Shown piece after piece: positions 1-64,000 of a stretch of DNA of 64,000 nt. The notes beneath the pieces are model-generated. The model saw nothing but the letters and a program-made list of their open reading frames with translations, was not told the origin of the DNA and did no database searches. A program made the position numbers and the translations under genes. The stretch covers positions 54,192 through 118,191 of the forward strand of contig JAJEIO010000051.1 in NCBI GenBank assembly GCA_022827835.1, in the 5' to 3' direction. The stretch is from Candidatus Latescibacterota bacterium. Lineage in GTDB: Bacteria > Latescibacterota > UBA2968 > UBA8231. Every line of letters starts with the position of its first letter. Within the stretch, counting starts at the first letter, position 1.

Positions 1-719
1 ACTGCTCCGACTAGATAGAACGGCCCGGTGAGCCCCATAAACGAAGGCAGCACCGAAAAGATCAGCAGCAGCACTAAGTAGCCCATCACCTGCCAGCAGG
101 TGCTGTTCCCATCCGGCTCGACGACGGGCAACATCTTGAAACCGCCGCGCCGGTAGTCGTCGCGGAAGATCCAAGCAATGGCGTAGAAGTGAGGGTGCTG
201 CCAAGCAAAGAGAATGAGAAACAGGACCACGGCCCCCGGGTCAATCGCGCCGGTCGCCGCCGTCCAGCCTCCTACGGGCGGCAGGGCACCTGGCACAGCC
301 CCCAGCGAAGTGTTGAGCCAATTTTGCCGCTTCATCGGAGTGTACACCACCACGTAGAGAAACGCGGAGAGGAGCGCCAAAAACGCCGTCAACAACCCAG
401 CGGTAAAAAGCAGGAAAAACACCCCGCTCAGAACCAGCACAAACCCCATCGACAGAGCCGTACCCGGCTTGACGCGCCCGGTTGGTAAGGGCCGATTGCG
501 CGTGCGCTTCATCAACCCATCGACATCGCGCTCCAGATAGTGGTTGAGCACCGACGAGCCGCACGTGGTCAAGCCCGTACCGACGAGCAAGCAGCAAAAA
601 AGTAGCGGCGCGTGAATGCCTTGTCCGCCCAAGAAAAACCCAAAGGCGGCCGTAACCAGCACCAAAAAGGCAATTCGCGGTTTAGTCAGTTCCCAGTAGT
701 CGCGCCAAGTAGCAGTCAT
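1..719 (-). CDS. ctaB: Protoheme IX farnesyltransferase (heme O synthase), partial
   Basis: The enzyme transfers a farnesyl group to protoheme IX to make heme O for terminal oxidases, within the inner membrane. The ORF track misses it because the 3' end runs off the window. Reading back from the ATG at 719 gives MTATWRDYWELTKPRIAFLV, then the UbiA/CtaB signature NHYLERDVDGLMKRTRNRPL, which carries the prenyl-diphosphate-binding aspartates and the MxRTxxRPL tail. Several hydrophobic helices follow. About 239 residues are visible of a usual 290-310. It diverges from ligA and has its own promoter. Family assignment is firm; the C-terminus cannot be seen. Confidence 0.93.
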   Translation of the reverse strand, partial: MTATWRDYWELTKPRIAFLVLVTAAFGFFLGGQGIHAPLLFCCLLVGTGLTTCGSSVLNHYLERDVDGLMKRTRNRPLPTGRVKPGTALSMGFVLVLSGVFFLLFTAGLLTAFLALLSAFLYVVVYTPMKRQNWLNTSLGAVPGALPPVGGWTAATGAIDPGAVVLFLILFAWQHPHFYAIAWIFRDDYRRGGFKMLPVVEPDGNSTCWQVMGYLVLLLIFSVLPSFMGLTGPFYLVGA

Positions 720-741
720 ATCTATCTCATTCCGCGACAAA

Positions 742-770
742 AATATAAAGCCAGGTCCATAGATGGACAA
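742..770 (-). promoter_or_regulatory. Promoter for ctaB
   Basis: On the minus strand TTGTCC is followed by exactly 17 bases and then TATATT, a good housekeeping-sigma match. The -10 box lies about 22 bases before the ctaB ATG, which leaves a short leader. Confidence 0.6.
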
Positions 771-808
771 TATACGGACAGATAGTGGGTTCTTTTGAGA
801 TCGCTTGA

Positions 809-3219
<2,411 letters not shown>

Positions 3220-3233
3220 AGCCATCTCCTAGC

Positions 3234-4670
3234 TCAGGCCAACGACGCAAATTCCCATTCCTCCAATTCCACCATCCCATCCACGGCCACCGGCATTCCC
3301 ACGCCCAAACCCGCCACTTGCAGCGACCCCACCTCGATCTTTCCTTCCCTCACATCCAAAGCCACCAACTCGTCGTCCACCTCCCGATAGAGCTTCCCGT
3401 GCGTGGCCAAGCAGGCCGCTCGCTCGTCCGCAGTCAAGTGATCCAACCCCCGCACGTAGTGGTGTCCGTTGCGCTCGACGTGCCCGATCCCCAGCGCCGC
3501 CACGTGTGCCAAATCTTGGTGCAGAGGCACCACCGGCAGATTCATCAGGTCCTCGCCCGAGAGAAAACAGCCCTCCCGCTGCCGCGCCAACGCCAGATTG
3601 GCCAGCGCCTTGACCAACCCTTTGCACGCCTTGGACGAAACGCCTTCGTATCCCAGCGCCAAGGCTTGGCGGAAGGTGTCCTGCGCATCGTCCGACTCGT
3701 CGATGAGCAAGGGACGACGCGCCGCCGCGGCGCGGATGCCCGGCTCTAGCGCTGCATCCAAAGCCAAGCTCCGCTCTAGGGGCTGCTCGACGTAGAGGAT
3801 GCTCTCGTACAAACGCGGCTGTGTGGCTGCAAGGGCCTCGATCAAACCAATGAGCGAATCCATTTCCCGGTATTGCTCGTTGCCGTCGAGCGTGACCTTG
3901 TATTCGGCGTCACGCCCGTCTAGCAACTCGGCAATCACGGCCAACCGCGCCAGGTCAGTCTCCAAATCGCCGTTCACCTTGACCTTAAAGTACGTCAGTC
4001 CTTGGCGCTCGACGCAATCGGCCAGCGACTGCGGCAACCCATCGTCCAACCGCTCCTCGGGCGCAATATCGCTTGGGACAATCGGGTCCGCCAATCCCAC
4101 CGTGTGCCGCACGTGCAACTGCGCCAGCGGCGCAGCCCCGATCACTTGGCTGGGTTCCACCCCTTGCAGTTCGGGGTGAATCGCCCCCAGATCCAAGCCG
4201 AGGAGATTGGCCTTGAGCAATTCGAAGTAACTCGCGCCCACACCGCATCCCACCGCGTCGATCAGGGCGCGTTCCATCAGCGTACTGCCGTGGACAGCCG
4301 TCAACCGATTCAGACCGTGCGCGTCGCCAGCAGATACCGTCTGCGCATAACCGTCCTGCCAGATGGCAAAGAACGACGCGGGGGACCGCGCCGCATCCAA
4401 ATAAGCCGACCGCGCCGCACGCGCCGCCCACAGCAAGTCGGCGACATTGTTTTCGTAGCTTTTGGTCGGGTCTTTGTCGAACCACTTAGGCGGGAGGATG
4501 TCGGCTGCAACCCCCTGTACCGGAATGCCGTTTTTTAGCGCACCGTGAGCCACCACGTGGAGGATCGGCACGGAGGTCAGCACGGCCGCACCGTATTTGA
4601 AGGGCATGCGAGTATGCACATTCCGCATGTAGAACTGCACGTCCTCAAGCCTTATTTCTACGGCACTCAC
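3234..4670 (-). CDS. Enolase-superfamily enzyme, copy 2 (MLE-like)
   Basis: A 478-residue enolase-superfamily protein, probably an acid-sugar or amino-acid racemase, epimerase or lyase. Substrate unknown. Visible superfamily signals are the KxK base motif (YFKVKV), metal-ligand strands TLDGNEQ, YVEQPLER and LIDESDD, and a lysine-containing strand SSKACKG on the opposite face. KxK plus this last lysine resembles the muconate-lactonizing subgroup. It is longer than typical family members (about 370) because of an extended N-terminal half and a C-terminal extension. It starts with GTG in a 4-base GTGA overlap with its paralog upstream, so the two are translationally coupled and probably act together. 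Confidence 0.85.
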   Translation of the reverse strand: MSAVEIRLEDVQFYMRNVHTRMPFKYGAAVLTSVPILHVVAHGALKNGIPVQGVAADILPPKWFDKDPTKSYENNVADLLWAARAARSAYLDAARSPASFFAIWQDGYAQTVSAGDAHGLNRLTAVHGSTLMERALIDAVGCGVGASYFELLKANLLGLDLGAIHPELQGVEPSQVIGAAPLAQLHVRHTVGLADPIVPSDIAPEERLDDGLPQSLADCVERQGLTYFKVKVNGDLETDLARLAVIAELLDGRDAEYKVTLDGNEQYREMDSLIGLIEALAATQPRLYESILYVEQPLERSLALDAALEPGIRAAAARRPLLIDESDDAQDTFRQALALGYEGVSSKACKGLVKALANLALARQREGCFLSGEDLMNLPVVPLHQDLAHVAALGIGHVERNGHHYVRGLDHLTADERAACLATHGKLYREVDDELVALDVREGKIEVGSLQVAGLGVGMPVAVDGMVELEEWEFASLA

Positions 4671-6094
4671 GAGAGTTGCGCTTCCGCCAGCGGCTGCATG
4701 GCTGCGATATCGACCGCGCCATCAACCCCGAGTCCAGGCCGTTGCAGGGAACCGACCGCGATCTGGCCTTCGCGAATGTCGAGCAAGCCGCTTTGGCCTT
4801 CGGCGCGGTACAGATCGCCGTGCCGCTCAAAGCACCACGCCCGCTCAGCAGCCGACAAGTGGTCCAGCCCCCGCACGTAGTGGTGCCCATTGCGCTCGAC
4901 GTGATCGATCCCCAACGCCGCCACATGCACCAAATCCTGGTGCAGCGACACCACCGGCACCACGGTCAAATCCTCAGCCGAGACAAAACAGGGATGGCCC
5001 GCAGCCGTGCGCTGCCAGGCGAGCGCGCTGTTGGCCAGCGCCTTGACCAACCCTTTGCAAGACTTGGACGAGACGCCGCTGTACCCCAAGTCTAACGCGC
5101 GGCTAAAGGAATCCAAGGATTCGTCCGACTCGTCAATCAGCAAGGGGCGCTTTGCCGCCAAAACCCCGAGGTCTTTCTTTAGCGCGGGATCGAGAGAAAG
5201 GGCGCGGTCCATGGGCTGCTCAACGTAGAGGATGCGGTGGTAAAACGCCCCTAATTCCTTTTCAATCCGCTCCAACAAGGCCAGCAAATCGGCCGCGTCG
5301 CCGTACTGTTCGTTGCCGTCGAGTGTGATGTGGTACTCCGCGCCGCTTTCATCCAAAAGCGCGGCAATCTCCGCCAAGCGTTCAAAATCGGCCTCGGGGT
5401 CGCCACCAATCTTGATCTTGAAATAGCGCAGGCCCTGGCTCTGAATGCATTCCTCCAAGGACTGCGGCAGCCCGTCGTTCAACCGCTCTTCGGGCGCAAT
5501 TGCGGCCGTGCGGATGGGATCGACCAAGCCGACCGTATGGCGAATGTACAGCGAGCGCACTGGTGCCTCCGGCAGCACCGCCGCAAGCTCCAACCCCTCT
5601 AGCTCCGAGTGAATCCTCCCCAGCGCCAACCCGAGGACATTGTCCTGCAACAGCGCAAAATAGGGCTGCTCCAGCGCGACCCCCAAGCCGTCGATGAGCG
5701 CCCGCTCCATCAGGGCCGCGCCGTTGGACGCCAGTAGGTCGTTGACACCCCGTGCCCGGCCCCAAGTCCGACCCGCTTCGTGGCCCGCCTCCCATATGGC
5801 GAATGGGATTGCGCCGCCTCGACTCGACTCCCGATAAGCGGTGGCAGCCGCTTGTGCTCCATCCACCAAGTCCCGGATGCCATCGGCCATCGACTTGCTT
5901 GGGTTTTTGTCGAACCACCTAGGCGACAGCATGTCCGCAGTCCAGCCCCGCGCCCGACGGCCATCGCTCAGCTCTAGATCCATGGCCACGTGCAGCGCAG
6001 TCAGGCTATCAGCTACCACATTGCCGAACTTAAACGGCATCCGCATCCGCATCTCGCGCACGTAAAATTCGATGTCTTTAATCGCTACTAACAT
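4667..6094 (-). CDS. Enolase-superfamily enzyme, copy 1 (MLE-like)
   Basis: A 475-residue paralog of the next gene, collinear along its whole length. It shares the KxK motif (YFKIKI), metal strands TLDGNEQ, YVEQPMDR and LIDESDE, the SSKSCKG lysine strand, and the C-terminal block with NGHHYVRGLDHL. The start is set at ATG 6094 (MLVAIKDIEFYVRE), which aligns with the paralog's N-terminus (MSAVEIRLEDVQFYMR). The longer track start is arginine-rich and would run into argH. The gene begins 4 bases after the argH stop, inside the ArgR-linked operon. That context hints at arginine- or glutamate-family substrates, but this is inference. Confidence 0.87.
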   Translation of the reverse strand: MLVAIKDIEFYVREMRMRMPFKFGNVVADSLTALHVAMDLELSDGRRARGWTADMLSPRWFDKNPSKSMADGIRDLVDGAQAAATAYRESSRGGAIPFAIWEAGHEAGRTWGRARGVNDLLASNGAALMERALIDGLGVALEQPYFALLQDNVLGLALGRIHSELEGLELAAVLPEAPVRSLYIRHTVGLVDPIRTAAIAPEERLNDGLPQSLEECIQSQGLRYFKIKIGGDPEADFERLAEIAALLDESGAEYHITLDGNEQYGDAADLLALLERIEKELGAFYHRILYVEQPMDRALSLDPALKKDLGVLAAKRPLLIDESDESLDSFSRALDLGYSGVSSKSCKGLVKALANSALAWQRTAAGHPCFVSAEDLTVVPVVSLHQDLVHVAALGIDHVERNGHHYVRGLDHLSAAERAWCFERHGDLYRAEGQSGLLDIREGQIAVGSLQRPGLGVDGAVDIAAMQPLAEAQLS

Positions 6095-6098
6095 TCTG

Positions 6099-7484
6099 TC
6101 AGCTCCCGGCCCATACCTGCCGTGCCTTCTCCATCTGTTCGGCCACGGCCTGCGGGCCGGTGCCACCTTCTATATTACGGCGCGCCAAGCTGTGGCGCAC
6201 GTCGAGCAGACCGAGTGCATCCTCGCCGAAATCCGCACTGTGTGCGCGCAGATATTCCAAGCTAAGTTCGGTGAGGGCGCGGCCTTGCTCTAGCGAGTCC
6301 CGCACCAAGCGGCCGACGACGCGATGGGCCTCGCGGAAAGGCACGCCTTGGCCCACTAAGTAGTCGGCCAAATCCGTTGCCAAGGCCGTGGAATCCACCG
6401 CGGACTCCATCCGCTCGGCACGCACCTCCATGCTCTCCCAAGCACCAGCGAAAACCTCTAGGCAAATAGCCGACGTTTCCAACGCGTCGAAGAGCGGCTC
6501 CTTGTCTTCCTGCAGGTCCTTGGCGTACGTCAGCGGCACGGCCTTCATCGTCGTCAGCAATGCCACCAAGCTGCCGTACACCCGGCCCGTTTTGCCGCGC
6601 ACTAACTCCAGCGCGTCCGGATTTTTCTTTTGCGGCATCATGCTAGAGCCAGTAGCGAAGTGATCGTCGAGTTCGACAAAACCAAACTCCGCCGACGACC
6701 AGAGAATCAAATCCTCGCAGAAGCGGCTCAAGTGCATCATTAGAATCGCCAGTGCGGATAGGGTCTCGAGCAGAAAATCGCGGTCACTAACCGCGTCTAG
6801 GCTGTTGGGAGTCACCTGTGAGAACCCGAGTTCGCGGGCGAGAAAGGCCCGGTCGAGCGGAAACGCACTCCCAGCCAATGCCCCGGAACCCAACGGCAGA
6901 AAGTCGGCCCGCCGCCAAGCGTCCCCCAGTCGCCCGCGGTCGCGCTCCAACATCCAGAACAACGATAGCGCGTAGTGGGGAAAAAGCACTGGTTGCGCCT
7001 GTTGCAAGTGAGTGTAGCCGGGCAGCACCACGTCGCTGTGCTGCTCGCCCGACGCCAGCAGCACGCCTTGCAAATGGCGAATCTGCGCCTGGAGCGACGC
7101 AATCGCGTCCCGCAGGTAGAGCCGTTCGTCTAAGTTGACTTGGTCGTTGCGGCTACGCCCGGTATGCAGCTTGCCTCCGACCGGCCCGATCAGCTCGGTT
7201 AGCCGCTGCTCCACGGCCATGTGGATGTCTTCAAGCGCGTCGGGAAGTGCGCAATCCGGGGCTGAAAATTCTTCCTGCACCTGCTTTAGCCCCGCTTCGA
7301 TCTGCTCCAGCTCCCCAGCACTGAGGACGCCAGCCCGCTGCAAGGCGCGGACGTAGGCCACGCTGCCCGCAATATCGGCCTCCAACAGCTTGCGGTCGAA
7401 GCCAATAGAGGCGTTGAAGCGCTCCATCAGCTCGGCCGGCGCAGACTGAAACCGCCCGCCCCAAGGCGTTTGTACCGCGGCCAT
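6099..7484 (-). CDS. argH: Argininosuccinate lyase ArgH
   Basis: Splits argininosuccinate into arginine and fumarate, the last step of arginine synthesis. It has 461 residues, normal for the family. Signatures include LHTGRSRNDQV near residue 110 and the fumarase/ASL loop GSSMMPQKKNPDALELVRGK near residue 280, which carries the catalytic serine. The start ATG overlaps the argD stop by one base (TGATG), a coupled arrangement. argC, argJ, argF and argG are not in the window. Confidence 0.97.
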   Translation of the reverse strand: MAAVQTPWGGRFQSAPAELMERFNASIGFDRKLLEADIAGSVAYVRALQRAGVLSAGELEQIEAGLKQVQEEFSAPDCALPDALEDIHMAVEQRLTELIGPVGGKLHTGRSRNDQVNLDERLYLRDAIASLQAQIRHLQGVLLASGEQHSDVVLPGYTHLQQAQPVLFPHYALSLFWMLERDRGRLGDAWRRADFLPLGSGALAGSAFPLDRAFLARELGFSQVTPNSLDAVSDRDFLLETLSALAILMMHLSRFCEDLILWSSAEFGFVELDDHFATGSSMMPQKKNPDALELVRGKTGRVYGSLVALLTTMKAVPLTYAKDLQEDKEPLFDALETSAICLEVFAGAWESMEVRAERMESAVDSTALATDLADYLVGQGVPFREAHRVVGRLVRDSLEQGRALTELSLEYLRAHSADFGEDALGLLDVRHSLARRNIEGGTGPQAVAEQMEKARQVWAGS

Positions 7485-8680
7485 CAGACACCTTGGCGCA
7501 GAATCTCGTCGAATACATCTACTGCTTCGTCGATGCGATCCTGCTCGACGACCAGCGGTGGCAAAAAGCGCACCACATCAGCCCCAGCCGTGGCCACCAA
7601 GATGTCGCGCTGGCGGAAGGCGGCCAGATAGTCAGCGGCCGGCTGGCTGGTGACCGCGCCAGCGATCAGCCCTCTGCCGCGCACTTCGGTGATGTGCTCA
7701 GGCCAGCGCTGTTGCAGCTTTTGTAGGCGATCAATCAAGTGGTCGCCCTTTTCGCGCACCCCGGCGATAAAATCCGGCTCCAACAGCTTGTCCAAAACCG
7801 CGGTTGCCGCAGCGCAGGCCACGGGATTGGCACCAAACGTCGCGGCGTGGTCGCCGGCTTCAATGGCATCGGCGACCTTCTGCCGCAAGAGCGCTACGCC
7901 GATTGGCAAGCCCCCGCCGAGTGCCTTGGCCAAGGTCATAATATCCGGCTCAACCTCGTATTGCTGATAGGCCCACAGCGAGCCTAAGCGCCCGCAGCCC
8001 ACTTGGATCTCGTCGAACACCAACAGCATCTCCCGCTCGTCGCACAGGTGCCGTAGCCCGGTGAGAAATTCCGCCGTCGCGGCGTGGATCCCACCCTCGG
8101 CCTGCAACGGCTCGACCAAAATTGCGCAAGTCTGATCCGAAACCAGCGCCTCCACCGAGGCCAAATCGTTGAATTGGGCAAAGTCGATGCCCGGCAGCAA
8201 CGGCTCAAACCCCTTGTGGTACTTGGGCTGGCCGGTCGTCGAGATGGACCCATACGTCCGCCCGTGAAAGGAGTTCTCAAAGGCGATGAGGCGATTTTTG
8301 GGCGAGTCGTGGGTGGTGTTGCCCCACTTGCGGCAGAACTTGAGCGACGCCTCCCACGCCTCGGTGCCGCTGTTGCAGAAGAACACCCGGTCGGCAAATG
8401 AGTTCTCAACCAGCCGCTTTGCCACCTCGACCGAGGGGATCGTGTGGTAGAGGTTCGACACGTGCATCAGCTTGGCAGCCTGGGTCTCAATGGCCTTGAG
8501 CACCTCGTAGTCGCCGTAGCCCAACGCGTTGACCGCTAAGCCGCTGACAAAATCGAGGTAGCGATTGCCGTCCGTATCGAAGAGATAGACCCCATTGCCC
8601 CGCTCTAGTACGAACTCGGGCCGACCGTAAGTCTGTAAAATGTATTGCGCCTCGCCCTTGATAATGTCTTCGGTTTTCAT
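7484..8680 (-). CDS. argD: Acetylornithine aminotransferase ArgD
   Basis: A PLP-dependent class III aminotransferase that converts N-acetylglutamate semialdehyde to N-acetylornithine. It may also serve lysine synthesis. It has 398 residues. The substrate-side motif FCNSGTEAWEASLKF, the cofactor aspartate strand VFDEIQVGCGRLG and the Schiff-base lysine in TLAKALGGGLPIG are all present. A GGAG sequence precedes the ATG. It lies 15 bases after argB and overlaps argH by one base. Confidence 0.95.
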   Translation of the reverse strand: MKTEDIIKGEAQYILQTYGRPEFVLERGNGVYLFDTDGNRYLDFVSGLAVNALGYGDYEVLKAIETQAAKLMHVSNLYHTIPSVEVAKRLVENSFADRVFFCNSGTEAWEASLKFCRKWGNTTHDSPKNRLIAFENSFHGRTYGSISTTGQPKYHKGFEPLLPGIDFAQFNDLASVEALVSDQTCAILVEPLQAEGGIHAATAEFLTGLRHLCDEREMLLVFDEIQVGCGRLGSLWAYQQYEVEPDIMTLAKALGGGLPIGVALLRQKVADAIEAGDHAATFGANPVACAAATAVLDKLLEPDFIAGVREKGDHLIDRLQKLQQRWPEHITEVRGRGLIAGAVTSQPAADYLAAFRQRDILVATAGADVVRFLPPLVVEQDRIDEAVDVFDEILRQGV

Positions 8681-8695
8681 GGTTTCTCCGTCGTC

Positions 8696-9583
8696 CTACT
8701 GGACAATTTGGGTGCCAATGCCCTGCGGGGTGTAAAACTCGAGCAACATCGCATGCGGCACGCGCCCGTCGATGACGTGAGTCTTGCGCACGCCAGCTTT
8801 GACGGACTTGATACAGGCTTCGACCTTGGGAATCATTCCGCCGCTGATCACGCCTTGGTCAATTAACTCGCCCACCTCAGAGACGTGCACGGTTGATAGC
8901 AGGGACGCATCGTCTGCGAGATCGCGCATAATGCCCTGTACATCCGTTAAAAAAACTAATTTCTCGGCGTGCAGGGCCGCGGCGATTTCCCCGGCCGCCG
9001 TATCGGCGTTGACGTTGAAGCTCTCGCCCTCCGGGCCGCGGCCAATCGGCGCAACCACCGGGATCATGCCCTTGCCTATCAAGTCCAACAAAGGCGCGGT
9101 ATCCACGTGCTCGACATCGCCGACATAACCGATATCTAGAACGCCGCTATCGGTCTGAACCCAGTGCTTGTGCACCTGCATGATCCCGGCGTCCTTGGCC
9201 GAGACGCCCACGGCCCGCCCGTCTAGTGTGCCAATTTCGCGGACGATCCGAGCGTTGACCTCGCCAAAGAGCACATCCTCGACCACCTTCATCGTCGCTG
9301 CATCCGTTACCCGCAGCCCATTTACGCGCTGACTATCAATACCCAACTCTTGCAGGCGGCGGGTGATGGCCGGGCCACCGCCGTGGACCACGACCGGACA
9401 GATGCCGACCGCCTGCATGAAGACAATATCCTTATATACGGTGTCCCCACTGCCCATGGTGCTGCCACCGTATTTGACAACCATTACTTTGCCGCGGAAT
9501 TCCTGTAAATAAGGCAGGGCCTCGATCAGGGTCTCAGCTTTGACGATCTGGACCTGCAAGTCCTGCAAGACCTCGGCGTCCAT
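8696..9583 (-). CDS. argB: Acetylglutamate kinase ArgB
   Basis: Phosphorylates N-acetylglutamate, the second step of arginine synthesis and often the site of arginine feedback inhibition. Amino-acid-kinase motifs are visible: VVKYGGSTMG at the phosphate-binding N-terminus, VVVHGGGPAI, and NVNADTAAGEIAAAL. The ATG at 9583 is chosen because GGCGAGGAG lies just upstream at good spacing and it overlaps the argR stop as TGATG. The track start at 9601 is six codons earlier. This gives 295 residues, the usual length. The N-terminal helix before the kinase core is the type associated with arginine-inhibited hexameric enzymes. Confidence 0.95.
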   Translation of the reverse strand: MDAEVLQDLQVQIVKAETLIEALPYLQEFRGKVMVVKYGGSTMGSGDTVYKDIVFMQAVGICPVVVHGGGPAITRRLQELGIDSQRVNGLRVTDAATMKVVEDVLFGEVNARIVREIGTLDGRAVGVSAKDAGIMQVHKHWVQTDSGVLDIGYVGDVEHVDTAPLLDLIGKGMIPVVAPIGRGPEGESFNVNADTAAGEIAAALHAEKLVFLTDVQGIMRDLADDASLLSTVHVSEVGELIDQGVISGGMIPKVEACIKSVKAGVRKTHVIDGRVPHAMLLEFYTPQGIGTQIVQ

Positions 9584-10050
9584 CAATTCTCCTCGCCGCA
9601 CACTGCGTCGATCTTATCGACTAACTTCGCCGCATCTTGCTCGGAACGAGTGACGATAAAGATCGTGTTTTCGCCGGCCAGCGTGCCCGCGACCTCAGCC
9701 CAACCCATGCGATCAATGGCCTCGCAGACGCTTTGGGCGTGCCCCGACGCGGTTCGCACCAGCACCATGTTGATTACCTGTTCGGTCTGGACCAAGAAAT
9801 CCTGCAACTCTCGCTCTAGAATGTGCAGGTCGCGCAGCGTAGCCCCAGCTTCGGGCAGCGTATAGCGAAATCCCCCATCGGCCTGCGGCACTCGCACCAC
9901 GCCTATTTCGCGCAAATCTTTCGATAAGGTTGATTGGCTGACATCGATACCCTGGTGCTGGAGGACTTCGGCCAATTTTTCGTGCGTATCAATGGACCTT
10001 CTGTAGAGCAGTTCCCGTATGCGGGTCTGCCGCATCTGTTTATTTCTCAT
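9583..10050 (-). CDS. argR: Arginine repressor ArgR
   Basis: A transcription factor that senses arginine and controls arginine genes. The 155 residues comprise an N-terminal winged helix (TRIRELLYRRSIDTHEKLAE... VSQSTLSKDLREIGVVRV) and a C-terminal hexamerisation/arginine-binding domain containing GTLAGENTIFIV, close to the family GTIAGDDTI motif. It is the first gene of the operon and sits directly behind an AT-rich palindrome overlapping its own -10 box, so autoregulation and control of argBDH and the downstream enolases are expected. Confidence 0.95.
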   Translation of the reverse strand: MRNKQMRQTRIRELLYRRSIDTHEKLAEVLQHQGIDVSQSTLSKDLREIGVVRVPQADGGFRYTLPEAGATLRDLHILERELQDFLVQTEQVINMVLVRTASGHAQSVCEAIDRMGWAEVAGTLAGENTIFIVTRSEQDAAKLVDKIDAVCGEEN

Positions 10051-10062
10051 AATTTTTATTAT
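10049..10062 (-). promoter_or_regulatory. Possible second, weaker ARG box
   Basis: ATAATTTTTATTAT is a dyad of 5-base arms around a 4-base centre. Its centre lies 20 bases from that of the stronger palindrome, close to the spacing of paired ARG boxes. It overlaps the argR start codon. It is simple AT sequence, so it could be chance. Confidence 0.4.
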
Positions 10063-10066
10063 TTAA

Positions 10067-10084
10067 TTGAAATAAAAATTTCAA
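10067..10084 (-). promoter_or_regulatory. ARG box (ArgR operator)
   Basis: TTGAAATAAAAATTTCAA is a perfect 18-base palindrome with 7-base arms and an AAAA centre. It resembles known ARG boxes (TGAAT-4-ATTCA type), although each half is slightly extended. It overlaps the end of the -10 box and the expected transcription start, a standard repressor position. The AT-richness stands out in this GC-rich region. Confidence 0.72.
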
Positions 10085-10111
10085 AGTAGAGTACTGCTGA
10101 GACCGTGTCAA
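10083..10111 (-). promoter_or_regulatory. Promoter for the argR-argBDH-enolase operon
   Basis: Minus-strand TTGACA, 17-base spacer, TACTTT. Both boxes and the spacing are near consensus, and the last bases of the -10 box run into the ARG palindrome. Confidence 0.72.
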
Positions 10112-10126
10112 GCAAAACGCCGCCGC

Positions 10127-10909
10127 CTACGCTCGGCCCGAGGCCATCTGCTCTTGCAGGCGCAACTTGAGTTGCGGAGGGTCCAGCCCCCGCCAAAAAA
10201 CCCCACCAATGGCCAGCGAAATAGTGCTGTTTTCCTCGGAGACGACGATAACGACCGCGTCCGATTCCTGCGACAGACCCAAGGCCGCCCGATGGCGGGT
10301 TCCCAGCCGCTGGTCTTCCACCTCTTCAGCCAGCGGCAAGGTGCAGCGGGCCGCCACCAAGCGCTCGCCCTGAATGACGACAGCTCGGTCGTGCAGCGGA
10401 GCGCGCGGGCTGAAGATCGTGGTTAGCAAATCACCCGACACCTCCGAATTCAGGGGCACTCCAGTCTCAATGACCGGTCTGATCTGGACTTGGCGCACCA
10501 GCACGATCAGCGCCCCATACCCCAGGTCGGCCAAACGCCCCACTCCGCTGACGACCTCGTCGATGACCCGTGACGTCTCGGCTTTGTAAAACCAACGGAA
10601 CGCCGGGGTCTGACCCAAGACTTGCAGGAGCCGTCGCAACTCGGGCTGGAAGAGGATGACCAGCAGGATCAGCAAGATGGAGCGCGCCTGCTCCAAAAGC
10701 CAAGACAGGGCGTTCATCTTGAGCCAAGGTGCGGCCAAGGCGACGATCACCATCAGCAGCAGCCCGGCGACCATGTGCGCAGCTCGGGTTTCCTTGATCA
10801 GGGAGAGCAAGCGGAAAAAGATAAAGGCCACCAGCAGGATATCCACCACCGAGGTCAGCGAGACGGGCAGAAAGCCGAAGAAGTGAAACAGGACCGGGTC
10901 TTTTAGCAC
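10127..10909 (-). CDS. cdaA: Diadenylate cyclase CdaA-like protein with altered DGA motif
   Basis: The CdaA family makes cyclic di-AMP from two ATP at the membrane, where it governs osmotic and cell-wall homeostasis. The 260 residues include three N-terminal hydrophobic segments, then the DAC domain. The RHR motif (GTRHRAALG, about residues 205-207) is intact. The other catalytic motif, normally DGA in PLHDGAV, reads PLHDRAV: codon 175 is CGA (Arg) where glycine (GGA) is expected. Activity is therefore uncertain. It starts with GTG and overlaps the end of folP by 7 bases; folP-cdaA adjacency is common. No c-di-AMP phosphodiesterase is in view. Confidence 0.88.
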   Translation of the reverse strand: MLKDPVLFHFFGFLPVSLTSVVDILLVAFIFFRLLSLIKETRAAHMVAGLLLMVIVALAAPWLKMNALSWLLEQARSILLILLVILFQPELRRLLQVLGQTPAFRWFYKAETSRVIDEVVSGVGRLADLGYGALIVLVRQVQIRPVIETGVPLNSEVSGDLLTTIFSPRAPLHDRAVVIQGERLVAARCTLPLAEEVEDQRLGTRHRAALGLSQESDAVVIVVSEENSTISLAIGGVFWRGLDPPQLKLRLQEQMASGRA

Positions 10910-11751
10910 GGCACTTGGCCTCGCACGGCCTCGACTAAGCGGACGGCCCGCAGCGTCGCGGCCACATCGTGGACTCGCAGCACGTGGACACCCGCCCTAG
11001 CCGCTAGCGCTGCCGCCGCCAAGCTGCCCTCCAAGCTCTCGGCAGCCGAGAGCCCGAGCGCCTTCCAGATAAAGGATTTGCGCGAAGCACCCACTACCAA
11101 TGGGCACTCTAAGCCCAAGAAGCGCTCTAACATCCCCAACAAGGCGAGGTTGCCCTCCGGCGACTTGCCGAACCCCAAGCCCGGGTCCACAGCCACGCGC
11201 TCGACGCCTTGGGCATGGGCGACGCGCACGCGTTCTTGTAAAAAGGCGTACACCGATCCGAGCAAGTCATCGTAGTGGGTATTCTGCTGCATAGTAGCCG
11301 CCGTGCCCCGGCGGTGCATCAGTACCACGGGGGCGTTAGCCTGTGCGGCGACCTCGGCCATAGCCGGATCGTGCCGCAGGGAGCTAATGTCGTTGATGAT
11401 GTCGGCCCCCGCCTCAAGGGCCCGGCGTGCCACCTCGGCCTTGACCGTGTCAACCGAGATGGGCACCGCGCTCTGGCGGCGAAGGCCCGCGACGACCGGG
11501 AGAACCCGGGCGCACTCCTCGGCAACCGAGACCTCCTCGGCGACCCCGTACATAGGCGGCCGCGACGATTCACCGCCAATATCGACGATTGCCGCCCCTT
11601 CCTCCACCATCGCCAAGCCGCGCTCCACCGCAGCGCTCGGCTCGCTATAGCAACCCCCGTCGTAAAACGAATCGGGCGTCGCATTGAGGACGCCCATGAT
11701 CTGTACTTGGTCGCCAAAGTGGAGAGTGCGACTTCCCAACTCCCAAATCAC
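10903..11751 (-). CDS. folP: Dihydropteroate synthase FolP
   Basis: Condenses p-aminobenzoate with dihydropterin pyrophosphate in folate synthesis; it is the sulfonamide target. It has 282 residues. The pterin-binding signature appears as IMGVLNATPDSFYDGG, followed by the second-strand motif ADIINDISSLRHD and a lysine-free ASRKSFIWK loop that still carries the substrate-contacting SRK. The start is GTG within a 4-base GTGA overlap with the ftsH stop. folB and folK lie 9 kb away in a separate plus-strand operon. Confidence 0.95.
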   Translation of the reverse strand: MIWELGSRTLHFGDQVQIMGVLNATPDSFYDGGCYSEPSAAVERGLAMVEEGAAIVDIGGESSRPPMYGVAEEVSVAEECARVLPVVAGLRRQSAVPISVDTVKAEVARRALEAGADIINDISSLRHDPAMAEVAAQANAPVVLMHRRGTAATMQQNTHYDDLLGSVYAFLQERVRVAHAQGVERVAVDPGLGFGKSPEGNLALLGMLERFLGLECPLVVGASRKSFIWKALGLSAAESLEGSLAAAALAARAGVHVLRVHDVAATLRAVRLVEAVRGQVPC

Positions 11752-13673
11752 GCCTCATCCTCGTCGCTCAAGGTGCGCACTGGTTTGCGGGCGAGAGGCT
11801 CTCCGGCCAAGACTTGGTCGATCTCCGCGTCGTCGAGGACTTCGTACGCGAGGAGGGCGCGGGCCAAGGAATGCAGCTTGTCCTCCTTTTCCCCGAGGAT
11901 GCGCAGCGCCGTTTCCTCGGCCTCCACCACTAGCTTGCGGATCTCGCGATCGACGGCTTGGGCTGTCTCCTCGCTCAAGTGGCGGCTGCGGGTGAATTCC
12001 TTGCCGAGGAAGACCTCGTCGTCGCCGCCGCCCAACGAGAGGGGGCCAAGCTCTTCGTTCATACCCCACTCGCAGACCATCGAACGGGCCAAGCGCGTCA
12101 CCTGCTGGTAGTCGCCTTGGGCTCCAGTCGAGCGCTCGGCAAAGATCAATTTCTCAGCGGCGCAGCCGCCTAGCGCCGTGGCCAAGTGCGCCTTGAGCCG
12201 CGTCTCAGTCAGCGAACGCCGTTCATCGGCCAGAAAGGAAACCATCCCCATGGCCTGCCCGCGCGGGATGATGGTCGCCTTGCCAATGGCCGGACCGCCT
12301 TTGAGGCTCTTGGCGACCAAGGCGTGGCCCGCTTCGTGGTACGCCGAAAGCCGCTGATCCTCCTCGGTCAGGACCATGCTGCGGCGCTCGGCCCCGAGCA
12401 TCACCTTGTCTTTGGCCGCCTCAAAGTCGCCCATGTCAACGGTCTTGCGGTCGCGCCGCGAGGCCAGCAAGGCCGCTTCGTTGACCAAGTTCTCCAAGTC
12501 GGCTCCAGAAAGCCCGGGCGTGCCCTGCGCGACCTTTTGCAAATCGACGTCCGGATCCAGCGGCACCTTGCGCACATGGACCTTGAGTACGCCCTCCCGC
12601 CCCCTGACGTCGGGCAGGTCAACCACCACCCGGCGATCAAAGCGACCGGGCCGCAACAGCGCCGGGTCGAGCACATCGGGGCGATTGGTCGCGGCGATGA
12701 GAATGACGCCGTCATTGGACTCAAAGCCGTCCATTTCCACTAGAAGCTGATTGAGGGTTTGCTCGCGCTCGTCGTGGCCGCCGCCAATGCCGGCACCTCG
12801 ATGGCGACCCACCGCATCGATCTCATCGACGAAGATCAGGCACGGGGCATTGGCCTTGCCCTGCTCAAAAAGGTCGCGCACGCGCGAAGCTCCGACGCCG
12901 ACGAACATCTCGACAAAGTCCGAGCCGCTAATCGAAAAGAAGGGCACCCCCGCTTCGCCGGCCACTGCGCGCGCCAAGTGCGTCTTGCCCGTGCCCGGTG
13001 GCCCGACCATCAAGACGCCCTTGGGAATCCGTCCGCCGAGGCGCTGGAACCGATGGGGATCCTTGAGAAACTCAATGATTTCCTCCAACTCCTTCTTGGC
13101 CTCGTCGGCCCCAGCCACATCGGCAAAGGTAGCCTTGTGCTTGTCTTCCATCAGGAGCTTAGCCCGACTTTTGCCAAAGGAAAACAGCCCGCGCGCGCCG
13201 CCCTGCATCTGCCGCAGCATGAATATCCAGAAGGCGATAAACAGCAGCCACGGCAAAAAGCTGAAGAGAAAATTGTACCAGCGGAAGGGTTCTTCCTCAA
13301 AGCGAAAATCGACTCCTCGTTCCTCCCATTCGCGCTTGGTCGCCGCGTCTATTGGCCCCAAGTTGACCACAAAGCGGATTCCGTTGTGCAAGACGCCCTT
13401 GAACTCGCGCTCGCCTACGATGACGGCCTCGGCGATGCGATCCTCTTCCAAGTATTGGCGGTATTGCTTGTAGGAGACTAGTTGAGGATCGGAGGGTTTG
13501 CTGCCAAAGAATTTGGCGGTGAAGATCATTACCAATACGAAGAACAGCCAAAACGCTTGGGTCCGCGAGGGGCGGCGCCAGCGGCGCGGCTTGTCTTCCC
13601 CGTCGCCCTGCCCGCGGTCGTCCCTAAGACGCGTGGGGCGCTCTTCTGGGGCCTGCTTTTTTGGTCCCTCCAT
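11748..13673 (-). CDS. ftsH: ATP-dependent zinc metalloprotease FtsH
   Basis: A membrane-anchored AAA+ protease that extracts and degrades membrane and short-lived cytosolic proteins. It has 641 residues. A charged N-terminus leads into TM1 (about 38-57), a periplasmic domain and TM2 (about 134-154). The AAA domain has Walker A GPPGTGKT (224-231), Walker B DEID (283-286) and the second region of homology. The protease domain has HEAGH at 446-450. The tail is short and acidic. It follows tilS by 16 bases and overlaps folP, the widespread tilS-ftsH-folP order. Confidence 0.97.
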
Positions 13674-13689
13674 GATAGATACTCTTAGG

Positions 13690-15078
13690 TCAATCGCCGT
13701 CCCAATGCCCCAGCGTGCATAAGGCGATGCGGCGCGTAGTAGATTTTATTCTGAAGGCATTGCTAGAACGCAGGGGCGCGACCCAAGCTATTTCCTCTGC
13801 TCGGGCCAGCACTAGCACTTCGTCGCGCGAGATTTTCGGCCATTTGGCGTCAATGAGAAAGTCGCTCAGTTTTTTGTGTCCTTCCATGCCCAGCGGCTGG
13901 AAGCGATCACCCGGCCGCAGGCTGCGCACTTGCACCCATGCACCGAGGCGGTCCGCGTCTAAAGCCACCTGCGTGCCACCTAGCTGAGACTTGTCAAAGT
14001 GCTCCGAGCGGACGACTTGGACGCGGATTTTCACGCCGTGCTCTCTTAGCACGAGTACGCCGGGAATCTCAAAACAGCACGCGACCGGCGGCCGCTGACC
14101 GCGACGCAAGATATAGCGCGTGCCACAACCCTGCCCCCTCAGCCCAGCACCCACCACCCGCAGGCGCTTGTCATCGGCCTCAATCCAGCCCCGCACTTGC
14201 TCGACGCGGGCAAAATCAAAAGGGCCTTCTGCGGCGGCAAGGCCCTGAAGCACGGTGCGCAACACGCGCCTTTGTATGGCTATATGATAAGCGAGAAGCC
14301 TATTACTATCAAGAGCCACCTTGTCGTTGCAACACTCGCAAATCACTGTATCTAAAGCCTCTTGGGCTAGCGCGGCGAGCAAGTCGTCCTCGGCCTTGAG
14401 CAGCGCGGCCGTGCGATTTAGAACCTCGGTTATGTTAGAATTATAGCTCTTGAGCAAGGGCAATAGTTCCCCACGCACTCGATTGCGCAAAAATCGCCGG
14501 TCGCGGTTGGAGGGATCCTCTCGGTAGCGCAAGCCCTGCTGGCGCGCGTATTGCTCGATTTCAGCGCGCCGCACGCGCAGCAGCGGCCGCAAATAGCGGC
14601 CCTCGCGCGCAATCTCCATGCCCCCTAAACCGGTGGCACCGCTGCCGCGCAACAGGCGCAAGATCACGGTCTCGGCTTGATCGTCGGCGTGGTGACCCAA
14701 GGCGATGAACTCGGCCCCGATCCGGTCGGCGACTTGGTCGAGAAAGGCGTAGCGCAGCAGCCGCCCCGCTTCCTCCAGCGACAGGCCCTCGGTTCGGGCG
14801 TAAGCCCTTACGTCGAGCCGCTCTATCGAGCAGGGCAGCCCGCGCCGCTTCGCCTCGTTGGCGACAAAGCGGCTGTCGTCCGCCGAATCCGACCGCAGCG
14901 CGTGGTCCAAGTGCGCCACGTGCAACCGGTACCCTAGGCCATCCAAGACATCGAGCAGCACGGTCGAATCGACGCCGCCCGACGCAGCGACGACTAAGCT
15001 AGCATCGGCCTGCAATCCCGCTTCCTGTAGCACTTGCCGCACATTGGCGACTATGGCTTCCATAGCCTTCGTTCCCAT
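13690..15078 (-). CDS. tilS: tRNA(Ile)-lysidine synthase TilS
   Basis: Modifies C34 of the tRNA(Ile) CAU anticodon to lysidine so that it reads AUA. It has 462 residues. The PP-loop ATP pyrophosphatase motif ASGGVDST is near residue 33, and LGHHADDQAETVILRLLRGSG is the family's second signature. The C-terminal TilS substrate-binding domain (RPGDRFQPLGMEGHKKLSDFLID) is present. Two starts are possible (15078 and 15063); neither has a convincing ribosome site, so the longer is listed. First gene of the tilS-ftsH-folP-cdaA operon, divergent from lexA. Confidence 0.95.
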   Translation of the reverse strand: MGTKAMEAIVANVRQVLQEAGLQADASLVVAASGGVDSTVLLDVLDGLGYRLHVAHLDHALRSDSADDSRFVANEAKRRGLPCSIERLDVRAYARTEGLSLEEAGRLLRYAFLDQVADRIGAEFIALGHHADDQAETVILRLLRGSGATGLGGMEIAREGRYLRPLLRVRRAEIEQYARQQGLRYREDPSNRDRRFLRNRVRGELLPLLKSYNSNITEVLNRTAALLKAEDDLLAALAQEALDTVICECCNDKVALDSNRLLAYHIAIQRRVLRTVLQGLAAAEGPFDFARVEQVRGWIEADDKRLRVVGAGLRGQGCGTRYILRRGQRPPVACCFEIPGVLVLREHGVKIRVQVVRSEHFDKSQLGGTQVALDADRLGAWVQVRSLRPGDRFQPLGMEGHKKLSDFLIDAKWPKISRDEVLVLARAEEIAWVAPLRSSNAFRIKSTTRRIALCTLGHWDGD

Positions 15079-15144
15079 CGCGCAAAAACAGAAAATTCCC
15101 CTGAATAAGTAATAGGAAGGGCAAATTAGACGAAGAGGTGCCCC

Positions 15145-15173
15145 TTGACAAATGAACTAATGTGCAGTATATA
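15145..15173 (+). promoter_or_regulatory. Promoter for lexA
   Basis: TTGACA, exactly 17 bases, TATATA: the best consensus promoter in the window. The -10 box lies 50 bases before the lexA ATG, which has a GGAGG ribosome site. Confidence 0.78.
15154..15165 (+). promoter_or_regulatory. Possible LexA box
   Basis: GAACTAATGTGC lies in the spacer between the -35 and -10 boxes. It differs from the Gram-positive-type SOS box core GAAC-N4-GTTC at one position. The location suits autorepression, but one mismatch in a short motif is weak evidence. Confidence 0.35.
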
Positions 15174-15223
15174 TATTTTCAGTTCTACTTTCACTTTTCC
15201 TCCCCAGTTATGGAGGTACACTC

Positions 15224-15850
15224 ATGCCCAAACCCCTAACCGAACGCCAACGAGCAATTTACGACTTCATCGCCGATGCAATTCGCTCCGGGGGTCCCCC
15301 CACGATCCGCGAGATCATGGACGTCTTTGGCATCAACTCCACCAATAGCGTGCGCACCACCTTGGAAACCTTGGAGAAAAAAGGCTACATCCGCCGCCGG
15401 GCGCGCCGCTCCCGGGGGATAGAGCTCGTCGATTTCGTCAAGCCCGCTTCCCTTTCCGCGGATCTGCGCGAAGTGCCCCTCGTGGGCCGGGTCGCTGCGG
15501 GCACCCCCATCCTCGCCACCGAAAACATCGAGAACACACTCAATGTCGATCCATCGCTCGTCCCCGCTTCGGGCGATGTCTTCGCGTTGCGCATCCACGG
15601 CGAGAGCATGTGCAACGCCGGGATTCTCGACGGCGACATCGTCATCGCTCGCCAGCAAGACCGCGCCGAGCGCGGCGATATCGTCGTCGCGCTGCTCGGC
15701 GACGAGGCCACGGTCAAGCGCTATGCTCCCGACCCCGACGGCATCCGGCTCCTGCCCGAAAACGAGGCGTTTGAACCCATCGTCGTCGCGCCCGACGCCG
15801 ACGAGTTCAGCATCGCTGGCAAAGTAGTGGGCCTCATGCGCCGCTTCTAG
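15224..15850 (+). CDS. lexA: LexA SOS repressor
   Basis: Represses DNA-damage genes and self-cleaves when RecA filaments form. It has 208 residues. The N-terminal winged helix (TERQRAIYDFI... GPPTIREIMDVFG) is followed by the self-cleavage Ala-Gly pair in RVAAGTPI. The S24 protease domain shows the catalytic serine in HGESMCNAGILDGD and the lysine in EATVKRY. A good GGAGG precedes the ATG. It may continue as an operon with the glycerate kinase 11 bases downstream, which would be an unusual partner. Confidence 0.95.
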   Translation: MPKPLTERQRAIYDFIADAIRSGGPPTIREIMDVFGINSTNSVRTTLETLEKKGYIRRRARRSRGIELVDFVKPASLSADLREVPLVGRVAAGTPILATENIENTLNVDPSLVPASGDVFALRIHGESMCNAGILDGDIVIARQQDRAERGDIVVALLGDEATVKRYAPDPDGIRLLPENEAFEPIVVAPDADEFSIAGKVVGLMRRF

Positions 15851-15861
15851 GGTGAGCTTAG

Positions 15862-17190
15862 TTGGATGCTGCTTTGCGGCGCGTCCATGCGCGCGCCATT
15901 TTTGCCGCCGGGGTCGCTGCCGCCGATCCCGGCCGTTGTATCCACCAAACCCTCGCGGTCACAGGCGATGAGTTGCACTGTGGCTCGCTCCGCTTCTCCC
16001 TCGATACCATTTCCAGCCTGCGCCTAGTCGGTGCCGGCAAAGCCACCGCGGCCATGGCTGTGGCCACCGAAGCGATCCTCGGCGACCGCATTGACTGCGG
16101 GGCCATCAACACCAAGTACGGCCACGCCCTGCCGTTGGCGCGGGTCGAGACCTTTGAAGCCGGACATCCGGTCCCAGACGAAGCCGGTGTCGCCGGTGCA
16201 CGCCGCCAACTCGCGCTACTAGCAGACTTAGATACCGACGCGCTAGTCCTCGGCCTCTTCTCCGGCGGCGGCTCTGCTCTGCTACCCGCCCCAGCCGAGG
16301 GCCTAACCCTCGCAGAAAAGCAAGAAACCACCCGCCTCCTGCTCGCCTGCGGCGCGACCATCGACGAAATCAACGCCCTGCGCAAACACCTTTCGGCCAT
16401 CAAGGGCGGACTACTCGCCCGCGCAGCCGCACCCGCCCGCGTCGTCGCCCTCATGCTCTCGGACGTCATCGGCGACCCCCCCGACACCATCGCCTCCGGC
16501 CCGACCCATCCTGACGCCACGACCTTTGGCGATTGCCTAGCTATCGTCGATCGCTACGACCTGCGCGACCAGCTTCCCCCTTCGGTCCGTCAGCACCTCG
16601 AAGCTGGCACCCGAGGCGAGCAACCGGAAACCCCCAAACCTGGAGACCCTTGCTTTACTCGCGCCGAGAGCTTGGTCATTGGCAACAGCCGCTTGGCCAT
16701 TGACGCGGCCGCAAACCAAGCCAGCAAACTCGGCTATGAGGTGTGCGTCCTCACCAGCCGCTTGCAAGGTGAGGCACGCCATGCCGCCACCGCGTTGGTC
16801 TCCATCGCCCAAGAAACCGCAGAGACCAACCGTCCCATCGCTCGGCCCGCTTGTCTCATCGCTGGCGGCGAGACGACTGTCACCCTGCGCGGCGACGGCA
16901 AGGGCGGGCGCAACCAAGAATTAGCCTTAGCCGCATCCCTCCAGCTCGACGGTTGGCCCACCATCACCCTGCTCTCCGGCGGCACCGACGGCACCGATGG
17001 TCCCACTGATGCCGCTGGTGCCCTAGCCGACGGCCAGACCTTGAGCCGCGCCCGCGCCCAAGGTCTCGACGCCCACGCCTTTCTCGACCGCCACGATTCC
17101 TATCCCTTCTTCGCGGCGTTGGACGACCTCGTCATCACGGGTCCTACAGGCACTAACGTCATGGATCTACAAATCATCCTCATAGCCTGA
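15862..17190 (+). CDS. Glycerate 2-kinase (MOFRL/GckA family)
   Basis: Phosphorylates D-glycerate at C2, feeding glyoxylate, serine or sugar-acid breakdown into glycolysis. It has 442 residues. The N-terminal half shows the family patterns LVGAGKATAAMA, GHPVPDE and LFSGGGSALL. The C-terminal MOFRL domain shows IAGGETTVTLRGDGKGGRNQE and LSGGTDGTDGPTDAAGA. The start is TTG at 15862: a TAG closes the frame just upstream and no in-frame ATG or GTG is nearby. The fit is to glycerate kinase type 2 (TtuD/GckA), not GarK. Confidence 0.92.
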   Translation: MDAALRRVHARAIFAAGVAAADPGRCIHQTLAVTGDELHCGSLRFSLDTISSLRLVGAGKATAAMAVATEAILGDRIDCGAINTKYGHALPLARVETFEAGHPVPDEAGVAGARRQLALLADLDTDALVLGLFSGGGSALLPAPAEGLTLAEKQETTRLLLACGATIDEINALRKHLSAIKGGLLARAAAPARVVALMLSDVIGDPPDTIASGPTHPDATTFGDCLAIVDRYDLRDQLPPSVRQHLEAGTRGEQPETPKPGDPCFTRAESLVIGNSRLAIDAAANQASKLGYEVCVLTSRLQGEARHAATALVSIAQETAETNRPIARPACLIAGGETTVTLRGDGKGGRNQELALAASLQLDGWPTITLLSGGTDGTDGPTDAAGALADGQTLSRARAQGLDAHAFLDRHDSYPFFAALDDLVITGPTGTNVMDLQIILIA

Positions 17191-17229
17191 AAATCGTCCC
17201 CCCTGCGGGAGATGGTGCCGTGAGCCGAT

Positions 17230-17258
17230 TTGACACTCTGCCACCCTTCCGCTAGCTT
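17230..17258 (+). promoter_or_regulatory. Promoter for the PorV-like gene, near-leaderless
   Basis: TTGACA, 17 bases, TAGCTT. The chosen ATG at 17269 is 10 bases past the -10 box, as at ligA. The same TTGACA-N17-TAGCTT pair recurs at 41503. Confidence 0.58.
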
Positions 17259-17268
17259 TTTACAACCC

Positions 17269-18195
17269 ATGCTCAAGAGTCTTCTTCCGCTTGCCTTAGC
17301 CCTGTTGCTAACTGGGACTGTACACGCCGCCTCGCGCTACGCCGGCGAGTTCCTCGGCTTGGGCGCGGGTGCCCGCTCTGCGGCCTTGGGCAGCGCCTAT
17401 GTGGCCCTCGCCGACGACGCCACTGCGGGCTATTGGAATGCGGCTGGCCTATCCGCCCTCAGCGGTCGCCAAGTTCACCTGACACATTCCGAACACTTCT
17501 CCGGCCTCATCCAGCGCGATTTTGTCGCCGTCGCCCGTCCAGGTCGCCTTTTGCACGGCATGGCCCTGAGCGTGGTGCGCATGGGCATTGACGACATCCA
17601 CTTTACCGAACTGCCGGATCCCCTTCAGTCTCCCAGTACTGACAATCGTCCTCGCATCGCCTCTACCGAACAAAGCGCGGATTACGCCCTGTACCTGTCG
17701 GGCAGTCGTCGGCTCGGTGCGCGCCTATCCCTCGGGCTAAGCGCCAAGGCCATTTACCGCCACGTCGCTTCCTTTAACGCCTATGGCTTTGGCCTTGACC
17801 TAGGCGTGCGCTACCAATTGAGTCCCCAGATCGCGCTGGCAGCTAACGTGCGCGACATTACCACCACGCCCATCGTCTGGAATACGGACATCAGCGACCG
17901 CATCCAACCTTCGCTGCTCTTGGGCGCAGCGTACGCCATACCCATTGCCGGGGGCCAGACCACCGCCCTCCTATCCACCCGCTCCGGCGGCGACACGGCA
18001 ACCGCCGACGTCCCGCTCAACGCCGGCGTAGAATACCGCCACCATTACATCACCCTGCGGGCCGGGCTAGAGGAAGGCCGCCAGTCCTTTGGGCTAGGGC
18101 TCACCCCATACAGCAACCTCGACCTCGACCTTGCCTATTTACAGCACGATGCGCTCGAAGCAACCTACCAGTTGTCCGCCAGCTTCCGCTTCTGA
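17269..18195 (+). CDS. PorV/PorQ-family outer-membrane beta-barrel protein
   Basis: About 308 residues. It has a signal peptide (MLKSLLPLALALLLTGTVHA) and then the PorV/UPF0164-type start of the mature protein, with small-residue-rich segments GLGAGARSAALGSAYVALADDATAGYWNAAGL. Alternating strands follow and the chain ends in an aromatic residue (ASFRF), typical of outer-membrane barrels. The track's TTG start (17230) lies in the -35 box, so ATG 17269 is used. Related in pattern to the PorV protein at 33.8 kb. Its 3' end overlaps the era start by about 47 bases in another frame. Exact role unknown. Confidence 0.82.
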   Translation: MLKSLLPLALALLLTGTVHAASRYAGEFLGLGAGARSAALGSAYVALADDATAGYWNAAGLSALSGRQVHLTHSEHFSGLIQRDFVAVARPGRLLHGMALSVVRMGIDDIHFTELPDPLQSPSTDNRPRIASTEQSADYALYLSGSRRLGARLSLGLSAKAIYRHVASFNAYGFGLDLGVRYQLSPQIALAANVRDITTTPIVWNTDISDRIQPSLLLGAAYAIPIAGGQTTALLSTRSGGDTATADVPLNAGVEYRHHYITLRAGLEEGRQSFGLGLTPYSNLDLDLAYLQHDALEATYQLSASFRF

Positions 18196-19075
18196 GCAAC
18201 CTCGCGTCGGCTACGTAGCCCTAGCCGGTCGCCCTAACGCGGGTAAATCCACCCTCTTCAACGCCTTCTTGGGCCAACGGCTCTCCATCGTCACCGCCAA
18301 ACCGCAGACGACTCGCAGCCGCATTCTCGGCATTCTCACCCGTCCACAGAGTCAGATAATTTTCTTGGACACGCCGGGCCTGCTCGAGGCCTCCTACAAG
18401 CTGCACGAGACCATGGCCCACCAGATCGACCAAGCCGCCCGCCAAGCCGACCTCGTCTTGCTGCTGTTCGACGCCTCCCGTCCCAAAGACCGCATCACGC
18501 TAGTAAAGTACTTCTTAGCACACACGCGGGTACCAGTCTTGGCCGTGCTCAACAAAATTGACCTAGTACAACCCACCCAGTTAGACGGCCTGCAAAAAAG
18601 TCTCGCGGATGAGTTCGGCATCGCCAGCCCCATCCCGGTCTCCGCCCTGCGCGGTGACGGGCTCGGCGATTTGCTGTCGCGCCTAGAGACCCAGCTACCT
18701 TGCGGCCCCAAGCTCTACCCGGACGATATGGTGGCCGAACAGCCTGAGCGGTTTTTTGCCGCCGAGCGCATTCGCGAGGTGGCTTTTGAGCACCTCGAAG
18801 ACGAGTTGCCCTACGCCATCAACATCCACATCGAGGAATTCCGCCAGCGCCCTGGCCACAAAACCTACATTCGCGCCATTATCTACGTCGGACGCGAGAG
18901 CCAAAAGGGCATCGTCATCGGCAAGAAGGGCCTGCGCCTGCGATCAATCGGACGCAAAGCCCGCGCTGCCTTAGAGGAACTACTCGACGCGCCCGTCTAT
19001 GTAGAGCTGTGGGTAAAAGTCCGCCCAGACTGGCGCGACAAAGAGCGCGATTTGCGGGAATTTGGTTATCTCTAA
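18149..19075 (+). CDS. era: GTPase Era
   Basis: An essential GTPase that binds 16S rRNA near its 3' end during small-subunit maturation. About 308 residues from ATG 18149, preferred over the TTG at 18131. G motifs are GRPNAGKST (G1), DTPG (G3) and NKID (G4). The C-terminal KH domain includes GIVIGKKGLRLRSIGRKARAALEELL and the tail WRDKERDLREFGY. The start lies inside the end of the preceding gene, so translation is probably coupled; the first 20-odd residues before VGYVALAGRP are poorly constrained. Confidence 0.96.
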   Translation: MRSKQPTSCPPASASEQPRVGYVALAGRPNAGKSTLFNAFLGQRLSIVTAKPQTTRSRILGILTRPQSQIIFLDTPGLLEASYKLHETMAHQIDQAARQADLVLLLFDASRPKDRITLVKYFLAHTRVPVLAVLNKIDLVQPTQLDGLQKSLADEFGIASPIPVSALRGDGLGDLLSRLETQLPCGPKLYPDDMVAEQPERFFAAERIREVAFEHLEDELPYAINIHIEEFRQRPGHKTYIRAIIYVGRESQKGIVIGKKGLRLRSIGRKARAALEELLDAPVYVELWVKVRPDWRDKERDLREFGYL

Positions 19076-19099
19076 GTCTCAGAAAGGAACGCTAAACCA

Positions 19100-20407
19100 A
19101 TGAACGTCCTAGTCGTCGGCAAAGGGGGGCGCGAACACGCCCTCGTGTGGAAGCTGGCACAGAGCCAGCGCATCGACAAACTCTACGTCGCCCCCGGCAA
19201 TCCCGGCATGGCCTCCCTCGCTGAATGCGTCGATATCCGCGTCGATACCCCTGTGGCCGAACGCGAAAAACTCGTCGGCGAAATCGAGCGCCTAATTGCC
19301 TTTGCCCACGAGCAGCAAATCGGGCTGACCGTCGTCGGCCCGGACGACGCCTTAGCCGGCGGCATTGTCGATCGCTTCCGCGCCAGTGGCTTGGCGATCT
19401 TCGGCCCCACTGAAGCCGCGGCCCGCATCGAAAGCAGCAAGGTCTTCGCCAAGGAACTAATGGAGCGCGTCGGCGTCCCCACCGCTCGGCACCAGAGTTT
19501 CACCGACAGCCAAGCTGCCAGCGCCTATATCCGCGAGCAGGGTGCCCCAATCGTGGTCAAGGCCAGCGGCCTAGCCGCCGGTAAGGGCGCGGTCGTCTGC
19601 CAGAGCGTAGATCAAGCCCTCGCAGCAGCGCACGAAATGCTCGACGAAGACGTTTTGGGCGGGGCTGGCCATCACATCGTCGTCGAGGAATACATGACCG
19701 GCGAGGAAGCCTCGCTCTTTGCAATCTGCGATGGCGAGCATTTTATCACCCTGACACCCGCCCAAGACCACAAACCCATCTACGACGGCGACAAAGGCCC
19801 CAATACCGGCGGCATGGGGGCCTACGCCCCGGCACCTGTGATGACGCCGGCCCTAGTGCATGAAGCCGAAGAGCGCATCATCCGACCTGTGCTCGCCGAA
19901 ATGCGCCGACTGGGCACTCCGTACCAAGGCGTGCTTTACTGCGGGCTGATGTGTACCGACGCCGGCGTCAAAGTCGTAGAGTTCAACGCCCGCTTCGGCG
20001 ACCCCGAATGCCAGATCCTCATGCCCCTGCTCAAAACCGACCTCGTCGATTTGTTCACCGCCGCTTGCGACGGTCGCTTGGACCAGATGCAAGTCGAATG
20101 CTCGCCCGGGGCGGCTGTCTGCGTAGTCATGGCCTCGAACGGCTATCCCCAAGCCTATGAGAAGGGCTTGGAAATCCGCGGCTTGGAGGCTTTTGCCGAC
20201 CGCGACGACATAGTCGTCTTTCACGCTGGTACGGCCCAGCGCGACGGTCGCGTCATTACGGATGGCGGTCGAGTGCTCGGCGTGACGGCCACGGACGCCA
20301 ATCTCCAAGCTGCCGTCGCCAAAGCCTACTCAGCAGTAGATCAGATCGCCTTCGACAACGCCTATTGCCGCCGCGACATCGCCTATCGGGCATTGGGGCG
20401 CGCCTGA
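19100..20407 (+). CDS. purD: Phosphoribosylamine-glycine ligase PurD
   Basis: Makes glycinamide ribonucleotide, the second step of purine synthesis; an ATP-grasp enzyme. It has 435 residues. MNVLVVGKGGREHALVWKL and YVAPGNPGMA open the protein. VVKASGLAAGKGAVVC and the signature NARFGDPECQ lie in the ATP-grasp core. An AAGGAA sequence precedes the ATG. It stands alone among purine genes here, between era and the folate genes. Confidence 0.97.
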   Translation: MNVLVVGKGGREHALVWKLAQSQRIDKLYVAPGNPGMASLAECVDIRVDTPVAEREKLVGEIERLIAFAHEQQIGLTVVGPDDALAGGIVDRFRASGLAIFGPTEAAARIESSKVFAKELMERVGVPTARHQSFTDSQAASAYIREQGAPIVVKASGLAAGKGAVVCQSVDQALAAAHEMLDEDVLGGAGHHIVVEEYMTGEEASLFAICDGEHFITLTPAQDHKPIYDGDKGPNTGGMGAYAPAPVMTPALVHEAEERIIRPVLAEMRRLGTPYQGVLYCGLMCTDAGVKVVEFNARFGDPECQILMPLLKTDLVDLFTAACDGRLDQMQVECSPGAAVCVVMASNGYPQAYEKGLEIRGLEAFADRDDIVVFHAGTAQRDGRVITDGGRVLGVTATDANLQAAVAKAYSAVDQIAFDNAYCRRDIAYRALGRA

Positions 20408-20417
20408 AGCTCTTGCC

Positions 20418-20783
20418 ATGCCCAACGACGCACTCCGCCTGCGCAACATGCGCTTTTTTGCCTATCACGGGCTTTTCCCCGAAGAGACCGCACTCGGCCA
20501 GCACTACGAGGTCGATGTCGAACTCTACGGCGATTTTCGCCAAGCAGGGCGCAGCGACGACATAGACGCGGCGATCAACTATCCAGAGGTGTACGCACTG
20601 GTGGCCGATGTCGTAACCGGCGAGCCTTGCAAATTGGTCGAAGCCCTCGCCGAGCGCATTGCCGAGAAGGTTGGCACCCATTGCGCCCCGGTCGAACTCG
20701 TCGTCCGCGTGCGCAAACCCAATCCTCCGGTCGCTGCGCACTTTGACGGCATCGAAGTCGAAATACGCCGGTCCTATGCCTGA
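20418..20783 (+). CDS. folB: Dihydroneopterin aldolase FolB
   Basis: Cleaves dihydroneopterin to hydroxymethyl-dihydropterin in folate synthesis. It has 121 residues, normal length. MRFFAYHGLFPEETALGQ holds the conserved N-terminal Tyr/His/Gly region, and the catalytic lysine region is represented by CKLVEALAERIAE. The C-terminal VRVRKPNPPVAAHFDGIEVEI is canonical. It overlaps folK by 8 bases, giving consecutive pathway enzymes in one transcript. Confidence 0.95.
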   Translation: MPNDALRLRNMRFFAYHGLFPEETALGQHYEVDVELYGDFRQAGRSDDIDAAINYPEVYALVADVVTGEPCKLVEALAERIAEKVGTHCAPVELVVRVRKPNPPVAAHFDGIEVEIRRSYA

Positions 20784-21285
20784 GCGAGCCTATATAGCCA
20801 TCGGCAGCAACCTCGGCGATCGCCGCGCGTACCTCGAAGCCGGGCTCGGAGAAGTCGCCGCGCTCCCCAGTACACACCTCGTGGCCGTCTCCTGCGCCTA
20901 CGAAACCCGGCCGCTGGGACCGATCGATCAACCGGATTTCCTCAACGCCGTCTTTGCCATAGAAACCTCGCTCGCTCCTGATCCATTGCTCGCCGCCCTG
21001 CTCGCCGCGGAAAAAAAGCACCAGCGGCAACGCCGTATTCACTGGGGACCGCGCACCCTCGACCTCGATCTGCTGCTCTACGGCAAGCGCGTCGTCGAAA
21101 GCGCGGATCTGACTCTGCCGCACCCGCACATGCACGAGCGCAGCTTTGTACTAGTGCCCCTTTGCGAAATCGCCCCGCGACTTAGCCATCCAGTCACCGG
21201 CAGGCCATTTGCTGCGTACCTCGCCGCACTCAACTGTCGCGAAGCCAAGGCCACCGGCCCCCTCGCCCTTCCCGCCATCCCATGA
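20776..21285 (+). CDS. folK: HPPK pyrophosphokinase FolK
   Basis: Transfers pyrophosphate from ATP to hydroxymethyl-dihydropterin, directly after FolB. About 169 residues from ATG 20776 (MPERAYIAIGSNLGDR). The track start lies deep inside folB in a nonsense extension. Signatures are YIAIGSNLGDR, YETRPLG, the central RRIHWGPRTLDLDLLLYG and the C-terminal LPHPHMHERSFVLVPL. It overlaps folB by 8 bases and panC by 4 (ATGA). Confidence 0.95.
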   Translation: MPERAYIAIGSNLGDRRAYLEAGLGEVAALPSTHLVAVSCAYETRPLGPIDQPDFLNAVFAIETSLAPDPLLAALLAAEKKHQRQRRIHWGPRTLDLDLLLYGKRVVESADLTLPHPHMHERSFVLVPLCEIAPRLSHPVTGRPFAAYLAALNCREAKATGPLALPAIP

Positions 21286-22136
21286 AACGCATACACACGG
21301 TCGCGGAAATGCAGGCTCAGTCCGACGCTTGGCGCGGCGCGGGCCTATGCGTTGGACTAGTGCCGACGATGGGTTTTTTGCACGAGGGACACCTCAGCTT
21401 GGTCGATCACAGCCTCGAAGCCGCGGACCGCACGGTCGTCAGCATTTTCGTCAACCCACTGCAATTCGGGCCGAAAGAAGACTACGCCATTTATCCGCGC
21501 GACATGGAACGCGATCTCGACTTGCTGTCCCGCCGAGGAGTCGATGCAGTCTTTCACCCACAGACAGTGGAATTCTATCCCCCCGACTTCTCGACCTCCG
21601 TCGAGGTCGAAGAGCTAACCAAAGGTCTGTGCGGCCCCTTCCGCCCCGGTCACTTCCGCGGCGTCACCACCGTAGTGACCAAGCTGTTCACCGCCGTCAA
21701 ACCACACCTAGCCGTCTTCGGCCAAAAAGACTACCAGCAGGCGGCTGTCATTCGTCGATTAGTACGCGATTTGAACTTGGACTTGCGCGTCGAGGTCGCC
21801 CCCACCGTGCGTGAAGCAGACGGCTTGGCCATGAGCTCGCGCAACGTCCTCCTCAGCGCAGAAGAGCGACAGCGTGCATCAGCTCTCTACGAAGCGCTCA
21901 CAATGGGCCGGAAAAAAATCGAACAGGGCGAATGCGACGCCAGCCAAATCATCGCCGAGATGCGGGCGCACCTTGAGCGCGCGCTCGACGCGTCCATTGA
22001 CTACATTTCCATCGCACACCCGGACACGCTCGAAGAAATAACCCACATCGCCGGCCCGGTCGTCATCGCCCTCGCCGTGCGCCTGTCCAACGTCCGACTG
22101 ATCGACAACATCATCGCCGCGCCGCTCGACCGTTAG
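21282..22136 (+). CDS. panC: Pantothenate synthetase PanC
   Basis: Joins pantoate and beta-alanine using ATP, making pantothenate for CoA. It has 284 residues. The nucleotidyltransferase HIGH-like motif is in VPTMGFLHEGHLSL. FVNPLQFGPKEDYAIYPR, FGQKDYQQ and the KMSKS-equivalent MSSRNVLLS are also present. It ends the folB-folK-panC run; panB and panD are not in the window. Confidence 0.96.
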   Translation: MKRIHTVAEMQAQSDAWRGAGLCVGLVPTMGFLHEGHLSLVDHSLEAADRTVVSIFVNPLQFGPKEDYAIYPRDMERDLDLLSRRGVDAVFHPQTVEFYPPDFSTSVEVEELTKGLCGPFRPGHFRGVTTVVTKLFTAVKPHLAVFGQKDYQQAAVIRRLVRDLNLDLRVEVAPTVREADGLAMSSRNVLLSAEERQRASALYEALTMGRKKIEQGECDASQIIAEMRAHLERALDASIDYISIAHPDTLEEITHIAGPVVIALAVRLSNVRLIDNIIAAPLDR

Positions 22137-22167
22137 TACGCACTTTCCTTAATGGAGGACAAACGAA

Positions 22168-22851
22168 ATGGCTTCAAATATCGCCAAAGTGGACAAGCGA
22201 TTCTTGTGCCCTGGACCGCAGCCAAACGGCATCCAAGCCGCCCCCGACGGCCTGTGGGTCATCGACCAAGTTGATCACAAAGTGTACAAGTTGGATTATG
22301 AAACCGGCGAGACCTTGTTCGCAGCCCAGACCGATACGGTCCACTCCAGCGGCATTACCGTGGGGGACGGATACCTGTGGATCGCCTCTACCTATGAACT
22401 CAAGATCGCCAAACTAGAACTGGAAACCGGCCGCACCATCGCCAAATACGACTCGCCCGGTGCCGGCATCACAGCGCCCCGGGAGGGTATCGCAGACGCG
22501 CGCACCACCGGCTCCCACGGCCTGGAATGGAAAGACGGCAAGCTATACGTGGCCACGCCGCCTTCCCAAATGGTCCACGTCATGAACCCCGACACTTGGG
22601 AAGAAGAACACCAGTTTCGCACCCCCGGTTTTCGCAACCACGGCATCGCTTGGGGGCTGAACGGCAGGCTGTGGGTGGCCGACACTTCGGCTGGCACCGT
22701 TAGCCTACTCGACACCAAGGACGGACGCGTCTATGACGTCATTCGGGTAGCGGCACCCGATGAGGTTCACGGCTTGACCGCGCACCAAGGCGTCTTGTGG
22801 TACTGCGACGCCCACACCCGCGACATTGGTACCCTCACATTGGAAGACTGA
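22168..22851 (+). CDS. Small beta-propeller protein (NHL/YncE-like)
   Basis: A 227-residue protein built from four or five blades. Recurring patterns are DGLWVIDQVDHKVYKLD, DGYLWIASTYELKIAKLELETG, DGKLYVATPPSQMVHVM and GRLWVADTSAGTVSLLDT. No signal peptide is seen, so it is probably cytoplasmic. Blade patterns resemble SMP-30, NHL or virginiamycin-lyase folds, but I see no catalytic set that fixes a reaction. A strong GGAGG precedes the ATG. It follows panC by 31 bases, with no obvious link to that pathway. Confidence 0.75.
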   Translation: MASNIAKVDKRFLCPGPQPNGIQAAPDGLWVIDQVDHKVYKLDYETGETLFAAQTDTVHSSGITVGDGYLWIASTYELKIAKLELETGRTIAKYDSPGAGITAPREGIADARTTGSHGLEWKDGKLYVATPPSQMVHVMNPDTWEEEHQFRTPGFRNHGIAWGLNGRLWVADTSAGTVSLLDTKDGRVYDVIRVAAPDEVHGLTAHQGVLWYCDAHTRDIGTLTLED

Positions 22852-22925
22852 AACGCTAGACATTGTAGGTCGTCAGGCGCGTCGGTACGCGAATTCAAGA
22901 ATTTTATAAGCCGTCGGTCCAACCT

Positions 22926-24506
22926 TCACCGGACCAACATCAATCGGCGCGTCCGCGTTTCCCCGCCGACCTTCAACACAGCCCAATACGCCCCACTGGC
23001 CGCGCGTTCATCACTCCAGCGCGCCAAGTGCTGCCCAGCCCCGAGCCGCTCCGCCACCAAAAGGGCCGCGCGCTGGCCCAAGGCATTGTATATCGCCAGT
23101 TCGACATCCGATTCCCTTGCCAAGCGAAAGGGCAAGTTCACCGCGCTGTTAGCCGGATTCGGATAAGCCGGTGCCAAGTCGTTTGCGGCCTGCTCATCCG
23201 CCTGCATCGCTACGACAGTAGGCGTAAAATACCGGGCCGCGAGGGCAAACTCTCCACCCGTCGGCGAAGCCCTGCCGACGATGACCACCGCGCTATCTAC
23301 ATCCGCGACCTGCACCTGCCCAGCATTGTCCGCGCTAAGTTCCATCGCGATCAGTTCGCCGCGCTGATCGCGCATGGCGTACACCCACGCGGCATAGTCC
23401 CCTTCGTCCGCACCAGCGAAATCAACGGCTATATCCCCCTCCGAGCGAATGACCACATTGGCCGCGCCCCATTGGCTGCCAACCTCGCCAGCCAGTTCCG
23501 CAAAAGGCACCTCGGGCGCTGAAACTGCGGCTGCGCGGCGACCGCGCAGGGCCTCGTACCCACCCACATAGTTGGCCGCGACCCACAAACGCCAAGCACC
23601 CGCGTAGTCCTCAACCCAGTTTTGGTTCTTAAAGGCGTCGTCAATGCCCAAAATGCCGTTGCGCGGCTCGGCGACGATTTGGCGAATCAGCCCCGGGCCA
23701 TAGCGCTCGGCCAAAAACGACGCAAACAGATAGGTCTTGCCGTAACTCGCCGACTCAAATACCCAGTGCGTTAGATTGATACTAGGATCCGCGAGAAAAC
23801 TCGGCACCATACTCGGGTCAGCTTCGGGAAAACCCACCAGATCCTCAGCGTACCCAGCAAGCCCTTCGTCAATCCATGCCTCCTCATCGGAATCGTGACC
23901 CCAATGGATTAGGTGCTGGAATTCGTGTGCTAGGGTCGCGTGGGCGAGATAGGCGCTGAAGGCCAGCTTGTTCGCGTCGAGATAGACCGTATCGCGTCGC
24001 AGTTCGGGCAGCAGTGTTTCATACACCTTATTGTCAAAATAGCCGACTATGTTGCCGGGAAGATCCAAAATCAGGATAAAGATGCGGGGATCGCCATCCT
24101 CATCAGCAGGCTCGCCAAAGGCATCGACCGCTATTTCAAATATCCCGCGCTCGGGATCGACCGGAGTCGCCGCGTCAAAGAGCGCACCCAGCTTATCTAC
24201 ATCCGGCTGGGCTGCGATAATGTCCCACTGACTTTCTTCGACGAAGATATAGCAGTGCGTCCCCTTGTAGCGGCAAGTAGCCAACTTGAGCACGGGTTCA
24301 AGCGGTGCGTAAAAAGCGAGTTGGGTCCCCACCTCAATGGGGCCTGTTTCTTGTCTTGCGCCTACTACCTTGGGGGCTACCGCAGGAAAAGACGCGCGGT
24401 GCTGCTCGAGCCAGCGCGTCCCGCATATCCGCTCTTCGGCTGCGACCACCAGCGGCAACGATAGCATCCACACAGCCAAGACCACCCGTGAGAAAAAGCA
24501 GACCAT
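22926..24506 (-). CDS. Secreted gluzincin metallopeptidase with FlgD-like C-terminal domain
   Basis: A 526-residue exported peptidase. A signal peptide (to about residue 23) precedes a catalytic domain with an intact HEFQHLIHW zinc motif and downstream glutamate in WIDEGLAGYAEDL, reminiscent of the hyicolysin/M30 group. The C-terminal 80 residues (YPNPANSAVNLPFRL... AIYNALGQR... SGAYWAVLKVGG) are an Ig-like FlgD/type IX sorting-type domain, suggesting export or anchoring by the PorU/PorV-type system encoded nearby. Its ATG overlaps the preceding stop by one base (TGATG), so it is co-translated with the two small membrane proteins upstream. Confidence 0.82.
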   Translation of the reverse strand: MVCFFSRVVLAVWMLSLPLVVAAEERICGTRWLEQHRASFPAVAPKVVGARQETGPIEVGTQLAFYAPLEPVLKLATCRYKGTHCYIFVEESQWDIIAAQPDVDKLGALFDAATPVDPERGIFEIAVDAFGEPADEDGDPRIFILILDLPGNIVGYFDNKVYETLLPELRRDTVYLDANKLAFSAYLAHATLAHEFQHLIHWGHDSDEEAWIDEGLAGYAEDLVGFPEADPSMVPSFLADPSINLTHWVFESASYGKTYLFASFLAERYGPGLIRQIVAEPRNGILGIDDAFKNQNWVEDYAGAWRLWVAANYVGGYEALRGRRAAAVSAPEVPFAELAGEVGSQWGAANVVIRSEGDIAVDFAGADEGDYAAWVYAMRDQRGELIAMELSADNAGQVQVADVDSAVVIVGRASPTGGEFALAARYFTPTVVAMQADEQAANDLAPAYPNPANSAVNLPFRLARESDVELAIYNALGQRAALLVAERLGAGQHLARWSDERAASGAYWAVLKVGGETRTRRLMLVR

Positions 24507-25111
24507 CAGTAGAAATGCCGCACCAAGAAGAAAGCCGCTCCCCTAGGCCCCACCGCCACCTTGGGCGCAAAGCCGGTCTGAGCTTGCTCTGCGCTGGCCA
24601 CTCGCGCCGCATGGATGGCGGCCACAAGGTGATTGACGACCACTAATCCCGTTACATAGAGCGCCTGCCGTTGCGCGTGCTGGCTCGCATTGCGCAGCTC
24701 GCGGTAACGCAGACGCGACTCGTCGCGATCCCATTCCCAGAAGAAATCCGCTGCTACCGGATAGAGCTCGGCGTCTGGGCCGTCTTCGTAGCGGGCGAAT
24801 TGGTTGTGCTCCAACCGGCTCGCATAAAACCCCAAGTCGTCGAAGTAGTCGTCCCCCTTGCCCTCGGGCCACGCGCCCGCGCGTTCGGCCGCATACGCCT
24901 CGTAGCGGTCACGGCGCACCTGACCCAGCCACTCAAAACCCCAATAGCCGCCCCAAAGCGCCAGTTCAGCGGCTAAGAAGCCACCACCGCCACCTTGGGC
25001 GTATTTCTGCCCCCAACCGGGCACCAGCAAAGAGCGCCAAAACGCCCCTTGGGCCTTCCCGGCCTCAGCCACACCGGGCAGCAACAAAATCAATGCAATC
25101 CAACACCACAT
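24506..25111 (-). CDS. Signal-peptide/membrane protein, DUF5683-like (shorter copy)
   Basis: A 201-residue protein of unknown function. After a signal-like N-terminus (MWCWIALILLLPGVAEA) it has SLLVPGWGQKYAQGG, a motif typical of DUF5683-type small membrane proteins, then a hydrophobic segment, a charged middle rich in Tyr, Asp and Arg, and a second hydrophobic segment LYVTGLVVVNHLVAAIHAARVA. The following larger copy has the same order of elements (SALVPGLGEWYAG, RLRY..RDES, VILINHVFSAIDAARVARA), so they are paralogs. Coupled to the metallopeptidase downstream. Confidence 0.72.
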   Translation of the reverse strand: MWCWIALILLLPGVAEAGKAQGAFWRSLLVPGWGQKYAQGGGGGFLAAELALWGGYWGFEWLGQVRRDRYEAYAAERAGAWPEGKGDDYFDDLGFYASRLEHNQFARYEDGPDAELYPVAADFFWEWDRDESRLRYRELRNASQHAQRQALYVTGLVVVNHLVAAIHAARVASAEQAQTGFAPKVAVGPRGAAFFLVRHFY

Positions 25112-25115
25112 AAGC

Positions 25116-26024
25116 TCAATCCAACGGCTTATACGCCACGAGCATGGGCACGCGCCCCCGCACCCACGGCTGCATGACCAACGCCAAGCGCGTCCGCCGC
25201 CTCAGGGCCGCTTCGTCCGCCCCCGCAGCGCGCGCCCGCGCCACCCGCGCCGCGTCAATGGCGCTGAAAACGTGATTGATCAAAATGACCCCGCTTATAG
25301 TGGAAGCTCGCTTGAGAAAGCGATTGCTCTCATCGCGTTGGTCTTCGTAGCGGAGCCGTCGCTCAGAATGGAAATTTTCAACGGAATCGACTTCAGTCGG
25401 CACAGCGGCATTGCCGATACTGCCATCGCGCCTTACGCGCTTCAGATCATCCCAACCGGCTACATATTGATCGTATTTGCCTATCAACTCGTAGTATTGC
25501 TGAATCTGGCTAGGCGCACATCCGCCAAAATCCGCATTCCCCGACTGCTGCATCGCCGGAATGTACACTTCGACGACCTCGCTACTACAAGGCAACGCGT
25601 GCGTGATCGACGAATTTTTCGAGATCGTCGAGCCGCGCCAAGCTAGGTAGTTGAGCGGATCCCAGTGCTCGTCGGCCACCGCCCGGAACTCTTCCTCCAA
25701 ATCGTTGCCCTTGCCCGTCCAAGCCGCCCACATACCCACCAGCGCGGCTTCGGCTCCGAAGAAAATCAACCCTCGCTTCTTCGATCCCGCATACCACTCG
25801 CCCAACCCCGGCACCAGCGCGGAAAGCAAAAACGCCCGCTTGGACGACTTGCCCTTGCGCTCCTGCGTTCGCAGGGTCGGCTCAGGATCAGCATCGCCTT
25901 CCACCGCCCGCAATCCCACCAAGAACGCCTGCCCCTCCTCGCTCAAAATACTCGGCAATCCCTCGGCTCGGACGCCGCCGGCAGTTAGCACCGCAACCAC
26001 CAGCGCGATTCCTATCCTCGTCAT
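25116..26024 (-). CDS. Signal-peptide/membrane protein, DUF5683-like (longer copy)
   Basis: A 302-residue paralog of the next gene. A signal peptide (MTRIGIALVVAVLTAGGVRA) leads to a linker, then AFLLSALVPGLGEWYAGSKKRGLIFFGAEAALVGMW, a charged domain with three cysteines, a RRLRYEDQRDESNRF patch and a final hydrophobic segment ISGVILINHVFSAIDAARVA. The patterns fit DUF5683, found in FCB bacteria; function is unknown. It begins an apparent three-gene unit (this gene, its paralog, the M30-like peptidase) with a 4-base gap to the next gene, hinting at a shared envelope role. Confidence 0.72.
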   Translation of the reverse strand: MTRIGIALVVAVLTAGGVRAEGLPSILSEEGQAFLVGLRAVEGDADPEPTLRTQERKGKSSKRAFLLSALVPGLGEWYAGSKKRGLIFFGAEAALVGMWAAWTGKGNDLEEEFRAVADEHWDPLNYLAWRGSTISKNSSITHALPCSSEVVEVYIPAMQQSGNADFGGCAPSQIQQYYELIGKYDQYVAGWDDLKRVRRDGSIGNAAVPTEVDSVENFHSERRLRYEDQRDESNRFLKRASTISGVILINHVFSAIDAARVARARAAGADEAALRRRTRLALVMQPWVRGRVPMLVAYKPLD

Positions 26025-26076
26025 GCTTACTCCTTTCCATTGCGGCAGCAGACAAAACGCGACCAGCTATTATACC

Positions 26077-26811
26077 CTAATCACCTTCACATTCGAGATG
26101 ATTTCTCAATACATTCTTGACGTAGGCCGGCGTTTCTTCTCCAACTTTTTCTGCGGTCTCTTTCAATTGGTCATACTCGGCTACTTCCTCACCTACCCAA
26201 AGAATATCCAGTCTGCGCATCTCTCGCATCGCTACATGGCTATAGGATTCTGGAAATGCCCAATAGCATGACCGGCAATTGCTGACTTCTTTCAATTTCC
26301 AATTTTCGCAATTCTCGCAGCTCCATGACTTCGCCCGATTTGCAGATGGACATATCAGCATGTACGCATCAGAATCCTCCGACAAATCTATATTGTCCCC
26401 AGCGATTTCGAATGGAATTCTGTGGTCGATTTGCAGTTCGCGCTCAGGGAACGGTGCAAGATATATATTGCAACGAGCACCATGTTCTTCTATTAGCGTA
26501 TTTTTTAGAGTAGAAGAGAACGCCGTTCTCCCTGATAACTGCGCAGCGCGAACATCTGATGGATTGCCAAACTTGTACGCGCCGATTCTCCTTCCATCAG
26601 AGCCGATCACGTAAAAGGTCTCTATCGGAATTCCCTGCTCTCGAACGTCTCTAATCGCTCGTGGCGGATGGTTGTAGCCATAAACATCCTTAAGTTCCTC
26701 TGTTGTGATTTGTCCATGTTCAAGAATGTGTTCAATGACCGTTTTAGGTCTTTTCGCCTGCACGCTCTTCAGCAGTTCTAAAAACTCTGGAGGATAGTTC
26801 TTTTTGCTCAT
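26077..26811 (-). CDS. HNH restriction endonuclease, type II R-M
   Basis: A 244-residue predicted nuclease. The N-terminal half looks like a winged helix (ITTEELKDVYGYNHPPRAIRDV). The C-terminal half is an HNH domain with the key histidine in LQIDHRIPFEI, the second metal-site element in CPSANRAKSW, and two CxxC pairs (CENC, CRSC) for a structural zinc. It overlaps the adenine methyltransferase by 4 bases (ATGA), the usual tight coupling of a restriction pair. Composition is clearly AT-richer than its flanks, suggesting transfer. Recognition site unknown; a NlaIII/FokI-like lineage is only a guess from the D12 partner. Confidence 0.82.
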   Translation of the reverse strand: MSKKNYPPEFLELLKSVQAKRPKTVIEHILEHGQITTEELKDVYGYNHPPRAIRDVREQGIPIETFYVIGSDGRRIGAYKFGNPSDVRAAQLSGRTAFSSTLKNTLIEEHGARCNIYLAPFPERELQIDHRIPFEIAGDNIDLSEDSDAYMLICPSANRAKSWSCENCENWKLKEVSNCRSCYWAFPESYSHVAMREMRRLDILWVGEEVAEYDQLKETAEKVGEETPAYVKNVLRNHLECEGD

Positions 26812-27725
26812 TCCAAAGCGAGCTCCTGCTGAATTTGCGGTATTTTATCATGTCTCTGACCATCTTTCAAGCGCTCCACTAAAGCGGGCGAAATATACAG
26901 AGATTCGACAGTCTCGCTCTTGTCGCCCAAGAGCGTGGCTTGGCTTGAGCGTCCGGCACTAATGTGCAAATGAGTGAGGGAAAGCGAACGGGGGAGTGGC
27001 TTGCCGTGACTTTTTTCGCCGGTTTTCCCGTCGTAGCTCGCCATATACGAAAGCCCTCGGTCATTCAGGATTTCGAGCGCGTCTGCAAACTCAGCATAGC
27101 TCAGCCCACTACAATACCTGTGATCTCTCGTAAAGGAAGTGCCTTGATATGGCGGGTCCATGTAAATGAGATCCTCTTTCGCGGCCTCCGCGACCACCTT
27201 GCGGAAATCTACTGCGGAAAGCGTAGTTCTTCCGGCAAGCAGCGCGTGAACACCGAGTATCTGGCGCTGCATAAGTATGGGACGCATGCCCGACCGCCGA
27301 TTGTCCGCGCTTTGATTGAACAGGCCCTCGGCACTGTACCGCACCGAACCTTTTACTATGCGTGCCAGCAGATAAAGCAAATGATGAGGCCGGTGTTCGG
27401 CATTGAATTTGTCGCGGATGCCGAGGAAGAAGGCCCTTTTGTCCAAGTGCTGTTCCGTCCACAGCCGCTCGTAGTTTTTGCTCAACTCATTTGGCCGCTG
27501 CAAAATTTCTTCCCACAGCGCCATCAAAGGTTCGTTCAAATCATTGAGCCAAAATCGCTTTGCGAGCCCGTGCGCGGCAGCAGCAAGAGAAATGGCACCA
27601 GACCCGCAAAAAGGCTCGATAAGGCAATCGACATCGCGCGGAAAATGCGCAAGGATATGCCGTGCAATACCGCGCTTACTACCCTGATAGGGGAATGGAT
27701 GAGGAATTGCCATGTGCTGTAACAT
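26808..27725 (-). CDS. D12-class adenine-N6 DNA methyltransferase
   Basis: Protects host DNA by methylating adenine in the recognition site of its partner nuclease. About 305 residues. The N-terminal PFPYQGSKRGIARHI and SAM-binding EPFCGSGAIS mark the D12 (Dam/M.FokI-like) class. The catalytic tetrad is DPPY in YMDPPYQGTSF. Start: the track begins 45 codons earlier inside the preceding gene, but a GGAGGGGG site sits ideally before the ATG at 27725, so that start is chosen. It is followed by the HNH nuclease. The order M then R would favour methylation before cutting. Confidence 0.9.
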   Translation of the reverse strand: MLQHMAIPHPFPYQGSKRGIARHILAHFPRDVDCLIEPFCGSGAISLAAAAHGLAKRFWLNDLNEPLMALWEEILQRPNELSKNYERLWTEQHLDKRAFFLGIRDKFNAEHRPHHLLYLLARIVKGSVRYSAEGLFNQSADNRRSGMRPILMQRQILGVHALLAGRTTLSAVDFRKVVAEAAKEDLIYMDPPYQGTSFTRDHRYCSGLSYAEFADALEILNDRGLSYMASYDGKTGEKSHGKPLPRSLSLTHLHISAGRSSQATLLGDKSETVESLYISPALVERLKDGQRHDKIPQIQQELALE

Positions 27726-27820
27726 CTCTACCCCCTCCGCATCACAACAATGCGGTTTGAACTGGTTCCGTGCTTGTTGGTTGCACTTGTCGCAATGTGC
27801 GTCCCCAACAATCTGCGTTT

Positions 27821-30800
27821 CTACAAATACCCAAACAACACCGTAAAATAAGACTTCCATCGCCCCTTATCTGGCACCTCATCAATCCCATAAGCCACAT
27901 CCACCTGCACTCGCGTCGGTATGCTGTAATATGAAATCAAATCAAAACGCAGTTGTCCTCCTACATCCCGCAGCGGACCGTCGCGTCCATACCGTTCGTT
28001 CCACTCGCCTATATTTCGGTCCCAAGCCTTGCCCATGCTACCGTACACCGCGCCATAGACTTTGTCGAAATACAACTGCGCAACGCGCTTGCCCATATTC
28101 GGCAGTAGGGGAAAGCGCAGCGTCGCCGTGCCCATCAGGGCCTTGCGCCCCTCAATGCTGTAAAACGTATAGCCCTTCATAAAGTTGAGACCGCCGAGGC
28201 GATAGTCAAAGAAACCGCCGACCCGCGACGTGTCAGTGACCGCGTCGCTGTCGATCCAGCCACCGTATAGCCGCAAGCCCAAGCGACTATTGCCGGGCAT
28301 ACTCATGTGCTCTCGCCAATCGACGGTAAACTGATTGTAGAACAGCTTGATATAGTTCTCGTCGATAAAAGATGCCTGCTCGTTAAAGCCGTCGATGAAA
28401 TAGTTGAACATCCGGTCGTAGCGCGCGTATAACTGGCGGCCCACAGGGCTTATATCGCGGTCCCGCCGCCGCGCAATCATCTCCAGCCGATAGGTCAGCC
28501 CCAGCCCAAAGCCATTGAGATAGGTATAGCCAAAGGGCCGCTGGGCAGTGCGCTCAAATCCGACCTGTCCGTCGCCTTTGCAGACGAGACAGTCGCTCTC
28601 GACGCTGGCGTCGTAGCGGTCGTACGTGGCCGAGGCCGTCAACTCCCCATGGCGACCCAATTTGCCGCGCACCCCCACGCTGAACTGGCTCAAGCTGTAG
28701 TTGACGGCGTTGACAATGATCGTCCGCGCCTCCGAGCTATCGCCGCGAGCCGAATGTCGGCGCTGGTTGAATAGCTGTAAAAAGAAAGTGGGACGGAATC
28801 CCTTAAACTCGTATATGGCGAACAAATCGCGGTCGGCATTGGTCGGCGCGATGGCACCCCCGGCGAATACGCTCTGGCGATTAAGCACATCGCCAGCACT
28901 GAGGTATGCACCTGCCTTGAAATGCCCCTCGTCAATGAATATCCTCGGCAGGATCCCGGTCTTGAGAAAGTCAATGCCATACGCTTGCGGTGCGCTCGGC
29001 AACGCGGCCACGGGCGTGCCGTCCCAATCCAGTGGCACGTCTTGGGAAAACCACGCCTCTTCAGCCGCCACCGGCGTCCCCTCGTCGCGCAACCGGCGAA
29101 TCTCAAAGCCAGCCGCAGTATAAGCCGCAAAGACGACCTCGCCGTCCGCGCCGACCGATGGGCTAAACGCGCCGCCAACAGTATTAGTTATCTGCCGCAG
29201 CGCACGCGTCTCTAAGTTCAGAGCATAGATATTGAAAATGCCGCCGAAATCCGATGCAAACACGATCTCCACGCCGTCCGCACTCCACGCTGGGTCGCGG
29301 TCCGTACCCGGCGTGGCAATAGCAAGGTCAAATGCTCCTTCGGCGAGCAAATCTCCCTCCGCGTCCAATCCCACTACGGCGATGTCGCGCTGCCCCTCGC
29401 GCGCGATCGCAAACGCCAGTTTGCGGCCATCGGGCGAAAAACGCGGCGTGTAGAGCTGGGTGCCGTCCGCGAAATGAGTTAGATAGCGCACCCCCGTGCC
29501 GTCGGCCCGCATTATCGCCAAGTTGTTATTGGTGTCCTTATTCTGCACGAAGACGATCCACTCGCCATCGGGCGAATAGGTCGGATACAGCGCCCGCATC
29601 CCCCGCGTCAGCCGCTTGACACTCGGCGTCTCCGGTGCCGTGCCGCTGACCATAGCCGGCACCATCCACAGCATATTGCGCCAAAAACTAGGACCGTCGG
29701 CCGCAGAATCCCACTCGTAAATATCCGCCTGCCGCGACCCGTATTTGTCCGCCCGGTCAATGCGCGAAAAGAGCAGCTTGCGCCCGTCCGGCGACCAATC
29801 CACAGTCGAAGCCGCCGCCGGAAAGGCTGCCACTTCCTCCTCGCCGGTAGCGAGGTCGCGCACGATCAAGCCGTGTGGGTAGTGGTGCCGCTTGCGCGTT
29901 GACAGGTACGCCAATTGCTCGCCATTGGGTGCCAGCCGTGGCCGCAGATTGGAAAAGCCAACATCCACGATCCGCTCGCCCTCGCGCAGTGGCCCCAACG
30001 CCGCCACCTGCGCTCGATAGCCCTGCCGCATGGACGCGATCCACTCGCCGTACAGCTCGTCCGCGCTCTTGCCCAAGACCTTTTTGCACGCCCCGTCAAT
30101 AGCGAGGGTGTGCCACTGCGACGCGGCCCGATACAGTGCGGCGACTTTTTCTTCGCCGTACGTCTCGGCAATGTAGCGCACCAAGCCAAAGCCGTGATCG
30201 TACACGTATTCGTTGCCAAAGCCCTGCTTGCCAAAGACGCCCATCTGCTCAAAGGATAGCTGCTCGTCCGCCAGCACCAACGAGCGGAGCACCATGTCGC
30301 GATTGGCATCCCAGCGGTCGTGGCCCGTAGTCGCAGTCCCATACTGGGCCGCGCCCTCAGCCAGCCACATCGGCATTACCGTACCCATCACCGGATAGGA
30401 GGCGATGACATCTGGGTAGCCGATGAGAATGTCAGGCCGATTTTTCTCCCGCTGGTAGCCAAAGTACTGCAAGTAGAGCGCAGGGACGCGCTGCACGCCT
30501 TTGCGCGCTGCCCCCAGCGAAATGATGTGGGCAAATTCGTGGGTAATTACATTGCGCAGCCAGTCCGAACTGCCGCGCAAGTCGAAGTCGTGGTCCAGCG
30601 ACGTAGCCCAAATTTCAATGGTGTCTTGATAAAAAAAAGCCGCGCCATTGGCGTAATCGTCGTGGTCCTTGAGCACGATCCGCACGCGCCCGTCAGGCGC
30701 GTACCCATACAGCTCGGTAAGGGGGGCGTACGCCGCTTCGGCAATGCGCGCCGCCCGTGCCGCCGCCCCTTCCAACCCCTCGTGGTAGAAAATGCGGAAG

Positions 30801-30910
30801 TGCTCGGTCTCTACCACCTGCCACTCCAGCTCCGGGTGGTTTTGGGCTAGGGACACACCCGCCCAGCCGATTACTAGGCTGGCCAGCAGTAAGGTCGTCA
30901 GTTTCCCCAT
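27821..30910 (-). CDS. Exported peptidase-like/TolB-propeller/beta-barrel protein
   Basis: A 1029-residue three-part envelope protein. A signal peptide (1-22) is followed by a gluzincin-type peptidase domain with HEFAH at 124-128 and the distal glutamate in WLAEGAAQY near 185. Next come TolB/PD40-like propeller repeats (about 300-640: SPDGRKLLFSR, SPDGEWIVFVQ, SPDGRKLAFAI, AWSADGVEIVFAS). The C-terminal third is strand-rich with aromatic ends (FTVLFGYL), most like an outer-membrane barrel of the BamA/surface-antigen type. The HExxH is intact, so peptidase activity is possible. Its leader and signal peptide closely match those of the PorV gene 4 kb upstream. Confidence 0.8.
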   Translation of the reverse strand: MGKLTTLLLASLVIGWAGVSLAQNHPELEWQVVETEHFRIFYHEGLEGAAARAARIAEAAYAPLTELYGYAPDGRVRIVLKDHDDYANGAAFFYQDTIEIWATSLDHDFDLRGSSDWLRNVITHEFAHIISLGAARKGVQRVPALYLQYFGYQREKNRPDILIGYPDVIASYPVMGTVMPMWLAEGAAQYGTATTGHDRWDANRDMVLRSLVLADEQLSFEQMGVFGKQGFGNEYVYDHGFGLVRYIAETYGEEKVAALYRAASQWHTLAIDGACKKVLGKSADELYGEWIASMRQGYRAQVAALGPLREGERIVDVGFSNLRPRLAPNGEQLAYLSTRKRHHYPHGLIVRDLATGEEEVAAFPAAASTVDWSPDGRKLLFSRIDRADKYGSRQADIYEWDSAADGPSFWRNMLWMVPAMVSGTAPETPSVKRLTRGMRALYPTYSPDGEWIVFVQNKDTNNNLAIMRADGTGVRYLTHFADGTQLYTPRFSPDGRKLAFAIAREGQRDIAVVGLDAEGDLLAEGAFDLAIATPGTDRDPAWSADGVEIVFASDFGGIFNIYALNLETRALRQITNTVGGAFSPSVGADGEVVFAAYTAAGFEIRRLRDEGTPVAAEEAWFSQDVPLDWDGTPVAALPSAPQAYGIDFLKTGILPRIFIDEGHFKAGAYLSAGDVLNRQSVFAGGAIAPTNADRDLFAIYEFKGFRPTFFLQLFNQRRHSARGDSSEARTIIVNAVNYSLSQFSVGVRGKLGRHGELTASATYDRYDASVESDCLVCKGDGQVGFERTAQRPFGYTYLNGFGLGLTYRLEMIARRRDRDISPVGRQLYARYDRMFNYFIDGFNEQASFIDENYIKLFYNQFTVDWREHMSMPGNSRLGLRLYGGWIDSDAVTDTSRVGGFFDYRLGGLNFMKGYTFYSIEGRKALMGTATLRFPLLPNMGKRVAQLYFDKVYGAVYGSMGKAWDRNIGEWNERYGRDGPLRDVGGQLRFDLISYYSIPTRVQVDVAYGIDEVPDKGRWKSYFTVLFGYL

Positions 30911-30943
30911 AGAAGAATCCTCCTCAACTCGTAACCTCTAGTA

Positions 30944-30977
30944 AAGGCGATCTCACTGCTGCAAAGGCATTCCTCTC
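30944..30977. repeat. 34-base leader repeat, copy A
   Basis: Matches copy B at 34937-34970 at 33 of 34 positions. It lies about 35 bases upstream of the peptidase/propeller gene on the minus strand. The similarity continues through the ribosome site and signal-peptide codons. Confidence 0.85.
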
Positions 30978-30978
30978 C

Positions 30979-31012
30979 CAATTCCTAATTCTCAATTCCT
31001 AATTCCCAATTC
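30979..31012. repeat. 14-base tandem repeat (2.4 copies)
   Basis: CAATTCCTAATTCT, then CAATTCCTAATTCC, then CAATTC. The AT-rich minisatellite fills the gap after the M6-like gene and touches its stop codon. Confidence 0.8.
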
Positions 31013-33740
31013 ACTGACTCACCGCCATTTTAACCACGGCTTCTCCGCGCCGTCCATCGTCGCCGTGCGCGATCAATCGGCATAGATACAGGCCGCTCGC
31101 ATAATCTGTTACCGACCAAGTAATCTCGCGCTCACCGGCATCCAAACCGTCGCTGCGGAGCTTGCCAACGCGCCCGCCCAACGCATCGAACACCTCCACT
31201 TCGATGCGCCCTGCCGCGCTCAGCGCAAAGCGCAAATGTGCTTCTTCATCCGGGCCGACTGGATTGGGATAGCAATAGACTCGGCCCAGCAAGGGCACCT
31301 CGGGCCTTACAACGGGCCGACCAGCCACCAGCGCGGTCCGCGATCCAGCCGCATCGGCACCGGCCTGCGGCCAATGGGCCGGTCCTCCGGTGTACTGCGC
31401 CGCCACCCGCTGCAAATCCCACGCATACACAGCCGTGCTATCCAAGGCCGCTAGCCCCAAGCGGCCATCACCTTCTAAGTCTAATACTACCGGCGACCCC
31501 GTCGGGGGAGCGGCCATCAGCAGAGGAAAGCCCGGCAAGAGCCGTCCATCGTCATCTAGGCCAAAAATTCCGCTGTGGCCAGCGACGAATATCTCCTGCT
31601 TGCCGTCGGCATCCACGTCGCAAAGCACCGGCTCAAAGACCAGATCGCCGACCTCGGCAAAGCGCGGCAAGGCCGTAGGAAAGTCGGCTTGGCCTAATCC
31701 GTCGGCCCGCAGGGCGTGTATCGCGCCACCGCGCGCAAGCAAAATCACCTCCAACAAGCCATCGCCGTCCAAATCGCCCAAGACCGGCGGCACGGCGAGC
31801 GAGTCGCTCAACTCGACGACCTGTGCTCCGATTTCAACCTGTCCGTCAACCGCGGCAAAGATCCACTCGACTTGGCCGTCGCCATCCAAATCGCCTGCAG
31901 CCAAGGGCATCATCGGCGACCTTTGATCCTTTAACTCGCCACTTATGGCATCTACTACGTAGATCTGTTCCGCTCCGACAAGCAGCAACTCGGCCTCCGC
32001 GCCGGCGCTGAAACGCGCGTCCAACGGCACCTCGTCCAGCGCCAGCCGCCATAGCGGTTGGTCGGCCCCAACGTCCCACGCGCTAACCTCTGCGTCGCGC
32101 CGCAGAAAAACCTCGGGCCGGCCATCGCCATCGCCGTCTCCAGCCGCCAGCAACCGCGCTTCTGGTACTCGCCATGCCGCTACGCCATCGCCGGTCGCAT
32201 AGCCGACGCCACCTCCGGCCTCAAAGAGCAACTCTTCTATTCCGTCGCCGTTCAAATCCGCGGCTTGCAGCCGACCATCGCCCGGCAAATCCCGCGGCCA
32301 GTCCGGGCGCGCACGCCCAAAGCGTATAGCCACCTGCATGGTATCGCCGAGCGCAGAAAGCACTTCGATCTCAATGCCGGTCTCCCACTCCCGATTGCTG
32401 CGCGAATCGGGTCGCGTCGCCGGGCCGAACATCGTTTGTCCGCCGATAAAGAAGGGGTCGTCGGGCCATCCATCGACTTGCAACTCCCACGCACGGCGCG
32501 GATCGCCAATGTCGCGATACCCGTCGGCTTCCTCCAAGGCAATCCCCTTCCAATGGAGCTGATTGTTCGCGGCATTAGGATCCGCAGCACGCGCCATCAC
32601 GCCCTCATCTACGTGCCATATCAGCACTCCCGACCCCGGGACAAAGGCGTCGTACTCCTCCATCGCCACCCACACGCTCTCTTCTATGGTGGCCTGATCG
32701 GGGTCAATCCACACCTTATCTTCGTCTTCGTCCTCTACAACACCGCGCTGCCCGCGCTGTTGCCTATTCTCCAGCAAGAAGTATTCGCGTGCGTCAATGG
32801 GTATGCGCACAGCCTTGGGGAGATCGCCGTTGCGATCGGTCGCCAGCAGCGAGAGTACGGTGTCGCGCCGCACCACCACCGGCTCGACCCATCCCAACTG
32901 CATCTTGCTCCAAGCCATGGGATGCGGCGGCGCAAATCCAGTCACCCACGCGAGGCTGTCGGCCCGCACGTAGCCTGAAACGTTGGCCCCCACGTCCATC
33001 AAGCTCCAGCCTCCTAAGGCCGGCAGCCCGTTGGCGAAATTGGACAACCCGGGCAGCCCCAACTGGTGGCCAAAGAATTTGGCCAGCAAGCCATTGAGGC
33101 CAGCCCGACCGTTGAGGCTGGGCGACTCTGGCAGGATCCACGCCTGCTCGATCTCCACGCCACCCACGGTCAGCGGGCCGCCGTTAAAGCGCGCAAAATC
33201 GCTCTCGGCGAGGAAGACTGAGCGAATGTCGTTCAGTGCGCCGGTCTCGTAGCCGACCCCGGAGTGGAATACGAGGAAACTGTTGAATTCGTCCAAGCGC
33301 GGGCCGTCGGGATCGGCCAGCGCAGCGTGCAGGGCATCGCGTACCAACTCGATCCACTTCGCGCCGATCTCCTCGGTCGTGCGTCCGTTGCCGTAGTGGA
33401 GCATAGATTGGGGAAGGGTGTACGCCTGCTGTGCGACGCGGGGAAATACCTCGGCGGAAATCGCCACCCGACCTGCGGAAACGACCTCGTAATAGCGCGC
33501 CAACGCGGTCAAATGCCGCTCGAAATAAGCGCGGTCGTGCGGCGGCAGGTCGTAGGGCAGCGCGTAATCCTCCGCCGCTTGCTCTGCCGAGCGCAGATCA
33601 AACGCGCCGATGCCAGTGGTCGTCAATTCGTCGGGATTTTCGCGCGGAAAATCCACGCGCAAGGCCAAGATTCGCCACTCGGCGTCGGCCTCGGTAGTCG
33701 CGAACAACAGCAGTGAGCAGCAGAAGCCTAAGAGGAGCAA
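31011..33740 (-). CDS. M6-like pseudopeptidase with FG-GAP repeats and FlgD-like C-terminus
   Basis: A 909-residue exported protein. The N-terminal 450 residues follow the M6 (immune-inhibitor-A-like) layout, but the zinc motif is lost: where HExxHxLGLPxLxD is expected the sequence is KFFGHQLGLPGLSN (221 onward), so the first His and Glu are Lys and Phe. Residues about 490-790 hold FG-GAP/VCBS-type Asp-rich repeats (LNGDGIEELLFE, DGDGRPEVFLR, LDGDGLLEVILL). The C-terminus is a FlgD-like sorting-type domain (YCYPNPVGPDEEAHLRF... SGLYLCRLIA). Start TTG is the only nearby option and the signal peptide lacks a clear basic n-region, so the start is uncertain. Probably adhesive or structural, not proteolytic. 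Confidence 0.8.
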   Translation of the reverse strand: MLLLGFCCSLLLFATTEADAEWRILALRVDFPRENPDELTTTGIGAFDLRSAEQAAEDYALPYDLPPHDRAYFERHLTALARYYEVVSAGRVAISAEVFPRVAQQAYTLPQSMLHYGNGRTTEEIGAKWIELVRDALHAALADPDGPRLDEFNSFLVFHSGVGYETGALNDIRSVFLAESDFARFNGGPLTVGGVEIEQAWILPESPSLNGRAGLNGLLAKFFGHQLGLPGLSNFANGLPALGGWSLMDVGANVSGYVRADSLAWVTGFAPPHPMAWSKMQLGWVEPVVVRRDTVLSLLATDRNGDLPKAVRIPIDAREYFLLENRQQRGQRGVVEDEDEDKVWIDPDQATIEESVWVAMEEYDAFVPGSGVLIWHVDEGVMARAADPNAANNQLHWKGIALEEADGYRDIGDPRRAWELQVDGWPDDPFFIGGQTMFGPATRPDSRSNREWETGIEIEVLSALGDTMQVAIRFGRARPDWPRDLPGDGRLQAADLNGDGIEELLFEAGGGVGYATGDGVAAWRVPEARLLAAGDGDGDGRPEVFLRRDAEVSAWDVGADQPLWRLALDEVPLDARFSAGAEAELLLVGAEQIYVVDAISGELKDQRSPMMPLAAGDLDGDGQVEWIFAAVDGQVEIGAQVVELSDSLAVPPVLGDLDGDGLLEVILLARGGAIHALRADGLGQADFPTALPRFAEVGDLVFEPVLCDVDADGKQEIFVAGHSGIFGLDDDGRLLPGFPLLMAAPPTGSPVVLDLEGDGRLGLAALDSTAVYAWDLQRVAAQYTGGPAHWPQAGADAAGSRTALVAGRPVVRPEVPLLGRVYCYPNPVGPDEEAHLRFALSAAGRIEVEVFDALGGRVGKLRSDGLDAGEREITWSVTDYASGLYLCRLIAHGDDGRRGEAVVKMAVSQ

Positions 33741-33828
33741 GGGAGCTAAATCGCAGCGTCGCCGCTCGACGCTGCAACGACTCGACTGAGCTCGCCGAAG
33801 ACAAAACCAGCGTCCGATGGGAACACCC

Positions 33829-34881
33829 TCAGAAAATGATGTTCAGCGAAATGGGCGTATTGTCTCCCACTACTGTCTCTTCACTGCCGATTATATACGC
33901 CACGTCAAACTGGAAGCGATTGTATTTTAGCCCAACACCAAAGGTCTTGGTACTCACCTCGCCGTCGGTGTCCTGAGAAAGGCCCGCCCGCAACGCGATA
34001 AACGCCTCACCTTCGCGCGCGGAGAGTCCGTATTGGTATTCGCCGCCCACATGCAGATCCATCTCCTTGAACTCGTTGCTCATGCCCTCGTCGGCCCATG
34101 CCTTGGCCAAGTTGCTAATAAAAGACCCATCAGCAATCAGCGGTTTGTACAGGTCAAAGGAGAGCATCAGGTCGTTGTATTGGGTATCCATCACGTCGTA
34201 GGCTACTCCGACGACGATATGTTGGGGCAGCGGATCGGCCTGATCGGCATCAATATAGGCGATCTTAGGGCCTAGGTTGCGCAGGGCCGCGCCAAAGCTG
34301 AGACTGGGAACGGGTTTCCATAAAAAACCTAAATCTGCGGCAAAGCTGTTGCCTACACCTCGGCCCCGTTCAATGCCGGCCCCCGCATCAGCCAAGTTGC
34401 TGCGGATGAACTTCAGGCCGATGCCAGCGGACGTATTATCGCCGATACGTGCCCCGTAGGCCGCAGATATGGCCACGTCATAGCTGCGGAAGGTGCCTTG
34501 TTGGTTGCCGCGCTCGTCCGTGCGGATCTGCTCGCCCAAGTTTAGCAGCGCGACGTTGAAGCCAAAGTTGCCCCACCCCTCCACGGGCTGGGAATAGGCC
34601 AGAAACTCGTAGGACAAGTCGTCGGCCAGCTTCGGCAGCCACGCAGTGTGCGAGAAGTGGAGCTTTTTCTTGCTCTGCCCGACCAGCGCGGCTGGGTTGA
34701 AGTAGCTCGCCGTGGCGTCATCGGCCACCGCCACGTACGATTCGCCCATGGCAATGGCGCGGGAACCCGGCTCGATCAACAACAGCAGCGGAGCACTGCG
34801 GCTCTCGGGCGTGGCCCAGACCCCATCGGGCAATGCGCCGACACAAAGGCCAGCCAACAGCAGGGTCGTCAGTTTCCTCAT
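33829..34881 (-). CDS. porV: PorV-family outer-membrane protein
   Basis: In type IX secretion PorV shuttles cargo from the translocon to the PorU sortase at the outer membrane. This 350-residue protein has a signal peptide (MRKLTTLLLAGLCVGALPDG..), then the PorV start EPGSRAIAMGESYVAVADDATASYFNPAALVG, repeated beta strands and a terminal aromatic (ISLNIIF). It lies directly downstream of a PorU-like gene, matching the porU-porV pairing in Bacteroidetes. Its leader is duplicated before the gene at 30910. Family is clear; whether a full type IX apparatus exists cannot be judged from this window. Confidence 0.86.
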   Translation of the reverse strand: MRKLTTLLLAGLCVGALPDGVWATPESRSAPLLLLIEPGSRAIAMGESYVAVADDATASYFNPAALVGQSKKKLHFSHTAWLPKLADDLSYEFLAYSQPVEGWGNFGFNVALLNLGEQIRTDERGNQQGTFRSYDVAISAAYGARIGDNTSAGIGLKFIRSNLADAGAGIERGRGVGNSFAADLGFLWKPVPSLSFGAALRNLGPKIAYIDADQADPLPQHIVVGVAYDVMDTQYNDLMLSFDLYKPLIADGSFISNLAKAWADEGMSNEFKEMDLHVGGEYQYGLSAREGEAFIALRAGLSQDTDGEVSTKTFGVGLKYNRFQFDVAYIIGSEETVVGDNTPISLNIIF

Positions 34882-34936
34882 AGCGGAGTCCTCCTCAGCT
34901 CGGAATAGAATATAAAAATGATGCCTCTTAAGTACT

Positions 34937-34970
34937 AAGGCGATCTCACTGCTGCAAAGGCACTCCTCTC
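34937..34970. repeat. 34-base leader repeat, copy B
   Basis: Near-identical to 30944-30977 (one mismatch) and placed at the matching position before the porV gene. An extra AT-rich segment of roughly 25 bases separates it from the ribosome site compared with copy A. Confidence 0.85.
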
Positions 34971-34995
34971 GGCGGCTGAGCCTGTCGAAGCCAGC

Positions 34996-37900
34996 TCACT
35001 TGGCGACCTGCAAGACAGCGCGGCGCGCGACCGCAGCACCGCTTTCCCGCGCGGCTTCTATTCGATAAATATACGCACCGTTGGCCAAACCCGTCGGCGG
35101 CGTCCAAGGCACTTGGTTGTAGCCAGCGCGCGTCTGCCCGTCTAGCCGCTCTATCAGCCGCCCGGCCAGCGAAAAGACCTCTATCTGCACCGCGCGCATC
35201 TCATCTGCTAGCTCATATGTGAAGTAGCCGCTATCGCGCATGGGATTCGGGTAAAATAGGACATTGGCAAGGCTCGTATCGCCTTCGTCGTCTCCAACCG
35301 TGATGACCACGGTCTCACGCGACGAATTGTTGAAGTTGTCCCAAGCCTTCAGGCGAATTTCGTGTTTGCCGATTTCCAATTCGGGCAGAGGAAATTCGAT
35401 CACGCCCTGCCGATAATCCCCGCCCTGCACGCTGTACAGCTCCGTCAAGGTGAACAACTCGCCGTTGATGGCCAGCTCGATTTCGTGCCCGGTCTCTCCA
35501 GTGATGTTGATGCCGCTGGGATCCGCAATCGAGGCCAACAACACCGTCTGCCGCGGAATCGTGCTGCCTTTGGCTCCCTCGAAGCGCAGGGAAATTTCCG
35601 GCCCTTCCACATCCGCTTCCACCCCTTCAGCCGTGCCCGCTAGCACCAGTCCATCCACCGCGCCAAAGGCCGCCGGGCGATCATCGCTCCAGACGTAGGC
35701 GCTGATACGGCCGTTTTGTCCGCCATAAGTAATATCTTTAGGAACTCGAAACGCAGCGCGGAAACGGCCCTCGGCTACTGGAAAGCGGCCGCGAAACATG
35801 GGGGCACCAGTCTGCTGATAAGTATAGCCCTCCAAGTCGCTTTCTTCACTCGAATCAAAGGCCTGCAACCACACTTGGCCCGCATAGGCGGTGGCCGGCG
35901 CACCCGCGGCGTCGAGGACTTGGCCGACGATGGCTACTTCGCCGAGGGCGCGGAGCGAATCGGCCACATCGATCTGCACCTGAAAGCGCGGCATGGCCAA
36001 GCGCGTCGCCGGGTCGCCGAAGAGCGAGTAGCGCTGAATATTGCGGAATGTACTGTAGGCATTGGCAGCGTTGGGGCTATACCGCGGCAGCAGCACTAGC
36101 TTGGCTTCGAAAAGGGCTAGCCCAATCGGCACGTGCTCCCGTCCGGTGTGGTACATCTGCCAGTAGAACTGATTGGCCAACTGGACATTGGTGCCGTGCC
36201 ACCCCACCCGGGTCGCGCAGATCATGCCGATCACGCCCCCGTCTTCCTTTTTCAGGAGCGCTTCGGGCATGGAGAGGCGCACTGGATCGTCGAACACTCC
36301 AACTTGACTCGCAGCCGTGTAGAACAAGGGCAGGCGACTGCCGTTTTTGAGTTTGTCCAAATCGCGGGCAAGCAAGAACATACTCTCGTGAGCCAGCACG
36401 TTAAGGCTGCCGTGCCCCAAATAAGTCACAGTGAGTGCGCCCTCGTTGAAGAGCCGAATAAACTCGTCGCGGGCCCGCGGTTTCTCCCGTCCCTCTAAGG
36501 GGAATTGGGCGATGTAGAGTTTGATCAAGTCCAGCGAATTGGGCAGGATGTTACGGGCCATGTATTCACTATCGTTGATGAAGAACGACTCGACTTTACC
36601 CGGCTCGTCTCGATTGAGCAAGTCGTCCGAGACTAGTGCCTGTCGGCTCTGCCAAGGCCCCAATTCGGGCGCGCGGTCGTAAGCGATGATTTTATCGACG
36701 ACCACATCGGCCTCGGCCGCAGTCTGCACCGTCAGCCGCCCAACGGCCATGTCGGGGTACAAATCGTCGCCCACCACGCGCGTGTACCACTCGTCGTACG
36801 TACTGTCGCCGTCTTGGAACGGCGGGATCCAATTGCCCTGACTGAGGGCTGAGTTGTTTTTGTAATCGTACGAGCCATCGCCAATCAAGGCCACAAATAC
36901 CGGCGCGGGATCCCAGTGCTCGGCCGCGTAGGCGAGAAAATTGCGGATCGCCGCCGGGTCTAAAAGGCCGCCGGAAAATTCGTCGTAGATGTCTTGGACG
37001 TCGATGGCCATGGTCCGCAGGGGCGGCCCGAAGCGGTCGTCTTCAGCCCGCCATTGTGCCAAGCGTTCGGCCGCAGCGCGAAAATCGCGGTGGTAAATCG
37101 CCACCCAATCGGCCCCCCAGCTCCTAGTCGTCAAGTCGCCGAGCCAGTCGAGTTCGATGCGCACCGGGCGCTTCCAAGTCGCCGGGCCGCCCACTGCGTA
37201 ATGACGCGGTACATCCCCGGGCCGATCCTGAAAAATTACCGTCCCGGCCTGCGCGTCGTACGCGAAGTCCACGACCTCGGCCAAACCCGCAGACACCTCA
37301 AAGACGCGCGGCTGCTCGTCGGCAAAACCCGCGAGGCGGAATTGCGTGATGCCCGTCAGCGGATAACTGAAGAACAGTTCGCCGCGCTCGGCGACAAAGC
37401 CCCGGCTGTACTCCACCTCGTACCAGTCGAAGCGAGACGGATTGCCGGAGTGAAAGATCCCCAAGTGGTTCAGACCTTCCTGCGCTCCTTGTGTCGCCCA
37501 CAGCGTATCGGATGTAACCGGCATCTGGCCCGATTCCTCTGGAATCGCAAAAGCCGCTGTTCCGATAGTCTGTTCGTTCCAGCGCACCGAAAAACGCGGC
37601 TGTGTCCCAGGCACCCCGATAAAGCCCAAACGCACAGCCACCGGCTCGGAGGCGGCCTGTCGCACCACTACCGGAAAATTGCGCGCATTGCCGCGAAAAT
37701 CCTCCCAGTACCAAGTGTAGCCGGACTTGATGCTATAAAGCTGGGTGAGAATGAACTGCTCGGCTTCCTCGTGGATTCGCTCCCGATAACTCGTGGGCTG
37801 CTGCGGATCGGATGCGGTTAAGGCACCGCTCCTCTGCTCGACCCGCTGCCCCTCGCCTCCACCGCCGAAACCCAGCCAGTATGCGTTTTCGCGCGTGTAG

Positions 37901-38721
37901 AGATTGTGCCGATACTGAAACGAGCGGCTGGCCGGAACGTATTCCCAGCGGCTGACCGGCTCAGCCCAAAACAAGACGAAGTCGTCCGCGTCCAAGCGGC
38001 CATCGCCCCCGTCTTCTACGACCAAGCCCTCTTCCCGCAGGGCTTGGGGCGGGTTTATCTCGTCGATGGGCAAGGCGTTGCCACCGCCGTAAAACAGGCG
38101 CAAACTCGCTGGATCAACATCGCCGATTGCCACCCCAGCGGCCTCTAAGTCGGCTCCCGATATCCTGTAGATCCCCTCTTCCGCAACGATAATCCGCAGC
38201 CAAGTCCCTTCCTGCAACGCGGCTTTGCGCGCTGGCCGCCGCTTGAGTGGCAATCGCCAGTTCTTGGCTTGCTCGGGATTGACGAGCAGCCCTCGGTAGA
38301 ATGCTTCACCCCAAGGATCGGCAACGCGAGAGCCGCTGCTACCGATCACATGCAAATCAACGACGATGCGATCATACAGAGTCCGCGTTCCATCCGCTTC
38401 GACGCGCGGGGCAAATGCCACAGGAACGACGCGCTGGCGACGCACAAAACCGCTTTCGCCGAGAAATACCGGACCGGGCGTGGGCGCGTCGTCTTCAGCG
38501 GCGCGATCCGTCCGCGCCACGCGGGCTTCGACCAACTCCAAGCGAACCTGTCCGTCGGTCGGGACGCCGACTAAGGCACCACGCCCCTGCTCCAATTCTC
38601 GGCCCTCGGGCAGCCAAACCAACCGCAGGCGCTGTGGCGTCTGTTCGCTTACGCGCAATTCCGCCATGGCCGCACTCCCGCAAAAAAGCGCGAGCACCCA
38701 AAAACAGCATTTGAATCTCAT
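34996..38721 (-). CDS. PorU-like C25 (gingipain-family) protein, catalytic Cys replaced
   Basis: A 1241-residue exported protein with PorU layout: signal peptide (MRFKCCFWVLALFCGSAAMA), an N-terminal prodomain-like region, PorU-type strands (LFYGGGNALPIDE), then a C25 peptidase domain (about 560-900). The catalytic histidine is present in YLGHGSLN (H770). Where gingipains and PorU have the nucleophile in a CxxGxF context, this protein reads TAASQVGVFDDP: codon 805 is AGT (Ser), not Cys. The C-terminal 90 residues are a FlgD-like domain (FYPNPMRDSGYF... NGAYIYRIEA). PorU normally removes sorting domains and anchors cargo; this one may be inactive or use serine. Confidence 0.85.
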   Translation of the reverse strand: MRFKCCFWVLALFCGSAAMAELRVSEQTPQRLRLVWLPEGRELEQGRGALVGVPTDGQVRLELVEARVARTDRAAEDDAPTPGPVFLGESGFVRRQRVVPVAFAPRVEADGTRTLYDRIVVDLHVIGSSGSRVADPWGEAFYRGLLVNPEQAKNWRLPLKRRPARKAALQEGTWLRIIVAEEGIYRISGADLEAAGVAIGDVDPASLRLFYGGGNALPIDEINPPQALREEGLVVEDGGDGRLDADDFVLFWAEPVSRWEYVPASRSFQYRHNLYTRENAYWLGFGGGGEGQRVEQRSGALTASDPQQPTSYRERIHEEAEQFILTQLYSIKSGYTWYWEDFRGNARNFPVVVRQAASEPVAVRLGFIGVPGTQPRFSVRWNEQTIGTAAFAIPEESGQMPVTSDTLWATQGAQEGLNHLGIFHSGNPSRFDWYEVEYSRGFVAERGELFFSYPLTGITQFRLAGFADEQPRVFEVSAGLAEVVDFAYDAQAGTVIFQDRPGDVPRHYAVGGPATWKRPVRIELDWLGDLTTRSWGADWVAIYHRDFRAAAERLAQWRAEDDRFGPPLRTMAIDVQDIYDEFSGGLLDPAAIRNFLAYAAEHWDPAPVFVALIGDGSYDYKNNSALSQGNWIPPFQDGDSTYDEWYTRVVGDDLYPDMAVGRLTVQTAAEADVVVDKIIAYDRAPELGPWQSRQALVSDDLLNRDEPGKVESFFINDSEYMARNILPNSLDLIKLYIAQFPLEGREKPRARDEFIRLFNEGALTVTYLGHGSLNVLAHESMFLLARDLDKLKNGSRLPLFYTAASQVGVFDDPVRLSMPEALLKKEDGGVIGMICATRVGWHGTNVQLANQFYWQMYHTGREHVPIGLALFEAKLVLLPRYSPNAANAYSTFRNIQRYSLFGDPATRLAMPRFQVQIDVADSLRALGEVAIVGQVLDAAGAPATAYAGQVWLQAFDSSEESDLEGYTYQQTGAPMFRGRFPVAEGRFRAAFRVPKDITYGGQNGRISAYVWSDDRPAAFGAVDGLVLAGTAEGVEADVEGPEISLRFEGAKGSTIPRQTVLLASIADPSGINITGETGHEIELAINGELFTLTELYSVQGGDYRQGVIEFPLPELEIGKHEIRLKAWDNFNNSSRETVVITVGDDEGDTSLANVLFYPNPMRDSGYFTYELADEMRAVQIEVFSLAGRLIERLDGQTRAGYNQVPWTPPTGLANGAYIYRIEAARESGAAVARRAVLQVAK

Positions 38722-38812
38722 AAAGTGGTATAGGCGGGATTGGTCATTGGATCATGGTGATTGGCACTTTTAAGGTCATTCCAAGCCCTCTTTTTGTCAA
38801 GAGCATCTCACC

Positions 38813-38841
38813 TTGACTTATCGGCTCAGTGCCGCTATGTT
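38813..38841 (+). promoter_or_regulatory. Promoter for rpmB
   Basis: TTGACT, 17 bases, TATGTT; the -10 box lies 26 bases before the rpmB ATG, with GGGAGG between. A minus-strand TTGACA (38795-38800) in the same gap may belong to the PorU-like gene, but no good -10 box goes with it. Confidence 0.68.
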
Positions 38842-38867
38842 TTATAGTTTCTTACAGGGAGGCACTC

Positions 38868-39095
38868 ATGGCCAGACAATGCAGCCTGACCAAAGTTAAG
38901 GGCCTAGTTGGCAACAGCGTCAGTCACTCGCAGCGCAAAACCAAGCGCGTCCAACAGCCTAATCTCATCAAAAAGCGCATCTTCATTCCCGAAGAAAACC
39001 GCACCGTCACCTTCCGCCTGACCGCCCGTGCCCTACGCACTTTAAACAAAAAAGGCATCCATCAGTTCCTGAAAGAAAACGGGATCAAGGTCTGA
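38868..39095 (+). CDS. rpmB: Ribosomal protein bL28
   Basis: A large-subunit ribosomal protein. It has 75 residues from ATG 38868, which carries a GGGAGG site; the track start is 13 codons upstream inside the promoter. It matches bL28 throughout: GLVGNSVSHSQRKTKR near the N-terminus, QPNLIKKRIFIPEENR and RLTARALRTLNKKGI. Only one cysteine of the possible CxxC pairs remains, so this looks like a zinc-independent form. Single-gene unit followed by glcE after 28 bases. Confidence 0.96.
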   Translation: MARQCSLTKVKGLVGNSVSHSQRKTKRVQQPNLIKKRIFIPEENRTVTFRLTARALRTLNKKGIHQFLKENGIKV

Positions 39096-39123
39096 GCGGG
39101 CAAAAGCCCTAGCCTCCGCGCAC

Positions 39124-40239
39124 ATGAATCAAGGCGACGACGCAGCCGACGCCATCCAAGAGCGAGTTCGCCACGCCCTAGCCGAAAACGCGGCCCTAAA
39201 AATTTTTGCTGGCCGCACCAAATCCTTTCTCGGACGCCACCACGAAGGAATCCCACTCGACCTCTCCGCTCTGACCGGCATCATCAGCTACGAGCCGAAC
39301 GAGTTGGTCCTAGTCGCTCGCCCCGGCACCACGCTGAGCGAAATAGAAGCTCTGTGCCGCGGCGAAAACCAGTACTTCGCTTTCGAGCCGCCCGCTTGGG
39401 GTGCGGCCGCGACCATCGGCGGCACCGTGGCCTGCAACCTCTCGGGGCCGCGGCGTTTTAAGATGGGTGCGTTGCGCGATCACTTGCTCGGAGCCGAGCT
39501 GATCGACGGCTGCGGCGAGCGCATTCGCACCGGTGGCAAAGTAGTAAAAAACGTCACGGGCTACGATCTGTCCAAGGTGATCGCTGGCTCCTTTGGGACG
39601 CTGGGAGTACTCACTGAAGTCTGCCTCAAGGTCTGGCCGCGCCCTGAAACCCAAGCAACCCTGTTCATTCACGGGCTGACGCCCACAGCGGCACTAGCGC
39701 GGATCCTCAACTGGGCGGCGCGGCCCCTCCAAATCACAGGCCTAGTCTGCGACGCCGACCGGTTAGCCGCCCGCGTCGAAGGCCCAGAGCCAGCGGTGCG
39801 GGCACAGCTAGCAACGTTGCGCGAAGAAGAATCAGCCGAGTCGGAGATAATAGAAGAGGCAGAATCGCAAGCCTTCTGGCGGAGCTGGCGCGAGCTGGAA
39901 TGGCTGATCCCGGCCGAGGGTCAACAGCGCTGGCGCTTTTCTGGACCGCCGACCAAAATGGCGCAATTAATGAAAGCGCTAGAGGCCGAGGGGCTGAGCC
40001 GCTGGGGACTTGACTGGGCCGGCGGCTTGCTGTGGGCATTGTTGCCAGTGGCCGCCCAAGCCGCGCATTTGCATCGCACCGCCGTGCGCCACCAAGCCAC
40101 CGGCTGGCGCTTTGCAGCCGACGAACACAACGAAGACGCCTTTACTCCGCTCAGCACCGGCGCGGCGCGCATGAACCAGATGCTCAAGCGCGCCCTCGAT
40201 CCACAAGGCATCTTCAACCCCGGTAAAATGTACGCCTAA
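39124..40239 (+). CDS. glcE: Glycolate oxidase FAD-binding subunit GlcE-like
   Basis: GlcE is the FAD-binding subunit that works with GlcD and GlcF to oxidise glycolate to glyoxylate. This 371-residue protein has the PCMH-type FAD fold: LVARPGTTLSEIEAL, AATIGGTVACNLSGPRRFKMGALRDHLLG and the signature GGKVVKNVTGYDLSKVIAGSFGTLGVLTEV. The C-terminus ends RALDPQGIFNPGKMY, as in FAD-linked oxidases. No glcD or glcF lies beside it. Its stop overlaps the convergent dehydratase gene by 4 bases. The glycerate kinase at 16 kb could act downstream in glyoxylate use, which is inference. Confidence 0.88.
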   Translation: MNQGDDAADAIQERVRHALAENAALKIFAGRTKSFLGRHHEGIPLDLSALTGIISYEPNELVLVARPGTTLSEIEALCRGENQYFAFEPPAWGAAATIGGTVACNLSGPRRFKMGALRDHLLGAELIDGCGERIRTGGKVVKNVTGYDLSKVIAGSFGTLGVLTEVCLKVWPRPETQATLFIHGLTPTAALARILNWAARPLQITGLVCDADRLAARVEGPEPAVRAQLATLREEESAESEIIEEAESQAFWRSWRELEWLIPAEGQQRWRFSGPPTKMAQLMKALEAEGLSRWGLDWAGGLLWALLPVAAQAAHLHRTAVRHQATGWRFAADEHNEDAFTPLSTGAARMNQMLKRALDPQGIFNPGKMYA

Positions 40240-41420
40240 TATATCTCGCCTGGACGATAGCCCGGCGGCGGCATCTTCCGTTCGCTGAGCCACAGCGCCC
40301 GCCCAATCCTCGCCTGGACATATTGATAGTCATAGCTCGTATCTGGAGCGGCGATGTTGCCCTGCGACGGATATTGGGCAATCGCCTCCTCGACCAAGTC
40401 CACGCCCAGCCCAGGCGCATCCGGCACCGCAATATGGCTATCGATCACTTCAGGCTGACCAGTCATCACCTCGTAGCGCTGCGGCACATCGTCGGCTAGG
40501 TGCTCCAAGATCAGGAAATTGGGCAGCGTGGCCATTAGGTGAACGGCCGCCATTTCGGCCACCGGCCCCAGCGAGCCGTCGTGCGGAGCCATCGTACAGT
40601 AGTGCGCCTCGGCCATAGCGGCGATCTTCTTCATCTGCGACAGCCCCCCAGCGCGGCCCGTATCCGGCTGCACCACATCGATGATTTCGCGCTCAATCAG
40701 TTCCTTTACCCCCCAAATAGTGGCGTGGCGTTCGCCCGCGGCAATGGGAATATCTACTGCGTCGGCAACCCGAGCGAGGGCGTCGATGTTTTCAGGGGCT
40801 ACTGGATCCTCGTAAAACAGCAGGTCGTAGTCTTCGAGTGCGTGGCCCAAAGCAATGGCGTCGCGCGTCGTCAGCCAAGGCGGGCCGTGGACATCGACCA
40901 TGAGATCCACCTCGTCGCCGACCTCTTTGCGGATGGCGGCAACCGTTTCGACACAATTGTTGATACCCCCGGTCTTGATCGCCGTATAGCCTTGATCGAC
41001 CAAGGCGCGTGCCCGCTCTTTCTCGTGCGCGTGGGCATAGACCCGCACCCGGTCGCGCATCTTGCCACCCAAGAGGTTCCACACCGGCTGCCCAAGAGCC
41101 TTGCCCTTGATATCCCACAGGGCCATCTCAATACCGGTCATGGCACCAGAGCCGACGATGCCGGTCATGCCGTGGCCCATCATCGCCACCTGCATCTTGC
41201 CCCACAGCCGCTCGATGTGGAACGGGTCCTCGCCGATCATCAAAGGCGTTAGATCGTGGATGGCCGTTTCGACCACGCGCGGCCAGCCCGACGCCTCGCC
41301 CACGCCGTAGATGCCAGCGTCGGTTTCGACCTTGACGAAGAGCCAGTTGCGCGCCGACCAACCACTCGCCTGCGGCGGTGCACACTGCATCAAATAGGTC
41401 TTGATCTGAGTAATTTTCAT
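40236..41420 (-). CDS. Mandelate racemase-subgroup dehydratase (galactonate dehydratase-like)
   Basis: A 394-residue enolase-superfamily enzyme likely to dehydrate an acid sugar. Metal ligands lie on LMVDVHGP, LFYEDPVAP and AAGERHAT. The general-base histidine of the MR subgroup is in MAPHDGSLGP, and the lysine strand reads AIKTGG. The N-terminal capping domain (KVETDAGIYGVGEASG) is typical. ATG 41420 is used because GGGGAG precedes it; the track start adds seven residues. Distinct from the two MLE-like enzymes at 3-6 kb, which lack the His-Asp pattern. Substrate cannot be fixed from sequence. Confidence 0.88.
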   Translation of the reverse strand: MKITQIKTYLMQCAPPQASGWSARNWLFVKVETDAGIYGVGEASGWPRVVETAIHDLTPLMIGEDPFHIERLWGKMQVAMMGHGMTGIVGSGAMTGIEMALWDIKGKALGQPVWNLLGGKMRDRVRVYAHAHEKERARALVDQGYTAIKTGGINNCVETVAAIRKEVGDEVDLMVDVHGPPWLTTRDAIALGHALEDYDLLFYEDPVAPENIDALARVADAVDIPIAAGERHATIWGVKELIEREIIDVVQPDTGRAGGLSQMKKIAAMAEAHYCTMAPHDGSLGPVAEMAAVHLMATLPNFLILEHLADDVPQRYEVMTGQPEVIDSHIAVPDAPGLGVDLVEEAIAQYPSQGNIAAPDTSYDYQYVQARIGRALWLSERKMPPPGYRPGEIY

Positions 41421-41502
41421 AGCGGTCTCCCCGTGTTGCAATGAAGCGACAAGTATAATTCATAGCGCGAAATCAATCCATTGGCAGCACTCTGTGCATA
41501 GA

Positions 41503-41531
41503 TTGACAGGCATATTTTCAATACTTAGCTT
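41503..41531 (+). promoter_or_regulatory. Possible promoter for the polyprenyl synthase operon
   Basis: TTGACA, 17 bases, TAGCTT, in an AT-rich gap of 160 bases. The -10 is weak but identical to that of the PorV-like gene at 17.2 kb. Confidence 0.48.
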
Positions 41532-41580
41532 CTAAATTTTCTATTTATTTAGCGATTTAATTTCGACAGATGCCTTTCTC

Positions 41581-42549
41581 ATGGATCCCTGCATAGGTCT
41601 GATCGATCAAGAACTGGCCCGGTTTGAAAAGCGGCTCAACGCCGAACTCAATGCCGATGTCGAGCTGGTCCACATCATTGCCCGCTACATGGCCACCCTC
41701 AAGGGCAAGCGCCTTCGGCCAGCCCTCATCCTGCTCGTGGCCAAAGCGTCTGGCCGCTGGAACGAACAGCTAATCGACACGGCCGTGGCCGTCGAAATGA
41801 TTCACGCCGCCACCATGGCCCACGACGACGTAGTGGACTCAGCAACCATGCGCCGGGGCCGCGAGACGGTCAACGAGCGCTGGACCGGGCAGACCGCCGT
41901 GCTCATGGGCGACTTTCTGCTCGCGCGCGCCCTGCGCCTGCTGATCGAGATCGGCAATCTGCAGGTCCTAAGCGCAGTCGCGCACGCCACCGAGCGGCTG
42001 AGCATAGGCGAAATTTTTGAAATCCAGATCGGCACTCAGTGCGATACGCGCGAAGAGTCGTACTTTGCCATGGTCAGCGACAAAACGGCTTCCCTAATCT
42101 CGGCCGCAGCGCGGATTGGCGCTATTCTCGCCGGCGCATCAGACGAGATCGTGCAATCCATGGGCCGCTACGGAGAATCGCTCGGCCGCGCTTTCCAAGT
42201 CGCCGACGACATCCTCGACCTCACCAGCGATCAGGCAACCATGGGCAAGCCCGTCGGGCACGACCTGCGCGAAGGCAAGATCACCTTGCCATTGATACGC
42301 GCCTTACAGCAAGCCCCTTTAGCTGCCCGGTCCGAGATGGAGGCCCTTTTGGCCCAGCCCGACAAAGACGAAGCCGAATGGGCGCAGATCGTAGCCTTTG
42401 TCGAAGAGTACCGAGGAGTCGCCGCCGCCACCGAGACTGCGCACGAATGCGCCGCCCAAGCTCAGCAATGCCTAAAAGTACTGGCCCCTTCCCCGGCCCG
42501 CGCCGCGCTAGAACGAGCCGTACAGCTCGTCGTCGAACGCAACAATTGA
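41581..42549 (+). CDS. Polyprenyl diphosphate synthase (long-chain, trans)
   Basis: Builds the isoprenoid tail of quinones by chain extension with isopentenyl diphosphate. It has 322 residues. The first aspartate-rich motif is in MAHDDVVDSATMRRG and the second in QVADDILDLTSD. GKRLRPALILL and the GKPVGHDLREGKITLPLI signature are family-typical. Small residues before the first motif favour a long product (octaprenyl or similar), but chain length cannot be set by eye. It leads a run with apbE and secDF. Confidence 0.93.
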   Translation: MDPCIGLIDQELARFEKRLNAELNADVELVHIIARYMATLKGKRLRPALILLVAKASGRWNEQLIDTAVAVEMIHAATMAHDDVVDSATMRRGRETVNERWTGQTAVLMGDFLLARALRLLIEIGNLQVLSAVAHATERLSIGEIFEIQIGTQCDTREESYFAMVSDKTASLISAAARIGAILAGASDEIVQSMGRYGESLGRAFQVADDILDLTSDQATMGKPVGHDLREGKITLPLIRALQQAPLAARSEMEALLAQPDKDEAEWAQIVAFVEEYRGVAAATETAHECAAQAQQCLKVLAPSPARAALERAVQLVVERNN

Positions 42550-42561
42550 CGCGACTAGCCC

Positions 42562-43599
42562 ATGCTCAAGCGCAGTCTGCTGGCCGTCGGCGGTTTGGCC
42601 GTGGTCCTGTACTTTCTACCGTCGCCTCGGCCCGCCGCGCCGGTGCGCGCCGATCGCCTCTTGTTGGGAACTCTCGTCACGGTCAAGCTCTACGGAGACG
42701 AAGCAGTGGTCGGCCCGCACCTAGAGGCGGCGTACGCGGAGATCGCCCGCGTCGATTCGTCTATGAGCCACTACCGCGAGGATGGAGCCTTGCAGCGGCT
42801 AGAGCAGCAGGCGCGGCTCGCCCCAACGCGCGGGCCGACCGGGATGATTGCGGTCTTGACGCGCAGCCAGCACTTCGCCGCGTTGACCGATGGAGCTTTT
42901 GACTGCACGGTGGGGGCGTTGACGAGCCTGTGGAACTTCCCCGCTGCGACAGTGCCGCCTACTCCGGCGCAGATTGATTCGGCGCTGGCGCTGGTGGGCT
43001 ACAAAGGGTTGGAGGTTGCAGCCCAGTCGTTTCGGATCAACAAGTCGGGGCTGCGATTGGATTTGGGAGCAGCGGCCAAAGGTTATGCGGTTGACCAAGC
43101 AGTGGCGGCGATGCAGGAGTTGCAAGTAGAAGCCGGGATTATTGAGGCTGGAGGCGATATTCGCTATTGGGGCGAAAAGCCGGACGGGCGGCCTTGGCTC
43201 TTTGGGGTGCAGCACCCGCGCGACCCAGAGCAATACCTAGCAGTGGAAGACCTCGGGCTAGCGGCGATCGCGACCTCGGGCGACTACGAGCAGTACTTTG
43301 ATTGGGAGGGCGAGCGCTATCACCACCTGCTCGACCCCAAGATCGGCTATCCAGCGCGGGCTAGCATAAGCGCCACCGTGTGGGCCGCGACCGCTCTGGA
43401 CGCCGACATTCTGTCAACCGCGGTCTTCGTCTTAGGACCTGAGCAAGGGCTCGCGCTCGTCGAGGGCCTACCGGATGTCGAGGGCTTTATTTTTTTTGCG
43501 CGAGACGGGCAGTTCACGCACCGGGCGTCAACCGGGCTGCGCGACCGCTTTCGCTTTTGCAATAGCAACAAACCTTCGCCGGGCTGTGCTCGGCACTAG
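42562..43599 (+). CDS. apbE: FAD:protein FMN transferase ApbE
   Basis: Attaches FMN to threonine of target flavoproteins (for example Rnf/Nqr subunits) on the outer face of the membrane. It has 345 residues with an N-terminal anchor (MLKRSLLAVGGLAVVLYFLPS). The core shows MSHYREDGALQRLE, FDCTVGALTSLWNF, LRLDLGAAAKGYAVDQAV and AGIIEAGGDIRYWG, and the metal site in ATSGDYEQYF and HHLLDPKIGYPAR. It follows the prenyl synthase by 12 bases. No obvious target gene is in the window. Confidence 0.93.
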   Translation: MLKRSLLAVGGLAVVLYFLPSPRPAAPVRADRLLLGTLVTVKLYGDEAVVGPHLEAAYAEIARVDSSMSHYREDGALQRLEQQARLAPTRGPTGMIAVLTRSQHFAALTDGAFDCTVGALTSLWNFPAATVPPTPAQIDSALALVGYKGLEVAAQSFRINKSGLRLDLGAAAKGYAVDQAVAAMQELQVEAGIIEAGGDIRYWGEKPDGRPWLFGVQHPRDPEQYLAVEDLGLAAIATSGDYEQYFDWEGERYHHLLDPKIGYPARASISATVWAATALDADILSTAVFVLGPEQGLALVEGLPDVEGFIFFARDGQFTHRASTGLRDRFRFCNSNKPSPGCARH

Positions 43600-43617
43600 C
43601 GGAGTAAAGACCAATTT

Positions 43618-46140
43618 ATGAAACGCAATCGGAAACTCGTGCTAATCGTGGCACTGATCGCCGCGGCAGTGTACTACCTGCTGCCGAGCGTGGAATTTTA
43701 CAGCATGGCGGACGACGAGCGAGAGACCTTGGGGCTGAAGGCCCCTGAGCAACTCGCCGATCTGAAAAAGCGCTCGCTCAACTTGGGACTGGACCTGCAG
43801 GGCGGCATTCACCTCGTCCTAGAGGTCAAAACCGAGGGGATGGAGCAGCAGGAAGCCCAAGATGCGGTCGCCCAAGCCCAGGAAGTCATCCGCAATCGCA
43901 TCGATCAGTTTGGGGTGGCCGAGCCGACCATTCAGCGCCAAGGCGACAATCGCATCATCATCGAATTGCCCGGCGTCCAAGACGTGCAGCGCGCCAAGGA
44001 CCTAGTAGGCCAGACTGCACTGCTCGAATTCCAGCTCCTCGAACCCGCTGAAGATCGCACTCGCCTGATCCAGCGCATCGACCAAGTGCTGGCTCCGAAA
44101 GAAGAGGACACAGAGGAAGAGGAAGACCTCCTCCTTTCCTCCACACCAGAAAGCGCGCCCCTCTCCTCCATGCTCAGCCCCACCGGCGAAGACCTCACGG
44201 TCTCGGGCCGCGACTTGCAGCGCGTCAAGAACTTGCTCAACACCTCAGAGGCTCAAGAACTCATCCCCGCAGACGTGGAATTCCTCTTTTCGAGCAAACC
44301 CGCCGGAGCCGAGGGCAATGAGTTCTACTTCCTCTACTTGGTGCGCAAAAAGCCGGAGATGACCGGGCACATGATTCAGGACGCCTTTGTCTCCATCGGC
44401 CAAGTAGTAGAGTACATGGGCCAGCCCATAGTCAATTTCTCGACCACCGACGAAGGGGTGCGGCTTTTCAGCCGCATCACGGGTTCGCACATCGGCGAGC
44501 GCATGGCCATTGTCCTCGACGAATCAGTGTACTCAGCTCCGGTCATCCAAACCAAAATCAGCGAGGGTCGCGGCATCATCACCGGTAGCGGCACCCAAGA
44601 AGAGGCCAAAGACCTCGCCATCGTGCTGCGGGCCGGCGCGCTACCGGCCGAGGTCGAGATCATCGAAGACCGCACGGTCGGCCCCTCGCTGGGGCGCGAC
44701 TCCATCGAGCAAGGCAAGACCGCAGCCATCTACAGCATGGTACTAGTCGTGATCTTCATGGTCCTCTACTACCGAGCCGCCGGGCTGATCGCCGACTGCG
44801 CTCTCCTGCTCAACATGCTCTTCATCATGGCGGTACTGGCCGGTTTTCACGCCACGCTGACCTTGCCCGGCATTGCCGGCATCATCCTGACCATCGGCAT
44901 GGCCGTTGACGCCAATGTGCTGATCTTCGAGCGCATCCGCGAAGAGCTGCGCTCGGGCAAGACCGTGCGCGCGGCCATAGATTCCGGCTACGGCCACGCG
45001 CTCTCGGCCATCATTGACGCCAACGTAACCACGTTCCTCGTCGGCATCGTACTCTATCAGTTCGGCACCGGGCCGATCCGCGGCTTTGCCTTGACCTTGT
45101 GCATCGGCATCATCTCCAGCCTCTTTACGGCCTTCTTTGTAACCCGCACGATCTTCGAGCTGATTACCCGGAAGTCGGAGCAATCGAGCTTGAGCATCGG
45201 GCCAGTTGCGCTCTTCTCCAACCTGAACATCCGCTTCCTCTCGTTGCGCAACATTGGTTTTGGCACCTCGGCGGCCGTGCTGCTCATCGGCATCGTTTCC
45301 ATTTTGGGCATCAATGGCATCCGGCAGGGCATCGACTTCGCCGGCGGCACTTTGCTGGAGTTGCACTTCGATCCAGCCGTAAAAGTCGAGGACATCCGCA
45401 GCCAGCTCGGCCGCGTCCCCGTGGGCGATGCCGAAATCGACCTGAGCAAGAGCGAGATCAAGCAGTTCGGATCGGAAAACGACATTCTCATCCGCGTCAG
45501 CGAAAGCGGAGCAGGCACCGAGGTGGCCGACGGCATTATGGGAGTTCTCGAGTCCGGATTTGCCGACAACATCGAGGAAATGGAGTGGATCCGACGCCAA
45601 GAAAAGGTCGGCCCCAAAATCGGCAGTGAACTGAGCAACGCAGCCGTGCGCGCGGTGTTGGTGGCACTGGCGCTGATTCTGATCTACATGGCTTGGCGCT
45701 TCCACCGCTTCCTCTACGGTATTGCCGCGGTCGTCGCGCTCTTCCACGATGTGCTCATCACCCTCGGGCTGCTCTCGCTCTTCGACATTGAGATTACTCT
45801 CGCGGTGGTTGCCGCACTGCTGGCCATTGTCGGCTACTCGCTCAACGACACGATCGTGGTCTTCGACCGCATCCGCGAAAATCTGCACACAGCCCGCCGA
45901 CAGGGCTTTGACGGCACGGTCAACCAGAGCATCAACGAGTGCCTGAGCCGCACGCTGATCACCTCGGCGACGACCCTTATGGCAGTGCTGGTGCTGATGA
46001 TCTTTGGCGGCGAAGTCAACCGCGACTTTACCATCACCTTGATGATCGGCGTCGTGGTCGGCACCTACTCGTCTGTATTCGTCGCCAGCCCAGTGCTCTA
46101 TCTAGGCCAACAGCGGGCCGCCGCCAAAGAGGCTGACTAA
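43618..46140 (+). CDS. secDF: SecD-SecF fusion protein translocase component
   Basis: An RND-like accessory of the Sec translocon that uses proton-motive force to pull exported proteins. The 840 residues fuse SecD and SecF. The SecD half starts with TM1, then KRSLNLGLDLQGGIHLVLEV and the P1 domain, with an acidic insert (PKEEDTEEEEDLLLSS). Its TM block includes TLPGIAGIILTIGMAVDANVLIFERIREEL. The SecF half begins near NIRFLSLRNIGFG and includes IRQGIDFAGGTLLELHF and GYSLNDTIVVFDRIRENL. Fusions occur in Bacillus and Bacteroidetes lineages. It likely supports the heavy secreted load seen at 22-39 kb. Confidence 0.96.
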   Translation: MKRNRKLVLIVALIAAAVYYLLPSVEFYSMADDERETLGLKAPEQLADLKKRSLNLGLDLQGGIHLVLEVKTEGMEQQEAQDAVAQAQEVIRNRIDQFGVAEPTIQRQGDNRIIIELPGVQDVQRAKDLVGQTALLEFQLLEPAEDRTRLIQRIDQVLAPKEEDTEEEEDLLLSSTPESAPLSSMLSPTGEDLTVSGRDLQRVKNLLNTSEAQELIPADVEFLFSSKPAGAEGNEFYFLYLVRKKPEMTGHMIQDAFVSIGQVVEYMGQPIVNFSTTDEGVRLFSRITGSHIGERMAIVLDESVYSAPVIQTKISEGRGIITGSGTQEEAKDLAIVLRAGALPAEVEIIEDRTVGPSLGRDSIEQGKTAAIYSMVLVVIFMVLYYRAAGLIADCALLLNMLFIMAVLAGFHATLTLPGIAGIILTIGMAVDANVLIFERIREELRSGKTVRAAIDSGYGHALSAIIDANVTTFLVGIVLYQFGTGPIRGFALTLCIGIISSLFTAFFVTRTIFELITRKSEQSSLSIGPVALFSNLNIRFLSLRNIGFGTSAAVLLIGIVSILGINGIRQGIDFAGGTLLELHFDPAVKVEDIRSQLGRVPVGDAEIDLSKSEIKQFGSENDILIRVSESGAGTEVADGIMGVLESGFADNIEEMEWIRRQEKVGPKIGSELSNAAVRAVLVALALILIYMAWRFHRFLYGIAAVVALFHDVLITLGLLSLFDIEITLAVVAALLAIVGYSLNDTIVVFDRIRENLHTARRQGFDGTVNQSINECLSRTLITSATTLMAVLVLMIFGGEVNRDFTITLMIGVVVGTYSSVFVASPVLYLGQQRAAAKEAD

Positions 46141-46168
46141 AGCCAACTGGGCGGGACCGCCTCTCGCC

Positions 46169-47380
46169 ATGAAAACGATAGTAGTAGCCGCCTTTGTCCT
46201 GCTGTTGATCTACTACGGGCCACCGCAGGATCGCTCCAGCCCTTTTGACGCCGCGTGGATGCTGGGTGCGCTGGCCCTCTTGGCCGCGGCTGGAGGCCAA
46301 TTGGCGCAGGCGGTCCGCCTACCAGCCCTGGTGGGATGGATCGGGGCTGGGATGTTGCTGGGCACCGGCGGCTTGCAACTAGTCGATCTAGGCGCATTTT
46401 CCCTGCACCAATTGCTCTTGCTCACGGCGGGCCTCGGGGTCGGCTTCCAAGTAGGGCTGCACGTAGTATGGCCAACGCACGCTTGGCGCACGCTTGGGTT
46501 GGTAGCGGCGGCGACCGCGCTGGTCTTTGCCGCAGTGACCGCGGCCACCGCATTGCTCGGGCTACCTTGGGAACAAGCCGTACTCCTCGGCGCACTGGCC
46601 AGCTTGTGGGGGCCTTTCACCAGTGTACCAGAATTTGGCCGGCGCGGCGCGCTAGTGCTGGCCGTGCTAGGAACGGGCTGCGCCCTCGGGGCGTTGGCTG
46701 GAGCACTGGTTCTGCTGGAAACTGGAGCCGCAGGATGGGTCGGGCGCGTCGGCCTTTCGCTTGTAGCTGGCGGTGGGCTGGGGCTGGGACTGCGCCTTTT
46801 AAGGCGATTCGCCACGCCAAGCGCGACCATAGTCTCCGGCCTAGTCGGGGCTTTTTTCTTAACAGCTCTCGCGCTAGATACTCTCGGGCTGATGGCCTTG
46901 CCTTGCGGGTTGGTGGCGGGACTCGTACAGGACAAGCAGCAAAGCCGCCGCGTGCGGTTGCTACTGCACCGGGGCGCGCCGGTGGCGTTCGTGCTCTTTT
47001 TCGCACTCTTGGGGACCGCGCTCGATCTCGGCGCACTGTGGCCGCTCGCGGACGGGCTGTACGAGGCCGCGCTCGTCCTAGTGGCCGTGCCGCTGCTTTT
47101 GCGGGGACTGGCTCCCATAGCGTACTACCCGCTACCCGGCCCTTATCCAGGGCGGCGCATTGGCTGGCGGCTCCTGCCGCGCGGCGCGTTGCTGTTCGAG
47201 TTGTTCTGCGGCCCACACGGGCTGGCTCCCTACGTAGGGGCCGAAGGCCTGTTGGCGCAGGCCGTGCTCTTGGACATTCTCGTTTCGACCCTGCTTTTCT
47301 CCTCCTTGTCATTGCTCGTAGATGAGAGCCTTAGCGCCGCAGAAAAGGCCCGCCCCTCAGAAGAAGACAAGGCGGCCTGA
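46169..47380 (+). CDS. Cation/proton antiporter-like membrane protein (CPA2/KefB-like)
   Basis: A 403-residue integral membrane protein with about 11-12 hydrophobic helices. LPALVGWIGAGMLLGTGGLQLVDLG near residue 48 matches the opening of CPA2 exchangers (LPPLLGYLLAGILLGP), and the repeat structure continues with GLGVGFQVGLHVV. It lacks the C-terminal RCK/TrkA-N domain of KefB/KefC and ends in a short charged tail. Ion specificity is unknown. It starts 28 bases after secDF, possibly in the same transcript. An overlapping ORF in another frame is a shadow. Confidence 0.78.
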   Translation: MKTIVVAAFVLLLIYYGPPQDRSSPFDAAWMLGALALLAAAGGQLAQAVRLPALVGWIGAGMLLGTGGLQLVDLGAFSLHQLLLLTAGLGVGFQVGLHVVWPTHAWRTLGLVAAATALVFAAVTAATALLGLPWEQAVLLGALASLWGPFTSVPEFGRRGALVLAVLGTGCALGALAGALVLLETGAAGWVGRVGLSLVAGGGLGLGLRLLRRFATPSATIVSGLVGAFFLTALALDTLGLMALPCGLVAGLVQDKQQSRRVRLLLHRGAPVAFVLFFALLGTALDLGALWPLADGLYEAALVLVAVPLLLRGLAPIAYYPLPGPYPGRRIGWRLLPRGALLFELFCGPHGLAPYVGAEGLLAQAVLLDILVSTLLFSSLSLLVDESLSAAEKARPSEEDKAA

Positions 47381-47446
47381 GTCAAGCCGCTGTTGGTTTG
47401 TGCCCAACTAGGCTGATTCGTATCTTTAGTGGTCTAGATATTTTGT

Positions 47447-48139
47447 ATGGACCACATCCGCGACAACTGGGAATTGCTGCGCACCCGCATTGAGCGGGCG
47501 GCCGAGCGCAGCGGGCGCGCAGCGAGCGCGATTGAGGTCGTCGCCGTCAGCAAAACGCGCAGCGCCCGCGAAATCGAGGCCGCTTACGCCTGCGGCTTGC
47601 GTCTCGTGGGCGAAAATCGCATCCAAGAAGCAGCGGTCAAGCGCCCGCAGGTCGCCGCGCCCCTCGCTTGGCACTTTGTCGGCCACTTGCAGACGAATAA
47701 AGCCGGGCGGGCCGTCGAGCTTTTCGATCTCGTGCAATCGGTCGATTCCGCCCGGTTAGCACGGGCACTCAGCCGCCGCGCCGAGCAGACCGGTCGCACT
47801 ATCGAGGTGCTCTTGCAGGTAAACACGGCCGGCAGCCTGAGCCAAGGCGGAGTGGCACCCGATCAGCTCGTCGATCTAGTCGCAGCCCTCGCGCCGCTGC
47901 CGCACTTGCGAATTCGCGGCTTGATGACCATTGCCGCCCACAGCGAGGATGAGTCCACAGTCCGGGGCTGCTTTCGGACCTTGCGCGAGCTCGGCGAAAA
48001 AGTCGCCGAGTGCGAATTTGCGGGCGTGTCCATGGACTACCTGTCCATGGGCATGAGCGGCGACTTTGAACTCGCCATAGCCGAAGGGGCCAATTTGTTG
48101 CGCCTCGGCACGGCCATCTTCGGCCCGCGGCCGACCTGA
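47447..48139 (+). CDS. yggS: PLP homeostasis protein YggS/PLPBP
   Basis: Binds pyridoxal phosphate and buffers its supply; it has no known catalysis. It has 230 residues of alanine-racemase-like barrel. The PLP lysine is in VVAVSKTRS, followed by LVGENRIQE, WHFVGHLQTNKA, LLQVNTAG and the phosphate-side LSMGMSGDFELAIAEGANLLRLGTAIFG. It is followed by yggT, the very common yggS-yggT pairing. Confidence 0.95.
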   Translation: MDHIRDNWELLRTRIERAAERSGRAASAIEVVAVSKTRSAREIEAAYACGLRLVGENRIQEAAVKRPQVAAPLAWHFVGHLQTNKAGRAVELFDLVQSVDSARLARALSRRAEQTGRTIEVLLQVNTAGSLSQGGVAPDQLVDLVAALAPLPHLRIRGLMTIAAHSEDESTVRGCFRTLRELGEKVAECEFAGVSMDYLSMGMSGDFELAIAEGANLLRLGTAIFGPRPT

Positions 48140-48155
48140 TGCACAGGAGATAATC

Positions 48156-48449
48156 GTGTTCGATTTCGGCGGTTTTTTTACAGACGTCAAGGGCCTCCTC
48201 ATTGGTCTCATCACGATCTACAGCTATGTGGTCCTCATCCGGGTGCTGATCTCGTGGTTTAATCCCAGCCCCCACAACCCGCTCGTCCAATTTCTGCGCG
48301 GCGTCACCGATCCGGCCCTCGATACAGTGCGCTCCTTCTTGCCGAGGTTTTTCTGGTCAACTGGCATAGACTTTACGCCGATAGTCCTGTTTTTCCTGCT
48401 CAGACTCGTCGTCGTCTTCCTCCACAATATCTTCCCCGCGGCCGAATGA
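48156..48449 (+). CDS. yggT: YggT-family membrane protein
   Basis: A 97-residue protein with two hydrophobic segments (GLITIYSYVVLIRVLISWF and PIVLFFLLRLVVVFLHNIF) joined by the family motif NPSPHNPLVQFLRGVTDPALDTVRSFLP. YggT proteins are linked to osmotic tolerance and division; the precise role is unclear. The start is GTG with AGGAG upstream. It overlaps the ileS start by 4 bases. Confidence 0.92.
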   Translation: MFDFGGFFTDVKGLLIGLITIYSYVVLIRVLISWFNPSPHNPLVQFLRGVTDPALDTVRSFLPRFFWSTGIDFTPIVLFFLLRLVVVFLHNIFPAAE

Positions 48450-51400
48450 GCATGGCACCCCCAACCCCTTTTGACCCGGTTCCGTCCCAAGTGGACTTCC
48501 CCGCTCAGGAGCGCCACATCCTCGAGTTCTGGCGCGACGGCAACCTGTATCGCAAGTCCGTCGATACCCGCTCCGTCGATCGGCCCTTCCGGTTCTACGA
48601 CGGGCCGCCCTTTGCGACCGGACTGCCCCACTACGGACACCTGCTGGCGTCCATTACCAAGGACGTGGTGCCCCGCTACTGGACGATGCGCGGCTACCGG
48701 GTCGAGCGCCGCTGGGGTTGGGACTGCCACGGCCTACCCGTCGAGAACGAAGCTGAACAGCAGCTCGGGCTCCGGTCGCGGCGCGACATTATCGAGTACG
48801 GCGTAACCCAGTTCAACGAGGCCTGCCGCGACTTAGTGCTGCGCTACACGGCCGAGTGGCAGCGGCTGATCGAGCGACTGGGGCGCTGGGTTGACTGGGA
48901 CCACCAGTACCGGACTATGGACCCCGATTTCATGGAGTCGGTGTGGTGGGTGTTCAAGTCGCTATGGGACAAGGGGCTTGTCTATGAGGGCTACAAGTCC
49001 CTCGCCTACTGTCCCCGCTGCGCCACACCGCTGTCGAACTTCGAGGTCAACCAAGGCTACCAAGACACCCAGGACCCGTCGATCACAGTGCGTTTCCGCG
49101 TCGCTGGCGAGCCGCGCCTGTCCCTGCTCGCTTGGACGACGACCCCGTGGACTTTGCCCTCCAACATGGGCTTGGCCGTCGGCCGCGACATCGACTACGT
49201 GCGCGTCACCACCCGCGACGGAGAGCAGTTAATCCTCGCCGCTTCCCTCGTCGAAAACCTCTTCCGCCGGCACGACAGCGAAATCGCCGAGGTAACGCCG
49301 GTTGCCGTCGAAGACCTCGTCGGGCTACGCTACGAGCCTTTGTTTTCCTACTTCGCCAGCCATGCCAACGAGGGCGCTTTCCGCGTCGTAACAGCCGACT
49401 TCGTGTCCACCGACGACGGCACCGGCATCGTCCATATTGCCCCGGGATTTGGCGAAGACGATTACCAACTCGGTCTGGCCGAGGGCTTGCCCGTGGTCTG
49501 TCCCATCGACGCCGACTGCTGCTTCACCGATGAAATCCCGGACTTCGCGGGCACTTTCGTGAAGGACACCGATACGCCCATCATCCGCCGCCTGCGCGCC
49601 TCTGGTCAGCTATTCTCCGAAGGCTCCATCGAGCACTCGTACCCCTTCTGCTGGCGCTGCGACTCGCCCCTCATCTACCGCACGATCTCCACTTGGTTCG
49701 TAAAAATCGAAGGCGAGGTGAAGGAGAAGATGCTCGCCGCCAACCAGCAGATCTGGTGGATTCCCGAGCACATCCGCGATGGTCGCTTCGGCAAGGGCAT
49801 TGAGTCGGCACCGGACTGGGCCGTCAGCCGCAACCGCTACTGGGGAACGCCACTGCCGATTTGGCGCAACGAGGAAACGGGAGAAGCCGTGTGCGTCGGC
49901 AGCCGCCAGGAGTTGTGCGAACTTACCGGCCGCGAAGTCGATGACCTGCACAAGCACTTCATCGACGACCTCGAAATTCCGGCACCGTCGGGGAACGGCT
50001 CGCTGCGGCGCGTGCCCGAAGTCCTCGACTGCTGGTTCGAGTCTGGGTCCATGCCGTACGCGCAGAGTCACTACCCCTTTGGGCGGCGCGAGGACTTTGA
50101 AGCCTCTTTCCCAGCCAACTTTATCTCCGAAAACCTCGATCAGACCCGAGGGTGGTTCTACACCCTGACGATCCTCGCCGCGGCCCTGTTTGACAAGCCG
50201 GCTTTCCACAACTGCATCGTCGGCGGCATGTTGCTAGCGGCCGATGGACGCAAGCTGAGCAAGCGCTTGAAGAACTATCCCGATCCAGCCGAAATGCTCG
50301 AGACCTACGGCGCCGACGCCCTGCGCCTCTATCTGCTCAACTCGCCGGCCATGAAGGCCGAAGAGATGCGTATGACCGAAGAGGGCATCAAGCAGAGCCT
50401 GCGCGACGTCATCATTCCCTTGTGGAACGCCTATAGCTTCTTCGTCACCTACGCGACCATTGACGGCTGGACGCCAGACAAGAGCCATGCACAACCGCTC
50501 GACCACCGCCTCGACCGCTGGATTCTCTCGGAGTTGCAGACCTTGCTCCACGACCTCAACGCCGAAATGGAAGCCTACCGGCTCTATCGCACGGTACCGG
50601 CGATGGTGGCCTTTATCGAGAAGCTGACCAACTGGTACATCCGCCGCAGCCGCCGCCGCTTCTGGAAGTCCGAAGACGACCAAGACAAGCAGGCCGCGTA
50701 CGACACCCTCTACCGAGTGCTGGTGACCTTCATCAAAGCCCTAGCACCGGTCCTGCCCTTTATCACCGAGAGCATCTACCAGAACTTGGTGCGCCGCGTC
50801 GATCCCGATGCCCCCGAAAGCATCCACCTGTGCGATATGCCCCAAGCTGACGAGCACTTGCGCGACGCCGCCTTAGAGCAACAAATGGAACTGGCGACGA
50901 GAGCCGTGGTCTTGGGCCGCTCGCTGCGCAGCAAGCACGCGCTCAAGGTGCGTCAGCCGCTGCGGCACCTCTATCTCCTGCCCCCCAACGGACACAGCCA
51001 CCACGGGCTAGAGCAGATGACCGACCTGCTAGCCGACGAGCTCAACGTCAAGGAGGTCGTGTTGGTGGAGGACGAGACCAAATTCAGCGAGGTCTCCTAC
51101 CGGCCCGACTTCCGCGCCTTGGGACCGCGTTTCGGCAAGCAGATGCCAGAAGTCGCCGCTCGCGTTCAAGCTCTGACGGCTGAGGATGTCCACCTCCTCG
51201 AAAGCGGTGGCCAGATTTCGGTGGCTGGCGGCGAGATCGGGCTAGCCGACATCGTCGTGCAGCGCCGGGAGAAAGAAGGCGTGGTGGTAGCCCTCGACAA
51301 TAACCTCGGGGTGGGGTTAGATGTCCAACTCGACGACGAGTTAATCGCCGAATGCACTGCACGCGAATTCGTCAACCGCGTGCAGAACATGCGCAAAGAG

Positions 51401-51607
51401 GCCGGGCTAGATGTCGCCGACCGCATCCACATCTGGGTACAAGGCGCGTCCGCTCTAGAGGAAGCAGTTCAGCAGCACCGCGAGTACATCGCCGCCGAAA
51501 TTTTAGCGCTAGCCCTCCACACTGGAGAACTGCCCCAAGGGGCGCTCTTGCAGCAGGAAAGGCAGGTCAACGGCTGCGACGGTACCATTGCTATTGCTAA
51601 GGCCTAG
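48446..51607 (+). CDS. ileS: Isoleucyl-tRNA synthetase, IleS2-like
   Basis: Charges tRNA(Ile) with isoleucine. At 1053 residues it is longer than the usual bacterial IleS1 (about 930). The HIGH motif appears as PHYGHLLASITKD (near 60) and KMSKS as GRKLSKRLKNYPDP (near 602). The HYGH and KxSKRLKNYP forms match the eukaryote-like IleS2 group, which is known for low mupirocin sensitivity. The editing domain is present (LAWTTTPWTLPSN... DGTGIVHIAPGFGEDD). It overlaps yggT by 4 bases. No T-box leader is seen. Confidence 0.95.
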   Translation: MSMAPPTPFDPVPSQVDFPAQERHILEFWRDGNLYRKSVDTRSVDRPFRFYDGPPFATGLPHYGHLLASITKDVVPRYWTMRGYRVERRWGWDCHGLPVENEAEQQLGLRSRRDIIEYGVTQFNEACRDLVLRYTAEWQRLIERLGRWVDWDHQYRTMDPDFMESVWWVFKSLWDKGLVYEGYKSLAYCPRCATPLSNFEVNQGYQDTQDPSITVRFRVAGEPRLSLLAWTTTPWTLPSNMGLAVGRDIDYVRVTTRDGEQLILAASLVENLFRRHDSEIAEVTPVAVEDLVGLRYEPLFSYFASHANEGAFRVVTADFVSTDDGTGIVHIAPGFGEDDYQLGLAEGLPVVCPIDADCCFTDEIPDFAGTFVKDTDTPIIRRLRASGQLFSEGSIEHSYPFCWRCDSPLIYRTISTWFVKIEGEVKEKMLAANQQIWWIPEHIRDGRFGKGIESAPDWAVSRNRYWGTPLPIWRNEETGEAVCVGSRQELCELTGREVDDLHKHFIDDLEIPAPSGNGSLRRVPEVLDCWFESGSMPYAQSHYPFGRREDFEASFPANFISENLDQTRGWFYTLTILAAALFDKPAFHNCIVGGMLLAADGRKLSKRLKNYPDPAEMLETYGADALRLYLLNSPAMKAEEMRMTEEGIKQSLRDVIIPLWNAYSFFVTYATIDGWTPDKSHAQPLDHRLDRWILSELQTLLHDLNAEMEAYRLYRTVPAMVAFIEKLTNWYIRRSRRRFWKSEDDQDKQAAYDTLYRVLVTFIKALAPVLPFITESIYQNLVRRVDPDAPESIHLCDMPQADEHLRDAALEQQMELATRAVVLGRSLRSKHALKVRQPLRHLYLLPPNGHSHHGLEQMTDLLADELNVKEVVLVEDETKFSEVSYRPDFRALGPRFGKQMPEVAARVQALTAEDVHLLESGGQISVAGGEIGLADIVVQRREKEGVVVALDNNLGVGLDVQLDDELIAECTAREFVNRVQNMRKEAGLDVADRIHIWVQGASALEEAVQQHREYIAAEILALALHTGELPQGALLQQERQVNGCDGTIAIAKA

Positions 51608-51642
51608 CACAAACGGACGACGCGGAGAAAGGTGAAAATAAA

Positions 51643-52047
51643 ATGGACAACAAACCCAAGCAGATGGACCAAAAAGACCTCGATTTCTTCAAAAAATTGC
51701 TCCTCGAAAAAATTGCCCAGACCTCAGACGATGTCGAAGCCATCGAAAACACCTCGCGCAACGACGCCCGGGAAACGGCCTCTGAGGACCGCTCGACCTA
51801 CTCGCTGCACATGGCCGACCACGGGACCGACGCCATGGAGCGCGAAAAATCCCTGCTCCTCGCCCAGCGCGGTGGCGATTACATCGATTATTTAAACGAG
51901 GCCCTACAACGCATCGAGGACGGCACCTTTGGTATCTGCCGCACCTGCAAGGGGCCAATCGGCCGCGGCCGCCTAGAAGCCGTGCCCACTGCCACCCAGT
52001 GCATTAGCTGCAAGTCCAATCGCGAAGAGGCGTCGGACTTAGAGTGA
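51643..52047 (+). CDS. DksA/TraR-type C4 zinc-finger protein
   Basis: A 134-residue likely regulator that binds RNA polymerase through its secondary channel. An N-terminal coiled-coil region (QKDLDFFKKLLLEKIAQTSDDVEAIENTSR) precedes the family core DYLNEALQRIEDGTFGICRTCKGPIGRGRLEAVPTATQCISCK, with four zinc cysteines intact. The classical DksA tip DxxDxA is not evident, so function as a true DksA is unsure. The start follows AGAAAGG. Its stop overlaps lspA (GTGA). Confidence 0.9.
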   Translation: MDNKPKQMDQKDLDFFKKLLLEKIAQTSDDVEAIENTSRNDARETASEDRSTYSLHMADHGTDAMEREKSLLLAQRGGDYIDYLNEALQRIEDGTFGICRTCKGPIGRGRLEAVPTATQCISCKSNREEASDLE

Positions 52048-52550
52048 CGTTTCTGTGGATCATACCACTGGCCGTGGCCATCGATCAAGCAAGCAAATTC
52101 ATCGTCCGCGGCTCCATGACGCTGTACCAATCCGAACCTGTATTGGGCAACTTTTTCCGCCTGACCTACATCCACAACCCCGGCGCGGCCTTCGGGCTAA
52201 ACCTGGGCAGCCCGCTTTTACACACGGCCTTCTCGTTCCTCGCCCTCGGCATCCTCATTTACCTCTATCGCTCGCTCGCCGCAAACGAGCGGCTTTTGCG
52301 CTTAGCTCTCTGCCTAGTATTAGGCGGTGCCGTGGGCAACATCATCGACCGCCTGTACTTGGGAGAGGTAGTGGATTTTTTCGACTTCGGCCTCGGGGAT
52401 TTGCGCTGGCCGATCTTCAACTTTGCCGATTCCTTCGTCACCGTCGGCGTCTTGCTCTTGGCCTTGGGCTACTCTCGCCGCGAAAAGACGGACTCCTCCC
52501 CAGAGCAGCCGTCCTCTCCTGAGTCCGAAGAGGAAACCGTCCGGGAGTAA
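52044..52550 (+). CDS. lspA: Lipoprotein signal peptidase LspA
   Basis: An inner-membrane aspartyl peptidase that removes signal peptides from prolipoproteins. It has 168 residues and four hydrophobic helices. Catalytic aspartates lie in GGAVGNIIDRLYLGEVVDFF and FNFADSFVTVG; IAIDQASK-type VAIDQASKF and YIHNPGAAFGL are also canonical. The start is GTG overlapping the stop of the DksA-like gene. Followed by rluD after 6 bases, a common arrangement. Confidence 0.96.
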   Translation: MTFLWIIPLAVAIDQASKFIVRGSMTLYQSEPVLGNFFRLTYIHNPGAAFGLNLGSPLLHTAFSFLALGILIYLYRSLAANERLLRLALCLVLGGAVGNIIDRLYLGEVVDFFDFGLGDLRWPIFNFADSFVTVGVLLLALGYSRREKTDSSPEQPSSPESEEETVRE

Positions 52551-52556
52551 ATTCCC

Positions 52557-53510
52557 ATGGACCTCGCCGTCCCCGTCGAATCAACCGCCGAGCGGCTCGA
52601 TCTTTTCCTCCGCACCCACTGTCCCCAACATTCGCGCAGCAGCATCCAAGCACTCATCAAGGCCGGAGCGATCCGCGTCAACGGCCAAAAGACGCGCCCG
52701 GCCTACTTGGTCCAGCCCGGAGACGAAATCGCCGTCGAACTGCCTGAGCCCGAGCCACTAGCCGCACGCCCCGAAGCGCTGCCCCTGTCCATCGCGTACG
52801 AAGACGACGACTTGCTCGTCGTGAACAAGGCAGCCGGCATGACCGTGCATCCGGCTCCAGGCGCGACCAAGGGCACCCTCGTCAACGCGCTGTTGCACCA
52901 CTGCCGCGACCTGTCGGGCATCAACGGCGCGCTCCGGCCGGGAATCGTCCACCGGCTCGACAGGGAAACCAGCGGCTTGCTACTAGTCGCCAAGCGCGAT
53001 GCCGCCCACCGGACGCTGGCCGCAAGCCTCCAAGCGCACCAGATCGAACGCCGTTATGCCGCCCTAGTGTGGGGCGTCTTGCGCGAGGAAAATGGGCGGA
53101 TCGAAGCCCCGGTTGGCCGCCATCCCAAGAACCGCAAGAAAATGGCCGTAGTCGCCGATGGTCGAGCCGCAGCCACCAACTTCAAGGTCGCCAAGCGCTG
53201 TCCTTTTACGACCTTGGTCGAGTGCCAGCTAGAGACCGGACGCACGCACCAAATCCGCGTGCATCTGGCCCATATCGGCCACCCGGTCTTCGGCGACCCC
53301 GTGTACGGAGGCCGCGACCAAGCTAGAGGGATCCGCCCCGAATACCGCCGCCAAGCCAACTGTATGCTGAGCTTGATCAAACGCCAAGCCCTGCACGCCA
53401 AAAAACTGCGCTTCGCACATCCGACCACTGGAGAGGTGATGGAGTTTGCCGCACCATTACCGGAGGACTTTCAGGCCGCATTAGAAGCGGCGCGGATGGA
53501 AAACGGATAG
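52557..53510 (+). CDS. rluD: RluA-family 23S rRNA pseudouridine synthase (RluD-like)
   Basis: Converts specific uridines in large-subunit rRNA to pseudouridine. It has 317 residues. The N-terminal S4 domain (RLDLFLRTHCPQHSRSSIQALIKAGAIRVNG) is followed by the catalytic domain, with the active aspartate in IVHRLDRETSGLLLVAK and LETGRTHQIRVHLAHIGHPVFGDPVYGG. RluD modifies helix 69, but RluA/RluC/RluD cannot be separated with confidence by motif alone. lspA-rluD neighbours support RluD. Confidence 0.92.
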   Translation: MDLAVPVESTAERLDLFLRTHCPQHSRSSIQALIKAGAIRVNGQKTRPAYLVQPGDEIAVELPEPEPLAARPEALPLSIAYEDDDLLVVNKAAGMTVHPAPGATKGTLVNALLHHCRDLSGINGALRPGIVHRLDRETSGLLLVAKRDAAHRTLAASLQAHQIERRYAALVWGVLREENGRIEAPVGRHPKNRKKMAVVADGRAAATNFKVAKRCPFTTLVECQLETGRTHQIRVHLAHIGHPVFGDPVYGGRDQARGIRPEYRRQANCMLSLIKRQALHAKKLRFAHPTTGEVMEFAAPLPEDFQAALEAARMENG

Positions 53511-53549
53511 TACGCCACGACCATAGATAACCGACGAGGAGGACGGCCT

Positions 53550-54911
53550 GTGGACTTTCAACTCAACGACGACGAGATACTCGCCTTTATCGCGCGCGGG
53601 TACCATATCTTCCACCCCGCGATCGACGAGGAGATACACCAAGCGGTTTGCGCGCAGACTCGCGCCGCCTTTGTCGAGGGCAAAAATCCCGGCAACGCCA
53701 TCTACGAACAGGTCCCGGCACTTGCGCAGGTGTTGTCGCATCCACAGGTGGTGGGGGCACTGACGAGCATCTTGGGCGCGGATTATCACATGCTCTGCCA
53801 TCGCCATGCCCACCTGACCCAACCCGGCCAAGCAGCCGGCGGGTTTCACCAAGACGGGACGCCCCGAACCCTGCGGGGCTGGACCCGCCCCTGGCGCTAT
53901 GGGCATCGGCCGCGCAAGGTGTTGCTGGCGTACTTCCCCCATGCAGTGCCCAAGGAGTTGGGACCGACGACCTTGGTGCCCGGGTCGCAGTACTATCGGC
54001 AACGGCCCGAGGCAATGGAAGCCTTGGAATGCGGGGTCGAGGGCGACGCCGGGATAATGGCCATCTGCCACTTCTCGTCCTGGCACCGAGCCGGAGCTAA
54101 TACGAGCAACACTGAGCGGATTATGCTCAAATTTGTCTTCGACCGCCGGGGCGAACCGCAAGAGCCGAGTTGGAAGGCCGCAGCCTCCTACCATCCCGAT
54201 TTTGCCGCAATCGCACGCCAATGGTCGGCACTCCCCGACGGACGCTTGTTGTGCCTGCCCAAAACTTGGCAGACCATGTGGAATTGGCTTGGCGGTCGCG
54301 GAGCTGAACGGCTCGGCGGCACGGCATCGCTGGAGTCGCTATTCCAAAATTTAGCGTCAGACCAAGAACACGAGGCGCTGGAAGCGGCCTATGGTCTAGG
54401 CGGACAAGTAGATGCTGACGGAGCGCAGGCTTTAGTCTCCCGGATGCGCCACGGAGACGAGCAAGAGCGCGAGATGGCCGCGGTGGCGCTGAGTGCGGCG
54501 GGTCGCGTCGCCGTGGATGCGCTGCGCGAGACGCTGGCGGACCCCGACCCGTGGCTGCGGGCGATGGCCGCGGACATCGCGGGCGATCTGGGCCGCGAAA
54601 GTCTGTCGCTAGTGCCCGATATTGAGCGCGCTCTAGACGACGCAGATGTCTGGGTGCGGCACAATGCGCTACAAGCGCTGGCACTATGGGGCCGGGAGGC
54701 GCGCGATGCAGAGGAACGGGTAGTAGAGGCACTGACCGACGCCGAGCCTTTTGTGCGCTTCAACGCCCTCGGCGCGCTGATGAGTATGCGTTCCTTGGAT
54801 GCGCGTTGCGCCGAGTGGTTTAAGCACGTCGCCGCCAACGATGAAGCGCATCCCCAATGGCGAGCACAAGATGCGTTGTCGCGCTGGGACAACGCCGAAT
54901 TGCGCTATTAG
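53550..54911 (+). CDS. Phytanoyl-CoA dioxygenase domain fused to HEAT repeats
   Basis: A 453-residue fusion. Residues 1-260 are a PhyH-type Fe(II)/2-oxoglutarate dioxygenase with the iron triad HxD...H in GGFHQDGTP and SSWHRAGAN, plus an Arg-containing strand ERIMLKFVFDR. Residues about 270-450 form HEAT/PBS-lyase-like repeats (EREMAAVALSAAGRVAVDALRETL, WLRAMAADIAGDLG, VWVRHNALQALALWG, PFVRFNALGALMSM). GTG start with GAGGAGG upstream. PhyH enzymes hydroxylate diverse small molecules; the repeats suggest a protein partner. Substrate unknown. Followed 20 bases later by the ceramidase-like gene. Confidence 0.86.
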   Translation: MDFQLNDDEILAFIARGYHIFHPAIDEEIHQAVCAQTRAAFVEGKNPGNAIYEQVPALAQVLSHPQVVGALTSILGADYHMLCHRHAHLTQPGQAAGGFHQDGTPRTLRGWTRPWRYGHRPRKVLLAYFPHAVPKELGPTTLVPGSQYYRQRPEAMEALECGVEGDAGIMAICHFSSWHRAGANTSNTERIMLKFVFDRRGEPQEPSWKAAASYHPDFAAIARQWSALPDGRLLCLPKTWQTMWNWLGGRGAERLGGTASLESLFQNLASDQEHEALEAAYGLGGQVDADGAQALVSRMRHGDEQEREMAAVALSAAGRVAVDALRETLADPDPWLRAMAADIAGDLGRESLSLVPDIERALDDADVWVRHNALQALALWGREARDAEERVVEALTDAEPFVRFNALGALMSMRSLDARCAEWFKHVAANDEAHPQWRAQDALSRWDNAELRY

Positions 54912-54931
54912 CTACGCCGAGAGGAAAAATC

Positions 54932-56347
54932 ATGCACGAGACCAACCTATTGAGAGCCGGAGCGGCAATGATTGACATCACCCCATCCGCAGGTACGCAT
55001 TTATCAGGCAGCGGAGCTGGCGAACATCGCCCAGCCCAAGCCGTGATGGATCCGCTCTTTGCCAAGGCCATCGTCTTTGAGACGGGCGGGCGGCGCGTCT
55101 GCATGGTGATCTTGGATCTCACCATTGTCACCGGCGACTACACAGACCAAATTCGCGCCGCCATCAGCGAGCAAACGGGTATCTCACCGGAGGCGATCAT
55201 GGTCCAGGCGACCCAGACTCACTCCGCCCCGAGCCTCGGCTACTTTATGCTGGACCCAGATTTCCCATTGGAGACCACCGCAGAAACCGAGTATCTGCGC
55301 GGGGCCGAGCGCGCCTACGGCGACCGGGCCGCTGCTGCCGCAGTGGAGGCTGCGGTCGCAGCGGCGGACAAGCTACAACCTGTGCGCATCGGTTTGGGGC
55401 GCGGCGTGTTAGGGGATTTGGCCTTCAATCGCCGAGGCATACGCCGGGACGGCACCATCGCCATGCCCAAGCCACTAGGTCGGGAGCAGCAGCCATTCGG
55501 GATCGCGGATATCTGCTATCTCGAAGGGCCAATGGACCCAGAAGTCGGCGTGTGCTGCATCCAAGACATGGATATGCAGCCGCTGGCCTTTCTCCTGCAC
55601 TATACCTGTCACCCGGTCAATGCGTTCGGGCATCCCGAGACCTACCGGGCCGTGTCCGCGGATTGGCCTGGCGCTTGGACGAAGCAGATGCAGCAGCTAT
55701 TCGGCTCCGACGCCGTGCCGTTGGTCGTCAACGGCTGTTGCGGCAACATCAACCCTTGGCATCCCTTCGACCCAGATTGCCGACCGGATCACCAGCGGAT
55801 GGGGCGCGAATTGGCCCAGATGAGCGAACGAATCGTGCATAATATGGCGTTTGCCAACGACGCTGCATTGGATTGTAGAGTCGAAAAACTCGGCCTACCC
55901 TTGCGCGACATTCCGGCCGAACGCTTGCGTGAGGTCAACGCAATACTCGCGGAGAATCCGCAACCACCGCGCGGTGCCAACGGCGAAGTGGATCCGCACT
56001 GGTTCCGGGCCGCATCGACCCACAGCGTCGAACTATGCCGACAGCGTGATGCCGAATTCCCCTATGAAATCCAAGCTTTCCGCATCGGCAACCTCGGCGT
56101 AATCGGCCTGCCCGGGGAACCTTTTGTCGAAGGACAACTCGCGCTCAAAACGAACTCAGCAGCACCTTTTCTCTTTCCGGCCCACCTCACCACGCACTAC
56201 GTCGGCTACCTGCCGACGCGGGCGGCCTATGCCCGAGGCGGACACGAGGCCAATGAAGACGTTACCTACTGGGCCAAGCTCGCCCCCGGCAGCCTCGAAA
56301 CGGTCGTCGAGCAGGCTCGGACGCTGGTGGAAGAACTGTTTGTATGA
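54932..56347 (+). CDS. Neutral/alkaline ceramidase-like hydrolase
   Basis: A 471-residue protein matching the N-terminal domain of neutral/alkaline non-lysosomal ceramidases: LLRAGAAMIDITPSAGTHLSGSG, VVMIL-type CMVILDLTIVTGDYTD, VQATQTHSAPSLG (zinc-ligand region), LHYTCHPVNAFG and VVNGCCGNINPWHP. These enzymes split ceramide-type amides, but many bacterial members have unknown substrates. No signal peptide is seen after choosing ATG 54932 (GAGAGGAA upstream); the track start lies within the previous gene. It probably shares a transcript with the PhyH fusion. Confidence 0.85.
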   Translation: MHETNLLRAGAAMIDITPSAGTHLSGSGAGEHRPAQAVMDPLFAKAIVFETGGRRVCMVILDLTIVTGDYTDQIRAAISEQTGISPEAIMVQATQTHSAPSLGYFMLDPDFPLETTAETEYLRGAERAYGDRAAAAAVEAAVAAADKLQPVRIGLGRGVLGDLAFNRRGIRRDGTIAMPKPLGREQQPFGIADICYLEGPMDPEVGVCCIQDMDMQPLAFLLHYTCHPVNAFGHPETYRAVSADWPGAWTKQMQQLFGSDAVPLVVNGCCGNINPWHPFDPDCRPDHQRMGRELAQMSERIVHNMAFANDAALDCRVEKLGLPLRDIPAERLREVNAILAENPQPPRGANGEVDPHWFRAASTHSVELCRQRDAEFPYEIQAFRIGNLGVIGLPGEPFVEGQLALKTNSAAPFLFPAHLTTHYVGYLPTRAAYARGGHEANEDVTYWAKLAPGSLETVVEQARTLVEELFV

Positions 56348-56442
56348 GTTAGGGAGCGGAGACGTTCACGTGCGGGTGGATGGATGGAGAACCGAAATGG
56401 CGAAACCTTTTGCCCGCGTCTCCACCACGCTGCCTGTCAGAA

Positions 56443-56470
56443 TTGACCGGTGCAGGCATGACAGTAGATT
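56443..56470 (+). promoter_or_regulatory. Promoter for the RHH antitoxin gene, leaderless geometry
   Basis: TTGACC, 16 bases, TAGATT; the ATG is 9 bases after the -10 box. The spacer and -10 overlap the left arm and loop of the inverted repeat. Confidence 0.5.
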
Positions 56471-56487
56471 CATGATGTCATGCCTGC
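56452..56487. promoter_or_regulatory. Perfect 12-base inverted repeat over the antitoxin start
   Basis: Arms GCAGGCATGACA and TGTCATGCCTGC are separated by 12 bases. The right arm contains the ATG. This is the expected place and size for an operator bound by a ribbon-helix-helix autorepressor; an RNA hairpin hiding the start codon is the alternative. Confidence 0.75.
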
Positions 56488-56716
56488 TACTCAGATTACC
56501 CTTCGCAATGTCGATCCCGAACTCTCGCGGCGGCTTCGCGCTATCAGTGCGGAACGCGGTGAGAGCCTGAACAGCACCGTGCTGAGCCTCCTGAAAGACG
56601 CAGTCGGTTTGGATGCGCGTCGCGAACGCCTGCGCCGATACGTCACATGGACGGCCGACGACCTTTCGGAGTTTACCGATGCGCTACGTGCGCAGCGAGT
56701 AGTCGATGAACGGTAG
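56480..56716 (+). CDS. Orphan FitA/VapB-type ribbon-helix-helix antitoxin
   Basis: A 78-residue protein. The N-terminal RHH fold is clear: ATQITLRNVDPELSRRLRAISAERGESLNSTVLSLLKDAVG, followed by a toxin-wrapping tail (RYVTWTADDLSEFTDALRAQRVVDER). Such antitoxins normally precede a PIN-domain toxin overlapping their stop, but the 57 bases downstream run straight into a convergent oxidoreductase gene and no PIN motif is visible. It is thus a solitary antitoxin or the remnant of a pair. It probably binds the inverted repeat at its own start. Confidence 0.82.
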   Translation: MPATQITLRNVDPELSRRLRAISAERGESLNSTVLSLLKDAVGLDARRERLRRYVTWTADDLSEFTDALRAQRVVDER

Positions 56717-56773
56717 CGGTGAACTTTTTACCGGGTATCCACGGATGATTGACTATGTGGGCACTCCCATCTC

Positions 56774-57805
56774 TCAGCTACTGAACCCCACTTCGCGCTC
56801 CCCTCGGTCGGCCGCCTCCTGAATGCGAATGACGTTGCGTGTCGAGCGCAGCACCGCAGTGGTGTCGAGGCCGTTGGCGGGAACTTTGCCGGCGATGTCG
56901 TCGAGGAAGGAGCGCAGGTAGCCGCCCCGTTGGGCCGGGGGTAGCGGCTCGATCTGCACGGTGGCGTCTTCCCTGCCGAGCACTTGAATGTCCTTGGCCG
57001 TAGTCGCAGTCTCGATTACTCCATCCCGTCCCCAAAACGTAGTCCGCCAGTAGTAGGGCATCGTATAGCCCGCCCTATCGGGTGCAAAGTACGACACATC
57101 GCCCAAGACCCCGCAGCCATTGTCCATCTCCAGCATCATCTGCCCGGCGTCCTGCATGTGGAAATCCTCGGGAACAAGAACCCGCCAGCAGCGCGCGGCG
57201 TTAATCTTCGCCCACTGGCGGCCCGTGACCCAAGGCAAAGCGTCGATGGCGTGGATGCCAATATCCGTGATGGTGCCGCCGTGCTTGCCCTGTTCAAAAT
57301 ACCAGTCGGGCCGCGAGCCCAAGAGCAGTGGGTGTTGGCCACCAAAGGCGATGGCGTGGACTTCGCCGATGCGATCGGCTTGAATCAGGTTGCGTGCGCC
57401 GATAAACGCAGCCGAGTCGCGCATGGTCAACATGCAGCCGACCTTGAGGTTTTTCTCGCCTGCCAGCGCCTCAATGCGGTCGAGGTCGGCCATACCAGTA
57501 CACAGAGGTTTGTCGCCAATGACGTGTTTGCCGCGCGAGAGGGCTTCAATCAGCACCGGGCCGCGACCAGCAAAATAGGTACCGGTCGCAACGATATCAC
57601 AGTCCACCTCGTCGAGCATTTGCTCAATCCGCTCGTGGGTAATTGCGGCAGTACCCTTTGCGCGGATTTCAGCGCGCGTCTCCGCGTGCTCCTCGCACGC
57701 AGCTACCACTTCAAGCGCGGGCGAGGCGCAGGCTAGTGCGTAGAGGTCGAAGATGTGGCCGTGGCGGAAACCGGCGAAGGCAATTTTGTGCGGGGTTTCA
57801 CTCAT
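56774..57805 (-). CDS. Gfo/Idh/MocA-family oxidoreductase
   Basis: A 343-residue NAD(P)-dependent dehydrogenase of sugar or polyol derivatives. The N-terminal Rossmann fold begins KIAFAGFRHGHIFDLY, with GFRHGH in place of the usual GxGxxG. The family motif EKP appears as GKHVIGDKPLCTG, and the C-terminal domain contains the GGTITDIGIHAIDALPWVTG signature with the catalytic-region histidine. It ends the five-gene operon, 12 bases after the RraA-like gene. Substrate unknown. Confidence 0.87.
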   Translation of the reverse strand: MSETPHKIAFAGFRHGHIFDLYALACASPALEVVAACEEHAETRAEIRAKGTAAITHERIEQMLDEVDCDIVATGTYFAGRGPVLIEALSRGKHVIGDKPLCTGMADLDRIEALAGEKNLKVGCMLTMRDSAAFIGARNLIQADRIGEVHAIAFGGQHPLLLGSRPDWYFEQGKHGGTITDIGIHAIDALPWVTGRQWAKINAARCWRVLVPEDFHMQDAGQMMLEMDNGCGVLGDVSYFAPDRAGYTMPYYWRTTFWGRDGVIETATTAKDIQVLGREDATVQIEPLPPAQRGGYLRSFLDDIAGKVPANGLDTTAVLRSTRNVIRIQEAADRGEREVGFSS

Positions 57806-57817
57806 CCCTACCTCTGC

Positions 57818-58546
57818 TCACGATTCCTTTTCATCGTCGCCGTACGAGTGCCCGCCGAAGATGGCCCGCAGTTCGGCCGCGGATGTGGCTTGGCGCATTT
57901 GGGCCATGCGCTCGGCCTCGTGTTTTTGCAGGGCGCGGACGTTTTCCAGCACCGCGCTGAGCTTGTCCGCGGGGAATTTCACTGCGCCGTTTTCGTCCAT
58001 GTGGATGATCTCGCCGGGAGCCACATCCATACCGGCGACCGAGACCGGAACATTGACCGCGTGGACGGCTTGGGCACCGTGACCAGCGGTGACGCCGCTG
58101 AGCAAGTACTGGAACTTCATCGGGCGAATCTCGTCGATATCGCGCGAAGGCCCATTGGAAATCGCGCCGACGCAGCCAATGGCCTGCATGGCCGTGGTCA
58201 TGTTGCCGCCGGCTAGGCCGACCTTGCCCGCGATTTCGGGCGGAAACTTCTGCTGGAAGACCAAGATCGTCGGCTTGGGCGAGGCGTCGAGGGCATCGAG
58301 AACGTCCATGAAGCTAACGCCGCTGTAATTGGGATCGGGCAGGCCGTAAGTGCAAGTGACCGCGTAACCGACCGTAGGGCCAAGCTCGGGATACATGCAG
58401 CGCAGCGACTGATCGGTGTACCAGTTTTCGCTCCAGGGATTGTACAGCCCCAAGCACAAGGGGTCGCCCGGATAGGTGGCGACAACGTTGGTAATGGAAG
58501 GCGCGTCAAAGTTTTTCAGCTCTTCAAGCATTTCTTGTTCAGTCAT
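57818..58546 (-). CDS. RraA-family protein (aldolase-like)
   Basis: A 242-residue member of the RraA/HMG-aldolase fold. Motifs include LKNFDAPSITNVVA at the N-terminus, GLAGGNMTTAMQAIGCVGAISNGPSRDIDEI in the core (family pattern G...GA...G..RD) and HMDENGAVKFPADKL near the end. Members include the RNase E inhibitor RraA and oxaloacetate/hydroxy-methylglutarate aldolases. The catabolic neighbours favour an aldolase or decarboxylase role, by inference. AGGAG precedes the ATG. Confidence 0.83.
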   Translation of the reverse strand: MTEQEMLEELKNFDAPSITNVVATYPGDPLCLGLYNPWSENWYTDQSLRCMYPELGPTVGYAVTCTYGLPDPNYSGVSFMDVLDALDASPKPTILVFQQKFPPEIAGKVGLAGGNMTTAMQAIGCVGAISNGPSRDIDEIRPMKFQYLLSGVTAGHGAQAVHAVNVPVSVAGMDVAPGEIIHMDENGAVKFPADKLSAVLENVRALQKHEAERMAQMRQATSAAELRAIFGGHSYGDDEKES

Positions 58547-58576
58547 TAGAAGCTCCTGATTGGGTAATGGGAAAGA

Positions 58577-58957
58577 TCAACCTGCGTCTATCGCTTTCTT
58601 CTTTAGCGCATAGTAAAACAGATTCGCTACGAGGAACATAGCAAGGATGGTCAGATAGGCACCTATTGTGCCGATCTCTTTCTCAAGAACGGCAAACACA
58701 GCATTGACGATGATCAGCGCTACACAGTACAGCGCGAAGACATGCCACCACTTCAGAGCACTTCCTCCTTGCGTCGTCGCTTTCTTCTTTAGCGCATGAT
58801 AAAACAGACTAGCAGATACTAAAAGCATCGCGAGGCCAATCAAATAGGCTCCTATTACGCCGATCTCACTCTCAGTAATAGCCGTCACAGCATTGATGAT
58901 GAGCAGCGCACCATACAGTGCGAAAAAATGCTGCCACTCAAAGTTCCAACGGTCCAT
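58577..58957 (-). CDS. Two-module membrane protein B (four helices, unknown)
   Basis: A 126-residue protein of no family I recognise. It is two tandem copies of a module of about 60 residues: a short aromatic amphipathic start (DRWNFEWQHFFALYG / LKWWHVFALYC), one hydrophobic helix, an acidic short loop (ESEIGVIGAYL / EKEIGTIGAYL), a second helix ending FYHALKKKATTQ / FYYALKKKAIDA. The basic ends imply cytoplasmic linkers, hence four membrane helices with both termini inside. ATG 58957 has AGGAGGAAG upstream; the longer track start is rejected. It sits between its sister and the RraA gene. Confidence 0.8.
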   Translation of the reverse strand: MDRWNFEWQHFFALYGALLIINAVTAITESEIGVIGAYLIGLAMLLVSASLFYHALKKKATTQGGSALKWWHVFALYCVALIIVNAVFAVLEKEIGTIGAYLTILAMFLVANLFYYALKKKAIDAG

Positions 58958-58970
58958 AGCACTTCCTCCT

Positions 58971-59396
58971 TTAATCTGCGTCCGTTGCGTTTTTACGTCG
59001 CGCATTCTTCCGCGCATGGTAAAACACATTAGCAGATACTAAAAGCATCGCTAGTACGACCAAATACATGCCTAAGTCTGCGACAAAAGATGAAGACGGG
59101 CCCAGCAAGATCCGCACTATCGAAGCACCCATGACGAACGCTGCGATATACAGACCGAGGACATCCCGCAACTTAAAATGCCAACGGTTCAGGGCACTCG
59201 CCTCTTGCGTCGTCGCGTTTTTCTTGCGCGCATGGTAAAACACATTAGCAGATACTAAAAGCAGAACGAGTATGTTCAATGCGCGTAAGTCCACCAAGGA
59301 TGCAGACATCAATATCCATACGATTGCAGAACCGAGGGTTAATGCCGCGCCGTACAGCACGAGGACATCCCGCAACTTAAAATGCCAACGGTTCAT
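58971..59396 (-). CDS. Two-module membrane protein A (four helices, unknown)
   Basis: A 141-residue sister of the next gene, also made of two module copies. Both begin NRWHFKLRDVL.LY and end LLVSANVFYHARKKNATTQ or a close variant; the second has a few extra basic residues (KNARRKNATDAD). The copies share exact DNA blocks of 35 and 37 bases, so duplication is recent or maintained by conversion. An AGGAGG site precedes the ATG. Thirteen bases separate it from copy B. In a catabolic-looking operon a transporter or membrane adaptor role is possible, unproven. Confidence 0.8.
   Translation of the reverse strand: MNRWHFKLRDVLVLYGAALTLGSAIVWILMSASLVDLRALNILVLLLVSANVFYHARKKNATTQEASALNRWHFKLRDVLGLYIAAFVMGASIVRILLGPSSSFVADLGMYLVVLAMLLVSANVFYHARKNARRKNATDAD
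59011..59047. repeat. 37-base module repeat, copy 1
   Basis: Identical to 59227-59263; encodes the end of the second helix and basic linker of module 2 in protein A. More diverged versions lie near 58795 and 58595 in protein B. Confidence 0.9.
59157..59191. repeat. 35-base module repeat, copy 1
   Basis: Identical to 59361-59395, 204 bases (68 codons) away; encodes the NRWHFKLRDV start of each module in protein A. Confidence 0.9.
59227..59263. repeat. 37-base module repeat, copy 2
   Basis: Exact partner of 59011-59047, offset by 216 bases, a multiple of three that keeps the frame. Confidence 0.9.
59361..59395. repeat. 35-base module repeat, copy 2
   Basis: Exact partner of 59157-59191; covers nearly the first eleven codons of protein A. 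Confidence 0.9.
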
Positions 59397-59422
59397 GTTA
59401 AGCCTCCTGATGGAGTAATGCT

Positions 59423-60235
59423 TCAGTGCTGATCGCGGCGCGGCAGGATCGGCTGATTCTTCAACTCGCGGATTAGCTCTACAAGCCCTTCAGTCGCCGC
59501 TGCTAAAAACTTTTCGCCCTTTTCCTTGGTAGCTTTGGTCGCGTCTCCCATAACCCCGCTACCCGTCTGCTGGCTCCAATAGGGTATCAGCCGCGCACCC
59601 GATCCCTCGGGATGCGTGCCGGCCAACAGGTCGGTGCGGAAACTAGGCGACAGCGGCGAACGCTCGTCAACAGCCTTGTCCATCTCCACCAACTCCGGCT
59701 TGAGCGCCAAGTAAAGCGAAGTCTCGTATTCGCCGGCGTGCGAGGTTCCGCCGTAATCCGAGTCGCGCAGTTGGTTGCCCACGGTCTTGGCGCGGCGTAT
59801 ATCCCAGTGATTGACCGAGGCACAGAGGATCTGGCCCTCGTATTCGAGGACAGTGAGACGGGCCGCCAAGTCGAGCGGCGAGGTATTGGAGCCGTGGCCA
59901 TTGACGATGAGGATGCGCTTAAAGCCGTGGTGGGCCAAGCTGCAACACACGTCTTTGACGTAGCGGATAAAGGTGTCCCACGTAATGGTCAGGGTGCCGT
60001 GAAAATCCATGTGGTGCGGGCTGTAGCCGTGAGTGACGGGCGGAGCGAGCACGGCTTCCTCTGGGATGCGGGCCACGGCGCGCTCGCAGATGCCGTGGCA
60101 CAGCACCACGTCCGTATCCACCGGCAGATGCGGGCCGTGGTCTTCGTGGGTCGCAACGGGCAGCACGGCCACGCGCCCCTCAGCAGCGGCGTCCCGGGTC
60201 TCGTTCCAGATCATTTCAGCGTAGCGGTATTTCAC
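59423..60235 (-). CDS. Creatininase-family amidohydrolase
   Basis: A 270-residue metal-dependent amide or cyclic-amide hydrolase. Metal-site motifs are clear: VLPVATHEDHGPHLPVDTDVVL (Glu, His, Asp), LIVNGHGSNTSPLD and TSHAGEYETSLYL. The family includes creatininase, the FAPy deformylase ArfB and mycofactocin MftE; none can be chosen here. GTG start with AAAGGAG upstream. First gene of the operon creatininase, modules A and B, RraA, Gfo/Idh, so a small catabolic pathway is likely. Confidence 0.88.
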   Translation of the reverse strand: MKYRYAEMIWNETRDAAAEGRVAVLPVATHEDHGPHLPVDTDVVLCHGICERAVARIPEEAVLAPPVTHGYSPHHMDFHGTLTITWDTFIRYVKDVCCSLAHHGFKRILIVNGHGSNTSPLDLAARLTVLEYEGQILCASVNHWDIRRAKTVGNQLRDSDYGGTSHAGEYETSLYLALKPELVEMDKAVDERSPLSPSFRTDLLAGTHPEGSGARLIPYWSQQTGSGVMGDATKATKEKGEKFLAAATEGLVELIRELKNQPILPRRDQH

Positions 60236-60325
60236 GGTAGTTCGCTCCTTTAAGACAGTAGAGTCAGCGCACGAGAACGCGGGAAGAAATACGCAATTAG
60301 CGCCGCAGGGGCAAGTTGCCGTTCC

Positions 60326-60354
60326 TCGACAGTTTTTGGCATCCCTTCTATATT
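60326..60354 (+). promoter_or_regulatory. Promoter for ddl
   Basis: TCGACA, 17 bases, TATATT. The leader of about 45 bases includes a GAAGGA site 10 bases before the ddl ATG. Confidence 0.62.
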
Positions 60355-60403
60355 GGTAGAAGGGGCAACTTTACTCGCAACTTAACCGAAGGAACAGCAA
60401 TAC

Positions 60404-61498
60404 ATGGGTCGCAAAATACGCCTTGGTGTGCTCTGCGGCGGGCGCTCGGCCGAGCACGAGGTCTCGGTAATCTCGGCGCGCTCGATGTTGGAAGCCATCG
60501 ACAAGGACAAGTACGAACTGGTGATGATCGGCATCTCCAAGGAAGGACGCTGGCTGTCCGCCGCGGACACGCAGCAGCTTCTGGCGTCCAGTCAAGTCCA
60601 CGAGGATGGGCTAACGCCGGTAGCGCTGGACTATCTGGGGACGCGCTCGCTCGTGGCGCAGCGAGGCGATGTGCAGGACCAAGCCCTCGACGTAATCTTT
60701 CCCCTCTTGCACGGCCCCTACGGCGAAGACGGTACCGTACAGGGCCTGATGGAACTGGCCAATGTAGCCTATGTGGGAGCTGGAGTCGTCGGCTCGGCCG
60801 TGGGCATGGACAAGGAACTGATGAAGCGGGTCTTCAAGGCCGAAGGGTTGCCGCAAGTGGACTACCAAGTAGTGCGGCGCAGCCGTTGGGAAAAAGACCG
60901 CGCCGGGGTGCGCGCCGAGATTGAAGCCGCGCTGGACTACCCCGTCTTCGTCAAGCCGGTGAATCTCGGTTCGAGCGTCGGAGTGAGCAAAGCCCGCGAT
61001 GGTGCCGAGCTAGAGCAGGCCATCGACGAAGCAGCGCAATACGACTACAAGATCGTAGTCGAAGCCGAAGCTACTGGCTGCCGCGAAGTCGAAGTGGCGA
61101 TCTTGGGCAACGAGTCGCCAGAAGCGTCCATCACCGGCGAGATCGTGCCGGGCAACGACTTTTACGACTACAACGCCAAATACATCGACGACAATTCCGA
61201 TCTAATCATTCCAGCGCGCATCTCGCCCGCCACTCAAGAAGCCGTGCGCGAGCTGGGCATCCGAGCCTTTCAGGCGATAGAAGCCTGGGGCTTGGCGCGG
61301 GTAGATTTCTTCGTGCGCGAAAGCGACGAGGCGATTTTCATCAACGAGATCAACACCATGCCAGGATTTACGCCCATCAGCATGTATCCCAAGTTGTGGG
61401 AGGCGAGCGGCGTGAGCTACGGGGAGTTGATTGACCGGTTGGTCCAGTTGGGGATCGAGCGGCACGAAGATAAGCAGAAGACGAAGACGGCGCGGTAA
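60404..61498 (+). CDS. ddl: D-alanine-D-alanine ligase
   Basis: Makes the D-Ala-D-Ala dipeptide for peptidoglycan; an ATP-grasp enzyme. It has 364 residues. The N-terminal signature is VLCGGRSAEHEVSVISA. FPLLHGPYGEDGTVQGL, FVKPVNLGSSVGVSKA and the C-terminal FINEINTMPGFTPISMYPKLWEASG follow. The VKPVNLGSSVGV form and length fit the Ddl A/B group. The presence of a cell-wall enzyme is consistent with a peptidoglycan-containing didermic cell. Confidence 0.96.
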   Translation: MGRKIRLGVLCGGRSAEHEVSVISARSMLEAIDKDKYELVMIGISKEGRWLSAADTQQLLASSQVHEDGLTPVALDYLGTRSLVAQRGDVQDQALDVIFPLLHGPYGEDGTVQGLMELANVAYVGAGVVGSAVGMDKELMKRVFKAEGLPQVDYQVVRRSRWEKDRAGVRAEIEAALDYPVFVKPVNLGSSVGVSKARDGAELEQAIDEAAQYDYKIVVEAEATGCREVEVAILGNESPEASITGEIVPGNDFYDYNAKYIDDNSDLIIPARISPATQEAVRELGIRAFQAIEAWGLARVDFFVRESDEAIFINEINTMPGFTPISMYPKLWEASGVSYGELIDRLVQLGIERHEDKQKTKTAR

Positions 61499-61502
61499 GT
61501 CC

Positions 61503-62210
61503 ATGCAGAAACCGCGCTGGGAAAAGGGCAACGTCAGCAACCTGATTTCGTTTGCCCTGTTGGTAGCGGGCCTTTGGGGGCGCGTTGAGGGAATCAATGG
61601 CAGCGAATGGGTGCTGGCGGTTGGATTGTTTGGCTTTGCTGGCGGCGCGACCAACTGGTTAGCAGTAAAGATGCTCTTCGACCGGGTGCCCCTGCTGTAT
61701 GGGTCGGGGGTAATTCCAGCGCGGTTTCGCGCCATCCGGGAAGCGGTCAAAGACGCCATCATGCGCTACTTCTTCGACGAAGAGTACCTGGAGCGATTCT
61801 TCGCCGAGCGGATGGCCGGAGAGGACTTGGGCGAAAAGGTGCAAAAGGTGCTAGCGTCCGACGAGGTTGACGCGATCATCGACCGCAAGCTCGAAGAGTT
61901 GGCAGAATCGCCGCAGGGGATGATGCTCCAGTTGGTCGGGACGCAGGCGGTCAAGCCGCTGGTCAAGCAGTTCGTAATTGGGTTCGGGAGCGAAATCGCG
62001 CCGCTTTTGGCCGACGAAGCGGGCGTTGACGTCAGCGCCATGCGGGAGCAGGTTGACGGGCTGCTGGAGACCAAGCTAGAGGAACTGACGCCCGACCGGG
62101 TCAAGGAGATGATGGAGGAAGTAATCCGCGAGCACTTGGGCTGGCTAATCGTCTGGGGCAATGTGTTCGGCGGCACTATTGGACTTTTATCTAAAGCACT
62201 GGGGTATTGA
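61503..62210 (+). CDS. DUF445-family membrane-associated protein
   Basis: About 235 residues from ATG 61503; the track start lies in the end of ddl and encodes an arginine run. The N-terminal segment has two hydrophobic stretches with the family motif LFGFAGGATNWLAVKMLFDRVPLLYGSGVIPARF. A long helical charged region follows (EKVQKVLASDEVDAIIDRKLEELAES), and a hydrophobic end WGNVFGGTIGLLSKALG. DUF445 proteins are of unknown function. It starts 4 bases after ddl, so the two are probably co-transcribed. Confidence 0.85.
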   Translation: MQKPRWEKGNVSNLISFALLVAGLWGRVEGINGSEWVLAVGLFGFAGGATNWLAVKMLFDRVPLLYGSGVIPARFRAIREAVKDAIMRYFFDEEYLERFFAERMAGEDLGEKVQKVLASDEVDAIIDRKLEELAESPQGMMLQLVGTQAVKPLVKQFVIGFGSEIAPLLADEAGVDVSAMREQVDGLLETKLEELTPDRVKEMMEEVIREHLGWLIVWGNVFGGTIGLLSKALGY

Positions 62211-62212
62211 AA

Positions 62213-63019
62213 ATGAGTCAATGGAATTTGCAGGGCGAAGTAGCAGTAGTCATCGGTGGCACCGGCGTATTGGGTGGGGCAATGGCCCAGGGATTGGCCG
62301 AGGCCGGAGCCTCCGTAGCGGTGTTGGGACGAGACCACGACCGGGGGCACAAGCGAGTAGCGGCAATAGAGACCGCAGGAGGCACGGGCGTTTTCGCCGC
62401 CTGCGACGCCACGGACAAAGCATCGCTCAAGGCAGCCCATGAAGCGGTCGTCGCGGCGTTGGGTCCCGTCAACGTGCTCCTCAACGCAGCCGGCGGCAAT
62501 CAGCCGCAGGTGACCCTGAACGACGACCTAGACTTTGCCGCGATAGCAACCGACGATTGGCAGCGTTGTTTCGACTTGAACTTGGGGGCTGGCGCACTAT
62601 TGCCCTGCCAAGAATTCGGCTCGGCCATGGCCGCACAGGGCCGGGGCAGCATCATCAACATCGCCTCGATCGCCGCCCATCTGCCGGTTTCGCGGGTGGT
62701 GGCGTACTCCGCGGCCAAAGCAGCCGTATTGAACCTAACGCAATTCCTCGCGCGAGAGTGGGCCAACAAAGGCGTACGGGTCAACTCCATCACCCCGGGT
62801 TTCTTCCCCGCCGAGCAAAACCGCCGCTTGCTCTTTGAAGACGACGGCACCCCAACCGAACGCGGCCAACAAATCCTCTCCCACACGCCCATGGACCGCT
62901 TTGGCCGTCCCGAGGAGCTAGTCGGCGCAGCGGTGTTCCTCGCGTCGGACGCGGCCAGCGGCTTCGTCACCGGCACGGACATCCGCGTTGACGGGGGGTT
63001 CTTGGCGACGACGATTTAA
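62213..63019 (+). CDS. Short-chain dehydrogenase/reductase (mannonate oxidoreductase-like)
   Basis: A 268-residue classical SDR. The cofactor motif is VIGGTGVLGGAMAQGLAEAG (GGxGxxGG), then NAAGGNQPQ, IINIASIAA with the catalytic Ser, YSAAKAAV with Tyr and Lys, and the C-terminal VTGTDIRVDGGF. The NAAGGN/large-insert pattern recalls SDR-type fructuronate (mannonate) reductases, which would suit uronate breakdown, but specificity is inferred. ATG 62213 is chosen over the TTG at 62207. Confidence 0.88.
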   Translation: MSQWNLQGEVAVVIGGTGVLGGAMAQGLAEAGASVAVLGRDHDRGHKRVAAIETAGGTGVFAACDATDKASLKAAHEAVVAALGPVNVLLNAAGGNQPQVTLNDDLDFAAIATDDWQRCFDLNLGAGALLPCQEFGSAMAAQGRGSIINIASIAAHLPVSRVVAYSAAKAAVLNLTQFLAREWANKGVRVNSITPGFFPAEQNRRLLFEDDGTPTERGQQILSHTPMDRFGRPEELVGAAVFLASDAASGFVTGTDIRVDGGFLATTI

Positions 63020-63044
63020 GAAGTGTGAGGAACCACGCTTTACA

Positions 63045-63230
63045 GTGAAGAAAAGAACGTCACAATTTGCGATTTGTCTCAACAATGAAGGCTATGAGGC
63101 TTCGCTTGAAGTCGGAAAAGTGTATCGCGTAATTCCCGACCGGGAGGCTGCTGCGCACGGGTACATTCGCATGGTGGATGAAAGTGGCGAAGATTACGCA
63201 TTTGATGCTGATCGCTTTTACAAGAGTTAA
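63045..63230 (+). CDS. Small conserved-looking protein of unknown function
   Basis: A 61-residue protein from GTG 63045; the track start overlaps the SDR. The sequence KRTSQFAICLNNEGYEASLEVGKVYRVIPDREAAAHGYIRMVDESGEDYAFDADRFY resembles widespread small proteins with a beta-barrel-like pattern (YEASLEVGKVYRVIPD, DESGEDY). No function is known to me. No strong ribosome site. Confidence 0.65.
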   Translation: MKKRTSQFAICLNNEGYEASLEVGKVYRVIPDREAAAHGYIRMVDESGEDYAFDADRFYKS

Positions 63231-63281
63231 ATGAAGTGGTCCCAAAAGCATAATTGTTTCGATTGGGCATCCCATACGAAA

Positions 63282-63560
63282 TCAGATCAGTTCGATGCGG
63301 AGCTTTTTACCCAGAGCCCGTGCAGCGCGGTCCATGGTCTGTAGCGTTACGGAGGGATTGGACTCGTCAAGCAGACGGTCCAGCGCGGACCGACTGGTTT
63401 GCATGCGCTTGGCCATCGCCGACTTGGACAGCTTGTTTTCCTCCATGAACTGCCTTAGCTGATAGGCAATAACGCGTTTCACAGCCGTTGCTTCTACTTC
63501 CCCGAGGAGGCCCTCTTCTACGAGGAACTCATCAAAACTGCTGCCGACATGTCTTTTCAT
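63282..63560 (-). CDS. XRE-family helix-turn-helix protein (HigA-type antitoxin-like)
   Basis: A 92-residue DNA-binding protein. The HTH is LRQFMEENKLSKSAMAKRMQTSRSALDRLLDESNPSVTLQTMDRAARALG, the pattern of XRE antitoxin-like regulators. The N-terminal 25 residues are acidic. A HigB/RelE toxin partner is not visible on either side: upstream on the same strand, 38 bases away, is a ParB-like-domain protein instead. Could be a solitary regulator. Confidence 0.78.
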   Translation of the reverse strand: MKRHVGSSFDEFLVEEGLLGEVEATAVKRVIAYQLRQFMEENKLSKSAMAKRMQTSRSALDRLLDESNPSVTLQTMDRAARALGKKLRIELI

Positions 63561-63598
63561 CGTGCCTCTCGATCCAAGCTGCTATTAAGCGATGACCA

Positions 63599-63967
63599 CT
63601 AGCAAATATCTTCGATGACGTCTGGCTCAGGCATCTGTGCAAATTGGACGGCCTTGATCGTCGCAGTCCCTTCGAGCAAGGCTCGAGCTAGACGGTGACC
63701 GCCGTCCATCAGACGACCGTTCTCGTTTATAATAACGGGGAATTCGGTGTTGGCCTCGTTGATCCGTTTGCAGTGAGCAGCTACCTCTCGGATGGTCGGC
63801 GCACGACCCGTGCCAAACCAGCAGTCTCGATCTAGTTCCTGAAAACTCTCCACCTCGACTTCAAATTCAGGTAGGTCTTGGGCTAGCTTCCATAGCCGAT
63901 CCGTGTACCAGATGTACCGCTTACCCTTGATTTCCGTCGAGTGGGTTTGTCGTTTATGCCTCTGCAA
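63599..63967 (-). CDS. Small ParB-like-domain protein of unknown function
   Basis: A 122-residue protein. The C-terminal half (FPVIINENGRLMDGGHRLARALLEGTATIKAVQF) fits the ParB/sulfiredoxin-like fold, where the DGGHR motif binds nucleotide in relatives. The N-terminal half (KGKRYIWYTDRLWKLAQDLP) is unfamiliar. It probably shares a transcript with the XRE gene that follows. No partition genes are nearby, so chromosome partition is unlikely. Confidence 0.62.
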   Translation of the reverse strand: MQRHKRQTHSTEIKGKRYIWYTDRLWKLAQDLPEFEVEVESFQELDRDCWFGTGRAPTIREVAAHCKRINEANTEFPVIINENGRLMDGGHRLARALLEGTATIKAVQFAQMPEPDVIEDIC

Positions 63968-64000
63968 TGCTTCTCTCCTTTTGGCTTTCGCTTAACGTTC

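Follow-up and report, generated by a model that had tools for sequence, protein, structure and literature searches.

Judging by a collection of 248 distinct C25 domains, the replacement of the catalytic cysteine by serine in the type IX secretion system (T9SS) sortase PorU is a fixed trait of one Latescibacterota lineage, and not the product of chance, error or a lone mutation, since all 29 PorU domains from the family concerned have a serine at the nucleophile position, and every other readable domain (218/218) has a cysteine there. The PorU studied here, which belongs to this family, is encoded in a window of 64,000 nucleotides (the whole stretch of DNA that was analyzed). Taken together, the comparisons incline us to the view that the serine variant, Ser-PorU, is a working serine-type peptidase/sortase for C-terminal sorting domains (CTDs).

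The porU gene (34996..38721, minus strand) starts with ATG and encodes 1241 amino acids. A preliminary description of this DNA had called the product PorU-like, and profile searches bear this out: residues 169-1227 score 622.7 bits against the PorU equivalog NF033707 (cut-off 420), and Pfam C25 (PF01364) matches with 257 bits, placing the catalytic domain at residues 541-908 (35998..37101, minus strand). Residues 1157-1224 (35050..35253, minus strand) match the T9SS sorting-type domain TIGR04183, with a score (21.8 bits) slightly below the cut-off of 23. The best solved relative in sequence searches is Porphyromonas gingivalis PorU (PG0026, the C25-type C-terminal signal peptidase/sortase of the T9SS, PDB 6za2), which is also the top Foldseek match of an AlphaFold2 model of residues 165-1060 (mean pLDDT 91.5). 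The two proteins have the same full-length architecture and fold, and share the active-site histidine, the PorU-specific arginine, the neighboring porV gene and a C-terminal domain of their own. The model also matches the gingipain RgpB (C25 peptidase, 1cvr), which has the C25 fold and the histidine in common with the window PorU, but is a far weaker match and has a cysteine nucleophile. Assignment to PorU2 (NF052324), another C25-type, T9SS-linked protein with distant similarity to the window PorU, was rejected, as the score of 145.2 bits falls short of the PorU2 cut-off of 450. Because Ser805 occupies the position of the catalytic cysteine, the window protein is, by sequence and locus, a PorU homologue or orthologue, not a proven cysteine sortase. 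In all features tested, the defining thiol apart, it is a PorU, and therefore a variant of PorU rather than a new system.

Ser805 (AGT, 36307..36309, minus strand, the codon being read from 36309 to 36307) lies in the sequence FYTAASQVGVFDDP. In a gap-free alignment it falls on Cys690 of the P. gingivalis enzyme (ITATCDFANYD) and on Cys244 of RgpB, in agreement with the earlier claim of a Cys-to-Ser change one base away from TGT; the His-Cys dyad of family C25 is represented by His-Ser instead. A register shift by one residue was rejected, since the stretch from TA to FDD is equally long in the Ser and Cys classes and contains no gaps. The preliminary description had also considered that another cysteine might align as the nucleophile. 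Such a residue was looked for in 26 distinct Ser-PorU C25 domains less than 97% alike, and no conserved cysteine able to substitute was found among them; Cys835 was rejected as a candidate because its position varies between S, C, A and G across the Ser clade and is mostly Ser, Ala or Gly.

The remainder of the active site is that of a PorU. His770 (CAC, 36412..36414, minus strand), the catalytic histidine of the GHG motif in TYLGHGS, is present as described before, and is invariant in all C25 domains collected. The acidic pair Asp699-Asp700 (36622..36627, minus strand), for which a catalytic role is presumed, is found in 26/26 Ser-PorU domains, and each of the two residues in 71/72 Cys-PorU domains. 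Arg838 (36208..36210, minus strand), about 32 residues past the nucleophile, is the counterpart of Arg722 of P. gingivalis PorU, a PorU-specific residue that has been noted as a sortase-like feature and that the gingipains do not have (PMC4560394). It is present in all 26 Ser-PorU domains, in 69/72 Cys-PorU domains, and in 0/25 members of a separate family of long C25 proteins. Ser805 itself, Ala803-Ala804 and the FDD after the serine are likewise invariant (26/26). Invariant columns are over-represented in the active-site windows (p = 0.002), a value to be taken as a rough guide, since the windows were self-chosen and the sequences are related. Along with the nucleophile, two nearby positions have changed in Ser-PorU and differ from P. 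gingivalis PorU, with Ala804 in place of the Thr/Ser before the nucleophile, and Thr766 in place of the Asn of the NYxGHG motif; these changes could be compensation or decay. A pseudoprotease would be expected to have lost more than one catalytic residue, or to show drift; in Ser-PorU, the nucleophile alone differs.

The 248 distinct C25 domains came from 64 surveyed Latescibacterota genomes and from loci in other phyla, and one of them is truncated before the nucleophile site. Ser-PorU is present in 22 of the 25 genomes of the window's own family; no PorU was found in the other three, all of which are fragmented assemblies. As AGT differs from TGT by a single base, an error in sequencing or assembly would in principle suffice to produce the serine. 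This explanation is refuted by the clade-wide occurrence of the residue, which recurs in 22 genomes from different assemblies, its codon being AGT or AGC wherever it was read, so that its probability is negligible and the serine described before is genuine. In a C25 tree computed without the nucleophile column, the Ser-PorU sequences form a single clade (SH-aLRT 100) with one Cys/Ser change, and the Cys-PorU sequences of other Latescibacterota fall outside it. The clade is diverse, with pairwise identities in the C25 domain down to 53%. Six genomes contain two or three Ser-PorU copies, and the copies (seven loci noted) fall into two subclades with the same active site. The duplicates are old, and both copies are under the same constraint. 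The closest public records are metagenome-assembled genomes named Latescibacterota or Gemmatimonadota, several of which are probably sponge-associated, going by the record names and the literature on sponge Latescibacterota. The Ser motif had no match in viral contigs, and a DNA-motif scan for Ser variants across Bacteroidota carries little weight, as the motif matched in 2/396 genomes.

At the locus, the next genes after porU are porV, an M6-like one and one for a PD40 protein. The PorV-family outer-membrane protein (33829..34881, minus strand), the presumed partner of PorU, scores 64.9 bits against PF19572 (cut-off 27) and 237.9 bits against NF033709 (cut-off 90). The porU-porV order is conserved as far as Bacteroidota, and the M6 gene follows the pair also in other Latescibacterota and in Zixibacteria. 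The M6-like protein (31011..33740, minus strand) reaches 288.9 bits with NF052323, the profile for T9SS-dependent M6-like inactivated metalloproteases, below the cut-off of 600, and in place of HExxH reads KFFGH (codons of KFFGHQLGLPG at 33048-33080). Most M6 proteins of Zixibacteria, by comparison, retain HEFGH. Across the 16 M6-like loci compared, the motif of the window's family also occurs as KFFGN (two loci) and KFFGY (one locus), with drift of the last histidine, and other Latescibacterota have other degenerate forms. Judging by this motif, the M6-like neighbor is a genuine pseudoenzyme whose former catalytic residues are drifting. Both it and Ser-PorU are T9SS-associated protease homologues with an altered catalytic site, but the M6-like protein has lost several catalytic residues and PorU has changed the nucleophile only. 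The neighbor shows how a protease site in this very locus looks once abandoned, and the PorU site is unlike it.

The genomes also retain the setting in which a PorU would operate, as far as genes alone can tell: an adjacent porV, the SprA translocon and CTD cargo. SprA was found in 10/10 genomes tested, and matches to the sorting domain TIGR04183 number 72 in G000, 113 in G004 and 104 in G007. These three genomes and four others (G001-G003 and G010) yielded no C25 protein besides Ser-PorU, and G004 and G007 are single contigs; searches by family and by protein found no Cys-PorU elsewhere in the genome. Since SprA and 72-113 sorting-domain matches are retained, the need for CTD processing presumably persists in the genomes that have Ser-PorU as their only C25 protein.

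Three implications of the serine had been put forward in the preliminary description, namely an inactive scaffold, a serine-based enzyme, or a different route of anchoring. The invariance of the active-site residues leans towards the second, although the scaffold remains a serious contender. We favor a working serine enzyme over a dead scaffold because the histidine, the serine, the PorU arginine and both aspartates are invariant throughout the clade, because the M6-like neighbor drifts whereas the PorU sites do not, and because Ser-PorU is the sole C25 protein in genomes that have kept SprA and sorting-domain cargo. Several considerations count against activity. Exchange of Cys for Ser commonly cripples cysteine proteases. 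Pseudoenzymes can keep remnants of a motif, as the M6-like protein does with its KFFG. In P. gingivalis PorU the catalytic cysteine is essential, as judged by the C690A mutant (PMC5562754, PMC5121618). A dead PorU would dock on PorV and receive or hold CTD cargo, with the CTD either kept or removed by a non-C25 protease, and we regard this as a plausible, if less probable, account. By C25 standards the nucleophile has been lost, and the M6-like pseudoenzyme retained at the locus indicates that this system tolerates dead proteases. In the C690A mutant, moreover, immature cargo remains bound to PorV (PMC5562754), and pseudo-orthocaspases, clan CD-type proteins in which serine has likewise replaced the catalytic cysteine across a lineage, are presumed inactive (PMC6426788). 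However, the pseudo-orthocaspases have also lost their histidine (to Tyr), whereas Ser-PorU has kept it together with all other active-site residues, and has done so over a deep, duplicated clade, unlike the M6-like protein.

The separate long C25 protein (about 1850 amino acids) might alternatively act as the sortase, with Ser-PorU as an accessory paralogue. It has both cysteine and histidine, is present in most other genera of the window's family, and occurs in related families without a PorU above the cut-off. However, it is missing from the seven genomes with Ser-PorU as their only C25 protein, including the two single-contig genomes, has no PorU arginine (0/25) and scores below the cut-offs for PorU and PorU2, making this arrangement improbable.

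If Ser-PorU is indeed a working serine enzyme, it would be the organism's own T9SS sortase/CTD peptidase, and its docking partner at the cell surface would presumably be PorV. Ser805 would replace cysteine as the acylating nucleophile, His770 would serve as the general base, Asp699/Asp700 would give acid support, and Arg838 would be the PorU-type arginine. The C-terminal sorting domain would be cut off exported cargo through an intermediate that is an oxo-ester rather than a thioester, the changes at positions 766 and 804 perhaps compensating for the serine. Compared with a thioester, an oxo-ester intermediate is more inclined to react with water than with amines, and Ser-PorU might therefore release its cargo by hydrolysis more often than couple it to an amine acceptor. 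That it has changed its nucleophile class within the cysteine-based C25 family and still both removes CTDs and transfers the cargo to a surface acceptor is a more doubtful proposition. An active Ser-PorU would be a case in which nature has exchanged Cys for Ser in a sortase-like enzyme, and the role of the thiol in amine transfer versus hydrolysis could be tested by swapping one residue. A dead one would mean that, in at least some genomes, the T9SS of a whole bacterial family does without a working C25 sortase, and it could no longer be assumed that cargo is trimmed and anchored by PorU in every T9SS.

A literature search, mainly of openly accessible papers, found nothing on type IX secretion in Latescibacterota, and a paper on sponge Latescibacterota genomes mentions neither secretion systems nor peptidases. 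A search for GldM (PorM) gave no match in five genomes (G000, G004, G007, G026 and G055) despite the presence of SprA, but no positive control gave a signal either, so that GldM may yet be present; the T9SS motor may differ outside Bacteroidota. The long C25 proteins (about 1600-2000 amino acids, with cysteine and histidine but the PorU arginine in 0/25) were collected from 13 loci of family f1 and 16 loci of families f3 and f4. In f3 and f4, the long protein is the only C25 found, although SprA is present in the two tested; this protein may represent another kind of T9SS sortase or peptidase. Elsewhere in the window, a Dam-like adenine methyltransferase is encoded at 26808-27860 (minus strand), with a TIGR00571 score of 112.9 bits, slightly below the cut-off of 114.85.

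Follow-up and report, generated by a model that had tools for sequence, protein, structure and literature searches.

Two small adjacent genes on the minus strand raise the question of how a membrane protein made of repeated parts arises, and what such a protein does. They lie in the window, the whole stretch of 64,000 nucleotides that was analysed, between genes for catabolic enzymes. Tandem duplication and fusion of smaller units is the presumed origin of many small membrane proteins and carriers, although such events usually leave no visible joint. In this pair the joint can still be read and can be compared in seven species, and the duplication and fusion route is therefore testable. The wider importance is limited, because the protein is an orphan within one genus.

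Two adjacent genes with four copies of one module

The upstream gene, P2 (58971 to 59396), encodes a membrane protein of 141 amino acids, and P1 (58577 to 58957) one of 126 amino acids; each consists of two tandem two-helix modules. P2 is divided into module 1 (59193 to 59396, 68 amino acids) and module 2 (58974 to 59192, 73 amino acids, first bases CTG-AACCGTTGG). In P1, module 1 (58757 to 58957) has 67 amino acids including the linker discussed below, and module 2 (58580 to 58756, first bases CTG-AAGTGG) has 59, with a 5-residue in-frame deletion relative to the other modules. All of these lie on the minus strand, and all four modules match the module profile. The mechanically called P1 reading frame opens upstream, at 59029; we chose the ATG at 58957, because a perfect AAGGAGG precedes it at a suitable spacing and the start codons of all relatives align with it.

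Every module contains two hydrophobic segments, and the four are homologous by comparison with shuffled sequences that preserve the layout of those segments (z 7 to 16). The two P1 modules align with a score of 163 against a shuffle maximum of 77, and the two P2 modules with 171 against 79. The P2 modules also share exact in-frame repeats on the minus strand: a 36-bp block with a period of 204 (59360 to 59395 and 59156 to 59191), and a 37-bp block with a period of 216 (59227 to 59263 and 59011 to 59047). Exact blocks that involve P1 are 21, 18, 22 and 14 bp long. An earlier note on this DNA had described four module copies in two adjacent genes and attributed the modules to tandem duplication, and the reading frames, the exact repeats and the module homology bear out both points. 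Its 37-base block and its periods of 204 and 216 bases also stand, whereas the block that it gave as 35 bases is 36 bp long.

The note's catabolic setting was likewise found. A creatininase-family amidohydrolase gene lies upstream of P2 (59423 to 60235, PF02633, E 1.3e-69), and downstream of P1 are genes for an RraA-like aldolase (57818 to 58546, PF03737, E 2.8e-20) and, beyond it, a Gfo/Idh/MocA oxidoreductase (56774 to 57805), all on the minus strand. Further neighbours tested were a ceramidase-like gene and a PhyH gene, with Ddl beyond. A scan for promoters and terminators gave results near shuffle levels, with 6 terminator-like sites against 3.5 expected.

Coding status and rate of evolution

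Homologues amount to nine genes, and all nine are open in frame, whereas the other frames hold stops in every copy. All lengths are multiples of three, insertions and deletions are in frame, and codon position 2 is the least changed. This pattern of substitution indicates that P1 and P2 are real proteins; the stops and frameshifts in relatives that would have spoken against a protein did not appear. The low GC content, the repeats and one copy at an ectopic site could also suggest a mobile element or a noncoding repeat with a chance reading frame. We disfavor this explanation as highly improbable, given the stops in the other frames and the codon-position bias, a DNA search of 11 genomes of the genus that found no noncoding copies, and a search of Rfam that gave no match.

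For P1-type genes, omega (Nei-Gojobori) is mostly 0.3 to 0.8 and is highest, at about 1.0, for the pair G000_P1 and G010. Creatininase and RraA have omega values of about 0.005 to 0.13 in the same species pairs at similar dS. In protein sequence, the membrane genes thus evolve roughly tenfold faster than the enzymes on either side. The open frames and the omega values together imply genes that are coding but fast-evolving and weakly constrained, and the high omega, near 1 in one pair, means that the protein could be near dispensable.

Distribution within one genus

The nine genes are spread over 7 of the 11 species sampled from this genus. P1 has orthologues in six other species (64 to 81% identity), and P2 has one in the species labelled G001 (59% identity). 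In five carrier species the only such gene is of the P1 type and sits between RraA and creatininase or what is left of it; in the window species P2 precedes P1; and G001 combines a P2-type gene at this locus with one of the P1 type at an ectopic site. Although gene number thus varies between one and two per species, the number of modules does not: each of the nine genes has exactly two (18 module matches), and the variation in module number that the earlier note had proposed to look for among relatives is absent.

Outside the genus, the nine-member alignment, run against 53 genomes from elsewhere in the phylum, found no homologue, and none was found in about 80 further genomes. Relatives were also absent from the plasmids, viral contigs and genomes outside the genus that were searched. 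A single-module profile run against 147 relatives reaching other phyla gave only two weak matches (E 0.004 and 0.035). The sole named public record with a homologue is a metagenome-assembled genome labelled Gemmatimonadetes bacterium SB0661_bin_36. In a tree of creatininase, RraA and Ddl, two species that lack the gene, G005 and G008, branch outside the seven carriers, which fits a single gain of the gene family. Creatininase and RraA are separated by 70 bp in G008. In G005, about 500 bp of unrelated sequence lie between them (L053:4637-5136), and these resemble the decayed end of an outer-membrane-type gene.

Two species separate the membrane gene from its usual neighbour. In G007, creatininase is a pseudogene (L047:8247-8723) with residues about 23 to 128 deleted (~107 residues) and a frameshift; the membrane gene downstream is intact, and a search of the genome at E <= 1e-60 gave no second creatininase. 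A decayed creatininase C-terminus precedes the ectopic P1-type gene of G001 (L046:8225-8724, contig C96), indicating that a small segment was duplicated or relocated to a position next to an SDR gene. Because the gene is intact both beside a dead creatininase and at the ectopic site, it is not tied to a working creatininase.

A serious rival to any functional reading is that these are near-neutral young orphans or accessories, in which a gene for a membrane-inserting peptide, of little function, is being acquired, copied and lost. Patchy presence within the genus, the high omega values and the lack of relatives elsewhere are consistent with such a history, as is a GC3 of 0.54 to 0.56 in P1 and P2 against 0.73 to 0.77 in neighbouring genes. 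However, all nine copies are intact with in-frame indels only, they have good ribosome-binding sites, and the gene has survived both its relocation and the decay of its neighbour. We regard near-neutrality as doubtful, though deserving of real weight.

Comparison with known families

P1, P2, the nine-member alignment and single modules were used as queries against family collections. No Pfam family scored above its cut-off for any of the nine members, and NCBIfam, PHROGs and PDB sequences gave only weak, sub-threshold hydrophobic matches. Ten helix-preserving shuffles yield similar weak matches, the best at E 0.0017, to unrelated families. The module therefore remains unrecognised, as the sequence alone had suggested, and this holds for single-module searches as well. 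The best Pfam score of P1 is to DUF7313 (PF23995; E 8e-4, 20 bits against a curated cut-off of 27), which matched 4 of the 9 members; this match is not separable from composition, because the helix-preserving shuffles reach E 0.0017.

Three known groups resemble the pair in plan, and of these YiaAB looked the most promising. The adjacent Escherichia coli genes yiaA and yiaB encode small inner-membrane proteins of unknown function, and YiaA (145 amino acids) visibly has two two-helix units with basic ends, as in P1 and P2. The tandem two-helix plan of YiaAB is present here, with the profile matching twice per gene, but only the plan is alike and the sequences are unrelated: an own-genome search for YiaAB (PF05360) at E <= 0.1 gave no match, and hhalign against YiaA gave a probability of 0.2%. 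SMR/EmrE carriers, proton-coupled exporters of cations, have about 110 to 140 amino acids and four helices and are sometimes encoded by paired genes, like P1 and P2. SMR (PF00893) is absent among the listed Pfam matches of the nine members at E <= 1. SMR proteins have a conserved membrane-embedded Glu in helix 1, whereas the alignment of the new family shows no acidic residue conserved within a helix, its acids lying in the start and the outer turns, and SMR is one four-helix fold rather than two parallel tandem modules. The small carrier subunits TctB and DctQ share with the pair four helices and a catabolic gene setting. Neither gave a match that stands out from noise (TctB at E 0.77 falls far short of its cut-off), and no large permease or binding protein of the TctB/DctQ type is among the adjacent genes examined.

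The earlier note had suggested a new carrier or membrane adaptor. On this reading the small proteins would serve the creatininase, RraA and Gfo/Idh catabolic genes; the four-helix small subunits of TRAP or TTT carriers offer a comparison. The tandem two-helix anatomy is compatible with this proposal, and eight of the nine genes lie between creatininase and RraA. We nevertheless consider it unlikely. The TctB, DctQ and SMR models do not match above cut-off, and no conserved acidic residue lies inside a helix. Creatininase is near-invariant (omega about 0.01 to 0.1) and occurs in G008 and G005 without the membrane gene, and the membrane gene persists beside the dead creatininase of G007 and away from the usual locus in G001. 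As far as the sequences tell, nothing points to transport specifically.

The linker as a probable old gene joint

The modules are joined by a linker of the form KK(K/N)ATTQGGSA-(M/V/L)-NRW. The ribosome-binding leader of P1, AAGGAGGAAGTGCT (58958 to 58971, minus strand), overlaps the P2 stop codon, and the same 14 bp recur inside P1 (58757 to 58770, minus strand), where they are read as QGGSA; all 14 leader bases are identical. In G007, leader and linker are both AAGGAGGAAGTTCC, again with 14 of 14 bases identical, and the identity continues through the start codon into ATGAACCGTTGG. When each gene's own 14-nucleotide leader is compared with the entire gene, the linker is the best match in six of seven P1-type genes and the third best in the seventh. 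The codon at the position of the old start is ATG in five genes, GTG in two and CTG in two. Moreover, the P2-P1 junction (..GCAACGGACGCAGATTAAAGGAGGAAGTGCTATG) is converted into the P1 linker (..GCGACGACGCAAGGAGGAAGTGCTCTG) by removing 1 + 6 bases that include the stop codon.

These correspondences indicate that the linker preserves, as a fossil, a former boundary between genes, at which a ribosome-binding site and a start codon came to be translated. Because the P1-type linker DNA repeats the leader and start, a one-module gene was probably duplicated in tandem together with its ribosome-binding site and then fused. The module profile search found no unfused one-module gene in any genome, so the ancestral one-module state and the order of events are read from the linker alone. 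The literature that was searched offered no usable precedent for a linker derived from a ribosome-binding site, and nothing usable on YiaA and YiaB.

In the two P2-type genes the leader is another one, similar to that of RraA, and the match between leader and linker is absent. Their modules cluster together in the module tree, apart from the P1-type modules (support 0.996), and gene conversion within P2 in recent times is suggested by the long exact blocks of the window copy.

The internal start site

In G000_P1, G007 and G002, the linker carries AAGGAGG with a 7-base spacing before CTG, ATG or GTG, and its predicted duplex with the anti-Shine-Dalgarno sequence (-11.4 kcal/mol) is within the range of real leaders (-6.5 to -12.2 kcal/mol). 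Such genes might yield two products, if the internal Shine-Dalgarno and start were still active and the second module were also made alone, as a partner with two helices for the full-length product. A site of nearly true-leader strength in three genes, and M, V or L (ATG, GTG or CTG) at the linker start position in all nine, are what this model predicts. However, the site is weak in four of nine genes, CTG starts are rare, and a recent fossil accounts for the site equally well. Across the nine genes, site strength is only marginally above that of synonymous recodings (P 0.07 with the genes' own codon use and 0.017 with that of neighbours). The strength of the internal Shine-Dalgarno is thus, on the sequence comparisons, not clearly selected, and needs no explanation beyond a recent fossil. 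We think a second product improbable, and give somewhat less credence still to the related idea that these genes stand midway between two genes and one, with the fused four-helix protein and a free second module co-assembling.

Proposed origin and working form

We propose, with a probability of about 60%, that P1 and P2 are paralogues from a young family of small inner-membrane proteins, restricted to this genus, that arose by leader-carrying tandem duplication and fusion and may act as oligomeric accessories. The ancestor would have been a one-module gene of about 60 amino acids, with two transmembrane helices and its own Shine-Dalgarno, that was duplicated in tandem together with its leader. 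A small deletion would then have removed the first stop, so that the former C-terminus, together with the ribosome-binding site and start codon that followed it, was turned into the linker of a four-helix protein. A second duplication of the fused gene would have given P1 and P2, and gene conversion may have partly rehomogenised the P2 modules, as the 36- and 37-bp blocks suggest.

Segments rich in K and R occur at both ends and in the linker, and the outer turns of P1-type modules are mostly short and acidic (ESEIG, EKEIG). Under the positive-inside rule, the acidic turns and the K/R-rich linker and C-terminus suggest that both modules have the same orientation, with the N- and C-termini in the cytoplasm. 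AlphaFold models, built from three sequences (the window sequences and L032), predict four helices, with pLDDT values (59 for P1 and 50 for P2) that are too low for a reliable comparison of packing or fold. The working form is probably a bundle of four helices that assembles into homo- or hetero-oligomers.

Our best guess for the function of the family, held with low confidence, is that of an accessory membrane protein acting as an oligomer. The step from form to role, in which the protein would be accessory or modulatory under weak constraint, is tentative, and we rate it as possible rather than probable. A dedicated pathway role is not indicated, given the restriction to part of a genus, the weak constraint and the persistence beyond creatininase.

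Other features of the neighbourhood

The P2 leader CATTACTCCATCAGGAGGCTTAAC (59397 to 59425) resembles the RraA leader CATTACCCAATCAGGAGCTTCTA (58547 to 58575), an apparent case of leader copying within the operon. Elsewhere in the window, the protein encoded at 53550 to 54911 combines an N-terminal match to PhyH (phytanoyl-CoA dioxygenase) with C-terminal HEAT repeats, an unusual-looking fusion. The end of its gene overlaps the start of the next ORF, which has a weak Pfam match and appears ceramidase-like.
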